Of a DNA stretch of 64,000 nucleotides, positions 1 through 64,000 are shown in pieces (within the stretch, counting starts at the first letter, position 1; every line of letters starts with the position of its first letter). The notes beneath the pieces are model-generated. The model had not been told where the DNA came from. It searched no databases and saw only the letters and a program-made list of their open reading frames with translations. The position numbers were made by a program, and so were the translations under genes. This stretch comes from Verrucomicrobiota bacterium. Lineage in GTDB: Bacteria > Verrucomicrobiota > Verrucomicrobiia > Verrucomicrobiales > Akkermansiaceae. The stretch covers positions 1 to 64,000 of the forward strand of contig RDYP01000003.1 in NCBI GenBank assembly GCA_004293445.1, read 5' to 3'.

Positions 1-277
1 AGCCCAGGGCCCAGGGAATACCGAGGACATCGACGGCCAGGATGCGGACGGCATCCACCGCCTGGCGGTAGTGCCAATCCGCGATCGAGGTGGAACGCGA
101 CAGGGCGTCGAAGAAGTTCCGGGTCGCTTCCGACGAGCGGTTGCCGCGTGCCTTGGTCCAGGCCTCGGCCCAGCGGACGTAATAGTCGCGGGCCGCCTGC
201 TTCACCGAAATCTCCGCGAGACGCTGGAGGGAGCGCTGCCGGACGGGGCTGGGGTCGGGGGAGGAAGCTGTGACCAT
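1..277 (-). CDS. Integron-integrase-like tyrosine recombinase, N-terminal part (cut by window edge)
   Basis: Only the first 92 residues are in the window; the gene continues past base 1. The ATG at 277 is preceded by AAGGGG about 7 nt upstream. The visible part is an alpha-helical core-binding (SAM-like) region. It contains ATRNFFDAL, then WHYRQAVDAVRIL and a closing IPW, the pattern found in long N-terminal segments of integron integrases (a Trp-Gln/Tyr-Arg-Gln-Ala segment followed by a DAL/DAV helix). The catalytic R-H-R-Y domain lies outside the window, so the assignment rests on the N-terminus alone. A LexA-like palindrome sits just upstream, as expected for an SOS-controlled integrase. 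No attC-like cassettes are visible on the 5' side, where an array would normally start. A generic phage-type integrase is the alternative. Confidence 0.5.
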   Translation of the reverse strand, partial: MVTASSPDPSPVRQRSLQRLAEISVKQAARDYYVRWAEAWTKARGNRSSEATRNFFDALSRSTSIADWHYRQAVDAVRILAVDVLGIPWALG

Positions 278-292
278 GAACGGCCCCTTAAG

Positions 293-306
293 AGTTCATG
301 CGAACA
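293..306 (-). promoter_or_regulatory. Candidate LexA (SOS) operator upstream of the recombinase
   Basis: The plus strand reads AGTTC-ATGC-GAACA, a GTTC-N4-GAAC palindrome whose inner edge lies 15 nt upstream of the recombinase ATG. The LexA motif reported for Verrucomicrobia is TGTTC-N4-GAACA; this site differs from it at one outer base. Its position is right for repressing the recombinase promoter. One site found by eye can arise by chance, so this is an inference. Confidence 0.45.
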
Positions 307-459
307 GTTCAAGCGAAAATTGGGAGAACGGCGCGCCCGGGCTCCCACACTGACAAAAAGCGGCGAGGCATGTCGTCTGCGACCGGCGCTTGCGCGTCTG
401 CGATGCAGTGGAGCAAAGAGCCGCTCGGATCGAGGCCACTGCCCGCGGGCCGTGCCTCC

Positions 460-2616
460 TCACCCGCCCGCGCCGGTTTTTTCGCGGATCAAGTCGCGGT
501 AAAGCGCCGCTTCCGGCGTCGCCACACGGCGTAGCGACGGATCATGATCGAGGTCGACAAAGTGGAGCCCGAAATCCGTATTCGGATCGAAGGCGTGGCC
601 CCATTCCCGGTTCGAAGTGATCGACCAGTAATTGTAAGCCTTCACCGGCACGCCCTTCGCCAGAGCCCGTTCGACCTCGGCCAAGTGGGTCTCCAGATAC
701 TCGCCCCGACTCATCCCGTCGGCACTGGGAACGCAGCCGTTTTCTACCACCAGCAAGTCCTGGCCGGGGAACCAACGGTGGAAGCGCCGCAAGGCATGAA
801 ACAAGCCGCGCGGCCACACCGGAGCCTTCAAGAAACGCCCGTGCGCCGCCTCCTCCAAGAGCCGGAATCGATGCAGCCGCCATGTCGGCAGACCCCAGTA
901 GTAGTCCAGTCCGACGAAATCCTGCGCGCCTACCGCCTCCGCCGGACAGAGCTCATCGGGCAAGCGCCCGGAAATCCCGAGATACCACCAGTTCGCATTC
1001 GCGATCAAAGTGGTGGTTCCCCAAAATCGCCACGCCCAGTTCAGCCAGCTCGACTTCGAGGCCAGCACTTCCAGCCGTTCGCTCGGCGCGATTGGCACGA
1101 TCTCCAATAAATCGGAATCCCCCAACAACTCGCGGGCGATCCGCCGGGCGAGCTTGAGCTCCAGCCCCTCGCCCGTACAGGCCTCCGACAAGCCCGGCGC
1201 ATCCGTGCGAATCCCCACCCGCAGGCGCCCGCGGCGCCGGATTCTCCGCAGCCCGCGCTTTCCCAAAATGCTCTCCGGCAAAGTATCGCCCACCGCAAAG
1301 ACCTCATGCAGCGACAGGGGCCGGGCGACCTCTTTCGTCCCGACTTCAGGACGCTCCGACCAAGGCTCGCCCGGGGTCTCGGCCAGCTCGCGCACAAAGC
1401 CCACAATCGCACGGTTCACATGTTCCAGCAGCCGGGCGTGACCATGCGGAGCCGCCACCACGTAGTGCTCCTCGCTCAGCCCGGTCACGAGGAAACGGAA
1501 ACGCTCCGGCGATTCCAGCTCGAAGGGCATCAGGTAGAAAGCATCGCCATACAAGGCCGCGACCTTCCCGGCGGCGAGCGAGTGACGAGCTTCATCGTAG
1601 TTCGAAAAAACCCGCACCCGGACCTGAGCCGGCAAATCCCTTTTCCAAGCAGGCGGCGAATGTTCCAGCTCGATCACTCCCACCTCCTTCCCCGCCAGCG
1701 ACGCCAGATCCTCGCCGGGATAGCTCGCCGCAACCAGCAGCGCCTTCCCGGTGCGCAGGTAGCGATCGCTGAACTCAAAACGCGTCTGATCGCCCTCGCT
1801 GACTCCGGCGATCACCAGGTCGACCTCCCCCCTCTCGCTGACCAGCGCTCCTTTGCCCGTGAACTTGAACAAGGCCTCCGACAGACCGCGATGGCAGGCA
1901 CCCCAGTCCATGAGCATTTGCAGCCAGGTCGGGAAGCCGGTGACCAGCGGGTTGACGCCGACCCGTGCCGCCGGCGTTCTCTCCTGGATCGACCGCCTCG
2001 CCCGGGCATGCGCGCGGAAGAGGTTCGGGATGAATTTCCCCACCGCCGCCGCCTCGGCATCCACATCCGTTCCCCGCGGCAGACCCGGCGGCATGTAATA
2101 GCGATGATGCCACCACGGCTTGATGTAACCAAAGGTCAGCTGGCTCGGTTCATTGAAGGTGATCCAGTAATCGACGACATCGCCCAGCGCCTCTGCCACC
2201 CGCGCCGCGTAGCGTGCGAAGAAATCCGGGAAGCCCTCACCGATCATCCCGCCGTGATCCCGCTCCAGCCAGACCGGCCACACGAAATGATGCAGCGTCA
2301 CCATCACCTTCATGCCCTGCGCCCGGATGTGGTCCGCCACCGCACGATAATGAACCAGCGCGTCGGGATCGAATGCCCCCTCCGCGATCTCCACCCGCGA
2401 CCAGGCGACCGAGAAGCGGAACAACTTGCAGCCCATCCCCGCCGCCGCCGCGATGTCCTCTTCGTAGCGATTCCAGAAATCGGTCCCTCTCCCGCGCGGC
2501 GTCAGCCCTTGGCAACGCTCCCAAAGATCCCAGACATCTTCCCGTGCGGGATCGTGCGCCTCCACCTGATGGTCGGCGTTGGCGGTCCCGAACAAGAATC
2601 CCGGCGGAAAGGGCAC
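460..2616 (-). CDS. GH1 beta-glycosidase with an inserted, apparently circularly permuted SBP (family 3) domain
   Basis: Predicted 718 aa against about 450 for ordinary GH1 enzymes. The GTG start gives PFPPGFLFGTA, the classic GH1 N-terminus, with AGGA 6 nt upstream. GH1 part 1 (residues 1-250) holds LHHFVWPVWL and the acid/base ITFNEP (E156). GH1 part 2 (522-718) holds DFVGLDYYWG, the nucleophile segment LLVVENG (E625) and YNYWSITSNREWG. Between them, residues about 263-519 read as an amino-acid-type periplasmic binding protein in swapped order. First comes the part that normally follows (GEVDLVIAG, FSDRY, LAGKEVGVIE, AALYGDAFYL). After a linker (410-449) comes the normal N-terminus (RLRVGIRTDAPG, GLELKLARRIARELLG, ERLEVLAS). 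There is no signal peptide, so it is probably cytoplasmic. The insertion lies between GH1 strands beta5 and beta6, near the active site. Substrate and ligand are unknown; an allosteric role is inference. An open frame extends upstream to 4605, but that part is antisense to the helicase. Confidence 0.85.
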   Translation of the reverse strand: MPFPPGFLFGTANADHQVEAHDPAREDVWDLWERCQGLTPRGRGTDFWNRYEEDIAAAAGMGCKLFRFSVAWSRVEIAEGAFDPDALVHYRAVADHIRAQGMKVMVTLHHFVWPVWLERDHGGMIGEGFPDFFARYAARVAEALGDVVDYWITFNEPSQLTFGYIKPWWHHRYYMPPGLPRGTDVDAEAAAVGKFIPNLFRAHARARRSIQERTPAARVGVNPLVTGFPTWLQMLMDWGACHRGLSEALFKFTGKGALVSERGEVDLVIAGVSEGDQTRFEFSDRYLRTGKALLVAASYPGEDLASLAGKEVGVIELEHSPPAWKRDLPAQVRVRVFSNYDEARHSLAAGKVAALYGDAFYLMPFELESPERFRFLVTGLSEEHYVVAAPHGHARLLEHVNRAIVGFVRELAETPGEPWSERPEVGTKEVARPLSLHEVFAVGDTLPESILGKRGLRRIRRRGRLRVGIRTDAPGLSEACTGEGLELKLARRIARELLGDSDLLEIVPIAPSERLEVLASKSSWLNWAWRFWGTTTLIANANWWYLGISGRLPDELCPAEAVGAQDFVGLDYYWGLPTWRLHRFRLLEEAAHGRFLKAPVWPRGLFHALRRFHRWFPGQDLLVVENGCVPSADGMSRGEYLETHLAEVERALAKGVPVKAYNYWSITSNREWGHAFDPNTDFGLHFVDLDHDPSLRRVATPEAALYRDLIREKTGAGG

Positions 2617-2910
2617 GCCGCATCCTGACCGCTGCCCCCCGTTCCGGCAAAGCCGTTTCACCACGAATCCAACACCTCGGCACCATGCGCGGGCCGCTCG
2701 CTCCGCGGCTCTCGGAAATTGCTTCCGCTGCCATTCTTTCCAAGCGGATGCGGAGGCAACACGGTGCCCCGCATTCCGAGAAATGTTTCTTGCCAGACCG
2801 CGAAAAGCCGCCAGTCTCCGCGCCCCCGCTGTTGCGGGCTGTTCGATCCAGGAGGCCTTTTTGGTTGTGGTTTCCAGGATCATCCGTCCTTGAACCAATA
2901 CCGCCAAATT
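2617..2910. other. Divergent intergenic region, GH1 gene / DEAD-box helicase
   Basis: This 294-bp spacer separates two divergent starts and must carry both promoters. I see no convincing gene. Open frames here are extensions of the neighbours without coding character. The roughly 200 nt upstream of the helicase could be a long 5' leader, as is common for cold-inducible DEAD-box genes, but I find no clear structured element. Confidence 0.4.
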
Positions 2911-4581
2911 ATGGAAACTCCGCCTTTCTCCGAACTCGGCCTGCCCGCCGAACTCCTGTCCGCCATCGAAAAACTCGGCTACGAGCGCCCCTCGCCGATC
3001 CAAGCGATGGCCATCCCCGTCGCTCTCAGCGGCCGCGACATCCTCGGTCTCTCGCACACCGGCTCCGGCAAGACCGCCGCTTTCACGCTGCCACTGCTGG
3101 CCAAGCTCGACTTCAAGAAGTTCGCGCCGCAAGCGCTGATCCTCTGCCCGACCCGTGAACTCGCGGTGCAGGTCTGCGAAGAAGTCCACCGCCTCGGCTC
3201 CCATCTCGGCCAGCTCCGCGCGATCCCCGTTTACGGCGGCGCGCCGATGGATCGCCAGCTTCGCGCTCTGCGCGACGGCGTCCAAGTCGTGGTCGGCACC
3301 CCCGGCCGCGTGATGGACCACCTCCGCCGCGGGTCTTTCGATGTCAGCAAGATCGAAACCGTGGTGCTCGACGAGGCCGACCGCATGCTCGACCTCGGCT
3401 TCCGCGAGGAGATGGAAGAACTGCTCGCCGCGATTCCGACCGAACGCCAGACGATGTTCTTCTCCGCGACCATGAGCCGCGGCGTCTCGCACCTGATCGG
3501 GAAGTTTGGCAACAACGCCCAGACGATCCAGATCGACCAAAAGGCCAAGACCGTCTCGACCATCGACCAGTGCTGCTACGAAGTACGGGAACGCTCGAAA
3601 GTCGAAGTGCTTTCCCGCCTGCTCGACATGGAGCAGTCCCGCCTGGCCATCATTTTCTGCAATACCAAGCGCTCGGTCGACGAGTGCACCGAAGCCCTGC
3701 TCGCCCGCGGCTACACCGCTGATCGCCTGCACGGCGACATCACCCAGCAAATGCGCGAGCGGGTGCTGAAGCGTTTCCGGGATGGCACCATCGAACTTCT
3801 CGTCGCCACCGACGTTGCGGCCCGTGGCTTGGATGTCGAGAACATCGACGTCGTCTTCAACTACGACCTTCCTCAAGATCCTGAGGACTATGTCCACCGC
3901 ATCGGCCGCACCGGTCGCGCCGGACGCAGCGGTCGCGCGGTGAGCTTTGTCTTCGGCCGCGAAATCCATCGGCTGGAGATGATCGAGCGCTACACCCGTC
4001 ACCCGATCCGCCGCGAGCGGGTGCCGACCCAAGAAATGGTGGAAGGCCGCCTTGCTGACCGCTTCTTCGACCAAATCAAGGAGCGCCTGGAGAAGGGCGA
4101 ATTCGAGTCCCACGAGAGCCAGATGGACCGCCTGCTGGAGCAGGGATTCACCCCGACCGATATCGCCGGCGTGCTCATCACCATGCTCAAGGAAAGCTCG
4201 ACCCGCGAGTTCGGTGAAATTGCCGAGGACCGCGAAATCCCTGGCCAACGGGGTCGCCGCGAACCCCGCGAGCCGCGTGGCGACTACCAACCGCGCGAAC
4301 CCCGTCCGCGTCGCGATGGACCGCACGACAACTCCGACATGGTGCCTCTCTTCTTCTCGCTCGGGAAATTCCACGGCGTGAAGGTCGGCGAGATCATCGG
4401 CATGCTTTACGGCGAAGCCGGATTGCCGGACGGCGCCGTCGGCAACGTGAAGCTTTTCGCCAAGCACAGCTGCATCGACGTCCGCGCCGACTGTGCGGAG
4501 CGCCTGGTGCAGATCTCGAAAGGTGCCAGCCTGCGCGGCCGCAAGTTCGTCCTCGACTTCGACCGCGGTCCCCGCGCCTGA
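2911..4581 (+). CDS. DEAD-box RNA helicase with C-terminal DbpA-type RNA-binding domain
   Basis: 556 aa; an ATP-dependent RNA helicase of the DeaD/CshA type, acting in ribosome assembly or RNA turnover. The [11 protein letters not shown] start places the Q motif (F..LGL, then RPSPIQ) at the usual distance. In-frame codons upstream encode low-quality sequence. Core motifs in order: SHTGSGKT (Walker A), [23 protein letters not shown] (DEAD box), [27 protein letters not shown] and [12 protein letters not shown] basic Arg/Gly/Pro/Glu-rich linker (about residues 445-470) leads into a C-terminal RNA-binding domain of the DbpA/DeaD kind ([20 protein letters not shown] through GRKFVLDF). Divergent from the GH1 gene; a second, shorter DEAD-box helicase lies at 20116-21228. 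Confidence 0.93.
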
Positions 4582-4799
4582 GCGGGACCAACGGGCGCGT
4601 CGCACCTCTCGAGCTCATGGGGTTCGAGCTGAGTACGACGGGTATCGTAGATAGAGCGTTCGTCGTCCGATGAATCGCAGATCCGCCTTTCCCGGGCGGG
4701 TCCCTCCCAGCGCATGGCGCTCGCCTTTGCGGGCGAGGCCATCGTGGAAGCGAAGTTTGTCGGCCGGCCCCTGCCCCATTGCAGGGAGAATTGAGCCCT
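4582..4799. other. Convergent intergenic region with a small hairpin
   Basis: The 218 bp lie between the helicase stop and the 3' end of the methyltransferase-like gene. CCCTGC and GCAGGG at 4769-4786 form a 6-bp stem with a 6-nt loop and no strong T-run. It could help end the minus-strand transcript. I see no gene here. Confidence 0.3.
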
Positions 4800-5402
4800 T
4801 CAGGCGGCTCCTGGCGTAATGCGAATGCAATCCGTCTCGACATCGACCAACCAACCCGGCCGCCGTTCGTTCACGAAAGCCCTCACCTCATCGATGCTTG
4901 GATAAATCTGTTCGCTGAGGCCTTCAAAGCATCGGGCATCATCGACAAGGACCACGCAATGGAAGTCCTTGCGAGCGAAAATGTGGTCCAGCTCTTCCAA
5001 GATCGGCGTGTCCTTGTCACCACGAGCCGTAGTGCCCGCCGAGTAGTGCCCGTCCAGCCAGAAAAGGGTGGGCCCATCCAGCTTGGGCACCAGCTCTGCC
5101 ATCACGCGTCCACTGTCGCCGTGTAGGATTTCCACATGGGCATCCTGCTGAAAACGCCGCACGGCGGCCTGATGAAAATGGTCGGCGAGTTCGATCGAAT
5201 ACACCTTGCGGAAGCCTCCCTTCATCGCCTCCACCATATCACCCTTGTAGGTACCTGTTTCCACCAAGATTTCGAGACCGAAGCGATCCCGGAAATCCCT
5301 CAAATTCTTTTGCTTCACCACATGTGGCGGCGGCGCGGGGCGGCCGGCGGCTTCCCATTTCGAAAGCGCACGGCTTTCTTTCCATTTTTTGATCCATCCC
5401 AT
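4800..5402 (-). CDS. SAM-methyltransferase-like protein of polysaccharide-cluster type
   Basis: 200 aa from the ATG at 5402 (MGWIKKW). In-frame codons upstream belong to the C-terminal region of the neighbouring broken sulfotransferase read in another frame. The core resembles a class I SAM-dependent fold: ILVETGTYKGDMVEAM (glycine-containing motif I region), VYSIELADHFHQ (acidic end of beta2), EILHGDSG, then LFWLDGHYSAGTTARGDKD and CVVLVDDARCF. The LDGHYS segment is typical of uncharacterised FkbM/TylF-like proteins found with sulfotransferases and glycosyltransferases in surface-glycan loci. Here it follows a sulfotransferase remnant, which fits that setting. The methyl acceptor is unknown. 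Confidence 0.6.
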   Translation of the reverse strand: MGWIKKWKESRALSKWEAAGRPAPPPHVVKQKNLRDFRDRFGLEILVETGTYKGDMVEAMKGGFRKVYSIELADHFHQAAVRRFQQDAHVEILHGDSGRVMAELVPKLDGPTLFWLDGHYSAGTTARGDKDTPILEELDHIFARKDFHCVVLVDDARCFEGLSEQIYPSIDEVRAFVNERRPGWLVDVETDCIRITPGAA

Positions 5403-5415
5403 GATCGTCGATTTT

Positions 5416-5830
5416 CTAATGAGTTTCGTAAGTGTAACCGTGCATCTCGATTTCCTTGTGGAAGACACGGTCGATGATTTCAAGACGCCGCGGCTCCAAC
5501 ACTTGGCTGTAGTGGCGGCGGTCGATTCGAGCTGGTAGATTGTCCATTGCGCTTCCGCCGCTTCAGCATATCCGCCAAGGTCCGTTTGGGCGTAAAGAAT
5601 CTGCGTTCGACGAAGTTCGTCCGATCAACTTCGTAATTGAAGCTCAGCAGTTCGTTCAAAGGGAAAAACGACTGTTGCCAGTTCCGCGGCTGGTGTCCTT
5701 CGACGATGGGAAAGGTCGGCGTGAAGACATCGTCCGGTCCACAGTGAGGTGACAGGAAGGCTTCGATACTGGTTCCTGCGGTTTTCGCCGTCTTGATGAA
5801 AATGAACCGGTGCTTGTGAGAGATGACCAT
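5416..5830 (-). pseudogene. Broken sulfotransferase-family gene (frameshifted and shortened)
   Basis: The ATG at 5830 opens MVISHKHRFIFIKTAKTAGTSIE, a typical start of PAPS-dependent sulfotransferases (the KTAKTAGTS loop binds the 5'-phosphosulfate). The frame then ends at 5480 after only 116 residues, with an unconvincing tail. In another frame, downstream of about 5542, the sequence reads RRHYSQVLEPRRLEIIDRVF and KEIEMHGYTYE and stops at 5416. That is the usual C-terminal end of the same family. The central part with the 3'-phosphate-binding site is missing or scrambled. I read it as a decayed gene with at least one frameshift and an internal loss. The 13-nt gap to the methyltransferase-like start suggests a former operon. 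Confidence 0.6.
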
Positions 5831-5992
5831 TTCGTCCGGCCTCAATAGCCCTTCTTTGGACGCTGCGGCAAGCGGTTTCAGATCGTTGGTGGCATCATGA
5901 CTCCCCTTCGCAAGACTTCGAAACGAGCGGAGCTCGCATGGCGATGCTTTCGCGTGACGGCGACGAGGAGTGCGGTTAGCAAAGCGGGCGTG

Positions 5993-6337
5993 ATGGATGC
6001 CGAACTTGCAGCTGCGGCCGAAGCCGCCGGGGTCGGTCGCGGGGAGCGCCACATCTTCCTGTGCGCCGATGCTTCGAAGCCGAAGTGCTGCGCCCCGGAA
6101 CAGGGACTGGCGTCGTGGGAGTTCTTGAAGCGGCGACTGGCAGAACTGCATCGCGACGGACCATGCTTGCTGCGGACCAAGGCGGACTGCCTGCGGGTCT
6201 GCATCCGCGGGCCGGTGGCGGTCGTGTATCCGGACGGAGTCTGGTACCACTCCTGCACGCCGGAAGTGCTGGAGGAAATCGTGGTCCGCCATCTGTTAGG
6301 CGGTGAACCGGTCGAGGACTTCCGGCTACAAGTCTAG
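5993..6337 (+). CDS. Thioredoxin-like [2Fe-2S] ferredoxin family protein
   Basis: 114 aa from the ATG at 5993. An in-frame ATG at 5897 would add 32 Arg/Ala-rich residues without family resemblance. Features: [16 protein letters not shown] (C24, C32/C33), [13 protein letters not shown], then [13 protein letters not shown] (C66, C70) and [21 protein letters not shown]. This is the layout of the small thioredoxin-fold [2Fe-2S] ferredoxins seen as the NuoE C-terminal domain and as stand-alone proteins; four cysteines can hold the cluster. The partner is unknown. The stop codon shares a CTAG with the stop of the converging rsuA-like gene. Confidence 0.8.
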
Positions 6338-7053
6338 GGCGCGGCGGATGATTTCCGGGACAGCAGTGCGAGTTCTTCCGCTTCGAGGGTCCGCCATTCT
6401 CCCTCGGCGAGGTCGTCGGGGAGCCGGAGTTCGCCAATCGCGATGCGTTTGAGGGCGACGACGTGGTTCCCGGCGGCGGCGAACATGCGGCGGACCTGGT
6501 GGTAGCGGCCTTCGCTCAGAGTGATGCGGGCTTCCTTGTCGCCGAGCACTTCGAGTGCGGCGGGCAGCAGCGGGCGTTCTTCGCCGCGGAGGACGAGCTC
6601 GCCGCTGGCGAACAGCGGGGCTTCGTGTCCTTCGATGGGGCGGTCGAGGGTGACTTGATAGACTTTCGCCACCTCCGATTTCGGACGGATGAGGCGGTGG
6701 AGGAGTTGGCCGTCATCGGTCATCAGCAGCAAGCCGGTAGTGTCCTTGTCGAGCCGGCCGACGGGGCTGAGGATGGGATTTCGCAGGGCGTAGCGGGCGG
6801 GCAGGAGGTCGTAGATGGTGTCGCCCGGGTCGTCGGTGCTGCAGGTGTAGCCTGCGGGCTTATGAAACATCAGAGTAAGCGGGCCCGGGGCATCGAGCGG
6901 CTCGCCCTTGAAGAGGATGGACGCGTGGGGCGGGAAGTCGCGGGAGCCAAGGATCTTGCCATCGAGATCGGTGACGGCGCCTTGGCGGAGGAAGCGTTCG
7001 ACCTGACTGCGAGAGCCGTAGCCGAGATTTGCCAGAAGTTTGACCAGTTTCAC
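6334..7053 (-). CDS. rsuA: 16S rRNA pseudouridine synthase, RsuA family
   Basis: 239 aa from a GTG at 7053 ([21 protein letters not shown]), which starts the N-terminal S4 RNA-binding domain. The catalytic domain carries [30 protein letters not shown] (the catalytic Asp lies in GRLDKDTTG), KVYQVTL and [18 protein letters not shown]. Length and motif order fit RsuA/RluB-type enzymes, which isomerise uridine in rRNA (U516 of 16S in E. coli). Residues upstream of the GTG do not look like this family. It ends tail-to-tail with the ferredoxin gene. Target assignment within RsuA/RluB/RluE/RluF is uncertain. Confidence 0.85.
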
Positions 7054-7088
7054 AATGCGGGCGGACGTGGGAGGCTGCGGGGAGAACT

Positions 7089-8114
7089 TTAGCGTCTGGG
7101 ACGGCGGACTTCCGCAGGACGCTCGAAGCGCCTTTCGGCGAAGAGCAGCTTGTAGGTGGAGTCTTCGACGACTTTGCGCCAAGTGAGGCCGAGCGCGTCG
7201 AGTTCGGCTTCGTAGGGAAGTTGTCGATTCGCGACCAGAAAGATCCGTCCGCCCATGCGCAGGGAGGCGGCGGCGGAACGGAGAAAACCGAGGCCGAGGC
7301 CAATATCGGTGGCTTGCCCGCTGTGAAAGGGCGGATTCATGACGACGGCCTCAAATTTATCGTCGAGCCCGGTGGTGACATCGTGCCAATGGAAGCGGAA
7401 GAGGTCTTCCGGAAGATTTTCACGGGCGCAGTCGAGGGCGCGGGAGTCGGCTTCGAAGAGGTGGATTTCCTTGAGGGTCGGATTGCGGTCGAGGCAGGCG
7501 CGGGCGAGGAAGCCCCACCCGGCACCGAGGTCGGCGACGCGGCCGCGGAGATTGTTTGGAAGGTGTGCGGCGAGAAGGGCTGAGCCGGGATCGATGTGAT
7601 CCGCACTAAAAATGCCGGCCTCGACCGTGAAGCCATCGATCTGACGGCGGGCGCCGAGTTCCCGCCAAGTAGCGAGAACCTGCGGGTTCCAGTCGGGGTG
7701 CTTGGTGGCGTGAAAGACGCGGCACTTGTGTTTCGAGGACGAGCAAACGGGACCGGCGGCGGCGGCGAGGTCTTTCTCGAGGCGTTGAGCCCCGGCGAGG
7801 TTGGCGGCGGCGACGACTAGAGTGCCGCCGACTTCGAGCAAATCGTAGCCGAGAGCGAGAGCGGCGAGGGCTTCGTCGCGGGATTTTCCGGGTAGAAGCA
7901 GAACCACTGGCCAGGAGCCGGAAGGTCGCTCGCAAAGCCGGTGGCCCGCCTTTTGCCAGAGATCGGCGAGGGGCTTGGACGCTTGCCAGCCACAGAGCTC
8001 CGGCCAGGCGGAGAGTTCGGGATGGGCTTCCGCGCCGAGGAAGAGCGCCCGCGGGGGGAGATCGATCTCGCCGCGGGAGAATGGCAGCAGCAGAGTTTCC
8101 AGCGCGGGATTCAT
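7089..8114 (-). CDS. rsmC: RsmC-like 16S rRNA guanine-N2 methyltransferase
   Basis: 341 aa from the ATG giving MNPALETLLLPF; an ATG four codons earlier (8126) is also possible. The N-terminal half is a degenerate methyltransferase-like domain (ALFLGAEAHPEL, VVLLLPGKSRDEALAALALGY), and the C-terminal half is a catalytic MTS domain. The latter shows VADLGAGWGFLARACL (SAM-binding), HLFEADSRALDCARENL and VVMNPPFHSG, the NPPF motif of enzymes that methylate exocyclic amines of bases. Two-domain layout and length match RsmC (m2G1207) and RlmG. It lies 35 bp upstream of rsuA on the same strand, so the two may be co-transcribed. Confidence 0.8.
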   Translation of the reverse strand: MNPALETLLLPFSRGEIDLPPRALFLGAEAHPELSAWPELCGWQASKPLADLWQKAGHRLCERPSGSWPVVLLLPGKSRDEALAALALGYDLLEVGGTLVVAAANLAGAQRLEKDLAAAAGPVCSSSKHKCRVFHATKHPDWNPQVLATWRELGARRQIDGFTVEAGIFSADHIDPGSALLAAHLPNNLRGRVADLGAGWGFLARACLDRNPTLKEIHLFEADSRALDCARENLPEDLFRFHWHDVTTGLDDKFEAVVMNPPFHSGQATDIGLGLGFLRSAAASLRMGGRIFLVANRQLPYEAELDALGLTWRKVVEDSTYKLLFAERRFERPAEVRRPRR

Positions 8115-8198
8115 GGCGTTGACCATGCACGGGTGAGCCGCCGCGCCAAGGAGAGCCTGCGTCCGGGCCCGGGAATCAGGAACATCAAGGGAGCTGGC

Positions 8199-9131
8199 TC
8201 ACTTGGCTTCGGCCGCAGGGAGCGGCTTGGGCTTGTACTTGAGCAGGTTCTTGGCATCGGTCGGCAGGGCTTCGCCACCGCCGAGTGTCAGCTCATAGAG
8301 GGCGGCGAGGGCACCGCATTCCAGCAAGAGCTGATGGCCGCTGCTGTTCGGGTTTTCGTCCTTGGTTCCCCAGAGTTTCATCGCCGTCTGGACGCCGGGT
8401 TCGCGCGGGTAAAGGCGCAGGGCATTGAGGGCGGCGGCACGGGTGATGTCTTCGGACGCCCCGGTGTCGGCAGTGATGGCGATGTTGTAAGCGTTGAGGG
8501 CCGGGATGATCTTTTCTTGCGAGTCGAGTGCGAGACCGAGGCAATAGCCGACTTGGGCGCGTTGGTAACCGGGCAGGCGTTGCTGGATGCGCTCTTTGGC
8601 GATGTTTTCGAGGCGTGGCCAGTCCTTGGCGCGGACGGCGTCCCACATGGCATAGAGTTCGAGCTGGCGAAGCTGGTGTTCTCGGGTGAGGCCGGATTTG
8701 TCGAAGCTTTCGAGCGCCTTGCCCAGACCTTCGAGATCGCCCGACTTGCGGAGGCATTCGAGCACGAGGTAGGCGGCGGTGGTCGATGGATTATCAGGCA
8801 GCTCTGCGAAGGGCTTGTAGGTGCTCTGGACGGCCCCGAGCTTCTCTTTCGCCTCGCCGTACTTGCGCGCTTGGAAGAGCTCGATGGCTTCGGTCAGCGC
8901 GGCGGGTTCCAGAATGTACACCGACTCGATATCGCTGAGTTTCGCGTCCTTGGTATCGACTGCTTGGGCGGTCTCCTTGTAACGGATCGCGGTGGTGGAG
9001 GCGGCGGTGAGCCAGACGCGCTCGGTATCGCCACCCTCGTAGATTAGGAAGGCCTCGGCATCGACCTGCTGGGCATGCAGGGTCGAGGCGGCGAGCATTG
9101 GCAGGGCGGCGAGGGACAGGAAGGTCTTCAT
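8199..9131 (-). CDS. Exported protein of unknown function, last gene of the ExbBD-TPR operon
   Basis: 310 aa from the ATG at 9131 (MKTFLSLAALPMLAASTLHAQ), a clear Sec signal peptide cleaved after AQ. The mature part starts with a small beta-rich segment (EAFLIYEGGDTERVWLTAA). It continues as mostly helical, TPR-like sequence (EAIELFQARKYGEAKEKLGA, ARAAALNALRLYPREP). It lies 35 bp downstream of the large TPR gene and is probably co-transcribed. I recognise no family with a defined role. Its position suggests a periplasmic partner of the TPR protein. Confidence 0.7.
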   Translation of the reverse strand: MKTFLSLAALPMLAASTLHAQQVDAEAFLIYEGGDTERVWLTAASTTAIRYKETAQAVDTKDAKLSDIESVYILEPAALTEAIELFQARKYGEAKEKLGAVQSTYKPFAELPDNPSTTAAYLVLECLRKSGDLEGLGKALESFDKSGLTREHQLRQLELYAMWDAVRAKDWPRLENIAKERIQQRLPGYQRAQVGYCLGLALDSQEKIIPALNAYNIAITADTGASEDITRAAALNALRLYPREPGVQTAMKLWGTKDENPNSSGHQLLLECGALAALYELTLGGGEALPTDAKNLLKYKPKPLPAAEAK

Positions 9132-9166
9132 GGTGATGAAAGTTCGTGGGGTTCGGGTGCGGGGCA

Positions 9167-12100
9167 TCACTTCTTCTGGGCGGCTTCCTCCTTGAGCTTG
9201 GCCATGGATTTCACTTCGGGCGACGACTCGTATTCTTCAACCAGTTTCTCAATCTCCTGCCATTGCTTCCTTTCGCTGTCGGTCATCTTGTCGACGAAGC
9301 GGCGGGTTTGGTCGATGTAGGTCCAGCCGGACTCGTAGGCACCTTGACGGTCGGCCTTGGTGCCACTTTCGCCGCCGCCGGGTGAGTTGCGCTGCCAGGA
9401 GAGCTTCATCCAAGCGAGGATGGCGGGCGCGGAGATGCGGGTGAGGCCCTTGTAAGTGTTCCAAGTGCGAACGTAGGACGCGAGGGCATCGTTCACCATC
9501 CCTCGCTCGTGGAAGGACTTGGCGAGGATGAGGCCGACTTCCGGCGAGAAGCGGGTGAAGCCGTTTTTCTTATCGAGATACTGCTTCGCGGTTTCCGCGG
9601 CAGTAGCATGGTCACCGGCTGCCATCTGGGTTTCGACGATGCGGTAAAGCGCCCGCTCGCGTTCGGCCTTGTCGGTCGAATCGGCGAAGATGCGGTTGAG
9701 GTCTTCGATCGCCTTCGTCTGCTCGTCCTTGCCGCCCGTGGCCAGCACCGAGGCGCGGCCGAAGAGCGCGGCAAAGCGGAAGGACTGGTCCTGACGGGAG
9801 AGGGCCTCGTCGTAGTAAGGAATCGCCTGACGCGGAGCGGAGGTTTTCTCACGGAGGAAGTCGCCGGTGCGGACCAGGATGTAGTTCGAGAGCACTTTGA
9901 CATCGAAGTCCCGCTTGAGTTCCTGGAAGAGGACCTTGATGCGGGCCTCGGCCTGGGCGATGGCGTTTTTGTCTTCGCCGGCCTTCTTGAGTTGGTCTTC
10001 CGAGACGCCGATCAACGCGATGCGGAGCAGGGCGAGGGCGGCCTTGTTCTGGCTGCCGATTCCGGGGAAGTTGTAGTAGTGGTTCTTCAGGTCTTCGACG
10101 CTGTGTTTGGCGAGATAGACTTCGGTGTAGGAATTGATGGCTTCCTCGAGGCCGGCGGCGCGAGCGTCGTTGGCCATCTGCGCGATCACATCGCGGAGGC
10201 GGTTGAGGGCCTCTTCATCGCGGCCCGCGGAGTTGAGGGCGAAGACCTGGGACACGGCCATCTGCGCCTTGTAGGGCGAATCGGGATACTGTTTCCAGAA
10301 CTTGTCCGCGTAAGGAACGGCTTCCTTCAGGCGGGGATTGCCTTCCTTGCCGACGTCTTTCTGGCCGAGAAGGGAGACGAGGTAGAAGAGTGACTCACCG
10401 GCAACGATCTTATTGTCGCGGCGCTCGGCGAGCTCGAGGGCCTTCTTGTAGTAGGTTTCCGCTTCAGCCCGATTCCCGTCGCTCTGGAGGATATTGCCTT
10501 TGAGGTTGTAGGCCATGTCGATCATGTCGGCCTTCGGGAATTCCGTTTCGAGCCGGGTGAGCTTATCGAGAGCTGGCGGGTTTTCGTTGAGCGCGTAGTG
10601 GCAATTCGCGCGATCGAAAAGGGCGAAAGCGAAGTATACGTTCTTCGAGGGGTCGGAGTGTTTTTCGAAGAACTTGTCGAGCAAGCTGGCGGCCTTGCCC
10701 CAATACTGAAGGCGGGAAACGTTGGAGGCTTGGAAGTAGAGGGCCGCCTGCTCGAACTGGCTTTTGGGGTATTTTTCGACGTGCTGATCGAGGAGAGGCT
10801 GGGCCTTGTCGTATTGGCCGGTGTAGTAATAGCTGCCGCCGAGGACATAGAGGCAGATGTCATGCTCCTTGGAGCCTTCGCTGACCTTGGGCAGCATCTC
10901 GTTGGCGACACTGATGCAGGTCTCGTATTCGCCTTCGAAGAAGAGCGAGGTGAGCATCATGCGGCGGACGGCGGGCACGTGCTTGGAATCGGGGAAGGCT
11001 TTGAGAAAGCGGCTGCCATAACTTTCGGTGGCGAAGACTTCGCCGATGATGGAGCCGGTACGGACGAGGTTGTAGAGGTTGTCCTCGCGCTTTTTGGCTT
11101 TCGGGAAGGAGAGTTCGAGTTGCTCGTATGCGGCGTAGGCACCGCGGGCATTGCCGTGGGACTCGTGGATGTAAGCGGTGGCACCGAGAAGAATGGTCTC
11201 GTTCGGATCGCCCTCGCGCTTTTGTTTGCCCAGGTTTTCGAGGGCCTCCTGAAGCTTTGCTTTCACCAGCGTGCGGCTGGCTTCCTGCATCCCGCCGCGG
11301 CTGGCGAGACGGTCGACGCGGGCCTTGAGGTCATCGATCATCACGTCGGTGGCGGGCACCAACTGATAAAGAGCAATCGCGCTGGCCTGCATATCGGCAC
11401 CCATGGCGTCGCCCGCGAGCTTGAGGAAAAGGCGGGAGTAGATCTCCATTTCGAAGGGCTCGATCACGATCTCCGCGCGATTTTTATCGATGAAGGCGAG
11501 CAGGGTTTTTTCGTCACGTTTTTCGATCACGGCACCGACCAAAGCTTGGAAGGCTGCGACGATGCCCGCATCCGGAGTGCGAAAGCGGACCTTGTTTTTG
11601 ATGGCGGTCTCGAGGTGCTCGATGCCTTCGGGCAGTTTGCCAAGTTTCAGATGGCAGATGGAAAGGCTGATGTAAAACGAGCCGGGGTCGAAGGTGTCGC
11701 GGGTCTTATCGCGTTCTTCGAGGAACTTTTTGAAGAGGTTGATCGCCTCCTGGTACTGTTCCGCGCCTTGGGAGGCTTCCGCCCAGCGAAGCAGGGCGCG
11801 CTTGTTGAAAAGATTGCCTCCGCCTTGGACCATCTCACCCTTGTTGGGATAGTTGGCGTAGCAGGTTTGGAAGGACTTCTGCGCATCCGACCAGCGCTTG
11901 AGTTTCAATTCACAGATTCCCTTGCGGTACCATGTAACCCCGAATTGCGGACCGAAGAGGGTGATCGCGTTTTTATCGTAGAGTTGGACGGTACGAGTGA
12001 GAACCTTGAGGGCTTCTTCCCAATTGCCGGCTTCCATCGCTTTGACGGCGCTGGCGTTGAGGGTTTGGGGGTTCTCCTTGTCGAGCTGTGCCATGGCGGG

Positions 12101-12172
12101 CGGCGCGGTCAGCACAGCGGCGGCAAAGGCCAGGCCGAGGACGGGAACGAGGGTGATGCGGGGCAGGTTCAT
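9167..12172 (-). CDS. Large periplasmic tetratricopeptide-repeat protein
   Basis: 1001 aa from the ATG at 12172 (MNLPRITLVPVLGLAFAAAV), with a Sec signal peptide ending AMAQ. Codons further upstream are an extension outside the coding region. Nearly the whole mature protein is helical repeats of TPR type, for example AMEAGNWEEALKVLTRTVQL, GAEQYQEAINLFKKFLEE, YTGQYDKAQPLLDQHVEKYP and EAETYYKKALELAE, so it is a solenoid scaffold. Downstream of exbB and two exbD genes it occupies the place of TonB/TolA-type partners; no TonB homologue is visible. A role as periplasmic adaptor of a proton-driven envelope complex is inference from the operon. Confidence 0.8.
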   Translation of the reverse strand: MNLPRITLVPVLGLAFAAAVLTAPPAMAQLDKENPQTLNASAVKAMEAGNWEEALKVLTRTVQLYDKNAITLFGPQFGVTWYRKGICELKLKRWSDAQKSFQTCYANYPNKGEMVQGGGNLFNKRALLRWAEASQGAEQYQEAINLFKKFLEERDKTRDTFDPGSFYISLSICHLKLGKLPEGIEHLETAIKNKVRFRTPDAGIVAAFQALVGAVIEKRDEKTLLAFIDKNRAEIVIEPFEMEIYSRLFLKLAGDAMGADMQASAIALYQLVPATDVMIDDLKARVDRLASRGGMQEASRTLVKAKLQEALENLGKQKREGDPNETILLGATAYIHESHGNARGAYAAYEQLELSFPKAKKREDNLYNLVRTGSIIGEVFATESYGSRFLKAFPDSKHVPAVRRMMLTSLFFEGEYETCISVANEMLPKVSEGSKEHDICLYVLGGSYYYTGQYDKAQPLLDQHVEKYPKSQFEQAALYFQASNVSRLQYWGKAASLLDKFFEKHSDPSKNVYFAFALFDRANCHYALNENPPALDKLTRLETEFPKADMIDMAYNLKGNILQSDGNRAEAETYYKKALELAERRDNKIVAGESLFYLVSLLGQKDVGKEGNPRLKEAVPYADKFWKQYPDSPYKAQMAVSQVFALNSAGRDEEALNRLRDVIAQMANDARAAGLEEAINSYTEVYLAKHSVEDLKNHYYNFPGIGSQNKAALALLRIALIGVSEDQLKKAGEDKNAIAQAEARIKVLFQELKRDFDVKVLSNYILVRTGDFLREKTSAPRQAIPYYDEALSRQDQSFRFAALFGRASVLATGGKDEQTKAIEDLNRIFADSTDKAERERALYRIVETQMAAGDHATAAETAKQYLDKKNGFTRFSPEVGLILAKSFHERGMVNDALASYVRTWNTYKGLTRISAPAILAWMKLSWQRNSPGGGESGTKADRQGAYESGWTYIDQTRRFVDKMTDSERKQWQEIEKLVEEYESSPEVKSMAKLKEEAAQKK

Positions 12173-12305
12173 CGCGGCGAAGGGGTCGTGGTTTTCGGAG
12201 ATCGGAGAAAAAAGAAAACGCCGGCTCGCTTTTCCCGCAAGGGAGGAAGGGCCGGCGTGGCGGGAACTCGGAGCCACCGTGCCGGCAGGCGCGGTGATTG
12301 CTGGC

Positions 12306-12770
12306 TCAGGGATCGACCAAGTCGGTGAAGGTCACGTTGCTGATGCCGACGCCGGCGAGGGCGTTGAGAACATCGATCACACGTTGTTGGTTGGCGGCGC
12401 CGTCCACATACAGCTGGACCAGTGGCTTGGAGTCGGCGGACTTGGCAGCGCTGGCGTAGGACTGGAGGTCGGCGGTGAGCAGCGGGAGATCGCGGACGCC
12501 CGGATCGGTGTCCATCGGGATCTGCGAGGCCCCGGCACCGACCGAGATCGCTCCGTTGGAATCCACCTTGATGAATTTCGGGTCGATGTCCGGCTGTGAT
12601 TGGCTGGGAGCAGCTGCCGGAAGGGTCATGTCGAGGTCCTGCTCGCGCTTTTGGATCGTGGTGGTAACCAGGAAGTAGATGAGAAGGAGGAAGGTGCAGT
12701 CGATCAGCGACGAGATGTCGAGAGCGGGTTGATCCTCTTCCAGGGATTCGACTTTCTTGTGACGGGCCAT
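12306..12770 (-). CDS. exbD: ExbD/TolR-family biopolymer transport protein (second copy)
   Basis: 154 aa. A short cytoplasmic N-terminus is followed by one transmembrane helix, LDISSLIDCTFLLLIYFLVT. The Asp in SLIDCTF matches the proton-path Asp conserved in ExbD/TolR. The periplasmic domain ends in QLYVDGAANQQRVIDVLNAL, the usual ExbD C-terminal fold. It starts 12 bp after the other exbD ends, so the two are translated from one transcript. ExbD pairs with ExbB in the inner membrane to turn proton flow into motion. Confidence 0.9.
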   Translation of the reverse strand: MARHKKVESLEEDQPALDISSLIDCTFLLLIYFLVTTTIQKREQDLDMTLPAAAPSQSQPDIDPKFIKVDSNGAISVGAGASQIPMDTDPGVRDLPLLTADLQSYASAAKSADSKPLVQLYVDGAANQQRVIDVLNALAGVGISNVTFTDLVDP

Positions 12771-12782
12771 GGCGGGATGGGT

Positions 12783-13232
12783 TTATTTTTCGGTGACGTA
12801 AACCGCGAAAACGACTTGGTCGACCTGAGCCTTGGCAGCCGCACGGATCACTTGGCGGCTGTATTTGAAGACCGTATCTTTATCCCCGCGGAGGTGAAGC
12901 TTGGGCTTGTAGCCGAGCTTGTCGATCTTGTCCTTCTCCGTCCTCACCAACTCGGTGATGGCATCTTCGTCGTCGAGCGGTTCTTTCAGTTCCGTCGTGA
13001 ATTTCCCGTCTTCGTAAACGTTCACCACGATGCGGCCGTTGCCTTCCTCGGCCTTGCGGGAATTGACGGCGACCGGTGGAGTGACGTTCGGATCCTGCTT
13101 CACCACGATGACCGTGGCGTTCACGAGGAAGAACATCAGCAAGAGGAAGACCATGTCGATCATGGGCGACATGTCGAGCTTGCAGTCGTCCTCGCCGGAG
13201 TTGCTGGAATTGCGGAGTTTGGAAGAAGCCAT
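12783..13232 (-). CDS. exbD: ExbD/TolR-family biopolymer transport protein (first copy)
   Basis: 149 aa. The helix LDMSPMIDMVFLLLMFFLV carries the conserved proton-path Asp in PMIDMVF. The periplasmic part ends with PKLHLRGDKDTVFKYSRQVI, a good match to the ExbD C-terminal domain. It lies between exbB and the second exbD. The two ExbD proteins differ clearly in their periplasmic parts, so they are not a recent duplication and may form a mixed dimer. Confidence 0.92.
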   Translation of the reverse strand: MASSKLRNSSNSGEDDCKLDMSPMIDMVFLLLMFFLVNATVIVVKQDPNVTPPVAVNSRKAEEGNGRIVVNVYEDGKFTTELKEPLDDEDAITELVRTEKDKIDKLGYKPKLHLRGDKDTVFKYSRQVIRAAAKAQVDQVVFAVYVTEK

Positions 13233-13300
13233 GGGCGAAGGATGGGTTTGAGTGGCAGTGCGGACGAATCACAGGCTGCGGTTCGTCCGTCCTCACGGGA

Positions 13301-14086
13301 TCAAACGGCGATGCCTTCCGGAATCTTAGCCAAATAGGCCTCCGCATTCACGGTTTGGAGTGCGGAATTGATCATGTCTTCCGCGGCATGGTGACAATCG
13401 GCCACGAGATTATTCACGCGGTTCTTGAAGTAGTAATAAGCCACCAAGCAGGGAATCGCATTGATCAGACCCCAGAGGGTGGTGAGCAGGGCGACGGAGA
13501 TCGAACCCGCCAGTTGGCTCGGGTCGGCGGAACCAGTGATGGCGAGAATACCGAAGGCATCGACCATGCCGAGAACGGTACCGAGCAGTCCAAGCATCGG
13601 GGAGACCTGAGCACAAAGAGAGATGTAATTGAGCGGGGTCATCATCTTCCGCATCTCATTGTTGGTGAAATCTGCCATCGCGTCTTCGATTTGATCGCGG
13701 CCAAGGTCTTCCGGCCGAGTGGCATCGATGTTTGGCAGCGAGTAGGCCATCATGCGACCGAGGAAGGAGGGGTGGGAGGCGGCCTGTTCGATGGCGGAGC
13801 GGACGCGGCAGTTCGTCATGTGATCCATGAGGGCGAACTTGAGGTCATCCGGGCAGAACTTCGGCTTGGTGAGATTGATGAAATTGAAGACGCAGAGAGC
13901 GATGAAGGCCACGACTGCGGCGCCGATGAAGCCCATCGTCCAGCCGCCATCGATGACCCACTTCGTGAGCATCGACTTTTGCGCCGCTGGGGCGTCCTGC
14001 GCAAGCAGCGCGGGAGCGGTCACCAGGAGGGTGGTGGTGAGGGCGACCGCAATGCGGCTGCCACGGGAAGCGAGTTTTTCGATCAT
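13301..14086 (-). CDS. exbB: ExbB/TolQ/MotA-family proton channel protein
   Basis: 261 aa from the ATG at 14086 (MIEKLASRG). The N-terminal hydrophobic stretch ending ALLAQ resembles a signal peptide, as in many PVC and Bacteroidetes ExbB proteins. Then come the TM segment GWTMGFIGAAVVAFIALCV, a cytoplasmic region, and two TM segments around MLGLLGTVLGMVDAFGI and SISVALLTTLWGLINAIPCL, the hallmark MotA/TolQ/ExbB block. It heads the operon exbB-exbD-exbD-TPR-hypothetical. The promoter should lie in 14087-14199. Confidence 0.92.
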   Translation of the reverse strand: MIEKLASRGSRIAVALTTTLLVTAPALLAQDAPAAQKSMLTKWVIDGGWTMGFIGAAVVAFIALCVFNFINLTKPKFCPDDLKFALMDHMTNCRVRSAIEQAASHPSFLGRMMAYSLPNIDATRPEDLGRDQIEDAMADFTNNEMRKMMTPLNYISLCAQVSPMLGLLGTVLGMVDAFGILAITGSADPSQLAGSISVALLTTLWGLINAIPCLVAYYYFKNRVNNLVADCHHAAEDMINSALQTVNAEAYLAKIPEGIAV

Positions 14087-14199
14087 GGAGATGGAGTGGA
14101 TTGCCAAGTGAATGGTCGCGGAGTCTGTAAAACCGGACCGCCGTCGCAAGCAAAGATTTTCAAAAACGAGGGCGCTGCGGAGTCGTGAAACAGGACGAT

Positions 14200-14838
14200 T
14201 CAGGACCTTGATTTCTTAGGTGGAAAAAGCTCGCGACAGAGCAGGCAGGACCACCCGTCGCAGCCGCGCGCGCTGCAGTGGGCACGGCCGTAAAAGATGA
14301 TCCGCAAATGAAGGGCGTTCCACCGTTCGCGGGGGAAGAGCTTTTTGAGATCGCGCTCCGTTTGCTCGACATTCCGGCCCTCGGTGAGCTTCCAGCGCTT
14401 GGCGATGCGGTGGATGTGGGTATCGACGGGAAAAGCAGGGACGCCGAAAGCTTGGGCCATCACGACGGATGCGGTTTTGTGCCCGACGCCGGGGAGGGCT
14501 TCCAAGGCATCGAAATCCGCGGGGACCTCGCCACCGTGTTGGGTGACGAGGATTTCGGACAGATCCCGGATGGCCTGGGACTTGCGCGGGGAAAGTCCGC
14601 AGGGACGGATGATCTCGCGGATGGCCTCGACCGATTGCCGGGCCATATCCCGGGGATTCGAAGCAAGAGCGAAGAGCGCGGGCGTGATCGTGTTCACCCG
14701 GGCATCGGTGCATTGCGCGGAGAGGAGCACCGCGACCAACAGCGTGAAGGGGTCGTGGTGATCGAGCGGGATCGGAGTATCCGGAAAAAGCTCCTCGAGT
14801 CGGCGATCGACGTGGGCGGCGCGTTGGGCGCGGGTCAT
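14200..14838 (-). CDS. nth: Endonuclease III (DNA glycosylase/AP lyase)
   Basis: 212 aa from the ATG at 14838 (MTRAQRAAHVDRRLEELFP). Removes oxidised pyrimidines and cuts abasic sites. The helix-hairpin-helix LPGVGHKTASVV holds the catalytic Lys (K121), and VDTHIHR holds the catalytic Asp (D139). LLSAQCTDARVN matches the N-terminal family motif. The C-terminal cysteines are C188, C193, C198 and C201, not the C-X6-C-X2-C-X5-C of E. coli Nth, so the [4Fe-4S] cluster is probably altered or absent. Confidence 0.9.
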   Translation of the reverse strand: MTRAQRAAHVDRRLEELFPDTPIPLDHHDPFTLLVAVLLSAQCTDARVNTITPALFALASNPRDMARQSVEAIREIIRPCGLSPRKSQAIRDLSEILVTQHGGEVPADFDALEALPGVGHKTASVVMAQAFGVPAFPVDTHIHRIAKRWKLTEGRNVEQTERDLKKLFPRERWNALHLRIIFYGRAHCSARGCDGWSCLLCRELFPPKKSRS

Positions 14839-14884
14839 GCGCTCGGAGCTGGAATGGGAGGCACCGGGCAGGGCGCGGCGGATT

Positions 14885-15529
14885 TCATCGGGCGGCCGTG
14901 GCGGCGGCGCGGGCGGAAGCCATGCGCTGGATGGCGGCATGCATCCGCGCGCAGTGGGGGTGATGCATGCGTTTGGCAAGAATCTCGGCACTGCGGGTAT
15001 AGGAGCCCCACTGGACGACGGTGAGCTCCACATGGCGCTTGCCCCATGTGTTCATGTGGCTCTTGCAAGGGGTGTAGATATCGACGGTGTTCGTGCCGGT
15101 GAGAGCGGAGCCGTAGTCGTCGACAACGAAAAGCTGGGACATGCCCTTGATGCGAAAGAGGGTCCCGACGGGATAGACCGCCCAGTCGGCGGCCGCACTG
15201 CGGACGCGATTCGTGTAGCGGAGAGGGGTGCCAGCCGCATTCATCGAGCCGTACTCGATGTGGTCGTCTTCGGAGCAGGTGTAGGCAGTGGTGCGGACCA
15301 AGCGGGTGCGTTCGGAGGCCTTGTAGAAAGGCATGCCGTGCTTGTCCTTCGGTTTGCCGGCGGTCTGGCGGACGAGATTGGGAGAAGGTTGAGCGGTGGT
15401 GTAAACAGCGCAACCGTGGAAGGTGCCACCAACGCGGGATTTCGAGAGAATCGGGAGGCCGGAATTCGACGCACAACTGGATAGCAGAAGAACGAGCAAG
15501 GCGGCGACTGAAGAGAGGCGGAAAATCAT
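14885..15529 (-). CDS. 3D-domain lipoprotein (MltA/RlpA-like double-psi barrel)
   Basis: 214 aa from the ATG at 15529 (MIFRLSSVAALLVLLLSSC). The signal peptide ends in the lipobox LLSSC. The middle and C-terminal part reads RTTAYTCSEDDH, YPVGTLFRIKG, LFVVDDYGSALTGTNTVDIYTP and HVELTVVQWG. That is the 3D domain (three conserved Asp), the double-psi beta-barrel of MltA-type and Rpf/YabE-type proteins that act on peptidoglycan. A cell-wall role at the outer membrane is likely; lytic activity is not shown. It lies 46 bp upstream of nth on the same strand. Confidence 0.8.
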   Translation of the reverse strand: MIFRLSSVAALLVLLLSSCASNSGLPILSKSRVGGTFHGCAVYTTAQPSPNLVRQTAGKPKDKHGMPFYKASERTRLVRTTAYTCSEDDHIEYGSMNAAGTPLRYTNRVRSAAADWAVYPVGTLFRIKGMSQLFVVDDYGSALTGTNTVDIYTPCKSHMNTWGKRHVELTVVQWGSYTRSAEILAKRMHHPHCARMHAAIQRMASARAAATAAR

Positions 15530-15679
15530 GCGGACATCTGTGAAAGCTTGAAACGCGAGCAACTCGCTTGGATTGAGGCCTTGGTGCCTAGGGATCAGGC
15601 CGGAGGAGGGCAACCCAAAAATCCCCTGTTAGGTGGCGGGGCTGGGTTTAGCGGATCGCGTGCCAGATCGGAGCAATGG

Positions 15680-16732
15680 TCATTCCACCCCGTCTGGGCA
15701 GCGTGCGCGGCCCTTGAGCACCGCGTAACCCGTGAGGCGGCGGTTTTCCTCGTCCCAGAGACGGAAGCCGAGCGATTTGACGCTCGCGCGGAGGGTGAGA
15801 GGGCGAACTTGTTGAAACATCGGCTCGGCGGCGTGGGCCTGGGCGAGCCGGTAGTTCGGGATTCGCGGACTGAGATGGTGGATGTGGTGGTAGCCGATGT
15901 TGCCGGAGAACCACTGAAGGACCTTGGGCAGGCGGTAAAAGGAACTGCCGGCAAGGGCGGCCTGGGCGAAGTCCCAGTCCGGGCGGCGCTCCCAGTAAAC
16001 GTCTTCGAACTGATGCTGGACGTAAAACAGCCAGACGCCGGCGATGCTGGCGACGGCGATGGCGATGCCCTGAATCGCGAGGTAGTTCGCCAAGCCATAG
16101 ACCGAGGCAAGACCGCCAGCCATCAGAAGAAGGGCAAGGTTGGTGATCCAGACCCAGCGGCGCACGGTGGAGTTCGCTTCCTTGACCGGGATGCGGTTGA
16201 CCACGAGGAACAGCAGCAGCGGCGCGATGCCGAAGAGGACGATGGGATTGCGGAAGACGCGATAGGAAAAGCGCCGCCAGCGAGAAGCTGCGAGGTATTC
16301 CTGCACCGTCAGCGTCCACACATCGCCGATCCCCCGTCGGTCGAGGTCGCCAGCGGCGGAGTGGTGGACGCTGTGCTCGAAGCGCCACTGGTGGAAGGGC
16401 GTGATGGTCAGCAGGCCGGCGACGAAGCCGGTAACTTCGTTGGCGCGCTTGGATTTAAAAAACGAGCCGTGCGTGCAGTCGTGGAAGATGACGAAAGTGC
16501 GGATCAGGAAAGCACCGGCGAGGATGGCGAGTGGCACGACCAGCCACCACGAGACGCGAAGGGCGTGAAACATCAGGACCCAAAGCAGGGCGTACGGAAC
16601 GAGGGTGTTGCCAAGCTGCCAGGCACTCCTCGCCGCCGAGGAGTTCTGATACTTGCGAACGATGTCCTTCCAGCCGGTGGTTTGCGGCGGGGTGCAGCCT
16701 TGGGACGGCTTGGGTTCATGCCGTCTTTCCAT
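15680..16732 (-). CDS. Membrane fatty acid desaturase
   Basis: 350 aa. Contains the three histidine boxes of membrane di-iron desaturases: HDCTH (84-88), HSVHH (120-124) and HHIHH (282-286). Hydrophobic helices flank them (ALLWVLMFHAL, WWLVVPLAILAGAFLI, IVLFGIAPLLLFLVV, GIAIAVASIAGVWLFYV). Spacing fits acyl-lipid desaturases of the DesA/omega-6 type, which insert double bonds into membrane fatty acids. Regiospecificity cannot be read from sequence. No desaturase-linked two-component regulator is nearby. Confidence 0.9.
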   Translation of the reverse strand: MERRHEPKPSQGCTPPQTTGWKDIVRKYQNSSAARSAWQLGNTLVPYALLWVLMFHALRVSWWLVVPLAILAGAFLIRTFVIFHDCTHGSFFKSKRANEVTGFVAGLLTITPFHQWRFEHSVHHSAAGDLDRRGIGDVWTLTVQEYLAASRWRRFSYRVFRNPIVLFGIAPLLLFLVVNRIPVKEANSTVRRWVWITNLALLLMAGGLASVYGLANYLAIQGIAIAVASIAGVWLFYVQHQFEDVYWERRPDWDFAQAALAGSSFYRLPKVLQWFSGNIGYHHIHHLSPRIPNYRLAQAHAAEPMFQQVRPLTLRASVKSLGFRLWDEENRRLTGYAVLKGRARCPDGVE

Positions 16733-17019
16733 GGCGCGTCCAGTCTGGCGTCGCTTGCGATGCGGGCAATCGGAAAAGCAACGGATTTCCAGAGACGGTG
16801 GAAAAGCGAATTCGGGATGGGTGATCGAAGGCCCCTACGCCCGGTCGTGGTTGTAAGGTTCTCCTCGCATGGTGCATGTCGAAATGAGAGTCTTCGGGTT
16901 CTGACGTGCTCCCCCGGCAGAACAGACGACTCGACGATTGCCGCTTGGCCTAGATCTGGCCAATCTTGCGAACCGTGTCCTCGCATCGGCCCTGCGTGGC
17001 CTTGAACTCGGGCTTATGC
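16733..17019. other. Intergenic region upstream of the desaturase
   Basis: This 287-bp stretch lies between the dehydrogenase-like gene's 3' end and the desaturase start and must hold the desaturase promoter. A 23-codon stretch on the minus strand at 16950-17020 has coding-like composition but no start or recognisable family. I see no other gene. Confidence 0.35.
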
Positions 17020-18471
17020 TCAGTTCGGGATCTCGTTGAGGGTATACCAGGTGGTGGGATGGAAGAGCGGCTGGGCTTTGGCGGAGCGGACGCCGGAGGC
17101 GGCGATTTCGTGGACGTGGCCGCGGACGAGACCTTTAACGATGAGACGCACGGACTTGCGGTCGGGGGCGACTTCGATCGCGGTGACTTCTGGGACCGAG
17201 GCATCGACCTGCGGGCTCCCATAACTGGACTGAAGGATGTAGGTCCAGGCCTTCATGGCGTAGCTTTTGGGATCGCCGGCGGTGGCAGGATCGACGGCTT
17301 CGGTGAACTTGATGACAAAGCCATCCTTGCGGGCACTGACAGTGAGCATTTCGAAGGGGGTCACGCCTTTCCAGCGGACGCGCTCGAAGGTGAAAGGCTT
17401 GGTGCCGCGGGAAGCCCAGCCGCGATTGGAACCACCAGTAAAGAGGATGCCGGAGGGATCGAGACGGAGCGGGATCAGGCCGGCTTCGAAGCCTTCGAGG
17501 AAATGAAAGACAGCACCTTGATAGAGGCCGTTGACTTTCTCGAGGCAGACTCGCTGGACTTGGGAATGGGTTTGCTCGCCAACGTAGAGTTGGTTTTCCC
17601 AGGGGCCGAACTTGCCGCCGGTGGTGTCGGGCTCGATGCCTGTCGGCGATTGGCCGACGATGCCGTGGGGTAGCACGACGGCGGGCGGGACGAAGTCCGG
17701 GAAGCGCAGGCGCTCGGTGAGAACCCGGGACTTGTCCTTCGGCTGGGGCGGGGCCGGAAGCTTGGCGAGGGTGTGGTATTTGTTGCCGGTGGGGTTTCCC
17801 TGGAAGGAGCCGGGCTTGAGCCACTTGAGCGAGGACGATCCATTCCAGAGGCCCTGGTTGTCGCAGTAGAAGACGTCGCCTTCCGCGTTGAAGCCCATGC
17901 CGCCGGGGGAACGGATGCCGGAGCAGGTCGGGATCATCTCGCCTTTCGGGGTGATGCGCATGGCCCAGCCCCGCCAGTTCGAGGCGGCACTGCCAGAGCC
18001 GGTGAGGCAGAGGGTGACCCAGATATCGCCGTTCTTATCCGGCCGGGTGCCGAAGGCGTATTCGTGGTAATCGCCATTGATGCCCCAGCCAGCGTTGATG
18101 GTTTCGAACTCGTCGGCCTTGCCGTCGCCGTCGCTGTCCTTGATGCGGGTGACTTCGGGGCGCTGGGTGAGGAACAGCGAGCCGTCTTTCCAGAACATGC
18201 CGAAGGGCTCGTGCAGGCCGCGCGCGAACTTACTCCAAGTGACTTTGGAGAGATCTTCGCCATAGGCACCGGAACAGATCCAGAGATCGCCGCGGCGGGT
18301 GGTGACGGCGATTTTTTGCTCAGGCATCAGGGCGATGGACCCGATTTCCATGACCTCGCCGGGCGGCAAGGGGATTTCCTCGCGGAGGTAGTAGTCGGAT
18401 TGGACGGCGGCGCTTGCGACGGCGGAACAAAACAGAGCGCCGAGGATTGCCGATGAACGCAGGTGGAACAT
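17020..18471 (-). CDS. Exported sugar-dehydrogenase-like beta-propeller protein of PVC type
   Basis: 483 aa from the ATG at 18471 (MFHLRSSAILGALFCSAVASA), with a Sec signal peptide. Propeller-like segments include LMPEQKIAVTTRRGDLWIC, TRIKDSDGDGKADEFETI (Ca-binding-like DSDGDG), HEYAFGTRPDKNGDIWV, IRSPGGMGFNAEGDVFYCDNQG and LPHGIVGQSPTGIEPDTTGG. This matches the membrane-bound dehydrogenase / PQQ-sugar-dehydrogenase-like proteins widespread in Planctomycetes and Verrucomicrobia. It starts 35 bp after the cytochrome/PA14 gene, and that cytochrome is the obvious electron acceptor. Substrate unknown, probably a carbohydrate. Confidence 0.75.
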   Translation of the reverse strand: MFHLRSSAILGALFCSAVASAAVQSDYYLREEIPLPPGEVMEIGSIALMPEQKIAVTTRRGDLWICSGAYGEDLSKVTWSKFARGLHEPFGMFWKDGSLFLTQRPEVTRIKDSDGDGKADEFETINAGWGINGDYHEYAFGTRPDKNGDIWVTLCLTGSGSAASNWRGWAMRITPKGEMIPTCSGIRSPGGMGFNAEGDVFYCDNQGLWNGSSSLKWLKPGSFQGNPTGNKYHTLAKLPAPPQPKDKSRVLTERLRFPDFVPPAVVLPHGIVGQSPTGIEPDTTGGKFGPWENQLYVGEQTHSQVQRVCLEKVNGLYQGAVFHFLEGFEAGLIPLRLDPSGILFTGGSNRGWASRGTKPFTFERVRWKGVTPFEMLTVSARKDGFVIKFTEAVDPATAGDPKSYAMKAWTYILQSSYGSPQVDASVPEVTAIEVAPDRKSVRLIVKGLVRGHVHEIAASGVRSAKAQPLFHPTTWYTLNEIPN

Positions 18472-18506
18472 GAGTGGAGAAAGGTGGGGTGTGGGCGTGC
18501 CGGGCA

Positions 18507-20015
18507 TCACTTCGAGAGGTAGCGGATTTCGCTGCGAAGGCCGGAGCGAAGGGGCAGGATAAGGGTTCGATCGCCGGTCTTGCGGGCGTCGGGCGCGGCG
18601 AGGCGGAGCTTGCCGCCGAGGCGGTAGGAGCCGTCGGACTCGGCGACCAGCGGTAGGCCATCGACGAGCGTCAGCGTGGCGCCATCGGGCACACGGCCCG
18701 TGACCTCGATGCGGCGCAGCATCCCGGAGGGTTCCGCGCGGAAGGCATCGTGCAACTCGAACCCATCACCGCGGACCCGGAAGGTCGGCTGGCCGATCTG
18801 ATCGAGCTGGTAGCCGCCGAAGCGGAGATCGGGCAGGGCCTTGCCGTCCTTACCGCGGAGGGCGAAGTCCTTGCCGAGCTTGGTGACCGCCTCGCCAGCG
18901 GGGTTCTGGTTGCCTTGGCCACGTTCGGTCCAGTGGCGGCCGGCATCGAGGAACTTGCCGGTCCAGATGAGTTCGGGCGCAAAGTGGTCGGCCGACCACG
19001 CGAAGTGCATGCCGCCGGAGAGGCCGATGCCGATGGCGCGGGCGGTGGTGCCAGCGATGAAATTCCGATAGATCGAGGTTTCCTGCGGGGTCGGGGTGAG
19101 CAGGATTTCCGGCCAGAGCTTGGCGTCCTTGGAGGGTCGATCGCTGAGATCCTTCCAGACGTCCATGCCGGGGCCGGTCCAGGCGAGTGAAAGACCCTCT
19201 TGGCCCGTGAATTCGACGTATTCGAGGCGGAAATCGTGAAGGCCCTTGGTCAGTTTCAGGCGGCCGATCTTCTGGCGCTGGGGCTTGATGGGACCGATGC
19301 CGCGGACCTGGGCAACCACCCGGCCGTCGATCCAGAGGCGAGCGGAATCATCGGCATCGAGGCGGAAGGCGTAGTTGCCGGCGGCGGTGGCGTCGAACTT
19401 GCCTTCCCAAACCATGCCGAAGTGCTCCTTCGCGGGGGCATCGGAGAGGCTGAGGATGCCATCGTGTTCTTCTTCCACGCTCTCGGGCTTGAGCTTTTTG
19501 AAGTCGGGCAGGTCCTTCCACTGGCCTTTGTGGAAGGCGGACGTGAGACCGCTGAGGGCGGTTTTCTCGAGGGGCAGCGGGTGAAGTTTGAGCAGGGCTT
19601 CGGCGGTCCAGGCTTCCGTGCGGGCCGCGGTGGCGGCGCGGATCGACTTCACCTGATCGGCGGTGACGGCCGATTCCTGGTTGCCCCACGACTTGCGGAC
19701 ATGGCTGAGGATGGCCGCGATCTGATCGTCGGGCAGGGTGCCGCCCTGAGGAGGCATGGCGAGATTGTAGTTTTTCCCGAGGACTTGGATCGGCCCTTCG
19801 AGACCATGGAGGACCACTTGAATCGCACGATCCGGCGCACCCTTCAACCATGGGCTGGCGGCGAGTGGCGGGAAAGTCCCAGCAGCCGCGCCCTTGCCGT
19901 CCGCCCCGTGGCAAGCGGAACAGTATGTGGCGTAAAGCTTGCCACCGTCTTGGGCGGCCAGCGGGACGTGCGCGACGAGAAGAGCGGCGAAAAGCAGGGC
20001 GGGTTTGCGGATCAC
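18507..20015 (-). CDS. Exported c-type cytochrome with PA14 domain
   Basis: 502 aa from a GTG at 20015 (VIRKPALLFAALLVAHVPLAAQ), giving a clean signal peptide; an in-frame ATG at 20087 would bury it. A single haem-c motif, YCSACHG, starts the cytochrome domain, with AMPPQGG supplying the likely axial Met. Residues about 200-300 form a PA14-like carbohydrate-binding fold (GMVWEGKFDATAAGNYAFRL, DDSARLWIDGRVV, KGLHDFRLEYVE). The remainder is uncharacterised beta-rich sequence of the kind found in PVC cytochromes. It precedes the propeller protein gene, suggesting a two-part periplasmic oxidation system bound to polysaccharide. Confidence 0.82.
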   Translation of the reverse strand: MIRKPALLFAALLVAHVPLAAQDGGKLYATYCSACHGADGKGAAAGTFPPLAASPWLKGAPDRAIQVVLHGLEGPIQVLGKNYNLAMPPQGGTLPDDQIAAILSHVRKSWGNQESAVTADQVKSIRAATAARTEAWTAEALLKLHPLPLEKTALSGLTSAFHKGQWKDLPDFKKLKPESVEEEHDGILSLSDAPAKEHFGMVWEGKFDATAAGNYAFRLDADDSARLWIDGRVVAQVRGIGPIKPQRQKIGRLKLTKGLHDFRLEYVEFTGQEGLSLAWTGPGMDVWKDLSDRPSKDAKLWPEILLTPTPQETSIYRNFIAGTTARAIGIGLSGGMHFAWSADHFAPELIWTGKFLDAGRHWTERGQGNQNPAGEAVTKLGKDFALRGKDGKALPDLRFGGYQLDQIGQPTFRVRGDGFELHDAFRAEPSGMLRRIEVTGRVPDGATLTLVDGLPLVAESDGSYRLGGKLRLAAPDARKTGDRTLILPLRSGLRSEIRYLSK

Positions 20016-20115
20016 GAACGGTGCGGTGGCGGGTTGCTTGCCGAAGCTGGAGCCAAAACTTGCTTTTCGGCAATCACGAAACATCACAGCGCTGCGGCAA
20101 GCCGGAAGCCGGACT

Positions 20116-21228
20116 TTAACGCAGCTCGCTGAAGTCCACGCCCAGCTCGTGACCGATGCGCTGCAATTTCGCCCGTTCGCGGGGTTCGATTAGAGTGATC
20201 GAGACGCCTTTTTTCCCGGCACGGGCGGTGCGGCCGCTACGATGGGTGTAGTACTCGAGCTGATCGGGCGGCTGGTGGTGGATGACGAAGGCGAGGTCAT
20301 CGACATCGATGCCACGCGCGACGACGTCGGTGGCGACGAGCACGCGGACACGTTCTTTTTTGAAGGACCGCATCACCTTGTCGCGCTCCGGCTGGGTGAG
20401 ATCACCTTGGAGGACATCGACCTGGTGGCCGAGCTTGGCGAGTTGCTTGGCAAGGGTGATGGCCCCGGCCTTGGTGCGGCAGAACACGAGGCCGCGATCA
20501 GGATGGTGCCGATCGAGGTATTCGGCGATGAACTCGGTTTTCTCGTCGCGGGCGCGGACGGCGAAACGGTGGTCGATGTCGCGGTTGACGACGTGGCCGC
20601 GGTCGATCGCGATGCGGCGCGGTTGGCCGGACATGCAACCGTGAATGAGCTGCTGGATCGAGTCCGGGAAAGTGGCGGAGAAGAGCCAGGTGCCGCGGCG
20701 CTGGCGGGTGAAGCCGATGATTTGCTCCAGTTCCTTGCGGAAGCCCATGCTGAGCATTTCGTCGGCCTCGTCGAGGACCAGGTGCTTCACGGCATCGAGC
20801 GACAAGGCCTTTTGCCTCACCAACTCGACCAGTCGGCCCGGGGTCGCGACAACAATCTGAGTCGGTCGCTGGAGCGCGGCGACTTGGCGATCGATCTTAT
20901 CGCCGCCGCTGACGACCTCGACGAAGATCTTCGCGGAGTGCTTGGTAAAGCGGAACAACTGCTTGCCGATCTGCTTCGCGAGCTCGCGGGTTGGAGCGAT
21001 GACGAGGCCTTGGATCTCCTTCGATCGGGGGTCGACCTTGGTCAATAGCGGGAGGCCGAAAGCCGCGGTTTTGCCGGTGCCGGTCTGAGCTTGGGCGACG
21101 AGATCGCCGCCGTTTTCCATGAGAATGGGAATGGCCTGGAGCTGGATATCGGTCGGCGTGATGATGCCGAGTTCGTCCAGCCCTTGGATGAGGTCGGCGG
21201 GAATGCCGAGTTCTTGGAAGGTGCTCAT
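20116..21228 (-). CDS. DEAD-box RNA helicase, minimal core (RhlE-like)
   Basis: 370 aa. Motifs: Q motif FQELGI with TPTDIQLQAIP, AQTGTGKT (Walker A), PTRELA, TPGR, VLDEADEMLSMGF (DEAD box), SATFP, ATDVVARGIDVDDLAFVIHH and HRSGRTARAGKKG. It ends about 25 residues after motif VI, so unlike the helicase at 2911-4581 it has no C-terminal RNA-binding extension. An ATP-dependent RNA unwinding enzyme. It is divergent from the spermidine-synthase-like gene with only 47 bp between starts. Confidence 0.92.
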   Translation of the reverse strand: MSTFQELGIPADLIQGLDELGIITPTDIQLQAIPILMENGGDLVAQAQTGTGKTAAFGLPLLTKVDPRSKEIQGLVIAPTRELAKQIGKQLFRFTKHSAKIFVEVVSGGDKIDRQVAALQRPTQIVVATPGRLVELVRQKALSLDAVKHLVLDEADEMLSMGFRKELEQIIGFTRQRRGTWLFSATFPDSIQQLIHGCMSGQPRRIAIDRGHVVNRDIDHRFAVRARDEKTEFIAEYLDRHHPDRGLVFCRTKAGAITLAKQLAKLGHQVDVLQGDLTQPERDKVMRSFKKERVRVLVATDVVARGIDVDDLAFVIHHQPPDQLEYYTHRSGRTARAGKKGVSITLIEPRERAKLQRIGHELGVDFSELR

Positions 21229-21275
21229 GTCGGTGTGAGGTGGACCCTGCGCGGGAGTCGGGCGCTTGACGAGTG

Positions 21276-22040
21276 ATGAAATCGATTGCCCGCGGCGAGA
21301 ATCCCCGGATGGTCGGCCGGGTGAAACCCTATGTTCAACTTGCCGAGGCGCGCCTGCGCGATGGTACGGTGTTCTCGCTGCACACCCACGACGGGAAATT
21401 TTATCTGAAGAACGATCGCCGCGAGTTGATGAGCACCGCGCTGACCTACTCCGAGCAGCTTCTGGCCGACCTGGGCTGCGAGGCCTTGCGAGAGGGGCTG
21501 GCCTCGCGGCCGCGGCATCCGCGGGTGCTGATCGGGGGCTTGGGAATGGGCTTCACGCTCAAGCGCACGCTGGAAGTCGTCGGCCGACCGGCCACCGTCG
21601 AAGTGGCGGAATTGGTGCCGGAGATCATCGAGTGGAACCGGACCTTTCTCGCCGCCCACAACGGTCCGATTCTCGCGGACGAACGAACAAAGATCCATCG
21701 AGGAGATCTTTTCGACTGCCTCGGTGCCGCGGGCAAGGCGGCCTACGATGCGATCTTGATCGATATCGACGATGGTCCGGACATGCTGATCACGGAGGGC
21801 AATGCGCGGCTTTACTCGCAGGGCTTTCTCGCGCGGATTCGGGCCGCTTTGGCCCCGGGTGGCTGCGTCGCCTACTGGCTTGCCCTGCCCTCGCCGGACT
21901 TCGTGCGCAGCCTGAACAAGGCGGGATTCTCGGTGGAGGAGCACCTCGCCAAGCCGCATGAAAAGTCCAAGCACCCGCGGCATCGGATCTACATCGCCCG
22001 CAGCGGCAGCGCGAACCCGGTCCGCGCCGCGCGGCGTTGA
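21276..22040 (+). CDS. Spermidine-synthase-like methyltransferase-fold protein
   Basis: 254 aa from the ATG at 21276; a GTG one codon earlier is possible. Rossmann-type features: RVLIGGLGMGFTLKRTLEV (nucleotide-binding glycine loop), VEVAELVPEIIEWNRTFL (acidic end of beta2), IHRGDLFDCL, YDAILIDIDDGPD and YSQGFLARIRAALAPGGCVAYW. This is the layout of spermidine-synthase-like proteins (SpeE superfamily) without the typical N-terminal catalytic set, so polyamine synthesis is not certain. It could be a methyltransferase-like paralogue. Single gene, divergent from the DEAD-box helicase. Confidence 0.7.
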   Translation: MKSIARGENPRMVGRVKPYVQLAEARLRDGTVFSLHTHDGKFYLKNDRRELMSTALTYSEQLLADLGCEALREGLASRPRHPRVLIGGLGMGFTLKRTLEVVGRPATVEVAELVPEIIEWNRTFLAAHNGPILADERTKIHRGDLFDCLGAAGKAAYDAILIDIDDGPDMLITEGNARLYSQGFLARIRAALAPGGCVAYWLALPSPDFVRSLNKAGFSVEEHLAKPHEKSKHPRHRIYIARSGSANPVRAARR

Positions 22041-22083
22041 TCCACAGCGGACTCCCCCACCCTGCCCGTGGACTGCCGACGCG

Positions 22084-22521
22084 TCAGTATTCGTAAAGAT
22101 CGTCTCCGGTGGAGAGGCCCACGGCACCCGCCGGTGGCAGGCCCGATTGGAACTCGCCGAAAGCCTGCTGAAAGGACTGCTCCACCACACGATCGCGCCC
22201 GAACATCGGCCAGCCGGCGACCGCTCCGCGGCCTTCCGCCAGCACCGACCAGCCGTCCCGCAATTGGATCTTCGTGCGGGCGTGGATGGGGCCGTCCGAG
22301 ATGCGGAATTTGAGCTGAAATTCACCGGAACCATGCTTCACGGGCAAATAGCCGCCGCTCCGCAAGGCCGCGTCCACTTCACCGATATGGAGACGTTCGC
22401 GCTCGGACAAGGTCCCCGGCATCCCCACCGTCGTGCCACTGCCCTCCGGGATGAATTCACTGCGACTCGCGCAGCCAGCGCCGAAGAGGAGCGTGGTCCC
22501 CAAAGCCAAAAATCGATTCAT
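22084..22521 (-). CDS. Lipoprotein of unknown function
   Basis: 145 aa from the ATG at 22521 (MNRFLALGTTLLFGAGC). Signal peptide with lipobox FGAGC. The mature part has no recognised domain (ERERLHIGEVDAALRSGGYL, LKFRISDGPIHARTKIQL, VVEQSFQQAFGEFQSGL). Probably anchored to the outer membrane. Its 3' end faces the spermidine-synthase-like gene, 43 bp apart. Two nearby ATGs (22533, 22527) would extend the N-terminus by a few residues. Confidence 0.65.
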   Translation of the reverse strand: MNRFLALGTTLLFGAGCASRSEFIPEGSGTTVGMPGTLSERERLHIGEVDAALRSGGYLPVKHGSGEFQLKFRISDGPIHARTKIQLRDGWSVLAEGRGAVAGWPMFGRDRVVEQSFQQAFGEFQSGLPPAGAVGLSTGDDLYEY

Positions 22522-22893
22522 CCACATGCTGCCTGCCACGCTAACGTCCCTCTCCGAGCGTTCAAGCCCGCCGTTAAAGGCCAGCCGCCAGCCACCTTGT
22601 TTTGTCTAAAGCCGCGCGGAAAGGGCCTTTGCTGGCGGCGGAAGGACTGGGGGGAGTTTGCGGGTCGAGGGGCTGGTGCTCGGTGCTTCCAGCCGACGGG
22701 CCGCGAGGGCGCGTCCCGGAACACGCGTGGGCGCGTGTGCTCCCCTTTTTGAGAATGCACGGCGCATTCACACACGATGAGAAATCGTAGCGGCAGCGGA
22801 TGGGGAAAATACTTTGCTTTTGCGTAATAAAAGACCATAGACCGCCTGTCCCGCAACCCTTTGCCGCCCCTTGGGGCGTCTCTCTGTTTCCTG
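22522..22893. other. Divergent intergenic region with a degenerate repeat copy and an AT-rich promoter-like stretch
   Basis: The 372 bp carry promoters for the lipoprotein (minus) and the small exported protein (plus). Contents: a diverged copy of the double-hairpin repeat (22698-22745), an AT-rich stretch around 22810-22835 with TTGCTT and TAATAA-like hexamers, and a perfect palindrome CGCCCC-TT-GGGGCG at 22865-22878 in the leader of the plus-strand gene. No gene is apparent. Confidence 0.45.
22698..22745 (-). repeat. Double-hairpin dispersed repeat, degenerate copy D
   Basis: Read on the minus strand it begins GGGGAGCACACGCGCCCACG, the same head as the full copies, with hairpin 1 intact (ACACGCG/CGCGTGT). 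Hairpin 2 is replaced by a diverged stem (GGGACGCG/CGCGGCCC). It lies between divergent genes, so it is not a terminator here. Confidence 0.6.
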
Positions 22894-23097
22894 ATGAAAG
22901 TCCGATTTTTTGTGACAGGCACGGCCGCTTTGCTCGCCGTGTGGTTGGGTGCCACCTTTTTCAACGAAGTGCCGGTGCATCGTTACCCCCAATTCGGCCG
23001 TGGTTCGGTTCCGCTTTCGGCCAAGGCAATTCCGGCAAAGGAACCGGTCAGGCCTCTTGCCGAGATTCAGCCTCTTCGCGACGCCGCGCCGTTCTGA
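22894..23097 (+). CDS. Small exported or membrane-anchored protein of unknown function
   Basis: 67 aa from the ATG at 22894 (MKVRFFVTGTAALLAVWLGA). One hydrophobic N-terminal segment of signal-anchor type is followed by a short polar tail rich in Pro and Arg. I recognise no family. It ends 10 bp before the CDGSH gene, so the two may share a transcript. The coding call rests on the signal-like N-terminus and this spacing. Confidence 0.5.
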   Translation: MKVRFFVTGTAALLAVWLGATFFNEVPVHRYPQFGRGSVPLSAKAIPAKEPVRPLAEIQPLRDAAPF

Positions 23098-23107
23098 AAT
23101 CGCAGCC

Positions 23108-23353
23108 ATGGCCGAAAAACCGACGATTTGCGATACGAAACCACTCGTTCTGGAAGTCGAAGCGGGCACTCATTGGTGGTGCTCCTGCGGGCGATCCGGG
23201 CACCCGCCTTTCTGCGACGGTAGCCATCGCGGCAGCGGTCTCCAGCCGGTGAAATTTGTGGCCACTGAGAGAACCCGCGTCCGCTGGTGCCAGTGCAAGC
23301 ACAGCGAAACGCAGCCGATTTGCGACGGCTCGCACGTGAAATTCCGCGCCTGA
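23108..23353 (+). CDS. Tandem CDGSH iron-sulfur protein (mitoNEET-type)
   Basis: 81 aa from the ATG at 23108 (MAEKPTICDTKP). Two CDGSH modules: WWCSCGRSGHPPFCDGSH (C25, C27, C36, H40) and WCQCKHSETQPICDGSH (C61, C63, C72, H76). Each provides the 3Cys-1His set for one [2Fe-2S] cluster. Such small cytoplasmic tandem proteins are thought to carry electrons or clusters in redox sensing. The unit is the whole protein, with nothing fused. Confidence 0.92.
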   Translation: MAEKPTICDTKPLVLEVEAGTHWWCSCGRSGHPPFCDGSHRGSGLQPVKFVATERTRVRWCQCKHSETQPICDGSHVKFRA

Positions 23354-23363
23354 AGCGAAACAC

Positions 23364-23726
23364 TCAGCCGCCGAAAGACCGCATGGGCGGGAGCATGGCG
23401 AGATAGGTGCGGATCTTTGCGACGACCCAAGCCTCGGCCGATGGGAACTCTTCCCGCGACCGCAATTCCTCGATCCGCCGCCACTCGTCACTGCTGAAGG
23501 TCAGCAGCCCGTCGGACCGCAGCTGCTCGATTTCAAAAGGCAACTCACCGCGAATCAGCAAGCAGAGCAGGCGGTTCTCGGGGGATGGCACCGGTCGCCG
23601 CCCGCTGAGCCAGCGGGAAACCGTCGCCTTGTCCACGCCGATCTCCTTGGCCAACCACGACGCATTGTGCCCGTGCTGCTGCAGCCAGCTTTTGATTTCA
23701 TCGGGATGGAGAGAGACACCGGGCAT
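23364..23726 (-). CDS. XRE-family helix-turn-helix transcriptional regulator
   Basis: 120 aa. The N-terminal half is a Cro/CI-type helix-turn-helix: DEIKSWLQQHGHNASWLAKEI then GVDKATVSRWLSGRRPVPS. The C-terminal half (EWRRIEELRSREEFPSAEAW) has no recognised domain. It converges on the CDGSH gene with a 10-bp gap. A single-gene regulator of unknown target. The AT-rich region 23727-23877 upstream contains several short palindromes that could be its own operators. Confidence 0.75.
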   Translation of the reverse strand: MPGVSLHPDEIKSWLQQHGHNASWLAKEIGVDKATVSRWLSGRRPVPSPENRLLCLLIRGELPFEIEQLRSDGLLTFSSDEWRRIEELRSREEFPSAEAWVVAKIRTYLAMLPPMRSFGG

Positions 23727-24158
23727 GATTGCGGGAGGACGATACTTCTAAGCTGTCCCTGCATTGTTCCTCTGATTCAATAGGTAAAAATGCGCAATTG
23801 AACATTTGGCTTGCCAGCGATGATGCCTTTCGCACTTCTTAAGTTGCCGCATGCAACACTCGATATCGTCCGGCCCGATGATCGATTTGAAGCGTTATCT
23901 CTCCGATGAGGAGTTGGAGCGCTTCATTTCGGCGGTGGGGCCCGGTGATCTAGTGGAGGATGCGCGGTCGGATGCCGCCCCCGCTTCGGAAGTGCCTTTG
24001 GCCACTCCGCGACCTGCTGGGGAGGTAGAAGAATGACCTGCCGATTCCCCCTCCAGCCGGGCCCCTGAGGAAAGGGCGCATCGCGCAGCGCCAAGCGCTC
24101 ACGATCGCCAACTCAGGGCGCCCGGTGCATCCGTCCCCGCCGCAGGTCAAGGTGGGCA
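23727..24158. other. Mostly non-coding region, AT-rich left part
   Basis: The left 150 bp are unusually AT-rich for this genome and include GTTGC-CGCAT-GCAAC (23842-23856) and a CAATTG palindrome; they probably hold the HTH gene's promoter. The middle may encode a small protein (23878-24036). The right part, next to the UspA stop, shows nothing recognisable. Confidence 0.35.
23878..24036 (+). CDS. Possible small protein of unknown function
   Basis: 52 aa from the ATG at 23878 (MIDLKRYLSDEELERFISAV); an in-frame ATG at 23851 is also possible. The first 20 residues look like a genuine amphipathic helix, and the tail is Ala/Pro/Glu-rich. No family is recognised and there is no clear ribosome-binding site. 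Weak call. Confidence 0.3.
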   Translation: MIDLKRYLSDEELERFISAVGPGDLVEDARSDAAPASEVPLATPRPAGEVEE

Positions 24159-24611
24159 TCAGGGTTTTCCCGGTGCCGGGATGACAAGGGTGGGCAGGAG
24201 GGCCTTGCGAACCATGCCTTCGGCCACACTGCCCAAGAGCAAAGCCGCGACGGCGCCGTGCCCGTGGGAGCCGAGGATGACGAGGTCGGCCTGCTGTTTT
24301 TTCAGATGATCGACCAAGGTGTGGAGCGGGCTGCCTTCGACGAGATGTGCCGATACATTGGGCACCTGACCGACGACTTGAACACGGAGTTCCTCGAGTC
24401 GTGCACCGGCCCTTTTGCGCGCTTCTTCCTGAAACATGTGAATCGCAGGAAATTCGTCCGGGGTGAAACCGTAGGCGGTGTAACTGGGTTCCGGCTCCAC
24501 CACGTGGAGCAGTTGCAGCGAGGCCCCGAAGGCGCGGGCGTACTCCACGGCAGCATGGAGGACGAGGGGTGTGGCATTGGAAAAATCCAAGGCGGCGACG
24601 ATGGTTTTCAT
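24159..24611 (-). CDS. Universal stress protein, UspA family
   Basis: 150 aa from the ATG at 24611 (MKTIVAALDFSNATPLVLHAA). Has the UspA fold pattern: N-terminal strand VAALDFS, ELRVQVVGQVPN, DLVILGSHGHGAVAALLLGSVAEGMVRKALLPTLVI split as GSHGHG and GSVAEG. The latter is the ATP-binding G-2X-G-9X-G(S/T) region. A cytoplasmic stress-response protein. Upstream in-frame ATG (24662) adds residues without similarity. Confidence 0.88.
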   Translation of the reverse strand: MKTIVAALDFSNATPLVLHAAVEYARAFGASLQLLHVVEPEPSYTAYGFTPDEFPAIHMFQEEARKRAGARLEELRVQVVGQVPNVSAHLVEGSPLHTLVDHLKKQQADLVILGSHGHGAVAALLLGSVAEGMVRKALLPTLVIPAPGKP

Positions 24612-24739
24612 GGCATTTGCAATGTATGCCCGAAATCCGGAGGTCCACAAGTTGCGGATCATGCGTGCGTCGAATTTGCAAATTCACGCGGCATCCGCGC
24701 ATGACAGGCCCGCTGGTCCGGGCCATGTTCGTCGCCGTC

Positions 24740-25129
24740 ATGATCAAATTCCTGCACACCCGCATCCGCGTCGCCGACATCGATCGCTCGATCGCTTTCT
24801 ACGAAAAGCTCGGCTATCGCGCCAGCGAGCGGAAGGACTCGCCCCAAGGGAACCAGCTCGCCTTCTTGGAACTCCCCGGCAACGACGTCTTCCTCGAACT
24901 CTGCCACTCACCGGACTATGTCGAGCGCTGCCCGGAGGACCTGATGCACACCTGCCTCGGTGTCCCGGACATCATCGACTACTGCGACCAACTCGAGCGT
25001 GGCGGCCTGGAAATCTGGCCCGGCGGATGGCGGGAAAAATTCGCCGACGGCAGCCGCAAGATGGCCTTTGTCACCGATCCCGACGGCTACGAGGTGGAAA
25101 TCCTGGAGCGCCGGGTGGATCGGCCATGA
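24740..25129 (+). CDS. VOC-family (glyoxalase/dioxygenase-fold) protein
   Basis: 129 aa from the ATG at 24740 (MIKFLHTRIRVADIDRSIAFYEKLGY). Typical vicinal-oxygen-chelate sequence: HTRIRVADIDRSIAFY at the start, AFLELPGNDVFLELCH mid-way, and MAFVTDPDGYEVEILE at the end. The metal-ligand positions H6, E57-region, H76-region and E124 are plausible, as in glyoxalase I. The substrate may be methylglyoxal-glutathione or another small molecule. The stop overlaps the next start as ATGA, so translation is probably coupled to the hydrolase. Confidence 0.82.
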   Translation: MIKFLHTRIRVADIDRSIAFYEKLGYRASERKDSPQGNQLAFLELPGNDVFLELCHSPDYVERCPEDLMHTCLGVPDIIDYCDQLERGGLEIWPGGWREKFADGSRKMAFVTDPDGYEVEILERRVDRP

Positions 25130-25998
25130 AAGAGCATGAACGGCAGTGGCTGCCTGCCGGACGCGTCCTCGGTTACGCAGAATACGGCGACCCCGCGGGC
25201 GAGCCGCTGTTTTATTTCCACGGCTGGCCGAGCAGCCGCTACCAAGGCAAACTGCTCGACGCCGCGGCGGCAAAGAACGGGCTGCGAGTCATCGCGCCGG
25301 ATCGCCCGGGATTCGGGCTGTCCGACCCGCTGCCTGGCCGGAGTTTCGCAAGCTGGCCGCGCGACGTGGCGGCACTGGCCGATGCGCTGGGGATCGAACA
25401 ATTCCGCGTCCAAGGCGTTTCCGGCGGAGGGCCGTACGCACTGGCCACGGCCTGGGGGCTGCCGGAGCGGGTGCTTGCAGCGGCGATCGTCTGTGGGGCT
25501 CCGCCGCTCGCCCATCCGGGCGACCGAGCCGGCCTCCACTGGATTTATCGTACTTTGATCGACTTGCGGCGTCTCCGCCATACCGCGGCGGGGCCACTGA
25601 TCCGGCTAAGTCGATGGATGCTTGCCCGAGGTCGCGAGCGCTTCCCGCTCAACTGCCTGCTGCACGGGATTCCCGCGAGGGATCGTGCCGCCTTGGCGGA
25701 TCCCGGATGCTGGGAAAGCGTGGTCCGCAGTTATCTGGAAGCCGTGCGTGGAGGTCCTGCCGAGCTTTTGGCGGAGGGCGAGTTGTATCTGGCGCCCTGG
25801 GACTTCGCACCGGAAGAAATCCGCATACCGATCGCTTTCTGGCATGGGCTGGATGATCGCAACCTGCCCTGTGCGGCGGCCCGCAAACTCGCGGCCCGCG
25901 TGCCGGGAGCGGAGGCTCACTGGGTGGCGGGCGAAGGGCATTACTCCCTGCCGCTGCATTTTCAAAACGAGGTGCTGGACTGGCTGCGACGGCACTGA
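25126..25998 (+). CDS. Alpha/beta-fold hydrolase
   Basis: 290 aa from the ATG at 25126, overlapping the VOC gene stop by 4 nt. Features: LFYFHGWPSSRYQG (oxyanion-hole region after the beta3 strand), APDRPGFGLSD, VQGVSGGGPYAL (nucleophile elbow G-V-S-G-G, catalytic Ser), FWHGLDDRN (likely acid) and VAGEGHYSLPL (catalytic His). A serine hydrolase with a lid-like helical insertion. The substrate is not predictable. Tail-to-tail with the thioredoxin-like gene, 14 bp apart. Confidence 0.85.
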   Translation: MKEHERQWLPAGRVLGYAEYGDPAGEPLFYFHGWPSSRYQGKLLDAAAAKNGLRVIAPDRPGFGLSDPLPGRSFASWPRDVAALADALGIEQFRVQGVSGGGPYALATAWGLPERVLAAAIVCGAPPLAHPGDRAGLHWIYRTLIDLRRLRHTAAGPLIRLSRWMLARGRERFPLNCLLHGIPARDRAALADPGCWESVVRSYLEAVRGGPAELLAEGELYLAPWDFAPEEIRIPIAFWHGLDDRNLPCAAARKLAARVPGAEAHWVAGEGHYSLPLHFQNEVLDWLRRH

Positions 25999-26012
25999 GC
26001 GGAGCGGACGAA

Positions 26013-26978
26013 CTACTCGGCGGACTTCGGGGCCTCGCTCGGCTCCTCGGCACCCTGCTTGCCAGCTTCTTCGAGCTGCATCCGGAAACTATCGAGCTGC
26101 GCCGCGGTCTCACTGTCGGGTGCGGCCGCCTTGGCCTCAGCGATCGCTTGGATCGCGTCGTCGAACTTCTCCATGCGGGCAAGAATCATCGCCTTGGTGG
26201 CGAGCACTTGAAGGAGGTCTTCACCTTCAAAGCCTCCTTCCGCGGCGGCCTTGGTGACATAGGCGAGGGCTCCCTCGAAGTCCTGCTTGGCACCGAAGTC
26301 GTTCAGCCCGTTCTCGAAATCCGCGAGTTTCTTTTGCGATTCCTGCCGCTTCACGAAGCCCGTCGCGTCCTTCGGATCGGCCGCCTTGATGGCCTCGATC
26401 ACCTCCGGATAAAAGGCAGCCAGAGCCGCGTCTTCCAACTCCATGGCATCGAGTGCCGCGACCAACGCCTTGGCCTTGGCCGGGCCCTTCGCCTTGGCCG
26501 CTTCGGCGAAGCTCTTGTCGCGGGTCTGCTTGCGGGCACGCAGCTCGTCCAAGTGGGCGACGTATTTCTCCGGGCCGCCTTCTTGGTAGCCGGTTTTTGC
26601 GAAAGGTTTTCCCGAGGCGTCGCAGAGGAGGAGGGTCGGGAAGCCCTCGATGGCATACTTTTCCTTCAACTCCTCGTTCTGCGCGAGGGTCTCCTTGCCG
26701 AGCTTCGACTTGTCCTGCGGCGAGTCGATTTCCACGAGAACGAACTTGTCCTTCACTCCAGACTTGAAGGCATCGTGCTTGAAAACCTCGTCATTGAGTT
26801 TGATGCACCAGCCGCACCAATCGGAGCCGGTGAAATCGACGAGCAGGTCCTTGTTTTCCGCGGCGGCCTGCTTGCGCGCGGCGGCGAAATCCTGGGACCA
26901 TCCTTCTCCAGCTGCCGACGCGAAGCTGGATCCGAGGCAGGTGGCGATGGCGGCGGCGAGGAGGCGATGGCTGATCAT
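26013..26978 (-). CDS. Exported thioredoxin-like protein
   Basis: 321 aa with a signal peptide (MISHRLLAAAIATCLGSSFASA). The first domain is thioredoxin-like: DLLVDFTGSDWCGWCIKLNDEV with the redox pair in CGWC, FVLVEIDSP and YAIEGFPTLLLCDASGKP (cis-Pro). The C-terminal half (from about 170) is helical and TPR-like (DFEGALAYVTKAAAEGG, ARMEKFDDAIQAIAEAKA), then an acidic tail. Probably a periplasmic thiol-disulfide enzyme; this type is abundant in Verrucomicrobia and Planctomycetes. Confidence 0.85.
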   Translation of the reverse strand: MISHRLLAAAIATCLGSSFASAAGEGWSQDFAAARKQAAAENKDLLVDFTGSDWCGWCIKLNDEVFKHDAFKSGVKDKFVLVEIDSPQDKSKLGKETLAQNEELKEKYAIEGFPTLLLCDASGKPFAKTGYQEGGPEKYVAHLDELRARKQTRDKSFAEAAKAKGPAKAKALVAALDAMELEDAALAAFYPEVIEAIKAADPKDATGFVKRQESQKKLADFENGLNDFGAKQDFEGALAYVTKAAAEGGFEGEDLLQVLATKAMILARMEKFDDAIQAIAEAKAAAPDSETAAQLDSFRMQLEEAGKQGAEEPSEAPKSAE

Positions 26979-27118
26979 GGTGAAAAAAACCGTGGTTCCG
27001 GTCGGAAGGCTGTCAGAGAAGCGGATTACGAATTTTTTCCAAGCAATTCGCGCGGACCTTCGGGTGAGTGCGTCGATTGGGGATTGGACGGCGACGGGAT
27101 GGGCGTCATGATCCCGCC

Positions 27119-28204
27119 GTGCAAGCTGCGCTCACCGGTTACGACCCCGCCGCTCTCGAGGCCTATCTGGCCGCCGAGGGCCAGCCCGCGTTTCGCGCCG
27201 GGCAGATCCTCGATTGGATTTGGAAAAAGAAAGCCGCGTCGGTGGATGCGATGAGCAACCTGCCGGCCGCCCTGCGCGAGAAGCTGGCTGCCTCGTTCCG
27301 ACTGCACGCGCTCGAACACTCGCTGACCCAAGGCAGCGGCGACACCACCCGCAAGTTCCTCTTCAAACTGCACGACGGCCGCTACGTGGAAAGCGTGCTG
27401 ATCCCGGCGAACCCCGCGCTTTACGGCGAACGATCCGACCGGCGCACGCTCTGCGTTTCGTCGCAGGTCGGCTGCGCCTACGGTTGCAAATTCTGCGCCT
27501 CGGGGCTGGCCGGATTTTCCCGCAACCTCGACGCCTCTGAAATCGCCGGCCAGGTGCTGATGGCCGAACAACTTTCGGGCGAGCGGGTGGACAACCTCGT
27601 CTTCATGGGCATGGGCGAGCCGCTTGCCAACCTCGACAACCTGCTCGCCGCGGTATCGATCATCACCTCACCCTGGGGCCTGCACCTCGGCGCGCGGCAT
27701 CTCACGGTATCGACCTCGGGCCTTGTCCCGCAAATCCGCAAACTCGCAGAACACCCGCAGCAGATCCGGCTGGCGATCTCGCTCCACGGGGCGACCGACG
27801 AGGTTCGCGGCCAGATCATGCCGGTGAACAAGAAGTGGGGCACCGCCGAGCTGTTCGACGCGCTCGACTACTGGAACTCTCGTAAGAAGCAGCACCTGAC
27901 GCTGGAATACATCCTGATCGACGGCGTGAACGACGACCTCGGGCAGGCCCGCATTCTGGCCAGCCATGCGCGGCGGCTGAAGGCGAAGGTGAATCTGATT
28001 CCCTACAACACGGTGGAAGGACTGGACTGGAAGCGACCCGCGGAAGATCGCTGCCGCGCCTTCCGCGACATCCTCAAAAATGCCGGCGTCGCCGCCACCC
28101 TGCGGCTGGAAAAAGGGCACGACATCGATGCCGCCTGCGGCCAGCTCCGGCTCAAGCAAGAGACCGAAGAAGGCATCATCGAGGCACCCGCCAAGACGCG
28201 CTGA
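27119..28204 (+). CDS. rlmN: 23S rRNA/tRNA adenine-C2 methyltransferase RlmN
   Basis: 361 aa from a GTG at 27119 (VQAALTGYDPAALEAYLA); codons upstream are Arg-rich and unlike the family. Radical-SAM motif GCAYGCKFC (C119, C123, C126) binds the [4Fe-4S] cluster. Other signatures: FRAGQILDWIWKK at the N-terminus, NLVFMGMGEPLANLDN, LTVSTSGLVPQI, RLAISLHGA and LRLEKGHDIDAACGQL, which supplies the catalytic C-terminal Cys. It makes m2A2503 in 23S rRNA and m2A37 in some tRNAs. Tail-to-tail with dus, 6 bp apart. Confidence 0.93.
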   Translation: MQAALTGYDPAALEAYLAAEGQPAFRAGQILDWIWKKKAASVDAMSNLPAALREKLAASFRLHALEHSLTQGSGDTTRKFLFKLHDGRYVESVLIPANPALYGERSDRRTLCVSSQVGCAYGCKFCASGLAGFSRNLDASEIAGQVLMAEQLSGERVDNLVFMGMGEPLANLDNLLAAVSIITSPWGLHLGARHLTVSTSGLVPQIRKLAEHPQQIRLAISLHGATDEVRGQIMPVNKKWGTAELFDALDYWNSRKKQHLTLEYILIDGVNDDLGQARILASHARRLKAKVNLIPYNTVEGLDWKRPAEDRCRAFRDILKNAGVAATLRLEKGHDIDAACGQLRLKQETEEGIIEAPAKTR

Positions 28205-28210
28205 GTCCCA

Positions 28211-29239
28211 TCAAGCGAGGAGTTCGGCGAAGCCACAGAACACTCGCGAGCCTTCCTGCGGGGCGGGCGGCAGGGGTTCGTCGCGGTCGAGGTGATCGCG
28301 ACAGGCCGAGTGGAAATCCTCCGGCGTCTTCGCGCGGCGGATGCGGAATTCAAAATCGGGATCGTGGCCTTGGGTGACGAATACCATGGTCTTTTTCATC
28401 CGCTGGACGTGGCCGAGTTCATCGAAGCGGGCGGCGGAAGCGGCAAGTTCGTCGTGCAGCAAAAGCACGTGCTCCAGCAGATCGCGGCAACGCGGAGCAG
28501 GCGCTGCCGTCCCTTCCAAGGCGGCGCGCAACTGGGCGAAGAGCCAGGGATTGCGGATCGCCCCGCGGCCGATCATCAACCCGGCGGCGCCCGATTTCCG
28601 CAGGTAGGCGAGGCCGGTCGCGACATCGACCACGTTGCCGTTCGCGATGACCGGGCAGGGCAGGGTGTCCACGGCAAGCTTCACGCAGTCCGGGTGGACC
28701 GGCGTGGCGTAGCGTTCCTCGACGGTGCGGCCATGGATCGCAAGGGCATCGATCGCATGCTTGCGGAAGATCTCCAACAAGAGCGGGAACTCGTCGTGAT
28801 GATGATAGCCGATCCGCGTTTTCACCGTGAAGCGGCCGGGGATCGCATCGCGCAGCGCGCCGAGGATTCGGTCGACCTTCGGCAAATTCCGTAGCAGCCC
28901 GCCCCCGGCTTCCTTGCGGCAGACGACCGGTGCCGGACAGCCGAGGTTGAGATCGATGCCCGCGACCGGGTGCTCTAACAATTCCTTCGCGGTACGAACC
29001 AGCGCGTCAACGTCTTGGCCGATCATCTGGGCGAAGATCGGCCGCCCGGTCGGATTTTCGTCGATCGAGCGCAGGATCCACGCGTTCGGCCGCGACTCGG
29101 GATGGACGCGAAAATACTCGGTCACATAGACGTCGGCCCCGCCGCGGGGATGGACGACCTTGAGGAAAGGCAGGTCGGTCACGTCCTGCATCGGCGCGAG
29201 GTAGAGCGCCGGACGACCGGCGGGGAGGATGGACGTCAT
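28211..29239 (-). CDS. dus: tRNA-dihydrouridine synthase
   Basis: 342 aa. FMN-dependent TIM barrel: YLAPMQDVTDLPFLKVV at the start, FAQMIGQDVDAL, GIDLNLGCPAPVVCRKEAGGGLL split as LNLGCPAP plus KEAGGGLL (catalytic Cys in GCPAP/VCRKE region), VKTRIGY, AIHGRT and VIANGNV with GLMIGRGAIRNPWLF for phosphate binding. Reduces uridine to dihydrouridine in the tRNA D-loop. The subtype (A/B/C) cannot be fixed by eye. Confidence 0.92.
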   Translation of the reverse strand: MTSILPAGRPALYLAPMQDVTDLPFLKVVHPRGGADVYVTEYFRVHPESRPNAWILRSIDENPTGRPIFAQMIGQDVDALVRTAKELLEHPVAGIDLNLGCPAPVVCRKEAGGGLLRNLPKVDRILGALRDAIPGRFTVKTRIGYHHHDEFPLLLEIFRKHAIDALAIHGRTVEERYATPVHPDCVKLAVDTLPCPVIANGNVVDVATGLAYLRKSGAAGLMIGRGAIRNPWLFAQLRAALEGTAAPAPRCRDLLEHVLLLHDELAASAARFDELGHVQRMKKTMVFVTQGHDPDFEFRIRRAKTPEDFHSACRDHLDRDEPLPPAPQEGSRVFCGFAELLA

Positions 29240-29313
29240 GTCGGGAGCAGTCTAGCGATCGGAAGCGCCGGAGTGGATAGGATTTTCACGAGTAGCGGCA
29301 GCCGGACGAACAC

Positions 29314-29916
29314 TCAGCGCGGGCGGGGAAGCTCGAAGAGATCGGCGCTGCGGCAGTACCAATCGGGCACGGCCATGCGACCAATCGGTTGATAGACTTC
29401 CTGACGAATCCGCAGCGCGACGGGATCGATGCATTCGTCGCGAACATGAACACGGTGAACGATCCCGAGGACCAGGCGGTTGGAACCAACCTCGATGATC
29501 GAGTGGACCTTGCACTCGAGCGCGGCCGGAGCAGCGGCGATCCGCGGCGTCGCGATGCTGGACGATGGCGCGGTGGCCAGGCCTTCGAGCTCGGTCTCGC
29601 TGAGATCCGGCGGATGGCTGGCGGAACTGCGGACCATCGCCGCGGCGAGGGTCTCATCGACCATGTTGACCACGAATTCACCGCTGCGGCGAACATTTCG
29701 GGCGCTGTCTTTCGGCGTGCCGTCGTCGCGATCTCCAGGCGCGAAGACGACCAGTGGCGGATCGTCGCCGAAGACATTAAAAAAGGAGAAGGGGGCCGCA
29801 TTCACCTTGCCGTTCTCATGAAGCGTGGTGACCCAGGCGATGGGCCGCGGGGTCACCAAACCGACGAGAATCGGATAGGCGCGATCGGCGTGCGCGCCGA
29901 GCAGATCGAGTTCCAT
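29314..29916 (-). CDS. Flavin-reductase-like FMN-binding protein
   Basis: 200 aa from the ATG at 29916 (MELDLLGAHADRAYPILVGL). Split-barrel flavin reductase pattern: PRPIAWVTTLHENGKVNAAPFSFFNVFGDDPPLVVFAPG, seen as PRPIAWVTT and NAAPFSFFN with PPLVVF, then KDSARNVRRSGEFVVNMV. Binds FMN and may use NAD(P)H to supply reduced flavin, or be a stand-alone oxidoreductase. A long open frame further upstream is antisense to the divergent membrane-protein gene. Only 99 bp separate the two starts. Confidence 0.85.
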   Translation of the reverse strand: MELDLLGAHADRAYPILVGLVTPRPIAWVTTLHENGKVNAAPFSFFNVFGDDPPLVVFAPGDRDDGTPKDSARNVRRSGEFVVNMVDETLAAAMVRSSASHPPDLSETELEGLATAPSSSIATPRIAAAPAALECKVHSIIEVGSNRLVLGIVHRVHVRDECIDPVALRIRQEVYQPIGRMAVPDWYCRSADLFELPRPR

Positions 29917-30015
29917 GCCGACAAGCATGGCAAGGGAAGGCGCCCCCGGCAACCCGATGTCCGGACTTGCCCGCACCGCGGCGGCATCGATCATATCGGC
30001 GTGGAAAGCGCGCGC

Positions 30016-30954
30016 ATGGACGACTTGCCGGACCGCTTCGGTGCGATGTTCGTGAAGGAGCTGCGGCAGAACATGCGCCGCGGTAGTTTCGTCTATCCCT
30101 TTCTCGGGATCCAAGTGCTCGCGGTGCTCGCTCTCTTGGCGGAGTTCCAGAACGGCTCAGGCAGGTCGTTCGAGAAATATCCGGGCGTGCTGAACCTGGC
30201 GATGCTCGGCAACTCCGGGCCATTCTGGTGGGTAGTCATGCTGGTTTGTGGAGTCGTCATGCCGCTCGGCGGACTGGTGCTGATGGGCCAGGAACTGGAG
30301 GAGGGAAATCACGAGTTGCTGTTGCTGACCAAACTCAACCGCTGGCGAGTGGTGGGTGGGAAATTTCTCACGCTGTGGGGACTCTGCGTGCTGACCTTTG
30401 TCTCGCTGCTACCCTACGTGATCGTCCGCTACAATGTCGGGGCGATCGAAGTGATCAACGAACTCGCGCTTTCGTTGAGCGTGCTCGCCCTTTCGGCAGT
30501 GATGTGTGCCGGGGCGATCGGCGCATCGTCGTTCAAGGGACTGCTGGCACGGACCACGACCATGCTGCTGTTCATCGGCTCGATGCTTTTGGGCGGCGCT
30601 CCTCCACTCGTCGCCGCCGCGGCAGTCTCCAGCAAATGCGGCGTTTTTTATCATCTGAACGCGATCGCCGCGACCGCGTGCTATCTCCTGCTCGGCCTCT
30701 CGCTGGCCCGCTCACGACTGCGACTCGTCGTCCATGCCTATGAGGTGAAACCCAGCTTCATGGTCGTCGGGATGCTACTCTTCGCGCCTTTCGTGATCGG
30801 CATGGCCACGGCGATGACCGGCGGCTATGCAGGCTTTGTCGGGCTGGTCGGAATGGCACTGGTCGGCTTCTTCGCCGATGCCACGCCGAAGGCACCCGCT
30901 TGGGTCAAGCCACCGCCACCGAACATCCCGCCGCCGCCGGAAGCGACCGCCTGA
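30016..30954 (+). CDS. Multi-pass membrane protein, ABC-2-permease-like
   Basis: 312 aa from the ATG at 30016 (MDDLPDRFGAMFVKELRQNMR). The FVKELRQNMR start followed by a hydrophobic segment is typical of ABC-2-type permease subunits. About six TM segments follow: YPFLGIQVLAVLALLAEF, FWWVVMLVCGVVMPLGGLVL, LTLWGLCVLTFVSLLPYVIV, LALSLSVLALSAVMCAGAIG, TMLLFIGSMLLGGAPPLVA and FMVVGMLLFAPFVIGMATAM. The short C-terminal tail is Pro-rich. No ATPase gene adjoins it, so a role in transport is unproven. Confidence 0.65.
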   Translation: MDDLPDRFGAMFVKELRQNMRRGSFVYPFLGIQVLAVLALLAEFQNGSGRSFEKYPGVLNLAMLGNSGPFWWVVMLVCGVVMPLGGLVLMGQELEEGNHELLLLTKLNRWRVVGGKFLTLWGLCVLTFVSLLPYVIVRYNVGAIEVINELALSLSVLALSAVMCAGAIGASSFKGLLARTTTMLLFIGSMLLGGAPPLVAAAAVSSKCGVFYHLNAIAATACYLLLGLSLARSRLRLVVHAYEVKPSFMVVGMLLFAPFVIGMATAMTGGYAGFVGLVGMALVGFFADATPKAPAWVKPPPPNIPPPPEATA

Positions 30955-31015
30955 CAAGCACGGCGTGCCGGATTTATGATGGCCACGCTTCGCCGCCACC
31001 CTCATCCTGCCACCC

Positions 31016-32674
31016 ATGCTTGTCCGATATCTCCTGCTCATGGCGGCTCTCGTCTGCTCCCTCGCGGCGGAGTCTTTTCCCGTGACCATCCGCGTCGATG
31101 TCGAACGGCCCGGCACCGAGCTCAAGCCGATCTGGCGCTTCTTCGGCGCGGACGAGCCGAACTACGCAACGATGAAGCACGGCGACGAACTGCTCGGCCA
31201 CCTCGGCGAGCTGCGCCCAAAGCAGGTCTTCTTCCGCGCCCACAGCCTGCTGGTCACCGGCGATGGCACGGCGGCGCTGAAGTGGGGATCGACCAACGCC
31301 TACACCGAAGACGCGGCGGGAAATCCCATCTATGACTGGAGCATCGTCGACGGCATCTTCGACGCCTATCTCAAGAACGGCGTGCGGCCTTACGTGCAAA
31401 TCGGCTTCATGCCGCAAGCGCTGTCGCGAAAGCCCGAACCCTATCGCCACCACTGGACGCCGCGCGCCAAGTACGACGAGATCTACACCGGCTGGGCTTA
31501 TCCACCGAAGGACTGGGCGAAGTGGGAAGAGCTGGTCTTCCAGTGGGCGAAGCATTCGGTGGAGAAGTACGGCCGCGACGAGGTGCTGAAGTGGTACTGG
31601 CAGGTTTGGAACGAGCCGAACCTCGACTACTGGCGCGGCACTCGCGACGAGTTCTTCAAGCTCCACGATCACGCGATCCGCGCCGTCCGTCGCGCCATCC
31701 CCGATGCCAAGGTCGGCGGCCCTGACGTGGCCGGAGGAACCGGAGGCGACTTCCTGAAGAGCTTCCTCGAGCACTGCCTGAAGGGGAAAAACCACGCCAC
31801 CGGCGAAACCGGAACGCCCATCGATTTCATCTCCTTCCACGCCAAAGGCGCGCCACGGCACATCGACGGCCGCGTCCAAATGGGCATCGCCAGCCAGCTC
31901 AGGAATATTGACGATGCCTTCCAAGTCATCGCCCGCTACCCAGAGCTCAAGGACAAGCCGATCGTCATCGGCGAGTCCGATCCCGAAGGCTGCGCCGCCT
32001 GCCAAGGACCGCACCTCGCTTACCGCAACGGCACGATGTATTCGAGCTACACCGCCGCCAGCTTCCCCCGAAAGCTCGACCTCGCCGACAAGCACGGCGT
32101 GAATCTGGAAGGCGCGCTCACCTGGGCCTTCGAGTTCGAGGACCAACCCTACTTCGCCGGCTTCCGCACCTTGGCGACCAACGGCATCGACAAGCCCGTG
32201 CTCAACGTCTTCCGCCTCTTCTCACGAATGGACGGTGCGCGGCTACCGGTCAGCAGCGACGCCGCCGTGTCCCTGCCCGATCTCCTCCGCTCCGGCGTCC
32301 GCGGCAAGCCGGACGTCTCGGCGCTGGCGGCGATGCGCGGCAAAAAACTGAGCGTGCTGGTCTGGCATTATCACGACGACGATCTCCGCGGCCCCGATGC
32401 CGAGGTGCGGATCGACCTCCCCGGCGCACCGAAAGGAATGCCGGAGATCACCCGCCACCTGATCGACGAGACTCACGCGAATTCTTTCACCGCCTGGCAA
32501 GCGATGGGCTCACCGCAACAACCCAGCAGTTCCCAACTCGCCGAACTGGAAGCCGCGAGCCGACTCGTCCCGCTCGAGGAGTCGCCTCGTTTTATCGAGG
32601 AGGAGAAGCTTTCCGCCGTCTTCGTCACCCTGCCCCGCCAAGGCGTGACCCTGCTCGAACTGGAGTGGAAATGA
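31016..32674 (+). CDS. Exported GH39-family glycoside hydrolase
   Basis: 552 aa with a signal peptide (MLVRYLLLMAALVCSLAAES). GH39 (beta-xylosidase / alpha-L-iduronidase clan GH-A) features: WRFFGADEPNYAT near the N-terminus, the acid/base WQVWNEPN (E200), a catalytic-barrel strand FISFHAKG and the likely nucleophile PIVIGESDPEG (E320). The C-terminal beta domain (DVSALAAMRGKKLSVLVWHYHDDDL) fits GH39 accessory beta-sandwiches. It acts outside the cytoplasm on xylan-type or similar oligosaccharides; specificity is inferred only. Confidence 0.85.
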   Translation: MLVRYLLLMAALVCSLAAESFPVTIRVDVERPGTELKPIWRFFGADEPNYATMKHGDELLGHLGELRPKQVFFRAHSLLVTGDGTAALKWGSTNAYTEDAAGNPIYDWSIVDGIFDAYLKNGVRPYVQIGFMPQALSRKPEPYRHHWTPRAKYDEIYTGWAYPPKDWAKWEELVFQWAKHSVEKYGRDEVLKWYWQVWNEPNLDYWRGTRDEFFKLHDHAIRAVRRAIPDAKVGGPDVAGGTGGDFLKSFLEHCLKGKNHATGETGTPIDFISFHAKGAPRHIDGRVQMGIASQLRNIDDAFQVIARYPELKDKPIVIGESDPEGCAACQGPHLAYRNGTMYSSYTAASFPRKLDLADKHGVNLEGALTWAFEFEDQPYFAGFRTLATNGIDKPVLNVFRLFSRMDGARLPVSSDAAVSLPDLLRSGVRGKPDVSALAAMRGKKLSVLVWHYHDDDLRGPDAEVRIDLPGAPKGMPEITRHLIDETHANSFTAWQAMGSPQQPSSSQLAELEAASRLVPLEESPRFIEEEKLSAVFVTLPRQGVTLLELEWK

Positions 32675-32732
32675 AGCAACCCGCCTTTCCCCTCGCCCGA
32701 CCCCTCTTGCCAGCCTGAACTGCCGCCCAGCC

Positions 32733-33650
32733 ATGCCACGCGCCGCCCTTGAACGACTCCGCGAACGCCTCGTCTCCACCGTGCTCGGCTCGGAGGACGC
32801 CGCCGACCTGCTGCTGACCGCCCTGCTCGCTCGCGGCCACGCGCTGATCGAAGGCGCGCCCGGGATCGGCAAAACCTCCCTGGCCCACACGCTGGCCACC
32901 TCGATCGGTGGCACCTTCAAACGCGTGCAATTCACGCCCGACCTGCTGCCTGCCGATCTCCTCGGCTACTCGCTCTATCGGATGGACCGCGGCGATTTCG
33001 AATTCGTCCCCGGCCCGGTCTTCGCCCACTGCGTCCTCGCGGACGAAATCAACCGGACCTCGCCCCGCGTCCAAAGCGCCCTGCTCGAGTGCATGAACGA
33101 GCAGCAGGTCACCCTCGACGGCATCACTCGACCCCTCCCCGCCCCCTTTTTCGTCATCGCCACCCAGAACGACAGCGACCGCCACGGCACCTTCCCCCTG
33201 CCCGAACCGCAGCTCGACCGCTTCCTGCTTTCCATCCGCATGGACCTGCCGACCGCGGACGTCCAGCAGCGCATCCTCCTCGCCCACGCCGCCGGAGAAA
33301 TTCAGAGCGGGCCGAAAGATGCCACCCTGCTCGATCCCGCCGCCGTGCTTCTTCTGCAAAACGCGGTCCAAGAGGTCCAAGTCGCGCCCGTCCTCGCCGG
33401 CTACATCACCGCGCTCTGCGAGTCCCTTCGGCGCCTCTCCGGCTCCGATCACGCCGTTTCGGTGCGCGGTTCCCTCGCCCTGATGCAGGCCTCCCGCGCG
33501 GCGGCCTATCTCGATGGCGCACCAGCCCTTTATCCCGACCACATCCAGGCCCTCTTCCCCGCCGTCCTCCGCCACCGCCTCTCGCCCGACGATGGCCGCG
33601 ACCCTGCCGAACTGATCACCGCCGCCCTCGAAAGCACACCGGTGCCGTGA
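32733..33650 (+). CDS. moxR: MoxR-family AAA+ ATPase
   Basis: 305 aa. Walker A EGAPGIGKTS, Walker B VLADEINRTSPRVQSALLECM, sensor-1-like FFVIATQNDSDRHGTFPLPE (the NP-like ATQN motif), and LDRFLLSIRMDLP with a C-terminal lid (VSVRGSLALMQASRAAAYL). MoxR proteins are chaperone-like ATPases, usually followed by DUF58 and von-Willebrand-A genes. Here miaB follows instead, so the gene is an orphan in this window. A 15-codon frame overlapping the GH39 stop upstream is not called. Confidence 0.9.
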   Translation: MPRAALERLRERLVSTVLGSEDAADLLLTALLARGHALIEGAPGIGKTSLAHTLATSIGGTFKRVQFTPDLLPADLLGYSLYRMDRGDFEFVPGPVFAHCVLADEINRTSPRVQSALLECMNEQQVTLDGITRPLPAPFFVIATQNDSDRHGTFPLPEPQLDRFLLSIRMDLPTADVQQRILLAHAAGEIQSGPKDATLLDPAAVLLLQNAVQEVQVAPVLAGYITALCESLRRLSGSDHAVSVRGSLALMQASRAAAYLDGAPALYPDHIQALFPAVLRHRLSPDDGRDPAELITAALESTPVP

Positions 33651-33717
33651 AAGAGCGCTTCTTCTAACGCCTTGAACGCCCGGCCGAGCCCGGCTAGCGT
33701 CCACGCCCCCGCCCATC

Positions 33718-35088
33718 ATGCCCAAGGTTTACATCCGCACATACGGTTGCCAGATGAACGAGCGCGATTCCGAACAGGTCGCGCAGATGTTCAGCGAAGG
33801 CGGCTACACCGTCACCACCGATGAAGCGGAGGCCGATGCCGTGCTGGTCAACACCTGCTCGGTCCGCGACCAGGCCGAACAGAAAGCACTCGGAAAAATG
33901 GGCAGCATGGGTTCGCTCCGCCGCAACAAACCACACGTCGTTTACGGCTTCATGGGCTGCATGGCGCAGAGCCGCGGACCGGAACTCTTCGAGCGCATCC
34001 CGCACCTCGACGTGGTGGTCGGCACGCAGAAATACCACAAGGTCTTCGACTACGTGGACAGCATCCTCCAGCGCCGACTGGAGCGCCGGATGGACGAACT
34101 GGAACTCTCACTGCACGGCGAAAACGTCTGCGACGTGGAAGAAGAAAGCGGCTCGCAGAACACCATCCGCGACCACGTCCCGAAGGACCTCAATGCCTCG
34201 GCCTTCGTCTCGATCATGCAGGGCTGCAACATGCGCTGCTCCTTCTGCATCGTGCCCGACACCCGCGGCAAGGAACGCGGCAGACCGATCGCGGAAATCG
34301 TCGATGAGGTGAAGCGCCTGCGTGACCACGGCGTGAAAGAAATCACCCTACTCGGCCAGATCGTGAACCTCTACGGCCGGACCGAGTTCGAGAAGATCGA
34401 CGGCAAGTCGCCTTTCGTGCAGTTGCTCGAAGCCGTTCACGCGGTCGACGGCATCGAACGCATCCGCTTCACCTCGCCGCATCCGATCGGCTACCGCGAC
34501 GATCTCGTTGCCGCCTTCACCTACCTGCCGAAACTCTGCCCGCACATCCACTTCCCGATGCAGAGCGGCTCCGACCGTATCCTGAAGGCGATGCGCCGGC
34601 CGTACAAGAACGAGAAGTTCGTCGAGATCTGTGAGAAGATGAAAGCCGCCCGCCCGGGCCTCGCGATCACCACCGACATCATCGTCGGCTTCCCCGGTGA
34701 AGAGGAAGAGGACTTCCAAGCGACCATCGACACCGTGAAGCGCCTCGAATTCGACAACGCCTTCGTCTTCCGCTACTCGAAGCGCAAAGACACCCCGGCC
34801 GCCGAGATGGACGGCCAGTTGCCAGAGCGGGTGAAGGAAGAGCGCAACCAGCGGCTGTTAGATGTCGTCAACGCGCTGGCCATCGCCAAGAACCAAGCCC
34901 TGGTCGGCACCGTCCAGCAAGTCCTCTGCGAAGGCCCGTCCAAGACCAACAAGCAGCGCCTGACCGGCCGCACCGGGACGAATAAGATCCTGATCTTCGA
35001 CGGCGACGTCCACAAGCTGACCGGCCAGCTGCTCGACATCCGCGTCGAGGAAAGCACCGGCTTCACGCTCTACGGCAGCGTGGTCTGA
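33718..35088 (+). CDS. miaB: tRNA-2-methylthio-N6-dimethylallyladenosine synthase MiaB
   Basis: 456 aa. Two [4Fe-4S] clusters: auxiliary cysteines C11 (IRTYGCQMNERDSEQ), C47 (NTCSVRDQAEQ) and C81 (GFMGCMAQS), and the radical-SAM triad C170, C174, C177 (MQGCNMRCSFCIVPDTRG). Also LGQIVNLYG, IRFTSPHPIGY and IVGFPGEEEEDF, ending in a TRAM RNA-binding domain (LTGRTGTNKILIFDG). It adds a methylthio group at C2 of i6A37 in tRNA. The gene is complete and normal in length. Confidence 0.95.
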   Translation: MPKVYIRTYGCQMNERDSEQVAQMFSEGGYTVTTDEAEADAVLVNTCSVRDQAEQKALGKMGSMGSLRRNKPHVVYGFMGCMAQSRGPELFERIPHLDVVVGTQKYHKVFDYVDSILQRRLERRMDELELSLHGENVCDVEEESGSQNTIRDHVPKDLNASAFVSIMQGCNMRCSFCIVPDTRGKERGRPIAEIVDEVKRLRDHGVKEITLLGQIVNLYGRTEFEKIDGKSPFVQLLEAVHAVDGIERIRFTSPHPIGYRDDLVAAFTYLPKLCPHIHFPMQSGSDRILKAMRRPYKNEKFVEICEKMKAARPGLAITTDIIVGFPGEEEEDFQATIDTVKRLEFDNAFVFRYSKRKDTPAAEMDGQLPERVKEERNQRLLDVVNALAIAKNQALVGTVQQVLCEGPSKTNKQRLTGRTGTNKILIFDGDVHKLTGQLLDIRVEESTGFTLYGSVV

Positions 35089-35511
35089 AGCGGGGGGGCG
35101 GTATCCGGCTGGATGCTTCGGGCTTTGCGGCGATGACCTAGGGACGATCGGTGATTCCCCTATCCCCGGATGCGGGCCTCACCGATTGCCGCGGCAGACG
35201 GAGCCGGGCATGCTCCCCTTGCCAGCCGCGGACCCTTCCGATGCTGGGATGCCCCCTCCGGAAAATCCCCCCCACCGATCGACTGCATGAAGCCGACACG
35301 CCGCTCCGAGATCCCCCCGGGAGAATGGCAGGGTCCGGCCCAGTGCGCGATCCCGGCGTGGATACCACTCCGGCGCGGACCCGCACCCGGCGGTGAAAGA
35401 GTATCGGTCGGCACGCTTGGTGAGGTTCCATGACCGCGTCACTGCTCATGATCGCGGTCATGGGATCGCACCTTGCGGTGCTGCCCACCAAGCAAGAACG
35501 GCCCGACGGCT
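35089..35511. other. 423-bp convergent intergenic region without a gene
   Basis: It lies between the 3' ends of miaB and lepA. Open frames here lack start signals and recognisable similarity. The only clear structure is the inverted repeat at 35428-35463, described separately. No RNA gene is recognised. Confidence 0.45.
35428..35463. repeat. Perfect 11-bp inverted repeat (stem-loop)
   Basis: CCATGACCGCG at 35428-35438 is exactly repeated in inverse as CGCGGTCATGG at 35453-35463, with a 14-nt loop. It sits about 50 bp beyond the lepA stop, between convergent genes. It could be a bidirectional transcript end or a protein site; no T-run follows, so a classic intrinsic terminator is unlikely. 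Confidence 0.45.
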
Positions 35512-37311
35512 TCAGTCCCCGCTCTTCAGGACCTTGATGAAGGCGTCCTGCGGGATGTTCACCTTGCCGATCGCCTTCATCTTCTTTTTCCCTTCCTTCT
35601 GCTTCTCCAGCAGCTTGCGTTTCCGGGAAATATCGCCGCCGTAGCACTTGGCGGTCACATCCTTGCGCATGGCGGAAATGCTCTCACGGGCGATGATCTT
35701 GCCGCCGATACAGGCCTGGATGGCGACCACGAAAAGCTGATTCGGGATCACGTCTTTCAGACGTGCGGCAAGCGCACGACCGTAGCCCTCCGCCTTCTCA
35801 CGGTGCACGATGGTCGAGAAGGCCTCCACCGGCTCGCCGGCGATGAGCATGTCCATTTTCACCATGTTCGCGGCCCGATAACCGGCATGCTCATAGTCCA
35901 TCGAGCCATAACCGCGGGTGCAGGATTTCAGGCGATCGTTGAAATCCACCAAGATCTCGGCCAGCGGCAACAAGCAGGTGAGCATCACGCGGGTATCATC
36001 GATGGTTTCGGTGTTCGTGACCTCGCCGCGCTTCTCCATGACCAGCGACATGATGTCACCGATGTAGTCGCCAGGGATCATGATGAACACCTTCACCAGC
36101 GGCTCCCGGACTTCCTGAATGGTCTGCTGCTCGGGGAAAAAGGACGGATTGTCGACGATGAGCTCCTCACCGTTGGTTTTCGTGACCTGATAGATGACCG
36201 ATGGATAGGTCGAGATCACGTCCATGTTGAACTCACGGCGCAGGCGCTCCTGGATGATTTCCATGTGCAGCAGCCCGAGGAAGCCGCAACGGAAACCGAA
36301 GCCCAGCGCGGTCGAGCTTTCCGACATGTAAGTGAAAGCGGCGTCGTTGATCTGCAACTTGGCCATCGCGGTCTTCAGTGCCTCGTAGTCGGAGGTGTCG
36401 ATCGGATAAATCCCCGAAAAGACCATCGGCTGGATTTCCTTGTAGCCGGGCAGCGCCTCGGGACAGGAGTGGGTCGAGTCGGTCAGGGTATCGCCGATCT
36501 TCGCCTCGTCCGCGGACTTCATGTTGGCGATCACGTAGCCGACGTCTCCCGCCACGAGTTTCTCGCGCGGGGTCATCTTCGGGGTGAAGACGCCGACTTC
36601 CTTGACCTCGTAGGTCTTATTGGTCGCGAACAGCTTCACCCGCTGGCCTTTCTTCACGGTGCCGGAAAAGACCCGCACGTAAGAAACGACGCCACGATAG
36701 GTATCGTAGATCGAATCGAAGACCGAGGCGCGGAGCAGCTGATCGGGGTTTTCGACAGGAGCGGGCACGCGCTGGACCACGGCCTCGAGGATCTCGGAAA
36801 TGCCAATCCCCTGTTTCGCGGAAGCCGGGATGGCGTCTTCCGCCGGAATGGCCAGGATGTCTTCCAGTTGCTTGCGGCACTTGTCGACATCGGCGGCGGG
36901 AAGGTCGATTTTGTTGAGCACCGGGATGATGACCAAGTTCTGCTGGAGGGCGAGGTGCAGGTTGGCGACGGTTTGCGCCTCCACGCCTTGGGCGGCGTCG
37001 ATCATCAGGATCGCGCCCTCGCAGGCGGCCAGCGAGCGGGCGACCTCGTAGGAGAAATCCACGTGCCCCGGCGTGTCGAGGAGGTTGAGCTTGTAGGTCA
37101 CTCCGTCCTTGGCGGTGTACTCCATCGCAACCGGATGAGACTTGATGGTAATGCCTTTTTCCCGCTCCAAGTCCATGGCATCGAGCAACTGCGCCTGCTG
37201 ATCGCGCTCGGCCACGGTGTTGGTGGCAGCCATCAAGCGGTCGGACAGCGTGGTCTTCCCGTGGTCGATGTGGGCGATGATCGAGAAATTGCGGGTGAGG
37301 GACGTGGACAT
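35512..37311 (-). CDS. lepA: Elongation factor 4 (LepA) GTPase
   Basis: 599 aa from the ATG at 37311 (MSTSLTRNFSIIAHIDHGKTT). GTPase motifs: AHIDHGKTT (G1), LLDTPGHVDFSYE (G3) and PVLNKIDLP (G4). The C-terminal part includes the EF-G-like domains and the LepA-specific tail (RHPV-like region, GKIIARESISAMRKDV and KRKLLEKQKEGKKKMKAIGK). It promotes ribosome translocation steps under stress. Length and order match the family. Confidence 0.96.
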   Translation of the reverse strand: MSTSLTRNFSIIAHIDHGKTTLSDRLMAATNTVAERDQQAQLLDAMDLEREKGITIKSHPVAMEYTAKDGVTYKLNLLDTPGHVDFSYEVARSLAACEGAILMIDAAQGVEAQTVANLHLALQQNLVIIPVLNKIDLPAADVDKCRKQLEDILAIPAEDAIPASAKQGIGISEILEAVVQRVPAPVENPDQLLRASVFDSIYDTYRGVVSYVRVFSGTVKKGQRVKLFATNKTYEVKEVGVFTPKMTPREKLVAGDVGYVIANMKSADEAKIGDTLTDSTHSCPEALPGYKEIQPMVFSGIYPIDTSDYEALKTAMAKLQINDAAFTYMSESSTALGFGFRCGFLGLLHMEIIQERLRREFNMDVISTYPSVIYQVTKTNGEELIVDNPSFFPEQQTIQEVREPLVKVFIMIPGDYIGDIMSLVMEKRGEVTNTETIDDTRVMLTCLLPLAEILVDFNDRLKSCTRGYGSMDYEHAGYRAANMVKMDMLIAGEPVEAFSTIVHREKAEGYGRALAARLKDVIPNQLFVVAIQACIGGKIIARESISAMRKDVTAKCYGGDISRKRKLLEKQKEGKKKMKAIGKVNIPQDAFIKVLKSGD

Positions 37312-37546
37312 GGCGGTCGTGCGGCAGGCGGACGGGGCGGATGGAAACCATGGAAAGTCACTGAAAGCACGGAAAAAGAGAGAAGCATCGCCGCTCGCAG
37401 GGGATCGCGGGAGGGGCCTGACAGGCATCGGATTCCCTCGATGTGCGGCTTTTGCCCGGGCGCGACGCGATAGGCGACGGGAGAAGTTCTGGCAGAATGG
37501 ACGAGGAGGATTGCAGGCGAGGGGGGATTCGGCTATCCGCTGCGCA

Positions 37547-38920
37547 GTGACACGTCGCTACGAGATCCAAGAGATGCTATCCCAAGACGCCCACGGCGTG
37601 GTGTTCTTGGCGCTGGATCGCGAAAGCGGCAGCGAGGTGGTCCTGCGGCGCTTCTTTCCCTTCGGCCCCGGCGGCGGCGGACTGGAGGGCGAAGAAAGGA
37701 CGGCCTACATGGTCGCTTTGGAGCGACTGAAAGGCTTGGTCCATCCCGCGCTGCGGAACATCCTCGACGGCGGCTGCGATCCGGTGGACGGGATGCCTTA
37801 TCTGGTCACCGAGTGGATCGAAGGGCCCCGGCTGTCGCAACATCTCAAAAGCCAACCCCTCAGCCCGGCCTCCGTCCGCGTCCTCCTCGACCAAGCGCTC
37901 GAAGCGTCACAAATCATGGCGGCAGCCCTCGGCGAGGAAGCGGTGTGGGTCGAAACGGCGCCCGAGGCGGTCGTCCTTTCCGAGGGCGAAGAAGGACGCG
38001 GCATCACCTTTTGGATCTCTCCCCTGCGCTGGCTGGGCGATGCCGGGGCGCGGCAAGGACTCCTTCCGCTGGTCGAGCTCGGTGAGGCGGCGCTTCACTG
38101 GCAGGGCCGGGTTTTCGGCGAGCAATCGGGCGAAGGACTTGGCGCTTGGTTCAAGACCATCAAAGCCGCCCCGGACCGCTGGACCCTCGAAGAAGCCCGC
38201 GCCACTCTCCACGCCGCCCAAGCCCTCGCCAGCGGCCCGCCCTCCACACCGGGCCGAAGCAACGGCGGCCCGCCCACATTGGTGATGCCTCGCGCTCCAC
38301 AGAAGCACAAGGTGGCGCAGCCCGCAGCATCACGCCTGCCGTGGATTCTTTGCGGGATCCTGATGCTCGCGACCACCGGTCTGCTGGCCTGGAAAAAGCT
38401 GGGAGGAAAGGCCTCGACAACGGCGCCCGCGCCAAATGCCGCGCCCGCCAGCGTAGAGGAGCCCCTCGTTTTCTCTTTGCTGCCAAGTCCGACCGAATCC
38501 AAAGCCTCCGCCGCCCAGAAAGCCTCGGCCCGCGCCGCCGAGCTCGCCAACGGTGCCAAGGCCGCAGCAGCGAACTTGCCCGTCATCGACTCCGCAGAAG
38601 TCCACGCCAAGCTCATCGACTGCGGCAAACAACTGCGCGACCACATCGGCAAGGAGGCGACCATCACCGGCGTGGTTTACGACGCCCGGGTCAGCGAAGA
38701 CAACCGCTTCCGCTACATCGACTTCGGATCCTCAAAGGATCTCGACGCCGTGACCCTTCGGCACGAGGCGGTCACCGGCTACAAGGAGATGTATGTGGAC
38801 CAACTCCATCAACTCCAAGGTCGCCAAATCACCGTGAAAGGCAGGGTTGCCCTCGATAAGGACCGACGCATCGTCATCGAGGTGGCGAAACGCGAACAAA
38901 TCACCGTGCTCGATCCCTGA
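37547..38920 (+). CDS. Pseudokinase-like membrane protein with C-terminal OB-like domain
   Basis: 457 aa from a GTG at 37547 (VTRRYEIQEMLSQDAHGVVF). The N-terminus resembles the first part of a Ser/Thr kinase (glycine-rich start, then FLALDRESGSEVVLRRFFPFG and YLVTEWIEGPRLSQHL). The usual ATP-binding Lys is replaced by Arg, and no HRD or DFG motif follows, so it should be catalytically dead. A TM helix LPWILCGILMLATTGLLAWKK (about 265-285) is followed by an Ala-rich linker and a periplasmic/C-terminal domain with TITGVVYDARVSEDNRFRYI and GRQITVKGRVALDKDRRIVI that looks like an OB fold. The function is unknown. recG starts 15 bp downstream. Confidence 0.5.
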   Translation: MTRRYEIQEMLSQDAHGVVFLALDRESGSEVVLRRFFPFGPGGGGLEGEERTAYMVALERLKGLVHPALRNILDGGCDPVDGMPYLVTEWIEGPRLSQHLKSQPLSPASVRVLLDQALEASQIMAAALGEEAVWVETAPEAVVLSEGEEGRGITFWISPLRWLGDAGARQGLLPLVELGEAALHWQGRVFGEQSGEGLGAWFKTIKAAPDRWTLEEARATLHAAQALASGPPSTPGRSNGGPPTLVMPRAPQKHKVAQPAASRLPWILCGILMLATTGLLAWKKLGGKASTTAPAPNAAPASVEEPLVFSLLPSPTESKASAAQKASARAAELANGAKAAAANLPVIDSAEVHAKLIDCGKQLRDHIGKEATITGVVYDARVSEDNRFRYIDFGSSKDLDAVTLRHEAVTGYKEMYVDQLHQLQGRQITVKGRVALDKDRRIVIEVAKREQITVLDP

Positions 38921-38935
38921 CCCGGCATTCCTCCC

Positions 38936-40987
38936 TTGAAAGCCGGACCGGACAGCGACCTTGCCGAACTCGGCTTCCTCGATGCCAAGGAAACCCTCGC
39001 CCTCGCCGCCGCTGGCCTGCGACGCGTGGCCGACCTGCTGATGTGGCTGCCGCGGCGATACGAGGACCGCCGTAGCTTCGACGCCTTCCCTGCCCAGCCC
39101 GGAGGCCCTGCAGTCTGCATCCGAGGAAAAGTCATCGATGCCTCCAAGCGCCACTTCGGTGGCAGCCGTGGCTTCTACGAAATCCTCGTCGAAGATCAAA
39201 ACGGCGGCGTGTTTGGATCCTCAACGGTCTCCTGCCGCTGGTTCAACATGCCCTTCATCCACCGCATGATCCTCGCCGGGCACGAGGTCATCCTCCACGG
39301 CAAACCCAAGGACTCGAACGGCAAGCTGGTCATCGATCACCCGGAATTCGAAATCGTCCGCGACGACGACCAGGGCCCATCGATCCACCTCGAACGCATC
39401 GTCCCCATCTACCGCAACATCTCCGGCATCGCCCAGCGCCGCCTGCGCGAAATCCAACACCGCCTGTTGCAGGAAATCGAACCCGCCACCCTCGCAGCGA
39501 GCTTCGATGTCGATCCGACCTACCCCCGCCACGAAGCCTTCAGGGAGGTCCATTTCCCCGATGCCGTCGAGCAAGCCGCCGCCGCCCGCCGCCGCTTCGC
39601 TCTGGAGGAATTCTTCGCCCTCCAGCTCAACGTCGTCTGGCGCCGCGCCCGCGTCCTCGATCACCAAGGCCGCGTCCTCGGCCGCAAGACCACCCTGCTC
39701 AAGCGCTTCTACGAAAACCTGCCCTTCGACCTGACCGGCGCCCAGAAACGCTCCATCAAGGAAATCCTCGCCGACCTCCGCGAAGCTCGGCCCATGAACC
39801 GCCTCTTGCAGGGCGACGTGGGCAGCGGAAAAACCTTCGTCGCCATGGCCGCCATGCTCCTGGCCGTCGACTCCGGCTGCCAGGCAGCGCTGATGGCACC
39901 CACCCAGATCCTCGCCGAACAGCATTACCTGACCTTCAAAAAATGGCTCGAACCCCTCGGCGTGCGCGTCCTCCTGCGCACCGCCGCCAAGGAGGAAAGC
40001 AGCCACACGCCGATCGAAGGCGAACCCCAAATCCTGATCGGCACCCACGCCCTGCTCTACGACAAGGTCGCTTTCTCCGATCTCGGACTCGTCGTCATCG
40101 ACGAACAACACAAGTTCGGCGTCAGCCAACGCTCGCGACTCATCGAACAAGGCACCATGCCCGACGTCCTCGTCATGACCGCCACTCCGATCCCGCGGAC
40201 TTTGACGATGACCATCTACGGCGATCTCGACGTCTCCGTTCTCGACGAGCGCCCCGCCGGCCGCGGCAAAATGATCACCGCCCTCCGCAGCGCCGCGAAA
40301 CAAAGCGACATCACCAAGTTCGTCAAAGAACAGCTCAAGGCCGGTCGCCAAGCCTACCTCGTCTATCCGCTCGTCGAAGAAAGCGATTCCCTCAAGGCAG
40401 AATCCGCCACCGAAGCCTTCGCCAAATGGCGCAAACGCCTGCCCGGCCGCGAAGTCGGCATGATCCACGGGAAACTCCCCGCCGAGGAAAAAGAGGAAGT
40501 CATGCGACGCTTCCGCGACGGCGAAATCCACGCCCTCGTGGCGACTTCGGTCATCGAAGTCGGCGTCGATGTCCCAAACGCCAACCTCATGATCCTCCAC
40601 CACGCGGAACGCTTCGGACTGGCCCAACTCCACCAACTCCGCGGACGCATCGGCCGCGGCGAGCACAAGAGCTACTGCATCCTTCTCACCGACGGCAAAA
40701 GCAGCGAGGCCATGGAGAAACTCGCCGTCATGGAAAAAACGGCCGACGGCTTCGTGATCGCCGAAGAAGACCTCCGACTGCGCGGACCGGGGGATGTTTT
40801 GGGCACCCTGCAAAGCGGCCTCGGCGACCTAAAATTCGCCGACTTCCTCGCCGACACCATCCTCCTCCGCGAAGCCCGCGCCCTCGCCGACGAGGTGATC
40901 GCCGCCGACCCCTCGCTCACCCGCACCCACGCCTCGCTGCGGCCACTGATCCACGACGAGGCCCCCGCCGCCAGCCGTCGCGACTGA
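38936..40987 (+). CDS. recG: ATP-dependent DNA helicase RecG
   Basis: 683 aa from a TTG at 38936, close to the family length (E. coli about 693). An N-terminal wedge/OB domain (RVADLLMWLPRRYEDRRSF, CIRGKVIDAS) precedes the helicase core: LLQGDVGSGKTFVAMAA (Walker A), APTQILAEQH, VIDEQHKFGVSQR (DEQH box), MTATPIPRTLTMT and LAQLHQLRGRIGRGEHKSYC (motif VI), with EVGVDVPNANLMI before it. Remodels stalled replication forks and Holliday junctions. No ATG start is available near the N-terminus, hence TTG. Confidence 0.95.
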   Translation: MKAGPDSDLAELGFLDAKETLALAAAGLRRVADLLMWLPRRYEDRRSFDAFPAQPGGPAVCIRGKVIDASKRHFGGSRGFYEILVEDQNGGVFGSSTVSCRWFNMPFIHRMILAGHEVILHGKPKDSNGKLVIDHPEFEIVRDDDQGPSIHLERIVPIYRNISGIAQRRLREIQHRLLQEIEPATLAASFDVDPTYPRHEAFREVHFPDAVEQAAAARRRFALEEFFALQLNVVWRRARVLDHQGRVLGRKTTLLKRFYENLPFDLTGAQKRSIKEILADLREARPMNRLLQGDVGSGKTFVAMAAMLLAVDSGCQAALMAPTQILAEQHYLTFKKWLEPLGVRVLLRTAAKEESSHTPIEGEPQILIGTHALLYDKVAFSDLGLVVIDEQHKFGVSQRSRLIEQGTMPDVLVMTATPIPRTLTMTIYGDLDVSVLDERPAGRGKMITALRSAAKQSDITKFVKEQLKAGRQAYLVYPLVEESDSLKAESATEAFAKWRKRLPGREVGMIHGKLPAEEKEEVMRRFRDGEIHALVATSVIEVGVDVPNANLMILHHAERFGLAQLHQLRGRIGRGEHKSYCILLTDGKSSEAMEKLAVMEKTADGFVIAEEDLRLRGPGDVLGTLQSGLGDLKFADFLADTILLREARALADEVIAADPSLTRTHASLRPLIHDEAPAASRRD

Positions 40988-41022
40988 GCGCCCGGCGCCA
41001 GCACCAAGCCTCCCGGCAGCTT

Positions 41023-41047
41023 CCCGACACGACGGGGTTTTCCTTTT
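41023..41047 (+). terminator. Weak candidate intrinsic terminator after recG
   Basis: CCCG-ACACGA-CGGG followed by GTTTTCCTTTTC. The stem is only 4 bp, but it is GC-only and directly followed by a T-rich run, between recG and leuS. No other structure of this kind lies in the 144-bp gap. Confidence 0.35.
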
Positions 41048-41131
41048 CAAAATAAGCCCCTTCCGCCAATTTCCGCGCCCCGCAGCCTCCCGCTCCGCAG
41101 CCGCGAAATTCCCATCCACCACTCTCCCGCC

Positions 41132-43714
<2,583 letters not shown>

Positions 43715-43715
43715 C

Positions 43716-46700
43716 ATGGCCGTTGAGGCGATCATCAAAGCCATCAAGGAGCAAACCTCTGTCGAGAACGCGCTCCGCACGAGACGATGGGAATCGATCT
43801 TCGATCCCTCCACCATGATCCGTGCCAAGGCCTATGCGAGCGCTGCCAGCATCAAAGAGCTCGAACTCATCGAACTCCGCGGCAGCGGCGGACTCATCAT
43901 CACCGCCGAGATCCAAGGCAACCGAACCACACCCTACTCGACTTCCCTAGAGCTACGGCAAAATCAAAGAATGTGGGCCGTAGAAACCAACTGCACCTGC
44001 CCGGTCGGCGAGGAGTGCAAGCACGGGGCCGCACTGATGCTCTTTCTCTGCAAGAACCTCGACGTCGAGGCTAGCAACGCAGCGGCCACGGCGACCGACC
44101 GCGAACTCCAGACCTGGCTCCTCGCGATCGGAAACGCCGCCGTCTCGACCCCGGCGACCACCCCCAAGCCCAGCAAGTCCACCGCCGACAACCGCTTCCT
44201 CGCCTACTGCATCGAAGAGACCTCCAGCCGGACCTTTCAGTTCTCGATGCGCGTCGCCACCCGCTTGAAGGACGGCAGCGTCCGCGCTCAGGGCAGCCAT
44301 GCCAACGCCGATCCCTCCCGTCCGCCGAAATACATGGCGAAAAATGACCTCATGGTCGCCTCGCTCTTCCGCCAGCGGCAGTACAAGCACGGCGGCTGGG
44401 GCGGAATGAACCTGATAGGACCCGACTGGGACGATCTCCTTGAAGAAGCCATGGCCACCGGGCGGATGCATTTCGGCCGCAGGAAAGCGAACACCAGAAA
44501 CGATCTGGACTATCAACCGCTTCAAGCCGGCCCCCCCGAAACGGTGGAGGCAACTTGGGAAACCCTGCCCGATGGCAATCTCCGCCCGGTGCTCCGCGGC
44601 GGCCGATCCGGGATGATCCTGCTGCCCACCGAACCCGCACGCTACATCGATCCAAACGAAGGCCTGCTTGGCCCCGTCACGAATCCACTGCCAAGCCAAC
44701 TCCTCACCGCGTGGTCAAGGGGACCGCTGATCGACGCCAACAAGCTGCCAACCTTGATCGAGCGCCTCTCGTTGCTGCCCGGGCCACGGCTGCCCCTTCC
44801 TGTCGAAATCGAGAACGAAACCCGCCCCACCCTCCCACCCAGCCCCCTGCTTCGAGTCGGAAAACAAACCATCGGCGACCGCTGGGAACGGCAAGAACTC
44901 ATCGTCGGCCAAATCCTCTTCCACTACGGCGACAGCCCAGCGCTCCCGCCACTGGTCGCAAACGCGGCCCAAGAACACGCCATCCTGCGCGACGGCAAAC
45001 GCATCATCTGGCCGCGCGACTTCCAGGCCGAACAGAGCGCGATCAAAAAGCTGCTGCTCGCCGGCACCCGGGCACTCACCTTTTTGATCCCTCCCGCGCT
45101 CCGGGACGCTGGCAACGCCAGCGCGGTCATCCCCTCGAACTTCTTCAAAGGGGACGCGCTCGCCTGGATCGAACTACTAGAAGGACCAGAGTTTGCGAAA
45201 CTTCGCGAACAGGGCTGGACCATCGAAATCGATCCCGCCTGCGGCCTGACCCTGCACGACGCATCCGATTTCATCCCGGCCATCGAGGCGGAAAACGAAC
45301 ACGGGATCGACTGGTTCCGCTTCGACGCCTCCTACGAAATCGAAGGCCAACGCGTCAGTCTGATCCCGGTAATCGCCCACGCGATCAAACAAAATTTCCC
45401 ACCCGCCGACTCGCCGACCCTCCCCGAATTCATTTTTCTGCCGGCAGACGACAACCCCGAATCCGGCTTCATCCGCTTCCCCGCGAAGCCGCTGATGGAG
45501 ATCGTCGATCACGTCCGGCACCTCTTCCAAGGCGGCGAAACAAGCGGCCGCATCGACCGCCTGACCGCCGCTGGCATGGCGGACGCCATGGCGATCGATG
45601 CCACCGAGACGACCCGCGCCCTCGCCCGTCTCGGCAGAAGCTTGCGCGACATTCACGGGCTGCCCGCAGTCGCATTGCCTGACACCGTGAAGGCCGAACT
45701 CCGCGGCTACCAATGCGACGGCTTCCGCTGGCTCCAATTCCTCGCCCGCCAAGGACTCCACGGCATCCTCGCCGATGACATGGGCCTCGGAAAAACCCTG
45801 CAAACCCTCGCCCACCTCGCCGCCGAACACGCCGCGAAACCGGGCAAGCCCTCGCTGGTCATCAGCCCCACCTCCGTCGTGCCCAACTGGGCCGCCGAGG
45901 CCGCACGATTCATCCCCTCACTTAAAGTTCTGACCCTCCACGGGACCGGCCGCAACGCCGGTTTCAAAGATATCGGCAACTTCGACGTCGTCCTCACCTC
46001 CTACCCGCTGCTTTCCCGCGACTTCACCGAGCTCTCCAAACACGACTGGCACGTCGTCGCTCTCGACGAAGCCCAACACATCAAAAACCCGAAAGCCGTC
46101 ACCGCCCAAAGCGCGTTCCAACTCAAGGCCGCCCATCGCATCTGCCTGTCCGGCACGCCGATGGAAAACCATCTCGGCGAACTCTGGAGCCTCATGCGCT
46201 TCCTCATGCCCGGCTTCCTCGGCGATGAGAAATCCTTCAACACCCGCCTCCGCAAGCCGATCGAACGCGACCGCTCCACCGACGCCCAGCTCGCCCTCAA
46301 TCGCCGCGTCTCCCCACTCATCCTCCGCCGCACCAAGGACCAAGTCGCCACCGAACTCCCGGCGAAAACGGTGATCGTTCATCACATCGACCTCACCAAA
46401 AAACAAACCGATCTCTACGAGTCCGTGCGCGCCGCGATGGACCGCAGGGTCCGCGATGCCATCGCCGACAAGGGCCTCGCAAAGTCCCACATCATCGTGC
46501 TGGATGCCCTCCTCAAGCTCCGCCAAATCTGCTGCCACCCGCAGCTCCTGAAAAACGCCGCCGCCGCGAAAGTCACCGATTCCGCGAAGCTCGACCACTT
46601 GACAAAGGAACTGCTTCCAACCCTCCTCGAAGAAGGCCGCCGCATCCTGATCTTCTCCCAGTTCACCTCGATGCTCGCCCTCATCGAGTCCCATCTGGAA

Positions 46701-47093
46701 AAAGAAAACATCCCCTTCCTCAAACTCACCGGCCAAACCAAGGATCGCGCCTCGCTGGTGAAAACATTCCAAAGCGGCGAAGTCCCCATCTTCTTGATCT
46801 CACTCAAGGCCGGCGGCACCGGGCTCAATCTCACCGCCGCTGACACCGTCATCCACTACGACCCCTGGTGGAACCCCGCCGCCGAAAACCAAGCGACCGA
46901 TCGCGCCCACCGCATCGGCCAAACCAAGCCCGTCTTCGTTCACAAGCTCGTCTGCCGCGGCAGCATCGAGGACCGCATCCTCGATCTCCAAAAACACAAG
47001 TCCGCCCTGATCGAAGCCCTCCTCTCCGAGGAAACCAGCAAGCTCAAAATCGACCAAGAAACCCTCTCGCAACTCCTCGCCCCCCTCGATTGA
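43716..47093 (+). CDS. SWIM-domain Snf2-family DNA-dependent ATPase
   Basis: 1125 aa from the ATG at 43716, one base after the leuS stop. The N-terminal SWIM zinc finger is TNCTCPVGEECKHGAALMLF (C93, C95, C101, H103). After a long middle region comes the Snf2 core: ILADDMGLGKTLQTLAHL (Walker A), SLVISPTSVVPNWAAEAAR, VALDEAQHIKNPKA (DEAQ box), LSGTPMENHLGELWSLM, ILRRTKDQV, FSQFTSMLALIESHL and HRIGQTKPVFVHKL. Similar bacterial proteins are uncharacterised helicase-like translocases thought to remodel DNA-protein complexes. Confidence 0.92.
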   Translation: MAVEAIIKAIKEQTSVENALRTRRWESIFDPSTMIRAKAYASAASIKELELIELRGSGGLIITAEIQGNRTTPYSTSLELRQNQRMWAVETNCTCPVGEECKHGAALMLFLCKNLDVEASNAAATATDRELQTWLLAIGNAAVSTPATTPKPSKSTADNRFLAYCIEETSSRTFQFSMRVATRLKDGSVRAQGSHANADPSRPPKYMAKNDLMVASLFRQRQYKHGGWGGMNLIGPDWDDLLEEAMATGRMHFGRRKANTRNDLDYQPLQAGPPETVEATWETLPDGNLRPVLRGGRSGMILLPTEPARYIDPNEGLLGPVTNPLPSQLLTAWSRGPLIDANKLPTLIERLSLLPGPRLPLPVEIENETRPTLPPSPLLRVGKQTIGDRWERQELIVGQILFHYGDSPALPPLVANAAQEHAILRDGKRIIWPRDFQAEQSAIKKLLLAGTRALTFLIPPALRDAGNASAVIPSNFFKGDALAWIELLEGPEFAKLREQGWTIEIDPACGLTLHDASDFIPAIEAENEHGIDWFRFDASYEIEGQRVSLIPVIAHAIKQNFPPADSPTLPEFIFLPADDNPESGFIRFPAKPLMEIVDHVRHLFQGGETSGRIDRLTAAGMADAMAIDATETTRALARLGRSLRDIHGLPAVALPDTVKAELRGYQCDGFRWLQFLARQGLHGILADDMGLGKTLQTLAHLAAEHAAKPGKPSLVISPTSVVPNWAAEAARFIPSLKVLTLHGTGRNAGFKDIGNFDVVLTSYPLLSRDFTELSKHDWHVVALDEAQHIKNPKAVTAQSAFQLKAAHRICLSGTPMENHLGELWSLMRFLMPGFLGDEKSFNTRLRKPIERDRSTDAQLALNRRVSPLILRRTKDQVATELPAKTVIVHHIDLTKKQTDLYESVRAAMDRRVRDAIADKGLAKSHIIVLDALLKLRQICCHPQLLKNAAAAKVTDSAKLDHLTKELLPTLLEEGRRILIFSQFTSMLALIESHLEKENIPFLKLTGQTKDRASLVKTFQSGEVPIFLISLKAGGTGLNLTAADTVIHYDPWWNPAAENQATDRAHRIGQTKPVFVHKLVCRGSIEDRILDLQKHKSALIEALLSEETSKLKIDQETLSQLLAPLD

Positions 47094-47110
47094 ACCCGGG
47101 GCGCAAGCGC

Positions 47111-48811
47111 TCAGGCACGCGCGGCGCGGATGTCCTGGATCACGATCTGCAACGAGGTCCTGCCGCGGAAGGTATTGCGATCAATCGTGAACGCGATGTC
47201 CCAAGGCGGGTCCGGCAACACGACCTCGCCACCACCGAAAAACACCGCGTCCTGCTCGGCATAGCCCTGCCGCAGATTGAGACGCAGGTGCTGGTTCTTC
47301 ATGTGCACCGGCGGACGGCTCAGATTCACGCCGCTCGCCATGAAAATCGGCTGCGGATTGCCATTCCCGAAAGGCTGCAGCAACTCGTAATCGGCCAAGA
47401 ACTCCAGGGATAGCTGCTCGAACCCGATTTCCGCATCCACCCGCAACTTCGGCTGCCGCTGCTCGGCCTCGGTCGCACCCAACACATAGTCGGCGAAGTC
47501 CTTGCGGAAGGCATCCATCTTGCCCTCCTGGATCGAAAGCCCCGCCGCCATGTCATGGCCACCACCGGCCGCCAGATGATGCCGACAAGCATGGATCGCC
47601 TGAACCAGCGACACGCCCTCGATGCTCCGCCCGCTACCCTTGCCCATGCCGGACTCGTCGATCGCGATGATGAAGGTCGGCTTGTGGAACTGCCGCATCA
47701 AGCGCGATGCGACGATGCCGACCACTCCCGGATGCCAGGACCGAGACCCGAGTACGATCACCGGATCCCGCGCCGGATCGAAGCTCGCCTCCAACATCTC
47801 CATCGCCTCGCGACGAATCTGGCTCTCATGCGTCTGGCGACGCTTGTTGTAACCATCCAGCTTCTCGGCCAGATCGAGCGCGAGCCGCTTGCAATCCGTC
47901 AATAAAGTGGCCAGCGCATCCTCCGGCACATCCATTCGCCCGGCCGCATTGAGACGCGGGCCAATGCGGAATCCCACATCCATCGACGTCGCCTTGCCAT
48001 TCATCCCGGAAACCTCCTGCAAGGCCTGCAAGCCGGGATTGAGCGTCTGCGGCAAACGCTTCAGCCCATGGCGCACCAGGAGCCGATTCTCTCCTACCAT
48101 CGGCACGATATCGGCAATCGTGGCAACCGCCACCAACTCGAGCAGTTCCTTGAGATCGAAATTCACCATCGGCCGCTCTTTCAACATCGCGTGCGCCAAC
48201 TTGAAACAGACGCCCGCCGCACACAGATAGGCCGGCCCTCCGCCACACTTGGGATTCACGAGGGCCACCACCTCCGGGCGACCCCGAGGACTCGGCTCAT
48301 GGTGATCGACCACGATCACATCGATCCCATCCGCCCGCAGTTCGGCGATTTCATCCAGCGAGACCGTCCCGCAGTCCACCGCGATCAGCAGATCCGGCTT
48401 CGCGCCCTCCCGCATGCAGCGCGCCAGCGCCGCCCTGCTCAGACCATAGCCCTCGCTGCTCCGCCGGGGGATGAAATGCCGCGGTTCCAGCCCATAGGCG
48501 TGCAGCACCCGACGCATCACGGCGATCGAGGTCACCCCGTCCACATCGTAGTCGCCATAAATGCAAACCCGCTCACCACCATCGATCGCCCTGAGAATGC
48601 GGACCACCGCCTCGCGCATCTCGCCGATCTCGAACGGATCCCCCAGATCCCGCAATTTCGGGCGCAAGAAGGCCTCCAAATGCTCCCCCGTCGGCAAACC
48701 GCGCTGGCGGATCAGGTGCTCGAGGATCGCGGGAAAAGCATCGCCCCGCCCCTTTCCGTGATCTTGGAAAGGTTCGCCGCGGAGAATCCAGTCGGCTGGT
48801 GGCGTTCGCAT
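47111..48811 (-). CDS. recJ: Single-stranded-DNA-specific exonuclease RecJ
   Basis: 566 aa. DHH-family phosphoesterase motifs: CIYGDYDVDGVTSIAV (metal ligands), LLIAVDCGT, VIVVDHHEPS (DHH), NPKCGG, and the DHHA1 region RSIEGVSLVQAIHAC with LAAGGGHDMAAGLSI. The C-terminal part (PIFMASGVNLSRPPVHMKN) is the OB-like DNA-binding domain. Degrades ssDNA 5' to 3' in repair and recombination. Tail-to-tail with the Snf2 gene and divergent from glgP. Confidence 0.95.
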   Translation of the reverse strand: MRTPPADWILRGEPFQDHGKGRGDAFPAILEHLIRQRGLPTGEHLEAFLRPKLRDLGDPFEIGEMREAVVRILRAIDGGERVCIYGDYDVDGVTSIAVMRRVLHAYGLEPRHFIPRRSSEGYGLSRAALARCMREGAKPDLLIAVDCGTVSLDEIAELRADGIDVIVVDHHEPSPRGRPEVVALVNPKCGGGPAYLCAAGVCFKLAHAMLKERPMVNFDLKELLELVAVATIADIVPMVGENRLLVRHGLKRLPQTLNPGLQALQEVSGMNGKATSMDVGFRIGPRLNAAGRMDVPEDALATLLTDCKRLALDLAEKLDGYNKRRQTHESQIRREAMEMLEASFDPARDPVIVLGSRSWHPGVVGIVASRLMRQFHKPTFIIAIDESGMGKGSGRSIEGVSLVQAIHACRHHLAAGGGHDMAAGLSIQEGKMDAFRKDFADYVLGATEAEQRQPKLRVDAEIGFEQLSLEFLADYELLQPFGNGNPQPIFMASGVNLSRPPVHMKNQHLRLNLRQGYAEQDAVFFGGGEVVLPDPPWDIAFTIDRNTFRGRTSLQIVIQDIRAARA

Positions 48812-48965
48812 CGTGGTTGCGCACCCTAAGCTTGCTCCGACCCACCACTCAAGCCCGCATCTCCATTCACCGTGGAAGACACCACCCGCTTCAGGAAAAC
48901 CATTGGCGAACGCGTCGCATCGAGGCTAACGGGGGAATGCGCGTGATTCCCGCGCGCTGTGCGCC

Positions 48966-51476
48966 GTGAACCCTTGTCCCAATATCCGCAGCGGTCACAA
49001 CCCCGCCGAAATCAAACAAGCCTTCCTCGACAATCTCCACTGCGCCCTCGGCCGGCTCCAAGCCACCGCCACACGCCACGACCTCTACCTCGCGCTGGCC
49101 CTCACCGTGCGCGACCGCATCCTCCAGCACTCGATCAACAGCATCTCCGCCCGGGACGGCAGCAACCAGAGAACCGTCGCCTACCTCTCCGCAGAATTTC
49201 TCCCCGGCCCCCACCTCGCAAACAATCTGCTGAACCTCGGCATCACCGACGCCACCCGCAACGCACTGCGCGAACTCGGCCACGACCTCGACCCGCTCCT
49301 CGCGCAAGAAGAAGAACCCGGACTCGGCAACGGAGGACTCGGTCGCCTCGCGTCCTGCTACATGGACTCCCTCGCCTCCCTCGAAGTTCCAGCCATCGGC
49401 TACGGCATCCGCTACGAATTCGGGATCTTCGACCAGGTGATCCGCGACGGCTGGCAGCACGAAGCCACCGACAAATGGCTCCGCAAAGGCAACCCCTGGG
49501 AAATCCCACGACCGGAAATCGCCTGCGACGTGAAATTCGGTGGCCATGCCGAAGGCTTCATCGACTCCAAGGGCCGCTACCATTCACGATGGATCCCCGA
49601 AAGCGTGGTCAAAGGCGTCGCCTACGACACCCCCATCCTCGGCTACCACGTCGCGACCTGTAATATCCTGCGCCTCTGGAAAGCCGAAGCCATCGAGTCC
49701 TTCGACTTCGCCGCCTTCAACCACGGCAACTACGACCGCGCGGTCGAAGACAAGGTCGCCTCGGAAACCATTACCAAAATTCTCTACCCCAACGACGAAG
49801 CCCACCAAGGCAAGATCCTGCGGCTCAAGCAGCAGTTCTTTTTCACCAGTTGCTCCCTTCAGGACATGCTGCGCATCCACCGCGCCAGCGGCGGCCTTCC
49901 CGCCGACTTCCACCAGCGCTGGGCCATCCAGCTCAACGATACGCACCCCGCCATCGCCGTCGCCGAACTGATGCGCCTCCTCATGGACGAAAATGGCATG
50001 GGCTGGGACGATGCCTGGCCCGCGACCCACGCCACCTTCGCCTACACCAACCACACCCTCCTCCCCGAAGCCCTCGAAAAATGGCCCGTCGAGCTCTTCG
50101 GCAAACTCTTCCCACGCCACCTTGAAATCATCCTCGAAATCAACCGCCGCTTCCTCGACGAGGTCCGCGTCAGCTTCCCCGGTGACGACGACCGCGTATG
50201 CCGCCTCTCGCTGATCGACGAAAGCAGCCCGCGCTCCGTCCGCATGGCCCACCTCGCCTGCGTCGGCAGCCACAAGATCAACGGCGTGGCACGACTCCAC
50301 TCCGCCCTTCTTCAGGAGACCGTCCTCCGCGACTTCGCTGCGATGTGGCCGGAAAAGTTCCGCAACATCACCAACGGCGTTACCCCGCGACGCTTCGTCG
50401 CCGTCGCCAATCCCGGCCTCGCCAGGCTGATCACCCAATGCATTGGCGAAGGCTGGCTGCAAGACAGCGACCGACTCCGCCGCCTCGAACCCTTCGCCGA
50501 CGACCCCGGCTTCCAAAACGAATGGCGGGCCGTGAAGCTCGCCAACAAACAGCTACTCGCCGAACAGATCGCCGCACGGACCGGCATCCTCGTCCATCCC
50601 GACTCCATGTTCGATGTGATGGCCAAGCGCATCCACGAATACAAACGCCAGCACCTCGCCATCCTCCACATCCTCAGCCTCTACCTCCGCCTCAAGCGGC
50701 AACCGGACGGCACCCAGCCACCTCGCACCTTCATCTTCGGCGGCAAGGCGGCGCCCGGCTATCTCATGGCGAAACACATGATCAAACTGATCACCGCCAC
50801 CGGCGATCGGATCAACCACGACCCCGAAATCCGCGATCGCCTGAAAGTCGTTTTCTTCCCCGACTTCAACGTCAAGAACGCCCACTTCATCTACCCCGCC
50901 GCAGACTTGTCGGAACAAATCTCCACCGCCGGCATGGAGGCCAGCGGCACCGGCAACATGAAATTCTCACTGAACGGCGCACTCACCATCGGCACCCTCG
51001 ATGGCTCCAACGTGGAAATTCGCGAAGAAGTCGGCCCGGAAAATTTCTTCCTCTTCGGCCTCGATGCCGCCGCCGTCGCCGAACTCCGGAAAAACGGCTA
51101 TCGGCCCCGCGACTTTTACGAACATAGTACCGAGCTGCGCGAAGTGATCGACTTCATCTCGAGCGGCGAACTGGACACGGGCGAACGGTATCTCTTCCAA
51201 GCCCTCGTCGCCCGCCTGCTCGACCACGATCCCTACTTCTTACTCGCCGACCACGCCAGCTACCTCGCCGCTCAGACCCGCGCCGAGACCCTCTGGCTCG
51301 ACCCCACCGCGTGGACGCGACAGTCCATTCTCAGTACCACCCGCATGGGAAAATTCTCCTCCGACCGCGCCATCCGCGACTACTGCACGGAAATCTGGAA
51401 CATCACCCCGCCAGCACCCACGCCCCTCCACTCCCGCCCCTACCAAGGCCCACGGGCCACCGCTCTCGGGTTCTGA
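48966..51476 (+). CDS. glgP: Glycogen/starch phosphorylase
   Basis: 836 aa from a GTG at 48966 (MNPCPNIRSGHNPAEI). GT35 features: TVAYLSAEFLPGPHLANNL, LGNGGLGRLASCYMDSLASL, GYGIRYEFGIFDQ, QLNDTHPAIAVAELMRLL, MAKRIHEYKRQHL, and the PLP site EASGTGNMKFSLNGALTIG with the lysine in GNMK. Phosphorolyses alpha-1,4-glucan chain ends to glucose-1-phosphate in the cytoplasm. Followed 83 bp later by a GH13 gene, suggesting joint glycogen breakdown. Confidence 0.95.
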   Translation: MNPCPNIRSGHNPAEIKQAFLDNLHCALGRLQATATRHDLYLALALTVRDRILQHSINSISARDGSNQRTVAYLSAEFLPGPHLANNLLNLGITDATRNALRELGHDLDPLLAQEEEPGLGNGGLGRLASCYMDSLASLEVPAIGYGIRYEFGIFDQVIRDGWQHEATDKWLRKGNPWEIPRPEIACDVKFGGHAEGFIDSKGRYHSRWIPESVVKGVAYDTPILGYHVATCNILRLWKAEAIESFDFAAFNHGNYDRAVEDKVASETITKILYPNDEAHQGKILRLKQQFFFTSCSLQDMLRIHRASGGLPADFHQRWAIQLNDTHPAIAVAELMRLLMDENGMGWDDAWPATHATFAYTNHTLLPEALEKWPVELFGKLFPRHLEIILEINRRFLDEVRVSFPGDDDRVCRLSLIDESSPRSVRMAHLACVGSHKINGVARLHSALLQETVLRDFAAMWPEKFRNITNGVTPRRFVAVANPGLARLITQCIGEGWLQDSDRLRRLEPFADDPGFQNEWRAVKLANKQLLAEQIAARTGILVHPDSMFDVMAKRIHEYKRQHLAILHILSLYLRLKRQPDGTQPPRTFIFGGKAAPGYLMAKHMIKLITATGDRINHDPEIRDRLKVVFFPDFNVKNAHFIYPAADLSEQISTAGMEASGTGNMKFSLNGALTIGTLDGSNVEIREEVGPENFFLFGLDAAAVAELRKNGYRPRDFYEHSTELREVIDFISSGELDTGERYLFQALVARLLDHDPYFLLADHASYLAAQTRAETLWLDPTAWTRQSILSTTRMGKFSSDRAIRDYCTEIWNITPPAPTPLHSRPYQGPRATALGF

Positions 51477-51559
51477 ATGCCACACCTCCGCGATCCGCAT
51501 CCTCGCCTCCTCTCGCGATGCCGTCTTTGCAAACGGCACAACACCCGCGATAAAACGCC

Positions 51560-53038
51560 ATGCACAGCTGGCCACGGCACCCCCTGATCTACGAGATCAA
51601 TACCTGGATCTGGCTCGACGAAATGAGCCGGCAATACCAACGGCCACTCACCCTCGCCACCCTCCCGGCCGCGGAATGGGATCGCATCGCCGCCGCCGGC
51701 TTCGACGCCGTCTGGCTGATGGGCGTCTGGGAACGCAGCCCCGCAGGCATTGCCATCGCCCTGCGCAATCCCGGTCTCGTCGCCGACTTCCACCGCTCCC
51801 TCCCCGACTTCACACCATCGGACAATGTCGGTTCTCCGTACTGCGTTCGCAGCTACAGCGTCGATCCCCATCTCGGCGGCCCGACCGGGCTCGCCCACGC
51901 CCGCGCCATGCTCCGCGAGCGGGGCATCCGCCTCATTCTCGACTTCGTCCCGAACCACGTCGCCCCCGACCACCCATGGGTGCGCGACCATCCCGACTAC
52001 TTCATCCGCGGTAGCCGGGACGATGCCCGACAAGACCCCTCCTCCTTTGTCGAAATCGACGACCAAGTCTTCGCCCGCGGCCGCGACCCTCACTACCCGG
52101 CCTGGCACGATGTCCTCCAGCTCAACGCCTTCCACCCCGGACTGCGGCAGGCAACGATCGATACCCTCGACCACATCGCCGCCCAGTGCGACGGCATCCG
52201 CTGCGATATGGCCATGCTCCTCCTCGACCCCATCTTCCATCGCACCTGGAGCGCACGCGCCGGCGATCCTCCCGCCGAAAGATACTGGAGCCACCTCATC
52301 GCCAGCACTCGCGCCCACTGGCCCGACTTCAAATTCATCGCCGAAGCCTACTGGGACACCGAGTGGGAACTCCAACAGCAGGGATTCGACCACTGCTACG
52401 ACAAGAAACTCTACGACCGCATGGAGCACGGCGACAGCGAAGGCATCCGCCAACACCTGCAAGCCGACCTTGCCTACCAACAAGGCATGCTCCGCTTCAT
52501 CGAAAACCACGACGAAGCCCGTGCCGCCACCACCTTTACCGATGGCATGCACCGTGCCGCCGCGGTGATGCTCCTGACCCTCCCCGGTGCCAAACTCCTC
52601 CATGAAGGTCAGCTGGAAGGCCGCAAAATCCGGCCTTCCGTCTTCCTTGCCCGCCGCCCCCCGGAGCCCATCGACACCGACCTCGCCGACTTCTACCAGC
52701 GCCTACTCGCCGCGACCCGCTGCGACGTCTTCCGAAATGGCCACTGGACCCTCTGCCACCCACAAGGCTGGCCCGACAATTCCAGCTACCAGCACATCGT
52801 CTGCAGCTGCTGGACCCTCGGCGAAGATCGCTACCTCGCCGTCGTCAATTTTCACCCCCACCCTGCCCAAGCCCATGTCCAGCTCCCCTGGGACGAGCTA
52901 CGGGGCAAACCATGGCGACTTGCCGACACCCTATCTCACGAATCCCACCTCCGAGCCGGAGACACCCTCCGCGACGAAGGCCTCCACCTCGAACTCCACC
53001 CCTGGCAAGCCCAACTCTTCCACCTCCAGCCCCAATAA
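51560..53038 (+). CDS. GH13 alpha-amylase-family glycosidase
   Basis: 492 aa. Alpha-amylase motifs: ILDFVPNHVAPDHPW (region I), CDGIRCDMAML with nucleophile D216 (region II), FIAEAYWD with acid/base E262 (region III) and RFIENHDEARA with D318 (region IV). Starts with YEINTWIWLDEM, an unusual N-terminus for the family. A short C-terminal beta domain (YLAVVNFHPHPAQAHVQL) follows. No signal peptide, so cytoplasmic; follows glgP. Exact activity (alpha-glucosidase, debranching or transferase) is not clear. Confidence 0.9.
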   Translation: MHSWPRHPLIYEINTWIWLDEMSRQYQRPLTLATLPAAEWDRIAAAGFDAVWLMGVWERSPAGIAIALRNPGLVADFHRSLPDFTPSDNVGSPYCVRSYSVDPHLGGPTGLAHARAMLRERGIRLILDFVPNHVAPDHPWVRDHPDYFIRGSRDDARQDPSSFVEIDDQVFARGRDPHYPAWHDVLQLNAFHPGLRQATIDTLDHIAAQCDGIRCDMAMLLLDPIFHRTWSARAGDPPAERYWSHLIASTRAHWPDFKFIAEAYWDTEWELQQQGFDHCYDKKLYDRMEHGDSEGIRQHLQADLAYQQGMLRFIENHDEARAATTFTDGMHRAAAVMLLTLPGAKLLHEGQLEGRKIRPSVFLARRPPEPIDTDLADFYQRLLAATRCDVFRNGHWTLCHPQGWPDNSSYQHIVCSCWTLGEDRYLAVVNFHPHPAQAHVQLPWDELRGKPWRLADTLSHESHLRAGDTLRDEGLHLELHPWQAQLFHLQPQ

Positions 53039-53118
53039 ACCCGATTTTCCCCTGATGCCTGCTCTTCCAAAAGCAAGAGCATCCGCGACCCGAATTGCGA
53101 GCACTCACCCAGTTCTTC

Positions 53119-53169
53119 GGGGAGCACACGCGCCCTCGCGTGTCGTTTCCGGCGCCCCCGCCGGAAACC
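53119..53169 (+). repeat. Double-hairpin dispersed repeat, copy A
   Basis: 51 bp: a GGGGAGC head, hairpin 1 (ACACGCG-CCCT-CGCGTGT), then hairpin 2 (GTTTCCGGCG-CCCC-CGCCGGAAAC). It lies 80 bp after the GH13 stop. It differs from copy B only in the hairpin-1 loop (CCCT versus CCCC) and matches copy C exactly on the opposite strand. Confidence 0.85.
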
Positions 53170-53386
53170 GGCCCGGCCCCCCCCAAAAGACCCGCCCCAT
53201 CGATCGCCCACGTCAAACCTGCCCAAAGCCCGCCATTCCCCCCCAAAAACCCCCAATCCACCCGACCAGCCATCACCGTCTTTCCCTCTTCATATTCCTC
53301 ATTTTCAGCGGATTACGGATCTCCATAATACCCTCATGCCTCGCATGTCGTCATGAAAAAATCAAAATCCAAGGACTGACCCTCAG

Positions 53387-53518
53387 GGATTCGGCCGGCC
53401 CGATCTCATCCTGCCGAAACACCGCTGCGTCGTCTTCGTCCACGGCTGCTTCTGGCACGGCCACGAACACTGCCCGGACTTCCGCCTGCCCAAGTCGCGC
53501 CGCACGTGGTGGCGTTGA
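53387..53518 (+). pseudogene. Fragment of a very-short-patch-repair (Vsr) endonuclease gene
   Basis: 43 codons ending in TGA at 53516-53518 read GFGRPDLILPKHRCVVFVHG then CFWHGHEHCPDFRLPKSRRT and WWR. This is the core of Vsr nicking endonucleases: the RPD Asp and the FVHGCFWHGH histidines and zinc Cys. The N-terminal metal/DNA-binding part and the C-terminal end are missing, and no start codon precedes it. Vsr genes normally adjoin a cytosine-C5 methyltransferase, which is absent here. A dead remnant. Confidence 0.75.
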
Positions 53519-53683
53519 CACAGGCAGGGGTGACAGGAAGTTTTAGTAAACGTGATGCCTTTCAATAAAAGGTTCCGAAGCAACGAAACAGAAGTGAAAG
53601 ACATCGCCAATCAACGCCGCGTCAGCCACATAGACCTCAACCTCTGGCTGGTCTCGTGAAGAGAAGACTGAGGCGAGTGAATC

Positions 53684-56600
53684 ATGAAGCCCGGACTCTA
53701 CGACGACCTTGTTACCGAGAATCTGATCCGTGAGATCGAGGGTTTGCGGCCGGAGGGGATCGTGCCCTTGTTTGGCAAGATAGAGGCAGCTCAACTGCCG
53801 GACTACCTCACTCGCTTTCTGGCCGCCCAGCTTGCCAAAGCCCTCCGGATCTATGGGTCCAATAATCCCGCGCGACAGATCGAACTGGCGAATGCGGTCA
53901 TCGAATCGATTTCGAGCAAGAGCGAGGAGCTCGCCTATCTGTTGAACGAGCGGATCGCGGGCAGCGACGAACACGACGTGCTCGAAGAGCTTTGCGCCGC
54001 CGCACCAAAGCCCTCGCCGCGGCCACTCACCGAGCTTTCGGCATCGTCGCTCCTAACCGGCGCTCCGGGGCTGCCGCAGCTCGGTCGTGAAATCGAACTA
54101 GAACTCGCCACTGCCGACCGCTGCGACATGCTTGTTGCTTTCGTGAAATCCGGAGGCATGCGCCTGCTGCGTGAACCGCTTCGGCAGTTCACCGAACGGG
54201 GTGGCGTGTTGCGTCTCATCACGACCAGCTATCTGGGTGCCTCCGATCCCGCCGTGGTTGAAGAACTTGCCGCGCTGCCGAACGCGGAGATCCGCATTAA
54301 CTATGATACCCACGCCGCGCGCCTCCACGCCAAGGCCTATTTCTTCCATCGCGCATCCGGCCTTTCCACCGCCTACATCGGATCCGCCAACCTCTCGCAC
54401 GCCGCGATGACGAGCGGGCTCGAATGGACCGTGAAATGCGCCGCCCGCGAGCTGCCCCACCTCTTCCGCCGTTGTGCGGCCGAGTTCTCCGGATACTGGG
54501 AAAACCCCTCGTTCGAGCCTTACGATCCCAAGCACCCGGCGCGTTTTCGCGATGCCATCCGCAAGGAACGGCGGGACTTCGATGGCCTAGGCCACACGCC
54601 GCTAACGGTCTTCGATCTCTCGCCGCATCCCTTCCAACAAGAAATCCTCGAGGCCCTCTCCTTCGCCCGTTCGTCCCGAGAACACTTCCGCAACCTCATC
54701 ATCGCTGCCACGGGTACCGGCAAGACGATGATCGCGGCGTTCGACTATCGCAACGAAGCCCGGAAACTTGGCCGCCATCCCAAGCTTCTTTTCATCGCCC
54801 ATCGCAAGGAGATCCTCGAACAGGCGATTGGAAGCTTCCGCCAAGTACTCAAGGACGGGAACTTCGGCGGCTTGCTGGTGGACGGCATTGTGCCGCATTC
54901 GATGGACCATGTGTTCTGCTCCATCCAGACCTTCACCTCGCGCAGGCTGCACGAAGTCCACGGAACGGAGGCTTGGGAATACGTGGTCATCGACGAAGCC
55001 CACCACACCGAGGCCAGCAGTTACGATCCCATCGTCGATCTGCTCCGTCCACGCATTCTGCTCGGGCTTACCGCGACGCCAGAACGGACCGATGGCTCCA
55101 GTGTTGCAGCGCATTTCGACCGACCAGCCGCCGCAGAGATCCGCCTGCCGGACGCTTTGCAGGACAAACTGCTTTGTCCCTTTCATTACTTCGCCGTCAG
55201 CGATGCCACGGTGGACTATTCGCAGATCGCTTGGACGCGCGGAAAGTATGACGAAGGAGAACTCAAGAATATCCTCAACGGCAATCATCTCCGTGCCCAG
55301 CTCGTGCTCGACAAGCTCCGCGAGTATCTCCCGGATCCCTATGGCAGCGGTGAGTTCGATCGAAAGAGCGTGAGGGCCCTTGGGTTTTGCGTCGGCATCG
55401 AGCACGCTCAATTCATGGCGCGATTCTTCCAACAAGCGGGCATTGCCGCCGAGTCGCTGACTTCGAAAACCGACTCCGAGACCCGCCGCAAACTGCGCGC
55501 CGATCTCGCCGCGGGCCGACTCAACATCCTGTTTGTCGTCGATGTGTTCAACGAGGGCGTCGACATCCCCGAAATCAACTGCGTACTCTTTCTTCGCCCG
55601 ACCGAGAGTCACATCGTCTACCTCCAGCAACTGGGCCGCGGCCTCCGCCGCACCAGCGAGGACAAGTGCCTGACCGTGCTGGATTTCGTCGGCCAGTGCC
55701 GTCGCGAGTTCCGCTACGACCTTCGCTTCACTTCGCTCCTACCCGGAAAGCGCCATCGCCTCGTCGATGAAGTGGAGAACGGCTTCCCGCATCTGCCCAG
55801 CGGTTGCGCGATCGCCATGGAACGGCAGGCGCGCGAGATCATTCTGGCAAGCATCCAGCGCACCTATCAGAATCCCGAGCACCGCATTCGCGATGCCTTC
55901 TCGAACTGGCCTGCCGAGGAATTACCGACGTTCCGGGAATTCATCGAGTTCTCGGGAGAGGATCCCATCGAGCTGCTGGCTAAGGGGAGCTGGTCCCAAT
56001 GGAAGGCGAAGATCCGCCGCGATGTCCCGCCGGACGATCCTGATCTCGCCCCGTTCAAACTGAATCTGGCCTTGGCAAGGGTGGCTCTTCAGCGAGCTCC
56101 GCGTTATCTCGAATGGTTGGCAACGCTCGCGGCGACCGAGCCCGGTGGCATTCCATTACTGAGTGAAGAGCCCTTCGCGAGACCGGCTTTCCAGCTTCTG
56201 TGGAATCGCAAAGCCGGTGAGGTGGGAGCGAGGACTTTGACCGAAGCCTATCAGCGACTCGCGCGGAACCGCAGCGTGATGAGCGACCTCGCCGAAGTCG
56301 TTGACTGGGCGCAAGGTCACGCGCCGAGAAAGTCGCCCGTGCTGCGGGACCTCCCCGCGACTCTTGAGCTCCACGGCACCTACTCCAGCAGCGAAATCAA
56401 CGCAAAATTCGGCGCCAATGCCTTCGAGGGCGCAGGTTCGCGCGGCGTCGGGGTGGTTCACTTTGAAAGCCAGAAGGTGGTCGTGCACCTGGTTACATTC
56501 GAGAAGAACGAAAAGCAGTTCTCCGAGACCACCATGTATCGGGACTTCCCGACCGCGCCGGATCGCTTGCATTGGGAGAGTCAGGCAGCCGCCACTCAGA

Positions 56601-56839
56601 CCGGGAAGATGGGGCGCATCTACGCCAACCACGAAGCCCTCGGCTACCGCATCCTCTTCTTCACGCGCATCCGCAAGCAGGCCGCGGCGGGAGTCACCTC
56701 GCCCTTCCTCTTTCTCGGCGCCGGCCGATTCGTCGATGCGACCGGCAACCGGCCGATTGCCATCCGCTGGAAACTTGAACATCCGATGCCCATCGCCCAT
56801 TATCGTGAAGCGCGCTTAGCGTCCGGGATGAAAGATTGA
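53684..56839 (+). CDS. PLD-nuclease/SF2-helicase/DUF3427-type protein
   Basis: 1051 aa. Domains: N-terminal helical region (1-125); a phospholipase-D-type nuclease domain with LHAKAYFF and GSANLSHAAM (H215, K217, N236); an SF2 helicase with AATGTGKTMIAAF (Walker A, 341-350), VVIDEAHHTEAS (DEAH, 437-440), GLTATPERTDG and QQLGRGLRRTSEDKCL; and a long C-terminal part (from about 730) with DLPATLELHGTYSSSEINAKF and MYRDFPTAPDRLHWESQA. The last part fits DUF3427. Such proteins occur in restriction and defence loci with an HNH protein, as here (38 bp downstream). Codon use is less C-biased than in the flanking genes, which suggests transfer. Confidence 0.88.
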   Translation: MKPGLYDDLVTENLIREIEGLRPEGIVPLFGKIEAAQLPDYLTRFLAAQLAKALRIYGSNNPARQIELANAVIESISSKSEELAYLLNERIAGSDEHDVLEELCAAAPKPSPRPLTELSASSLLTGAPGLPQLGREIELELATADRCDMLVAFVKSGGMRLLREPLRQFTERGGVLRLITTSYLGASDPAVVEELAALPNAEIRINYDTHAARLHAKAYFFHRASGLSTAYIGSANLSHAAMTSGLEWTVKCAARELPHLFRRCAAEFSGYWENPSFEPYDPKHPARFRDAIRKERRDFDGLGHTPLTVFDLSPHPFQQEILEALSFARSSREHFRNLIIAATGTGKTMIAAFDYRNEARKLGRHPKLLFIAHRKEILEQAIGSFRQVLKDGNFGGLLVDGIVPHSMDHVFCSIQTFTSRRLHEVHGTEAWEYVVIDEAHHTEASSYDPIVDLLRPRILLGLTATPERTDGSSVAAHFDRPAAAEIRLPDALQDKLLCPFHYFAVSDATVDYSQIAWTRGKYDEGELKNILNGNHLRAQLVLDKLREYLPDPYGSGEFDRKSVRALGFCVGIEHAQFMARFFQQAGIAAESLTSKTDSETRRKLRADLAAGRLNILFVVDVFNEGVDIPEINCVLFLRPTESHIVYLQQLGRGLRRTSEDKCLTVLDFVGQCRREFRYDLRFTSLLPGKRHRLVDEVENGFPHLPSGCAIAMERQAREIILASIQRTYQNPEHRIRDAFSNWPAEELPTFREFIEFSGEDPIELLAKGSWSQWKAKIRRDVPPDDPDLAPFKLNLALARVALQRAPRYLEWLATLAATEPGGIPLLSEEPFARPAFQLLWNRKAGEVGARTLTEAYQRLARNRSVMSDLAEVVDWAQGHAPRKSPVLRDLPATLELHGTYSSSEINAKFGANAFEGAGSRGVGVVHFESQKVVVHLVTFEKNEKQFSETTMYRDFPTAPDRLHWESQAAATQTGKMGRIYANHEALGYRILFFTRIRKQAAAGVTSPFLFLGAGRFVDATGNRPIAIRWKLEHPMPIAHYREARLASGMKD

Positions 56840-56876
56840 GCGACAACCCAGCCGCTTTAGCGTGACGGAAATTGGC

Positions 56877-57737
56877 ATGAACGCGTCGATCACCCGAAAA
56901 TCCGATTTCACCGAGCACCTCCAGGCGACCAACGTCGGTGGGAGCGGCAAGGCGTCGTCTTATTTGCGCGCCTTGGAGCTTCTGGAGGAAATGCTGAAAG
57001 CCACGCCGCTCGGCTTCGTGGATTGCCAAGATCTGTGGAGCGTTGGTTCGCCTGAGCGCTTGATGGAATTGCGCAGGCGAGTGCTCGAAGAGCAAAAGCG
57101 GGGGCCGCAAAGTCCGTGGATGCAGGAAGGCATCCCGGTCAGCTATCTGCGGGACGGCTATTGCTCGGCGGCCTTGACGCAGTTGATCGAGTTCCTCGCC
57201 CAGACCACTTTCTCGGAGAAGGTTCTGGGTATCCTCGACTCCACTGCGGGGGACGATGAGGTTGTTGCCAAAGCGCTCAACATCTCGCCTTCGATTCCCG
57301 ATGGATTCGTGGATGACGCCGGGTCTAAGGATGGCAAGGAGCGGCTGCAATCCATCAAGGTCCGGATCGGGCAAAGCACTTTCAGGGACGTGATTCTGAC
57401 GATTTATCGAAACCGATGCAGCCTGACCGGAATCGATCTGCCCGAGGTGAACCGGGCGAGTCACATCATCGGATGGGCCGAGCGGGTCGAGACGCGAATG
57501 GATCCCCGCAACGGGATCTGCCTTTCCGCCACCTACGACGCCGCGTTCGATCGCAAGCTCATCACATTCGATGACGACTACCGCTTGGTGCTTTCGAAAT
57601 CCATCAAGGACCGCGTTCCGACGGAAACCTTGAAGCATCACTTCCTGAGCAAGCAGGGCCAGCGGCTCGAATTGCCGGCGAGACTCCATCCCTTGAAGGA
57701 ATATCTTGAGCACCATCGCAAGGGTGGCGAGTTCTGA
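56877..57737 (+). CDS. HNH-type endonuclease of the DUF3427-helicase locus
   Basis: 286 aa from the ATG at 56877 (MNASITRKSDF); a GTG at 56862 is possible. The N-terminal half is uncharacterised (SYLRALELLEEML). The C-terminal half is an HNH_2-like module: YRNRCSLTGIDLPEVNRASHI then IGWAERVETRMDPRNGICLS and ATYDAAFDRKLI. The Cys, His (SHI) and Asn (NGI) positions are present. The third His of classic HNH is not seen; the position reads S-A-T-Y-D. Probably the cutting partner or effector of the preceding helicase. Tightly spaced, so one operon. Confidence 0.75.
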   Translation: MNASITRKSDFTEHLQATNVGGSGKASSYLRALELLEEMLKATPLGFVDCQDLWSVGSPERLMELRRRVLEEQKRGPQSPWMQEGIPVSYLRDGYCSAALTQLIEFLAQTTFSEKVLGILDSTAGDDEVVAKALNISPSIPDGFVDDAGSKDGKERLQSIKVRIGQSTFRDVILTIYRNRCSLTGIDLPEVNRASHIIGWAERVETRMDPRNGICLSATYDAAFDRKLITFDDDYRLVLSKSIKDRVPTETLKHHFLSKQGQRLELPARLHPLKEYLEHHRKGGEF

Positions 57738-57796
57738 GCCGCCGCGACTTGGCGCTTGTCGCGGGCTGCAAACCTGGCCAGGTGATCGTGGCAATC

Positions 57797-58480
57797 ATGG
57801 ATGCGCCACCCGATCCCGCCGCCGTTTTCGCCTGTGCGAAGTCGCTGCACGATGCCTGCGTGCAGCACGCGGAGGTGGAGCCGGGGTTGAATCTTTCCGA
57901 GTCCTATCACGGCATGGACGGATTCATGCGGGAGCTGATGCGGGTGGCGGAGGAGTTCGAGATGTGGGCTTGCCGTCATGTCGTGTTCGATGAGCTCGAC
58001 GAGGTGTGGCCTTATCTGTTGGAAGACCGCTTCGGTGCCGCGTGTCTGGAAATCATGGAGGCCGACGCGCTCGCAGGCTTCGATGCGGACGATTGCCTGC
58101 GGATCGCCTTCAAGCTCCGCTTGCCAATACGGGTGGACGCTTCGTTGCCGCTACCGCTTTGCGTGGAGGCGTCGAATCCGACGGCGGGCGCTGAGTTCCA
58201 GCGGCTGAGGATTCAGACGGTTCGCCGGGAATGGAAGGAAGAGGGCGGAGTCGCCGCATTCACGGAGGACGATGATCCGTTCGATGAGAACTATTCCACG
58301 CCGCGGTGTGCGATCTATGGCGTGGCAGAGGGAGGACTGGAATACATTGCGGAGCGGAAGACCTACGCCGAGGCTCGGGCCTTGTTGACGAAGCTTTTGC
58401 CGGGGATCGGGTTTCCCGAGGAGGTCGTCGCGTTCGCGCGGCCGGTTTCTCCGGGCGGTGGCGTGGATGGGCTTGGATGA
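57797..58480 (+). CDS. Hypothetical protein next to the HNH gene
   Basis: 227 aa from the ATG at 57797 (MDAPPDPAAVFACAKSLHDA). In-frame codons upstream start with TTG at 57749. Conserved-looking features: SESYHGMDGFMRELMRVAEE, FEMWACRHVVFDELDEVWPY, LEDRFG, and DDCLRIAFKLRLPI. I recognise no family with a known function. It may belong to the island or be an ordinary chromosomal gene; codon use is intermediate. Confidence 0.55.
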   Translation: MDAPPDPAAVFACAKSLHDACVQHAEVEPGLNLSESYHGMDGFMRELMRVAEEFEMWACRHVVFDELDEVWPYLLEDRFGAACLEIMEADALAGFDADDCLRIAFKLRLPIRVDASLPLPLCVEASNPTAGAEFQRLRIQTVRREWKEEGGVAAFTEDDDPFDENYSTPRCAIYGVAEGGLEYIAERKTYAEARALLTKLLPGIGFPEEVVAFARPVSPGGGVDGLG

Positions 58481-58645
58481 GCGATGCGGTCGATGGCACC
58501 GACACGGTCCGGACCAAATGCGGCCGGGTTTTCCGGACCCGACCGTCCAAGCCGGCTGCCTACGTCGCCACCTTCTTCGCACTCGGACCGCTTCCCCTCG
58601 CCATCGCCGCTTGCATGCGGGCAACAACCGGGGCATGGACTTGCC

Positions 58646-60079
58646 ATGCTCGCCCGGATCTTCGCGCTGACCTGCCTGCTCTCCTCATTTGCCGCCGCAC
58701 AGGCCTATCGCCCCTCCGGCGAAAAGGCCCCCATGCCCGCCCGTGAGTTCCGCGCCGCGTGGGCGGCCGTGGTCCACAACATCGACTGGCCCAGTGCCAA
58801 AGGCCTGTCATCCGGACAGCAGCAGGCCGAGCTGCGAGCCATTCTGGACCGGATGGCCTCGCTGAACATGAATGCCCTGCTACTCCAAGTGCGGCCGCAT
58901 TCCGACGCCGTCTATCTTTCCTCGAAAGAACCCTGGAGCCCGTGGCTGAGCGGCACCATGGGCAGGTCGCCCGGCTACGATCCCCTCGCCTACGCGATCC
59001 GGGAGGCCCATGCGCGGGGCATCGAAGTCCACGCGTGGTTCAATCCTTTCCGCGCCCTTTCCAATGCCAGCCACCCGACCAGCGGCAACCACGTCTGCAA
59101 GGCCGCGCCCCACATCACCAAGCGCTACGGAAACCTGATGTGGTGCGATCCCGCCGCGCCCGAAACCCGCTCGCGCGCCTTCGCCGCCATCCTCGACGTG
59201 GTCGCGCGCTACGATATCGATGGCGTGCACCTCGACGACTACTTCTACCCCTACCCGGAAGGCGGGAAGGTCTTTCCCGACGGTCGATCGCCCGGCGTCC
59301 GGCGGCGGATTGTCGACGACTTCGTCCAAAAGCTCTACGGCGACGTCAAGCGGGCTAAGCCTTGGGTGCGGGTCGGCATTTCGCCCTTCGGCATCTGGCG
59401 ACCGGGCGTGCCGAACGGGATCGAGGCCGGGATCGACGCCTACGAGCAAATCGGCTGCGACGCCCGCAAATGGTTGGCGAAGGGCTGGGTCGACTACCTC
59501 GCCCCCCAGCTCTACTGGCGGGACCAGCCGCGCAAGCAGAGCTTTTCGGCACTCCTCAGCTGGTGGCGGCAGCAGGGCAGCCGCCCGGTCTGGCCGGGGA
59601 TCGCTACCACCCGGATCGGCGGCCCCGAGGACGGACGCCCCGCCTCGGAAATCACCCATCAGGTCGATCTTTCCCGCCGCATCGGCAGAAACTGGGCCGG
59701 CCATATCCACTGGAGCGTCAAAGGCCTCACCAAGAACCTCGGCGGCGTGTCGACCCAACTCGCGAAAGGCGCCTATGCCCAACCGGCCTTGGTGCCGCCC
59801 ATGCCATGGCTCAGTCAGAAGGCACCGGCCATGCCCTCCGCCAGCGCCGATGCCCGGGGCGGATCCGTCCGGCTCAACCTGCGCAGCGGCGACCGGACGA
59901 CCGCCCGCTTCGCCGTGCAGGCCCGCTACGGGAACCAGTGGCGCATGATGCGCATCCCCGCTGCCGGGGTCGGAAGCATCGACCTGCCCGCCCTCGCCGG
60001 CCGCCTGCCCGATGCCGTGGCGGTCAGCTCGGTCGACCGCTTCGGCAACGCCAGCCCCGCACGGGTGCTCGCCCGCTGA
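58646..60079 (+). CDS. Exported GHL10-family (DUF187-like) hydrolase
   Basis: 477 aa from the ATG at 58646 (MLARIFALTCLLSSFAAAQA), with a Sec signal peptide. The glycoside-hydrolase-like family 10 pattern is clear: EFRAAWAAVVHNIDWPSAKG, MNALLLQVRPHSDAVYLSS, EVHAWFNPFRAL, YDIDGVHLDDYFYPYP, VRVGISPFGIWRPG and VDYLAPQLYWRDQ. A TIM barrel thought to act on polysaccharide. The C-terminal beta domain (RLNLRSGDRTTARF) is fibronectin-like. Substrate unknown. Confidence 0.88.
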   Translation: MLARIFALTCLLSSFAAAQAYRPSGEKAPMPAREFRAAWAAVVHNIDWPSAKGLSSGQQQAELRAILDRMASLNMNALLLQVRPHSDAVYLSSKEPWSPWLSGTMGRSPGYDPLAYAIREAHARGIEVHAWFNPFRALSNASHPTSGNHVCKAAPHITKRYGNLMWCDPAAPETRSRAFAAILDVVARYDIDGVHLDDYFYPYPEGGKVFPDGRSPGVRRRIVDDFVQKLYGDVKRAKPWVRVGISPFGIWRPGVPNGIEAGIDAYEQIGCDARKWLAKGWVDYLAPQLYWRDQPRKQSFSALLSWWRQQGSRPVWPGIATTRIGGPEDGRPASEITHQVDLSRRIGRNWAGHIHWSVKGLTKNLGGVSTQLAKGAYAQPALVPPMPWLSQKAPAMPSASADARGGSVRLNLRSGDRTTARFAVQARYGNQWRMMRIPAAGVGSIDLPALAGRLPDAVAVSSVDRFGNASPARVLAR

Positions 60080-60146
60080 GGCCGACCCGCAGCGCCCCGC
60101 GAGGCCGGGCTTGCATGGACCCGCCCCGCCATCGACACTTCACGCG

Positions 60147-61364
60147 ATGTTCACGCCGAAGTGGAAGAAAGAGGCCAAGCTCCTGCACAAGGGCGCGAAG
60201 AAATTCCTCCATTACAAGCGGGACCTGCTGAAGCCCGACCGGATCGATGAGATCGAATCCCGCCGCACCGATTTGATCGAGGCGATCAAAACCGGCGACA
60301 AGGCCAAGGTGGAGGAAGCCTCCAAGCAGCTCCGCGCCACCTGCGAGCATGCCTTGCCGCACTTCCCCCGACAAAGCGCCTGGGAGGAGAACGTCGAAGT
60401 CATGTTCGTCGCCCTCGTCGTCGCCCTCGGCCTCCGCGCCTACGTGATCCAGCCCTTCCGCATCCCCACCGGCTCCATGCAGCCGACGCTGAACGGGATC
60501 ACCATCGAAAACGACCAAGGCCCCGATTTCAAAAAACCCTGGCTCGGCAAACAGGCCTGGGATCTGGTGATGCGAGGCCGCAGCTACCGGAACATCGTGG
60601 CGAAAAGCGACATGTACCCCGTGAGCCAGCCGATCGATGCCTCCTGGTTCCTCTTCACCCGCACCAAGGTGAAATTCAGCAACGGCGAGGTGATCTCCTT
60701 CCCCGCCGCCGCCGGCGAAACCGCCAGCATCTTCGAAGACCGAACCAAGGTCCTGCCAAACGGCCGCCACCCGACCAAAACCTTCCAAAAAGGCGATCCC
60801 ATCCTCCGCGGCTGGGTCGATACCGGCGACCTCGTGCTGGTCGACAAGGTCTCCTACCACTTCCGCAAGCCCAAGCGCGGCGAGGTCTTCGTGTTCGACA
60901 CCCGCGGCATCCCGACCGAACGCCGCGATCCGAACCAGCCGAAGCTCGGTGGTCAGGAAGGCGGCACCCATTACATCAAACGCCTCTGCGGCGTCCCCGG
61001 CGACACCTTGGAAATCCGCTCCCCCAACCTCTGGGTGAACGGAAAAATCGCCCGCGAACCCGGCATTCAAAAAGTCATCCGCTCCGAAGGCCCCTACGCC
61101 GGAAAACACGGCGAACGGAATGGCTACATCCTCGCCGACCCGCTGGCCTCCGGCTACGCCCTGCCCCTGCAACGCGTCGGCTCCTCCTTCCGCCTCCGCG
61201 CCGAAGCCGCACCCGGCCTGCGCGAATACGCCGCCCTCGGCGACAATACCGCAAACTCACTCGACTCCCGCTACTGGGGCAGCGTGAAAGAATTCAACCT
61301 CGCCGGCCCCGCGCTCTTCTCCCTCTGGCCCTTCACCACCGGCCACTGGGGCTTCATCCGCTGA
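60147..61364 (+). CDS. lepB: Signal peptidase I
   Basis: 405 aa from the ATG at 60147 (MFTPKWKKEAKLLHKG). TM helix VEVMFVALVVALGLRAYVI, then RIPTGSMQPTL with the catalytic Ser110, and HYIKRLCGVPGDTLEI with the catalytic Lys278. The end carries LGDNTANSLDSRYWG. About 120 residues separate the Ser and Lys regions beyond what is usual, so an extra periplasmic insertion is present. Removes Sec signal peptides; relevant to the many exported proteins here. Confidence 0.93.
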   Translation: MFTPKWKKEAKLLHKGAKKFLHYKRDLLKPDRIDEIESRRTDLIEAIKTGDKAKVEEASKQLRATCEHALPHFPRQSAWEENVEVMFVALVVALGLRAYVIQPFRIPTGSMQPTLNGITIENDQGPDFKKPWLGKQAWDLVMRGRSYRNIVAKSDMYPVSQPIDASWFLFTRTKVKFSNGEVISFPAAAGETASIFEDRTKVLPNGRHPTKTFQKGDPILRGWVDTGDLVLVDKVSYHFRKPKRGEVFVFDTRGIPTERRDPNQPKLGGQEGGTHYIKRLCGVPGDTLEIRSPNLWVNGKIAREPGIQKVIRSEGPYAGKHGERNGYILADPLASGYALPLQRVGSSFRLRAEAAPGLREYAALGDNTANSLDSRYWGSVKEFNLAGPALFSLWPFTTGHWGFIR

Positions 61365-61396
61365 ACCCGAGCCGGCGCGCCCCGTCCCCCGCCACC

Positions 61397-62233
61397 ATGA
61401 CCGATTCCGCTGAAATCACCCGCCAGGCGAAGTCGAATCTCGCCTTCGCCCTGCAAATCCTGCCGAAGGAACGCCGCGAAGGCATGGTGACCTTCTACGC
61501 CTTCTGCCGCGTGGTGGACGACCTCGCCGACGACCCCGGCCGCCCGCTTGCCGAGCGCGAGGCCGATCTGATCGCTTGGAAAACAGGCCTCGAACAAGGC
61601 TTTAGCGAGCCCGATGCCCTCCAGCTCGAAGTCGAGGCGCTGATGAAGCGCTACGACATCCCCGCCCACCTGCTGACGGCCATCATCGATGGCTGCCTGA
61701 TGGACCTCCGCCCACAGCGCTTCGAGACTTGGGAGGACCTCTCCGGCTACACCTACAAGGTCGCCTGCGCCGTCGGCCTCGCCTCACTGCGTGTCTTCGG
61801 CGCCGCCGACCCTGCGTCCGAACGTTACGCGGTGGCCCTGGGACACGCGCTGCAGTTGACGAATATCCTGCGCGACGTGGGCGAGGACCTCACCAACGGG
61901 GGCCGCATCTACCTGCCGCTGGCCGACTTGGGTCGCTTCCATTACAGCGAGGCCGACCTGATCGGCCGGGTCCACGACCAGCGCTTCATCGCCATGATGG
62001 CCTACCAGGCGGAGCGCTGCGAAGCCTTCTACCGCGAGGCGGTGGAAGTCATGCCAAAGTCCGATGCCCGCGCACTGGTCCCCGCCGAGATCATGCGCTC
62101 GGTCTATCAAAGCCTGCTTGAAAAAATGAAACGCGGCGGGTTCAAGGTCTTCGACCACCGCTACCGCCTCTCGAAAGCCCGCAAGATGGCGATCTTTTCC
62201 AAGCACCTGCTTGGTTTCGGTTCCGCCACCTGA
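61397..62233 (+). CDS. Squalene/phytoene synthase family enzyme
   Basis: 278 aa. The first Asp-rich motif VVDDLADDPGR (D41-D46) and the second LTNILRDVGEDLTNG bind Mg and diphosphate. YLPLADLGRF and YTYKVACAVGL are also typical. Head-to-head condensation of two isoprenyl diphosphates to squalene, presqualene or phytoene; an HpnC/HpnD-type role in hopanoid synthesis is possible, but the partner genes are not in the window. It lies 32 bp after lepB, perhaps on the same transcript. Confidence 0.9.
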   Translation: MTDSAEITRQAKSNLAFALQILPKERREGMVTFYAFCRVVDDLADDPGRPLAEREADLIAWKTGLEQGFSEPDALQLEVEALMKRYDIPAHLLTAIIDGCLMDLRPQRFETWEDLSGYTYKVACAVGLASLRVFGAADPASERYAVALGHALQLTNILRDVGEDLTNGGRIYLPLADLGRFHYSEADLIGRVHDQRFIAMMAYQAERCEAFYREAVEVMPKSDARALVPAEIMRSVYQSLLEKMKRGGFKVFDHRYRLSKARKMAIFSKHLLGFGSAT

Positions 62234-62266
62234 AGATCCCGAGCGACCAACCCTCCGCTGCCCGCC

Positions 62267-62752
62267 ATGAAATCCCTGCTGCCTCCATCCATCGCCCTGC
62301 TCTTGGTCGGCTGTGTCTCGCCCCTGCCCTACGCCGACCAGCCGCCGCCACGCCTTCCGAATGGCGAGGTGTACTACCCCTACGCAACGGGTCGACCGGC
62401 ACCGTACGCCGAGACCGGCCCACCGGGCACGGCGACACCCGCACCGACGCCCGCTCCCCCGCTGGACAGCGAAGTCGGCGTGTACGAAGCCCTACCCAGC
62501 AACGCTCCAACTTCCCGGCCCACGCCGGGTCCAGCTCCCGCTCCAGCTCCAGCACCTCCCCTGGACAGCGCGGCACCCCGTCAGCCGCAGACCACACCCA
62601 CCGCACCCGGCTATCCCTTCGCCAAGCGCACCGAAAATCCCAATCGAGTCGTCAGCCCATTCGCACCCTACAACGTGATCGACGTCGAAGGCTTCAAAAG
62701 CGGGGCCCTCGCCAAGGATCCCTCCAACGGGAAGATCTTCCGCGTTCCCTGA
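62267..62752 (+). CDS. Proline-rich lipoprotein
   Basis: 161 aa with signal peptide MKSLLPPSIALLLVGC and lipobox LVGC. Low-complexity Pro/Ala region (TPAPTPAPPLDS and PAPAPAPAPPLDS) contains a direct internal repeat of PAPPLDS. The C-terminal end VVSPFAPYNVIDVEGFKSG followed by AKDPSNGKIFRVP resembles small verrucomicrobial lipoproteins. Surface or periplasmic spacer; function unknown. It lies 33 bp after the synthase gene. Confidence 0.7.
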   Translation: MKSLLPPSIALLLVGCVSPLPYADQPPPRLPNGEVYYPYATGRPAPYAETGPPGTATPAPTPAPPLDSEVGVYEALPSNAPTSRPTPGPAPAPAPAPPLDSAAPRQPQTTPTAPGYPFAKRTENPNRVVSPFAPYNVIDVEGFKSGALAKDPSNGKIFRVP

Positions 62753-62798
62753 GCCGCCCGCCTCTGCCGCGAGCGACTGCTCATGCCGTCTCTAAAAA

Positions 62799-62849
62799 GG
62801 GGAGCACACGCGCCCCCGCGTGTCGTTTCCGGCGCCCCCGCCGGAAACC
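62799..62849 (+). repeat. Double-hairpin dispersed repeat, copy B
   Basis: Same 51-bp unit as copy A with loop CCCC in hairpin 1. It lies 46 bp after the Pro-rich lipoprotein stop. Beyond the unit, the next 30 bp are also C-rich with a CCCAAA element, as in copy A. Confidence 0.85.
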
Positions 62850-62910
62850 GACCCGCCTCCTCCCAAAGGTCTCGCCCCCGCCACAGCGCAATCGCCTCCC
62901 CATCGCCAGC

Positions 62911-62935
62911 CCCTACCATTTCATAAAAGGTAGGG
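62911..62935. repeat. Inverted repeat CCCTACC / GGTAGGG
   Basis: Seven-base arms (62911-62917 and 62929-62935) enclose ATTTCATAAAA. The right arm continues GCGAGG, which resembles the start of a further dispersed GC-rich repeat. No T-run. Function unknown. Confidence 0.4.
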
Positions 62936-63101
62936 CGAGGACCGCCGGGCCTGCCGACTTCGCCCGCGAAGCGACCTCAGGGGAGCAGTCCTTGAATTCT
63001 GAATTTCTGCTTGGCAGGATCTTGGAAGCAACGGAACAGGCGATTTTTCTACAAATTCATCGCAATGACGCGGTGACATCCCATCTAACGTGAGGAAACC
63101 C

Positions 63102-63518
63102 ATGGCGAAGCTCCCACGAACAGCCGCACTGCTTGCAGCATCCCTTTGCCTTGCAGGCTGTGTGCTACCCATTCCTCATCGGCGGCTGCATTCGGCAGGC
63201 ATCGAAGCGACGGTTGTCGATGCTGACACGGCTTCGCCCGTTAGCGGGGCCAAGGTTTCAACTCCAGATGGAAGCAACCTACTGACGAGCACAAATGCCA
63301 AGGGGCGTTTTGAGATACCGTCCCGATATGGCTGGCACGGAGCGTATTTGATCGGGCCCATTTCCTATTCGCTGCTCCCTTACTTCGACATTCCCTCTCC
63401 TCAAGCTCCACTGAAGATCGAGGCAACTGGCTACCGGTCTCGGACCATCCAGCCATTCGATGAGATGCAGACCGACAAGCAGACTGGACAAGCGCTGATC
63501 CGACTTGAAGCCAAGTGA
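63102..63518 (+). CDS. Lipoprotein with carboxypeptidase-regulatory-like domain
   Basis: 138 aa from the ATG at 63102 (MAKLPRTAALLAASLCLAGC). GAGG lies 8 nt upstream, which decides this start over the GTG at 63090. The lipobox is CLAGC. The mature part is a small beta-sandwich: GIEATVVDADTASPVSGAKV, TSTNAKGRFEIPS and LKIEATGYRSRTIQ, the pattern of carboxypeptidase regulatory-like (CarboxypepD_reg) domains. Probably an outer-membrane-anchored accessory protein; role unknown. Confidence 0.75.
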   Translation: MAKLPRTAALLAASLCLAGCVLPIPHRRLHSAGIEATVVDADTASPVSGAKVSTPDGSNLLTSTNAKGRFEIPSRYGWHGAYLIGPISYSLLPYFDIPSPQAPLKIEATGYRSRTIQPFDEMQTDKQTGQALIRLEAK

Positions 63519-63534
63519 TCGAGCGCGCTCCGAA

Positions 63535-63558
63535 AAGGACCCTCGAGGGTCGGTCCTT
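63535..63558 (+). terminator. Hairpin after the lipoprotein gene, possible terminator
   Basis: AAGGACC (63535-63541) and GGTCCTT (63552-63558) form a 7-bp stem. The inner GACCCTCGAGGGTC is itself a palindrome and offers an alternative fold. It lies 17 bp after the stop at 63518. The following TGAATTT is only mildly T-rich. Confidence 0.4.
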
Positions 63559-63733
63559 GAATTTGGAATCAACCAAAATGCCGGGCAGACATTACCCACA
63601 AAAATCGTAAATCCCCGGAAAATAAGCGAAGAACTACGATTGAAGCAGGTCGGACGAATTGGGGCTCTTGGGGGCGGATGAAAAGACCCCGCCTGGGGCA
63701 TTTCTGGAGTTGGCTGGGTGGGGGGCTAAGGCA

Positions 63734-63784
63734 GGTTTCCGGCGGGGGCGCCGGAAACGACACGCGAGGGCGCGTGTGCTCCCC
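63734..63784 (-). repeat. Double-hairpin dispersed repeat, copy C
   Basis: On the minus strand the same 51-bp unit as copy A, identical over its length including the CCCT loop. Its hairpin-2 side faces the lipoprotein gene and its GGGGAGC head points toward the gene at 63912, in opposite orientation to copies A and B. Confidence 0.85.
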
Positions 63785-63911
63785 GAAAGACCGAACTCTT
63801 TCCCCGAAAACCGGAGTAATCGAAGCCCGGGAAAATGCTAGAGCCGAGATCAGAACCAGCGCAGTGACGTGTCGCTGGCGTCATGCACAGTCCTTCGCTA
63901 GGAACGTGGAA

Positions 63912-64000
63912 TGACTGCTTCATTCACGATCACTCGCACGTTTTTACGCAGGTCCTACCTCAGGCGGATGTTCCACCGCTGGTGGCTGAATTTGATCGCG
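63912..64000 (+). CDS. Start of a gene of unknown function (cut by window edge)
   Basis: The ATG at 63912 has AGGA 7 nt upstream and opens MTASFTITRTFLRRSYLRRM, then FHRWWLNLIA to the window end. A basic stretch followed by Trp/Leu suggests a membrane-protein N-terminus. Only 29 codons are visible, so the call is tentative. Confidence 0.45.

Follow-up and report, generated by a model that had tools for sequence, protein, structure and literature searches.

The locus studied here raises a simple question: has a gene for a GH1 beta-glycosidase really been interrupted by a circularly permuted binding protein, and if so, what might the insert do for the enzyme? The window, a 64,000-nucleotide stretch of contig RDYP01000003.1 from a verrucomicrobial genome of the Akkermansiaceae, carries the gene on its minus strand. 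The following features are referred to below (positions in the window, residues in the protein, SBP for the binding protein).

460..2616, minus strand: whole gene, putative 718-residue GH1 beta-glycosidase with a permuted SBP insert (profile matches; homologues aligned over residues 1-718)
2623..2626, minus strand: Shine-Dalgarno-like AGGA that precedes the GTG by 6 nt (read from the sequence)
1888..2616, minus strand: GH1 N-terminal part, residues 1-243, with beta1-beta5 and the first hairpin arm, helix 230-242 (PF00232 profile positions 5-220; secondary structure of the model)
2149..2151, minus strand: E156, GH1 acid/base, NEP motif (invariant in the homologue alignment A2)
1381..1839, minus strand: C-terminal part of the SBP, first in the chain, residues 260-412, beta3 'VDLVIAG' to C-terminal helix (TIGR01096 positions 81-233; structure matches to glutamate/glutamine-type SBPs)
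1789..1791, minus strand: D276, at the place of the canonical SBP family 3 ligand Arg (homologue alignment)
1489..1746, minus strand: SBP lobe 2, about residues 291-376 (alignment; absent in L063, L066 and L067; gap 288-381 in G022 and G044)
1543..1545, minus strand: D358, canonical SBP family 3 Asp (kept in every full-length A2 homologue)
1258..1380, minus strand: permutation linker, residues 413-453, joining the natural SBP C- and N-termini (low model confidence; variable length)
1060..1257, minus strand: N-terminal part of the SBP, last in the chain, residues 454-519, LRRIRRRGRLRVGIRTDAPG ... SERLEVL (NF008885 positions 29-94; PDB alignments of homologue L059)
460..1059, minus strand: GH1 C-terminal part, residues 520-718, with the second hairpin arm, alpha5 and beta6-beta8 (second PF00232 stretch; model)
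742..744, minus strand: E625, GH1 catalytic nucleophile, ENG motif (invariant in A2)

The reading frame and the GH1 barrel

Read from the sequence, the gene starts with GTG at 2616-2614 and stops at 460-462. The frame is open further upstream, to position 4605, in an extension that overlaps a DEAD-box helicase-like ORF on the opposite strand. We prefer the 718-residue reading over the longer frame because of this overlap and because the homologue alignments begin at the GTG position, where several homologues carry M or V. The antisense stretch itself (2719-4605, a long frame within the 1381-residue minus-strand frame, facing the helicase-like ORF) looks like an artefact of high GC content. As the original prediction had held, no signal peptide is visible by reading in the 718-residue protein, whose chain opens directly with GH1 beta1, and by the same reading the enzyme would be a cytoplasmic glycosidase.

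The Pfam profile Glyco_hydro_1 (PF00232) matches the protein in two stretches, with an E-value of 1.8e-48 and above the cut-off. The catalytic pair had been placed at E156 and E625 beforehand; both are indeed invariant in A2, an alignment of 32 homologues that we used for residue conservation, and so are Q17, H110, N155, Y573, W664, E671 and W672. The roles ascribed to these residues (acid/base, nucleophile, glycone site) are those customary for GH1 enzymes. The window enzyme has 'LDYYWG' at the place where GH1 enzymes commonly have an 'NYY' motif. In the AlphaFold2 model of the full protein (pLDDT 84.6, pTM 0.82) the barrel strands follow in order, and the insert lies between beta5 (218-222) and beta6 (567-575), where it had been expected. 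Known GH1 structures align with up to 393 residues of the model (Z about 38, rmsd about 2.5-4.0), among them 6z1m with Z 38.6, rmsd 2.7 and 375 aligned residues. Since the structural alignment runs from residue 1 to 715, the enzyme is predicted to be complete despite an interruption of 260 residues, with an intact (beta/alpha)8 catalytic barrel. The likeness to GH1 beta-glucosidases (6z1m, 4r27, 1vff, 1od0) thus covers the barrel, the catalytic Glu pair and the glycone-site residues, but in the window enzyme the helical hairpin between beta5 and alpha5 carries the permuted SBP. From its family membership we ascribe to it a putative retaining beta-glycosidase activity.

The permuted insert and its distribution

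The insert comprises about 260 residues of a family 3 SBP with its halves in swapped order. In native order the unmodified window protein gives no match to PF00497 (SBP_bac_3). Residues 262-404 match positions 81-233 of TIGR01096 (whole-protein E 1.4e-9), and residues 454-515 match positions 29-94 of NF008885 (E 2.9e-5). When the halves were rejoined in the order proposed at the outset, PF00497 matched with E 2.6e-6 (27.7 bits against a cut-off of 26.4) and TIGR01096 with E 6.2e-12, the latter match crossing the junction. Taken by itself, the SBP match of the window protein is modest. It is the homologue from Calothrix (L059) that settles the permutation at the level of alignment: PF00497 matches it with E 1.5e-28 in two stretches. 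Against PDB entry 5eyf, query residues 231-296 fall on chain positions 10-75 and query residues 17-185 on 72-238; against GlnH of M. tuberculosis (6h1u), the late stretch falls on 38-110 and the early one on 108-274. As a control, ordinary SBPs of other genomes show the reverse arrangement, with one match abutting the other, as in G490:C229 (query 216-296 at 2365-2610, query 18-178 at 2602-3075). An SBP in standard order within the GH1 enzyme is ruled out by the alignments of L059 and by these controls. The linker between the two halves has a pLDDT below 50 at residues 420-430 and 444-452, and its length varies in the homologue alignment.

Modelled alone, the insert reached a pLDDT of 76.7 and a pTM of 0.73. 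The model resembles amino-acid SBPs (best Foldseek E 2.2e-10; 5eyf with Z 12.1, rmsd 2.7 and 159 aligned residues), so that the predicted fold is a two-lobed type II SBP, with the swapped N-terminal part assigned by sequence. The structure aligners mostly reach residues 18-182 of the insert model only, as is to be expected when sequential aligners meet a permuted chain. Hence both folds foreseen by the original prediction are found in the models. In a non-exhaustive scan of 151 Chloroflexota genomes, the only single match running through both permuted halves came from a GH1 fusion.

Could the fusion be a product of assembly or gene prediction, by which a GH1 gene and an SBP gene were joined by error? 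We regard this as close to impossible. Identical junctions recur in dozens of genomes that were each assembled separately. Among them are cyanobacteria, archaea and the named strains Luteolibacter marinus, Haloferula luteola and Roseibacillus persicicus, and this recurrence rules out a misassembly. The full-length architecture occurs in 15 of the 18 genomes of the window's genus, its own genome included, and in related genera of the family. Named records that carry it come from Luteolibacter, Haloferula, Roseibacillus, other Verrucomicrobiota, Crocosphaera, Calothrix, Anaerolineae and Methanosaeta. Among sampled genomes we found the architecture in 4 of 386 Cyanobacteriota and 3 of 238 archaea (one partial), and in full length in 5 of 400 Chloroflexota. 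The arrangement is therefore real, and it is common to three bacterial phyla (Verrucomicrobiota, Chloroflexota and Cyanobacteriota) and to Methanotrichales archaea; the conservation of the insert extends across phyla.

Some homologous records deserve a remark. L064, titled 'Proteobacteria bacterium isolate Centralia_MAG_106', came from the phylum that also supplied an Anaerolineae genome and clusters with Chloroflexota sequences, and its title is probably wrong. The homologue listed as L015 / L049 (G004:C534) is broken by an in-frame TAG in L015, and the homologue at L072:2615-4671 is split over two overlapping frames; either case may reflect a sequencing error or a pseudogene.

Ligand pocket, selection and losses

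If the insert is a family 3 SBP, does it still possess the residues to hold a ligand? The canonical ligand Arg of this family precedes the F of the 'FS' motif by six residues, a place also visible in the PDB alignments of L059. In the window protein this position is D276. R279, which had been proposed as ligand Arg, lies three residues off and is ruled out by the alignment; D358, the other candidate, holds as the canonical Asp. Each of the eight full-length A2 rows from outside the Akkermansiaceae (L058, L059, L060, L061, L064, L069, L077, L078) has Arg at position 276. In full-length Akkermansiaceae the residue is Asp, Glu, Asn or Ser, never Arg. The Ser/Thr carboxylate motif follows nearly the same pattern, being kept in the non-Akkermansiaceae and lost in the window's lineage. 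D358, S283 and Y286 are invariant in the full-length A2 rows. Most of the Luteolibacter/Haloferula group share the motif GNQP..W.RDLP, from which the window itself departs. The nearest solved relatives are Glu- or Gln-binding proteins. An amino-acid ligand is thus plausible for the ancestral module, probably an acidic one of the Glu/Asp type, and the window protein would not bind it in the usual way.

The insert is under purifying selection: its dN/dS is about 0.07-0.23, compared with 0.06-0.13 for the GH1 part. In comparisons that involve the window its rate is about double that of the GH1 part (omega 0.22 against 0.10). Some relatives have lost portions of the module. Lobe 2 is absent and lobe 1 kept in L063:6754-8604, L066:10001-11860 and L067:1968-3845, which sit on two separate branches; two separate losses of lobe 2 are favoured. 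The whole SBP is absent in L070, L071 and L117-L119, whose GH1 part looks intact. In these five proteins the insertion site is occupied by a long helical hairpin, with residual extra sequence in L070 and L119.

Have these relatives lost the SBP, or did they never have it? In a tree built on the GH1 parts and rooted on ordinary GH1s, both deep branches contain SBP-bearing members, which favours secondary losses over an ancestral absence. The test is marginal, as a constraint that joins all SBP-bearing GH1s in one clade was rejected with a p-AU of 0.047. A single origin of the inserts was not rejected (p-AU 0.17), and the free tree does not unite them in one insert clade. One native SBP, L130, a match with internal stops, has a very long branch in the tree and is placed amid the cyanobacterial inserts; we treat this placement as a long-branch artefact.

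Possible roles of the insert

As a simplest working model, the cytoplasmic GH1 enzyme would bear the permuted SBP at the tip of the helical hairpin that links beta5 to alpha5, on the same side of the barrel as the active site. We infer that the ancestral module would have bound an amino acid between its lobes and modulated the glycosidase. The permutation would set both GH1 junctions in SBP lobe 1, between alpha2 and beta3 of the SBP, so that lobe 1 would be fixed to the hairpin and lobe 2 free to swing. Lobe 2 might then serve as a ligand-moved lid or brake near the active-site entrance. Because both junctions lie in lobe 1, any gating would have to come from the movement of lobe 2. For the same reason, judged from SBP anatomy, we set aside the idea that closure of the SBP might pull the two GH1 ends. 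Gating would be at most modulatory, given the position of the junctions and the intact-looking GH1 part of relatives that lack lobe 2 or the SBP. As these relatives keep the catalytic residues, the fold does not depend on the module, and activity perhaps does not either. Loss of lobe 2 would release the enzyme from control, which fits the observed losses, as neither the barrel nor lobe 1 would be broken. In the window's Akkermansiaceae lineage other residues have taken the place of the Arg and the Ser/Thr motif, but the Asp and the selection persist; therefore the insert might answer to another ligand there or be on its way to a structural role.

It is with moderate confidence, about evenly balanced against doubt, that we explain the whole by an old, ligand-responsive permuted SBP module that modulates a cytoplasmic GH1 enzyme and has been retuned or is decaying in the window's lineage. 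The changed pocket and the faster evolution of the insert in that lineage also fit a slow decay. This leads to an alternative that we judge rather unlikely but worth serious weight: after an ancient insertion the SBP might have ceased to bind a ligand in the Akkermansiaceae and serve only to hold the hairpin or an oligomer interface, with no regulatory role in the window's organism. The missing ligand Arg in all full-length Akkermansiaceae rows and the lost Ser/Thr motif agree with this, as do the two separate Akkermansiaceae lineages without lobe 2 and the higher rate of the insert. However, purifying selection on the insert persists (omega 0.07-0.23) and D358, S283 and Y286 do not vary; the shared motif of most Luteolibacter and Haloferula would also suggest a retained function, even though the window departs from it. 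An improbable role, in our view, is that of substrate capture, in which the SBP would bind the aglycone or the whole substrate (an amino-acid or opine glycoside, for example) and hand it to the GH1 site without regulating it. Judged from the strand order of the model, the insert is placed at the catalytic face of the barrel, and SocA, a sugar-amino-acid binder of the SBP family 3 fold, is among the structural matches. Yet the adjacent genes of Cyanobacteriota and some Chloroflexota point to a chemistry of lipids or sterol-like compounds, and the SBP-less L071 has the same two neighbours (GMC oxidoreductase, patatin), so that the substrate probably needs no SBP.

How does the GH1-SBP enzyme relate to known systems? 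With family 3 SBPs, in particular the glutamate/glutamine binders 5eyf of E. faecium and GlnH 6h1u of M. tuberculosis, the insert shares sequence and fold, and the non-Akkermansiaceae inserts also share the ligand Arg, Asp and Ser/Thr. The insert differs in being permuted, placed within an enzyme and, by reading, cytoplasmic, and in the loss of the Arg in the window's lineage. MltF likewise joins an SBP-like domain to a glycan-cleaving enzyme, a lytic transglycosylase, but it is an end-to-end fusion of the cell envelope, neither permuted nor inserted, and its catalytic domain is unrelated. For a possible likeness to plant SFR2 a literature search yielded nothing usable. GH1 enzymes and family 3 SBPs are each well known; in the open-access literature we found no description of a GH1 enzyme with an SBP insert, or of naturally permuted SBPs, and the nearest printed idea is RG13. 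RG13 is an engineered switch in which a permuted TEM-1 beta-lactamase was inserted in maltose-binding protein (PMC3375305). In RG13 and related switches (PMC3375305), as here, a binding protein and an enzyme are nested by two linkers and one partner is permuted. RG13 is man-made, and in it the binding protein houses the permuted enzyme, whereas here the arrangement has evolved and a permuted binding protein sits inside the enzyme; any switching here would be by analogy. Somewhat more tentatively than for the explanation given above, we suggest a naturally evolved ligand-gated glycosidase, in which lobe 1 would be the anchor and lobe 2 a lid that covers or flanks the GH1 site; lineages would later have retuned its ligand, shed the lid or shed the sensor altogether.

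Engineers build allosteric enzymes by nesting a permuted domain, and the GH1-SBP family would provide a conserved natural example. Relatives with the full module, with lobe 1 only or with none offer a comparative test of whether and how an inserted sensor gains control over a barrel, and of how such control would be lost. The family also suggests an unrecognised link from a small molecule, perhaps an amino acid, to intracellular glycoside cleavage in several phyla.

Around the Akkermansiaceae genes we looked for consistent neighbours from which a substrate might be deduced and saw none, nor was a conserved transporter partner seen among the neighbours of the GH1-SBP gene. The neighbours in Cyanobacteriota and some Chloroflexota comprise a cholesterol-oxidase-like GMC oxidoreductase, a patatin-like phospholipase, an alpha/beta-hydrolase-like protein, an acetoacetate-decarboxylase-like protein and dehydrogenases; in these groups the enzyme may therefore act on a lipid or sterol-like glycoside. 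In about 10 kb around the GH1 gene of L059, L071, L108-L110, L113 and L114, this neighbourhood recurs across two phyla, also with DUF6765 and SDRs, and with or without the SBP insert; it may belong to an undescribed lipid- or sterol-glycoside pathway.
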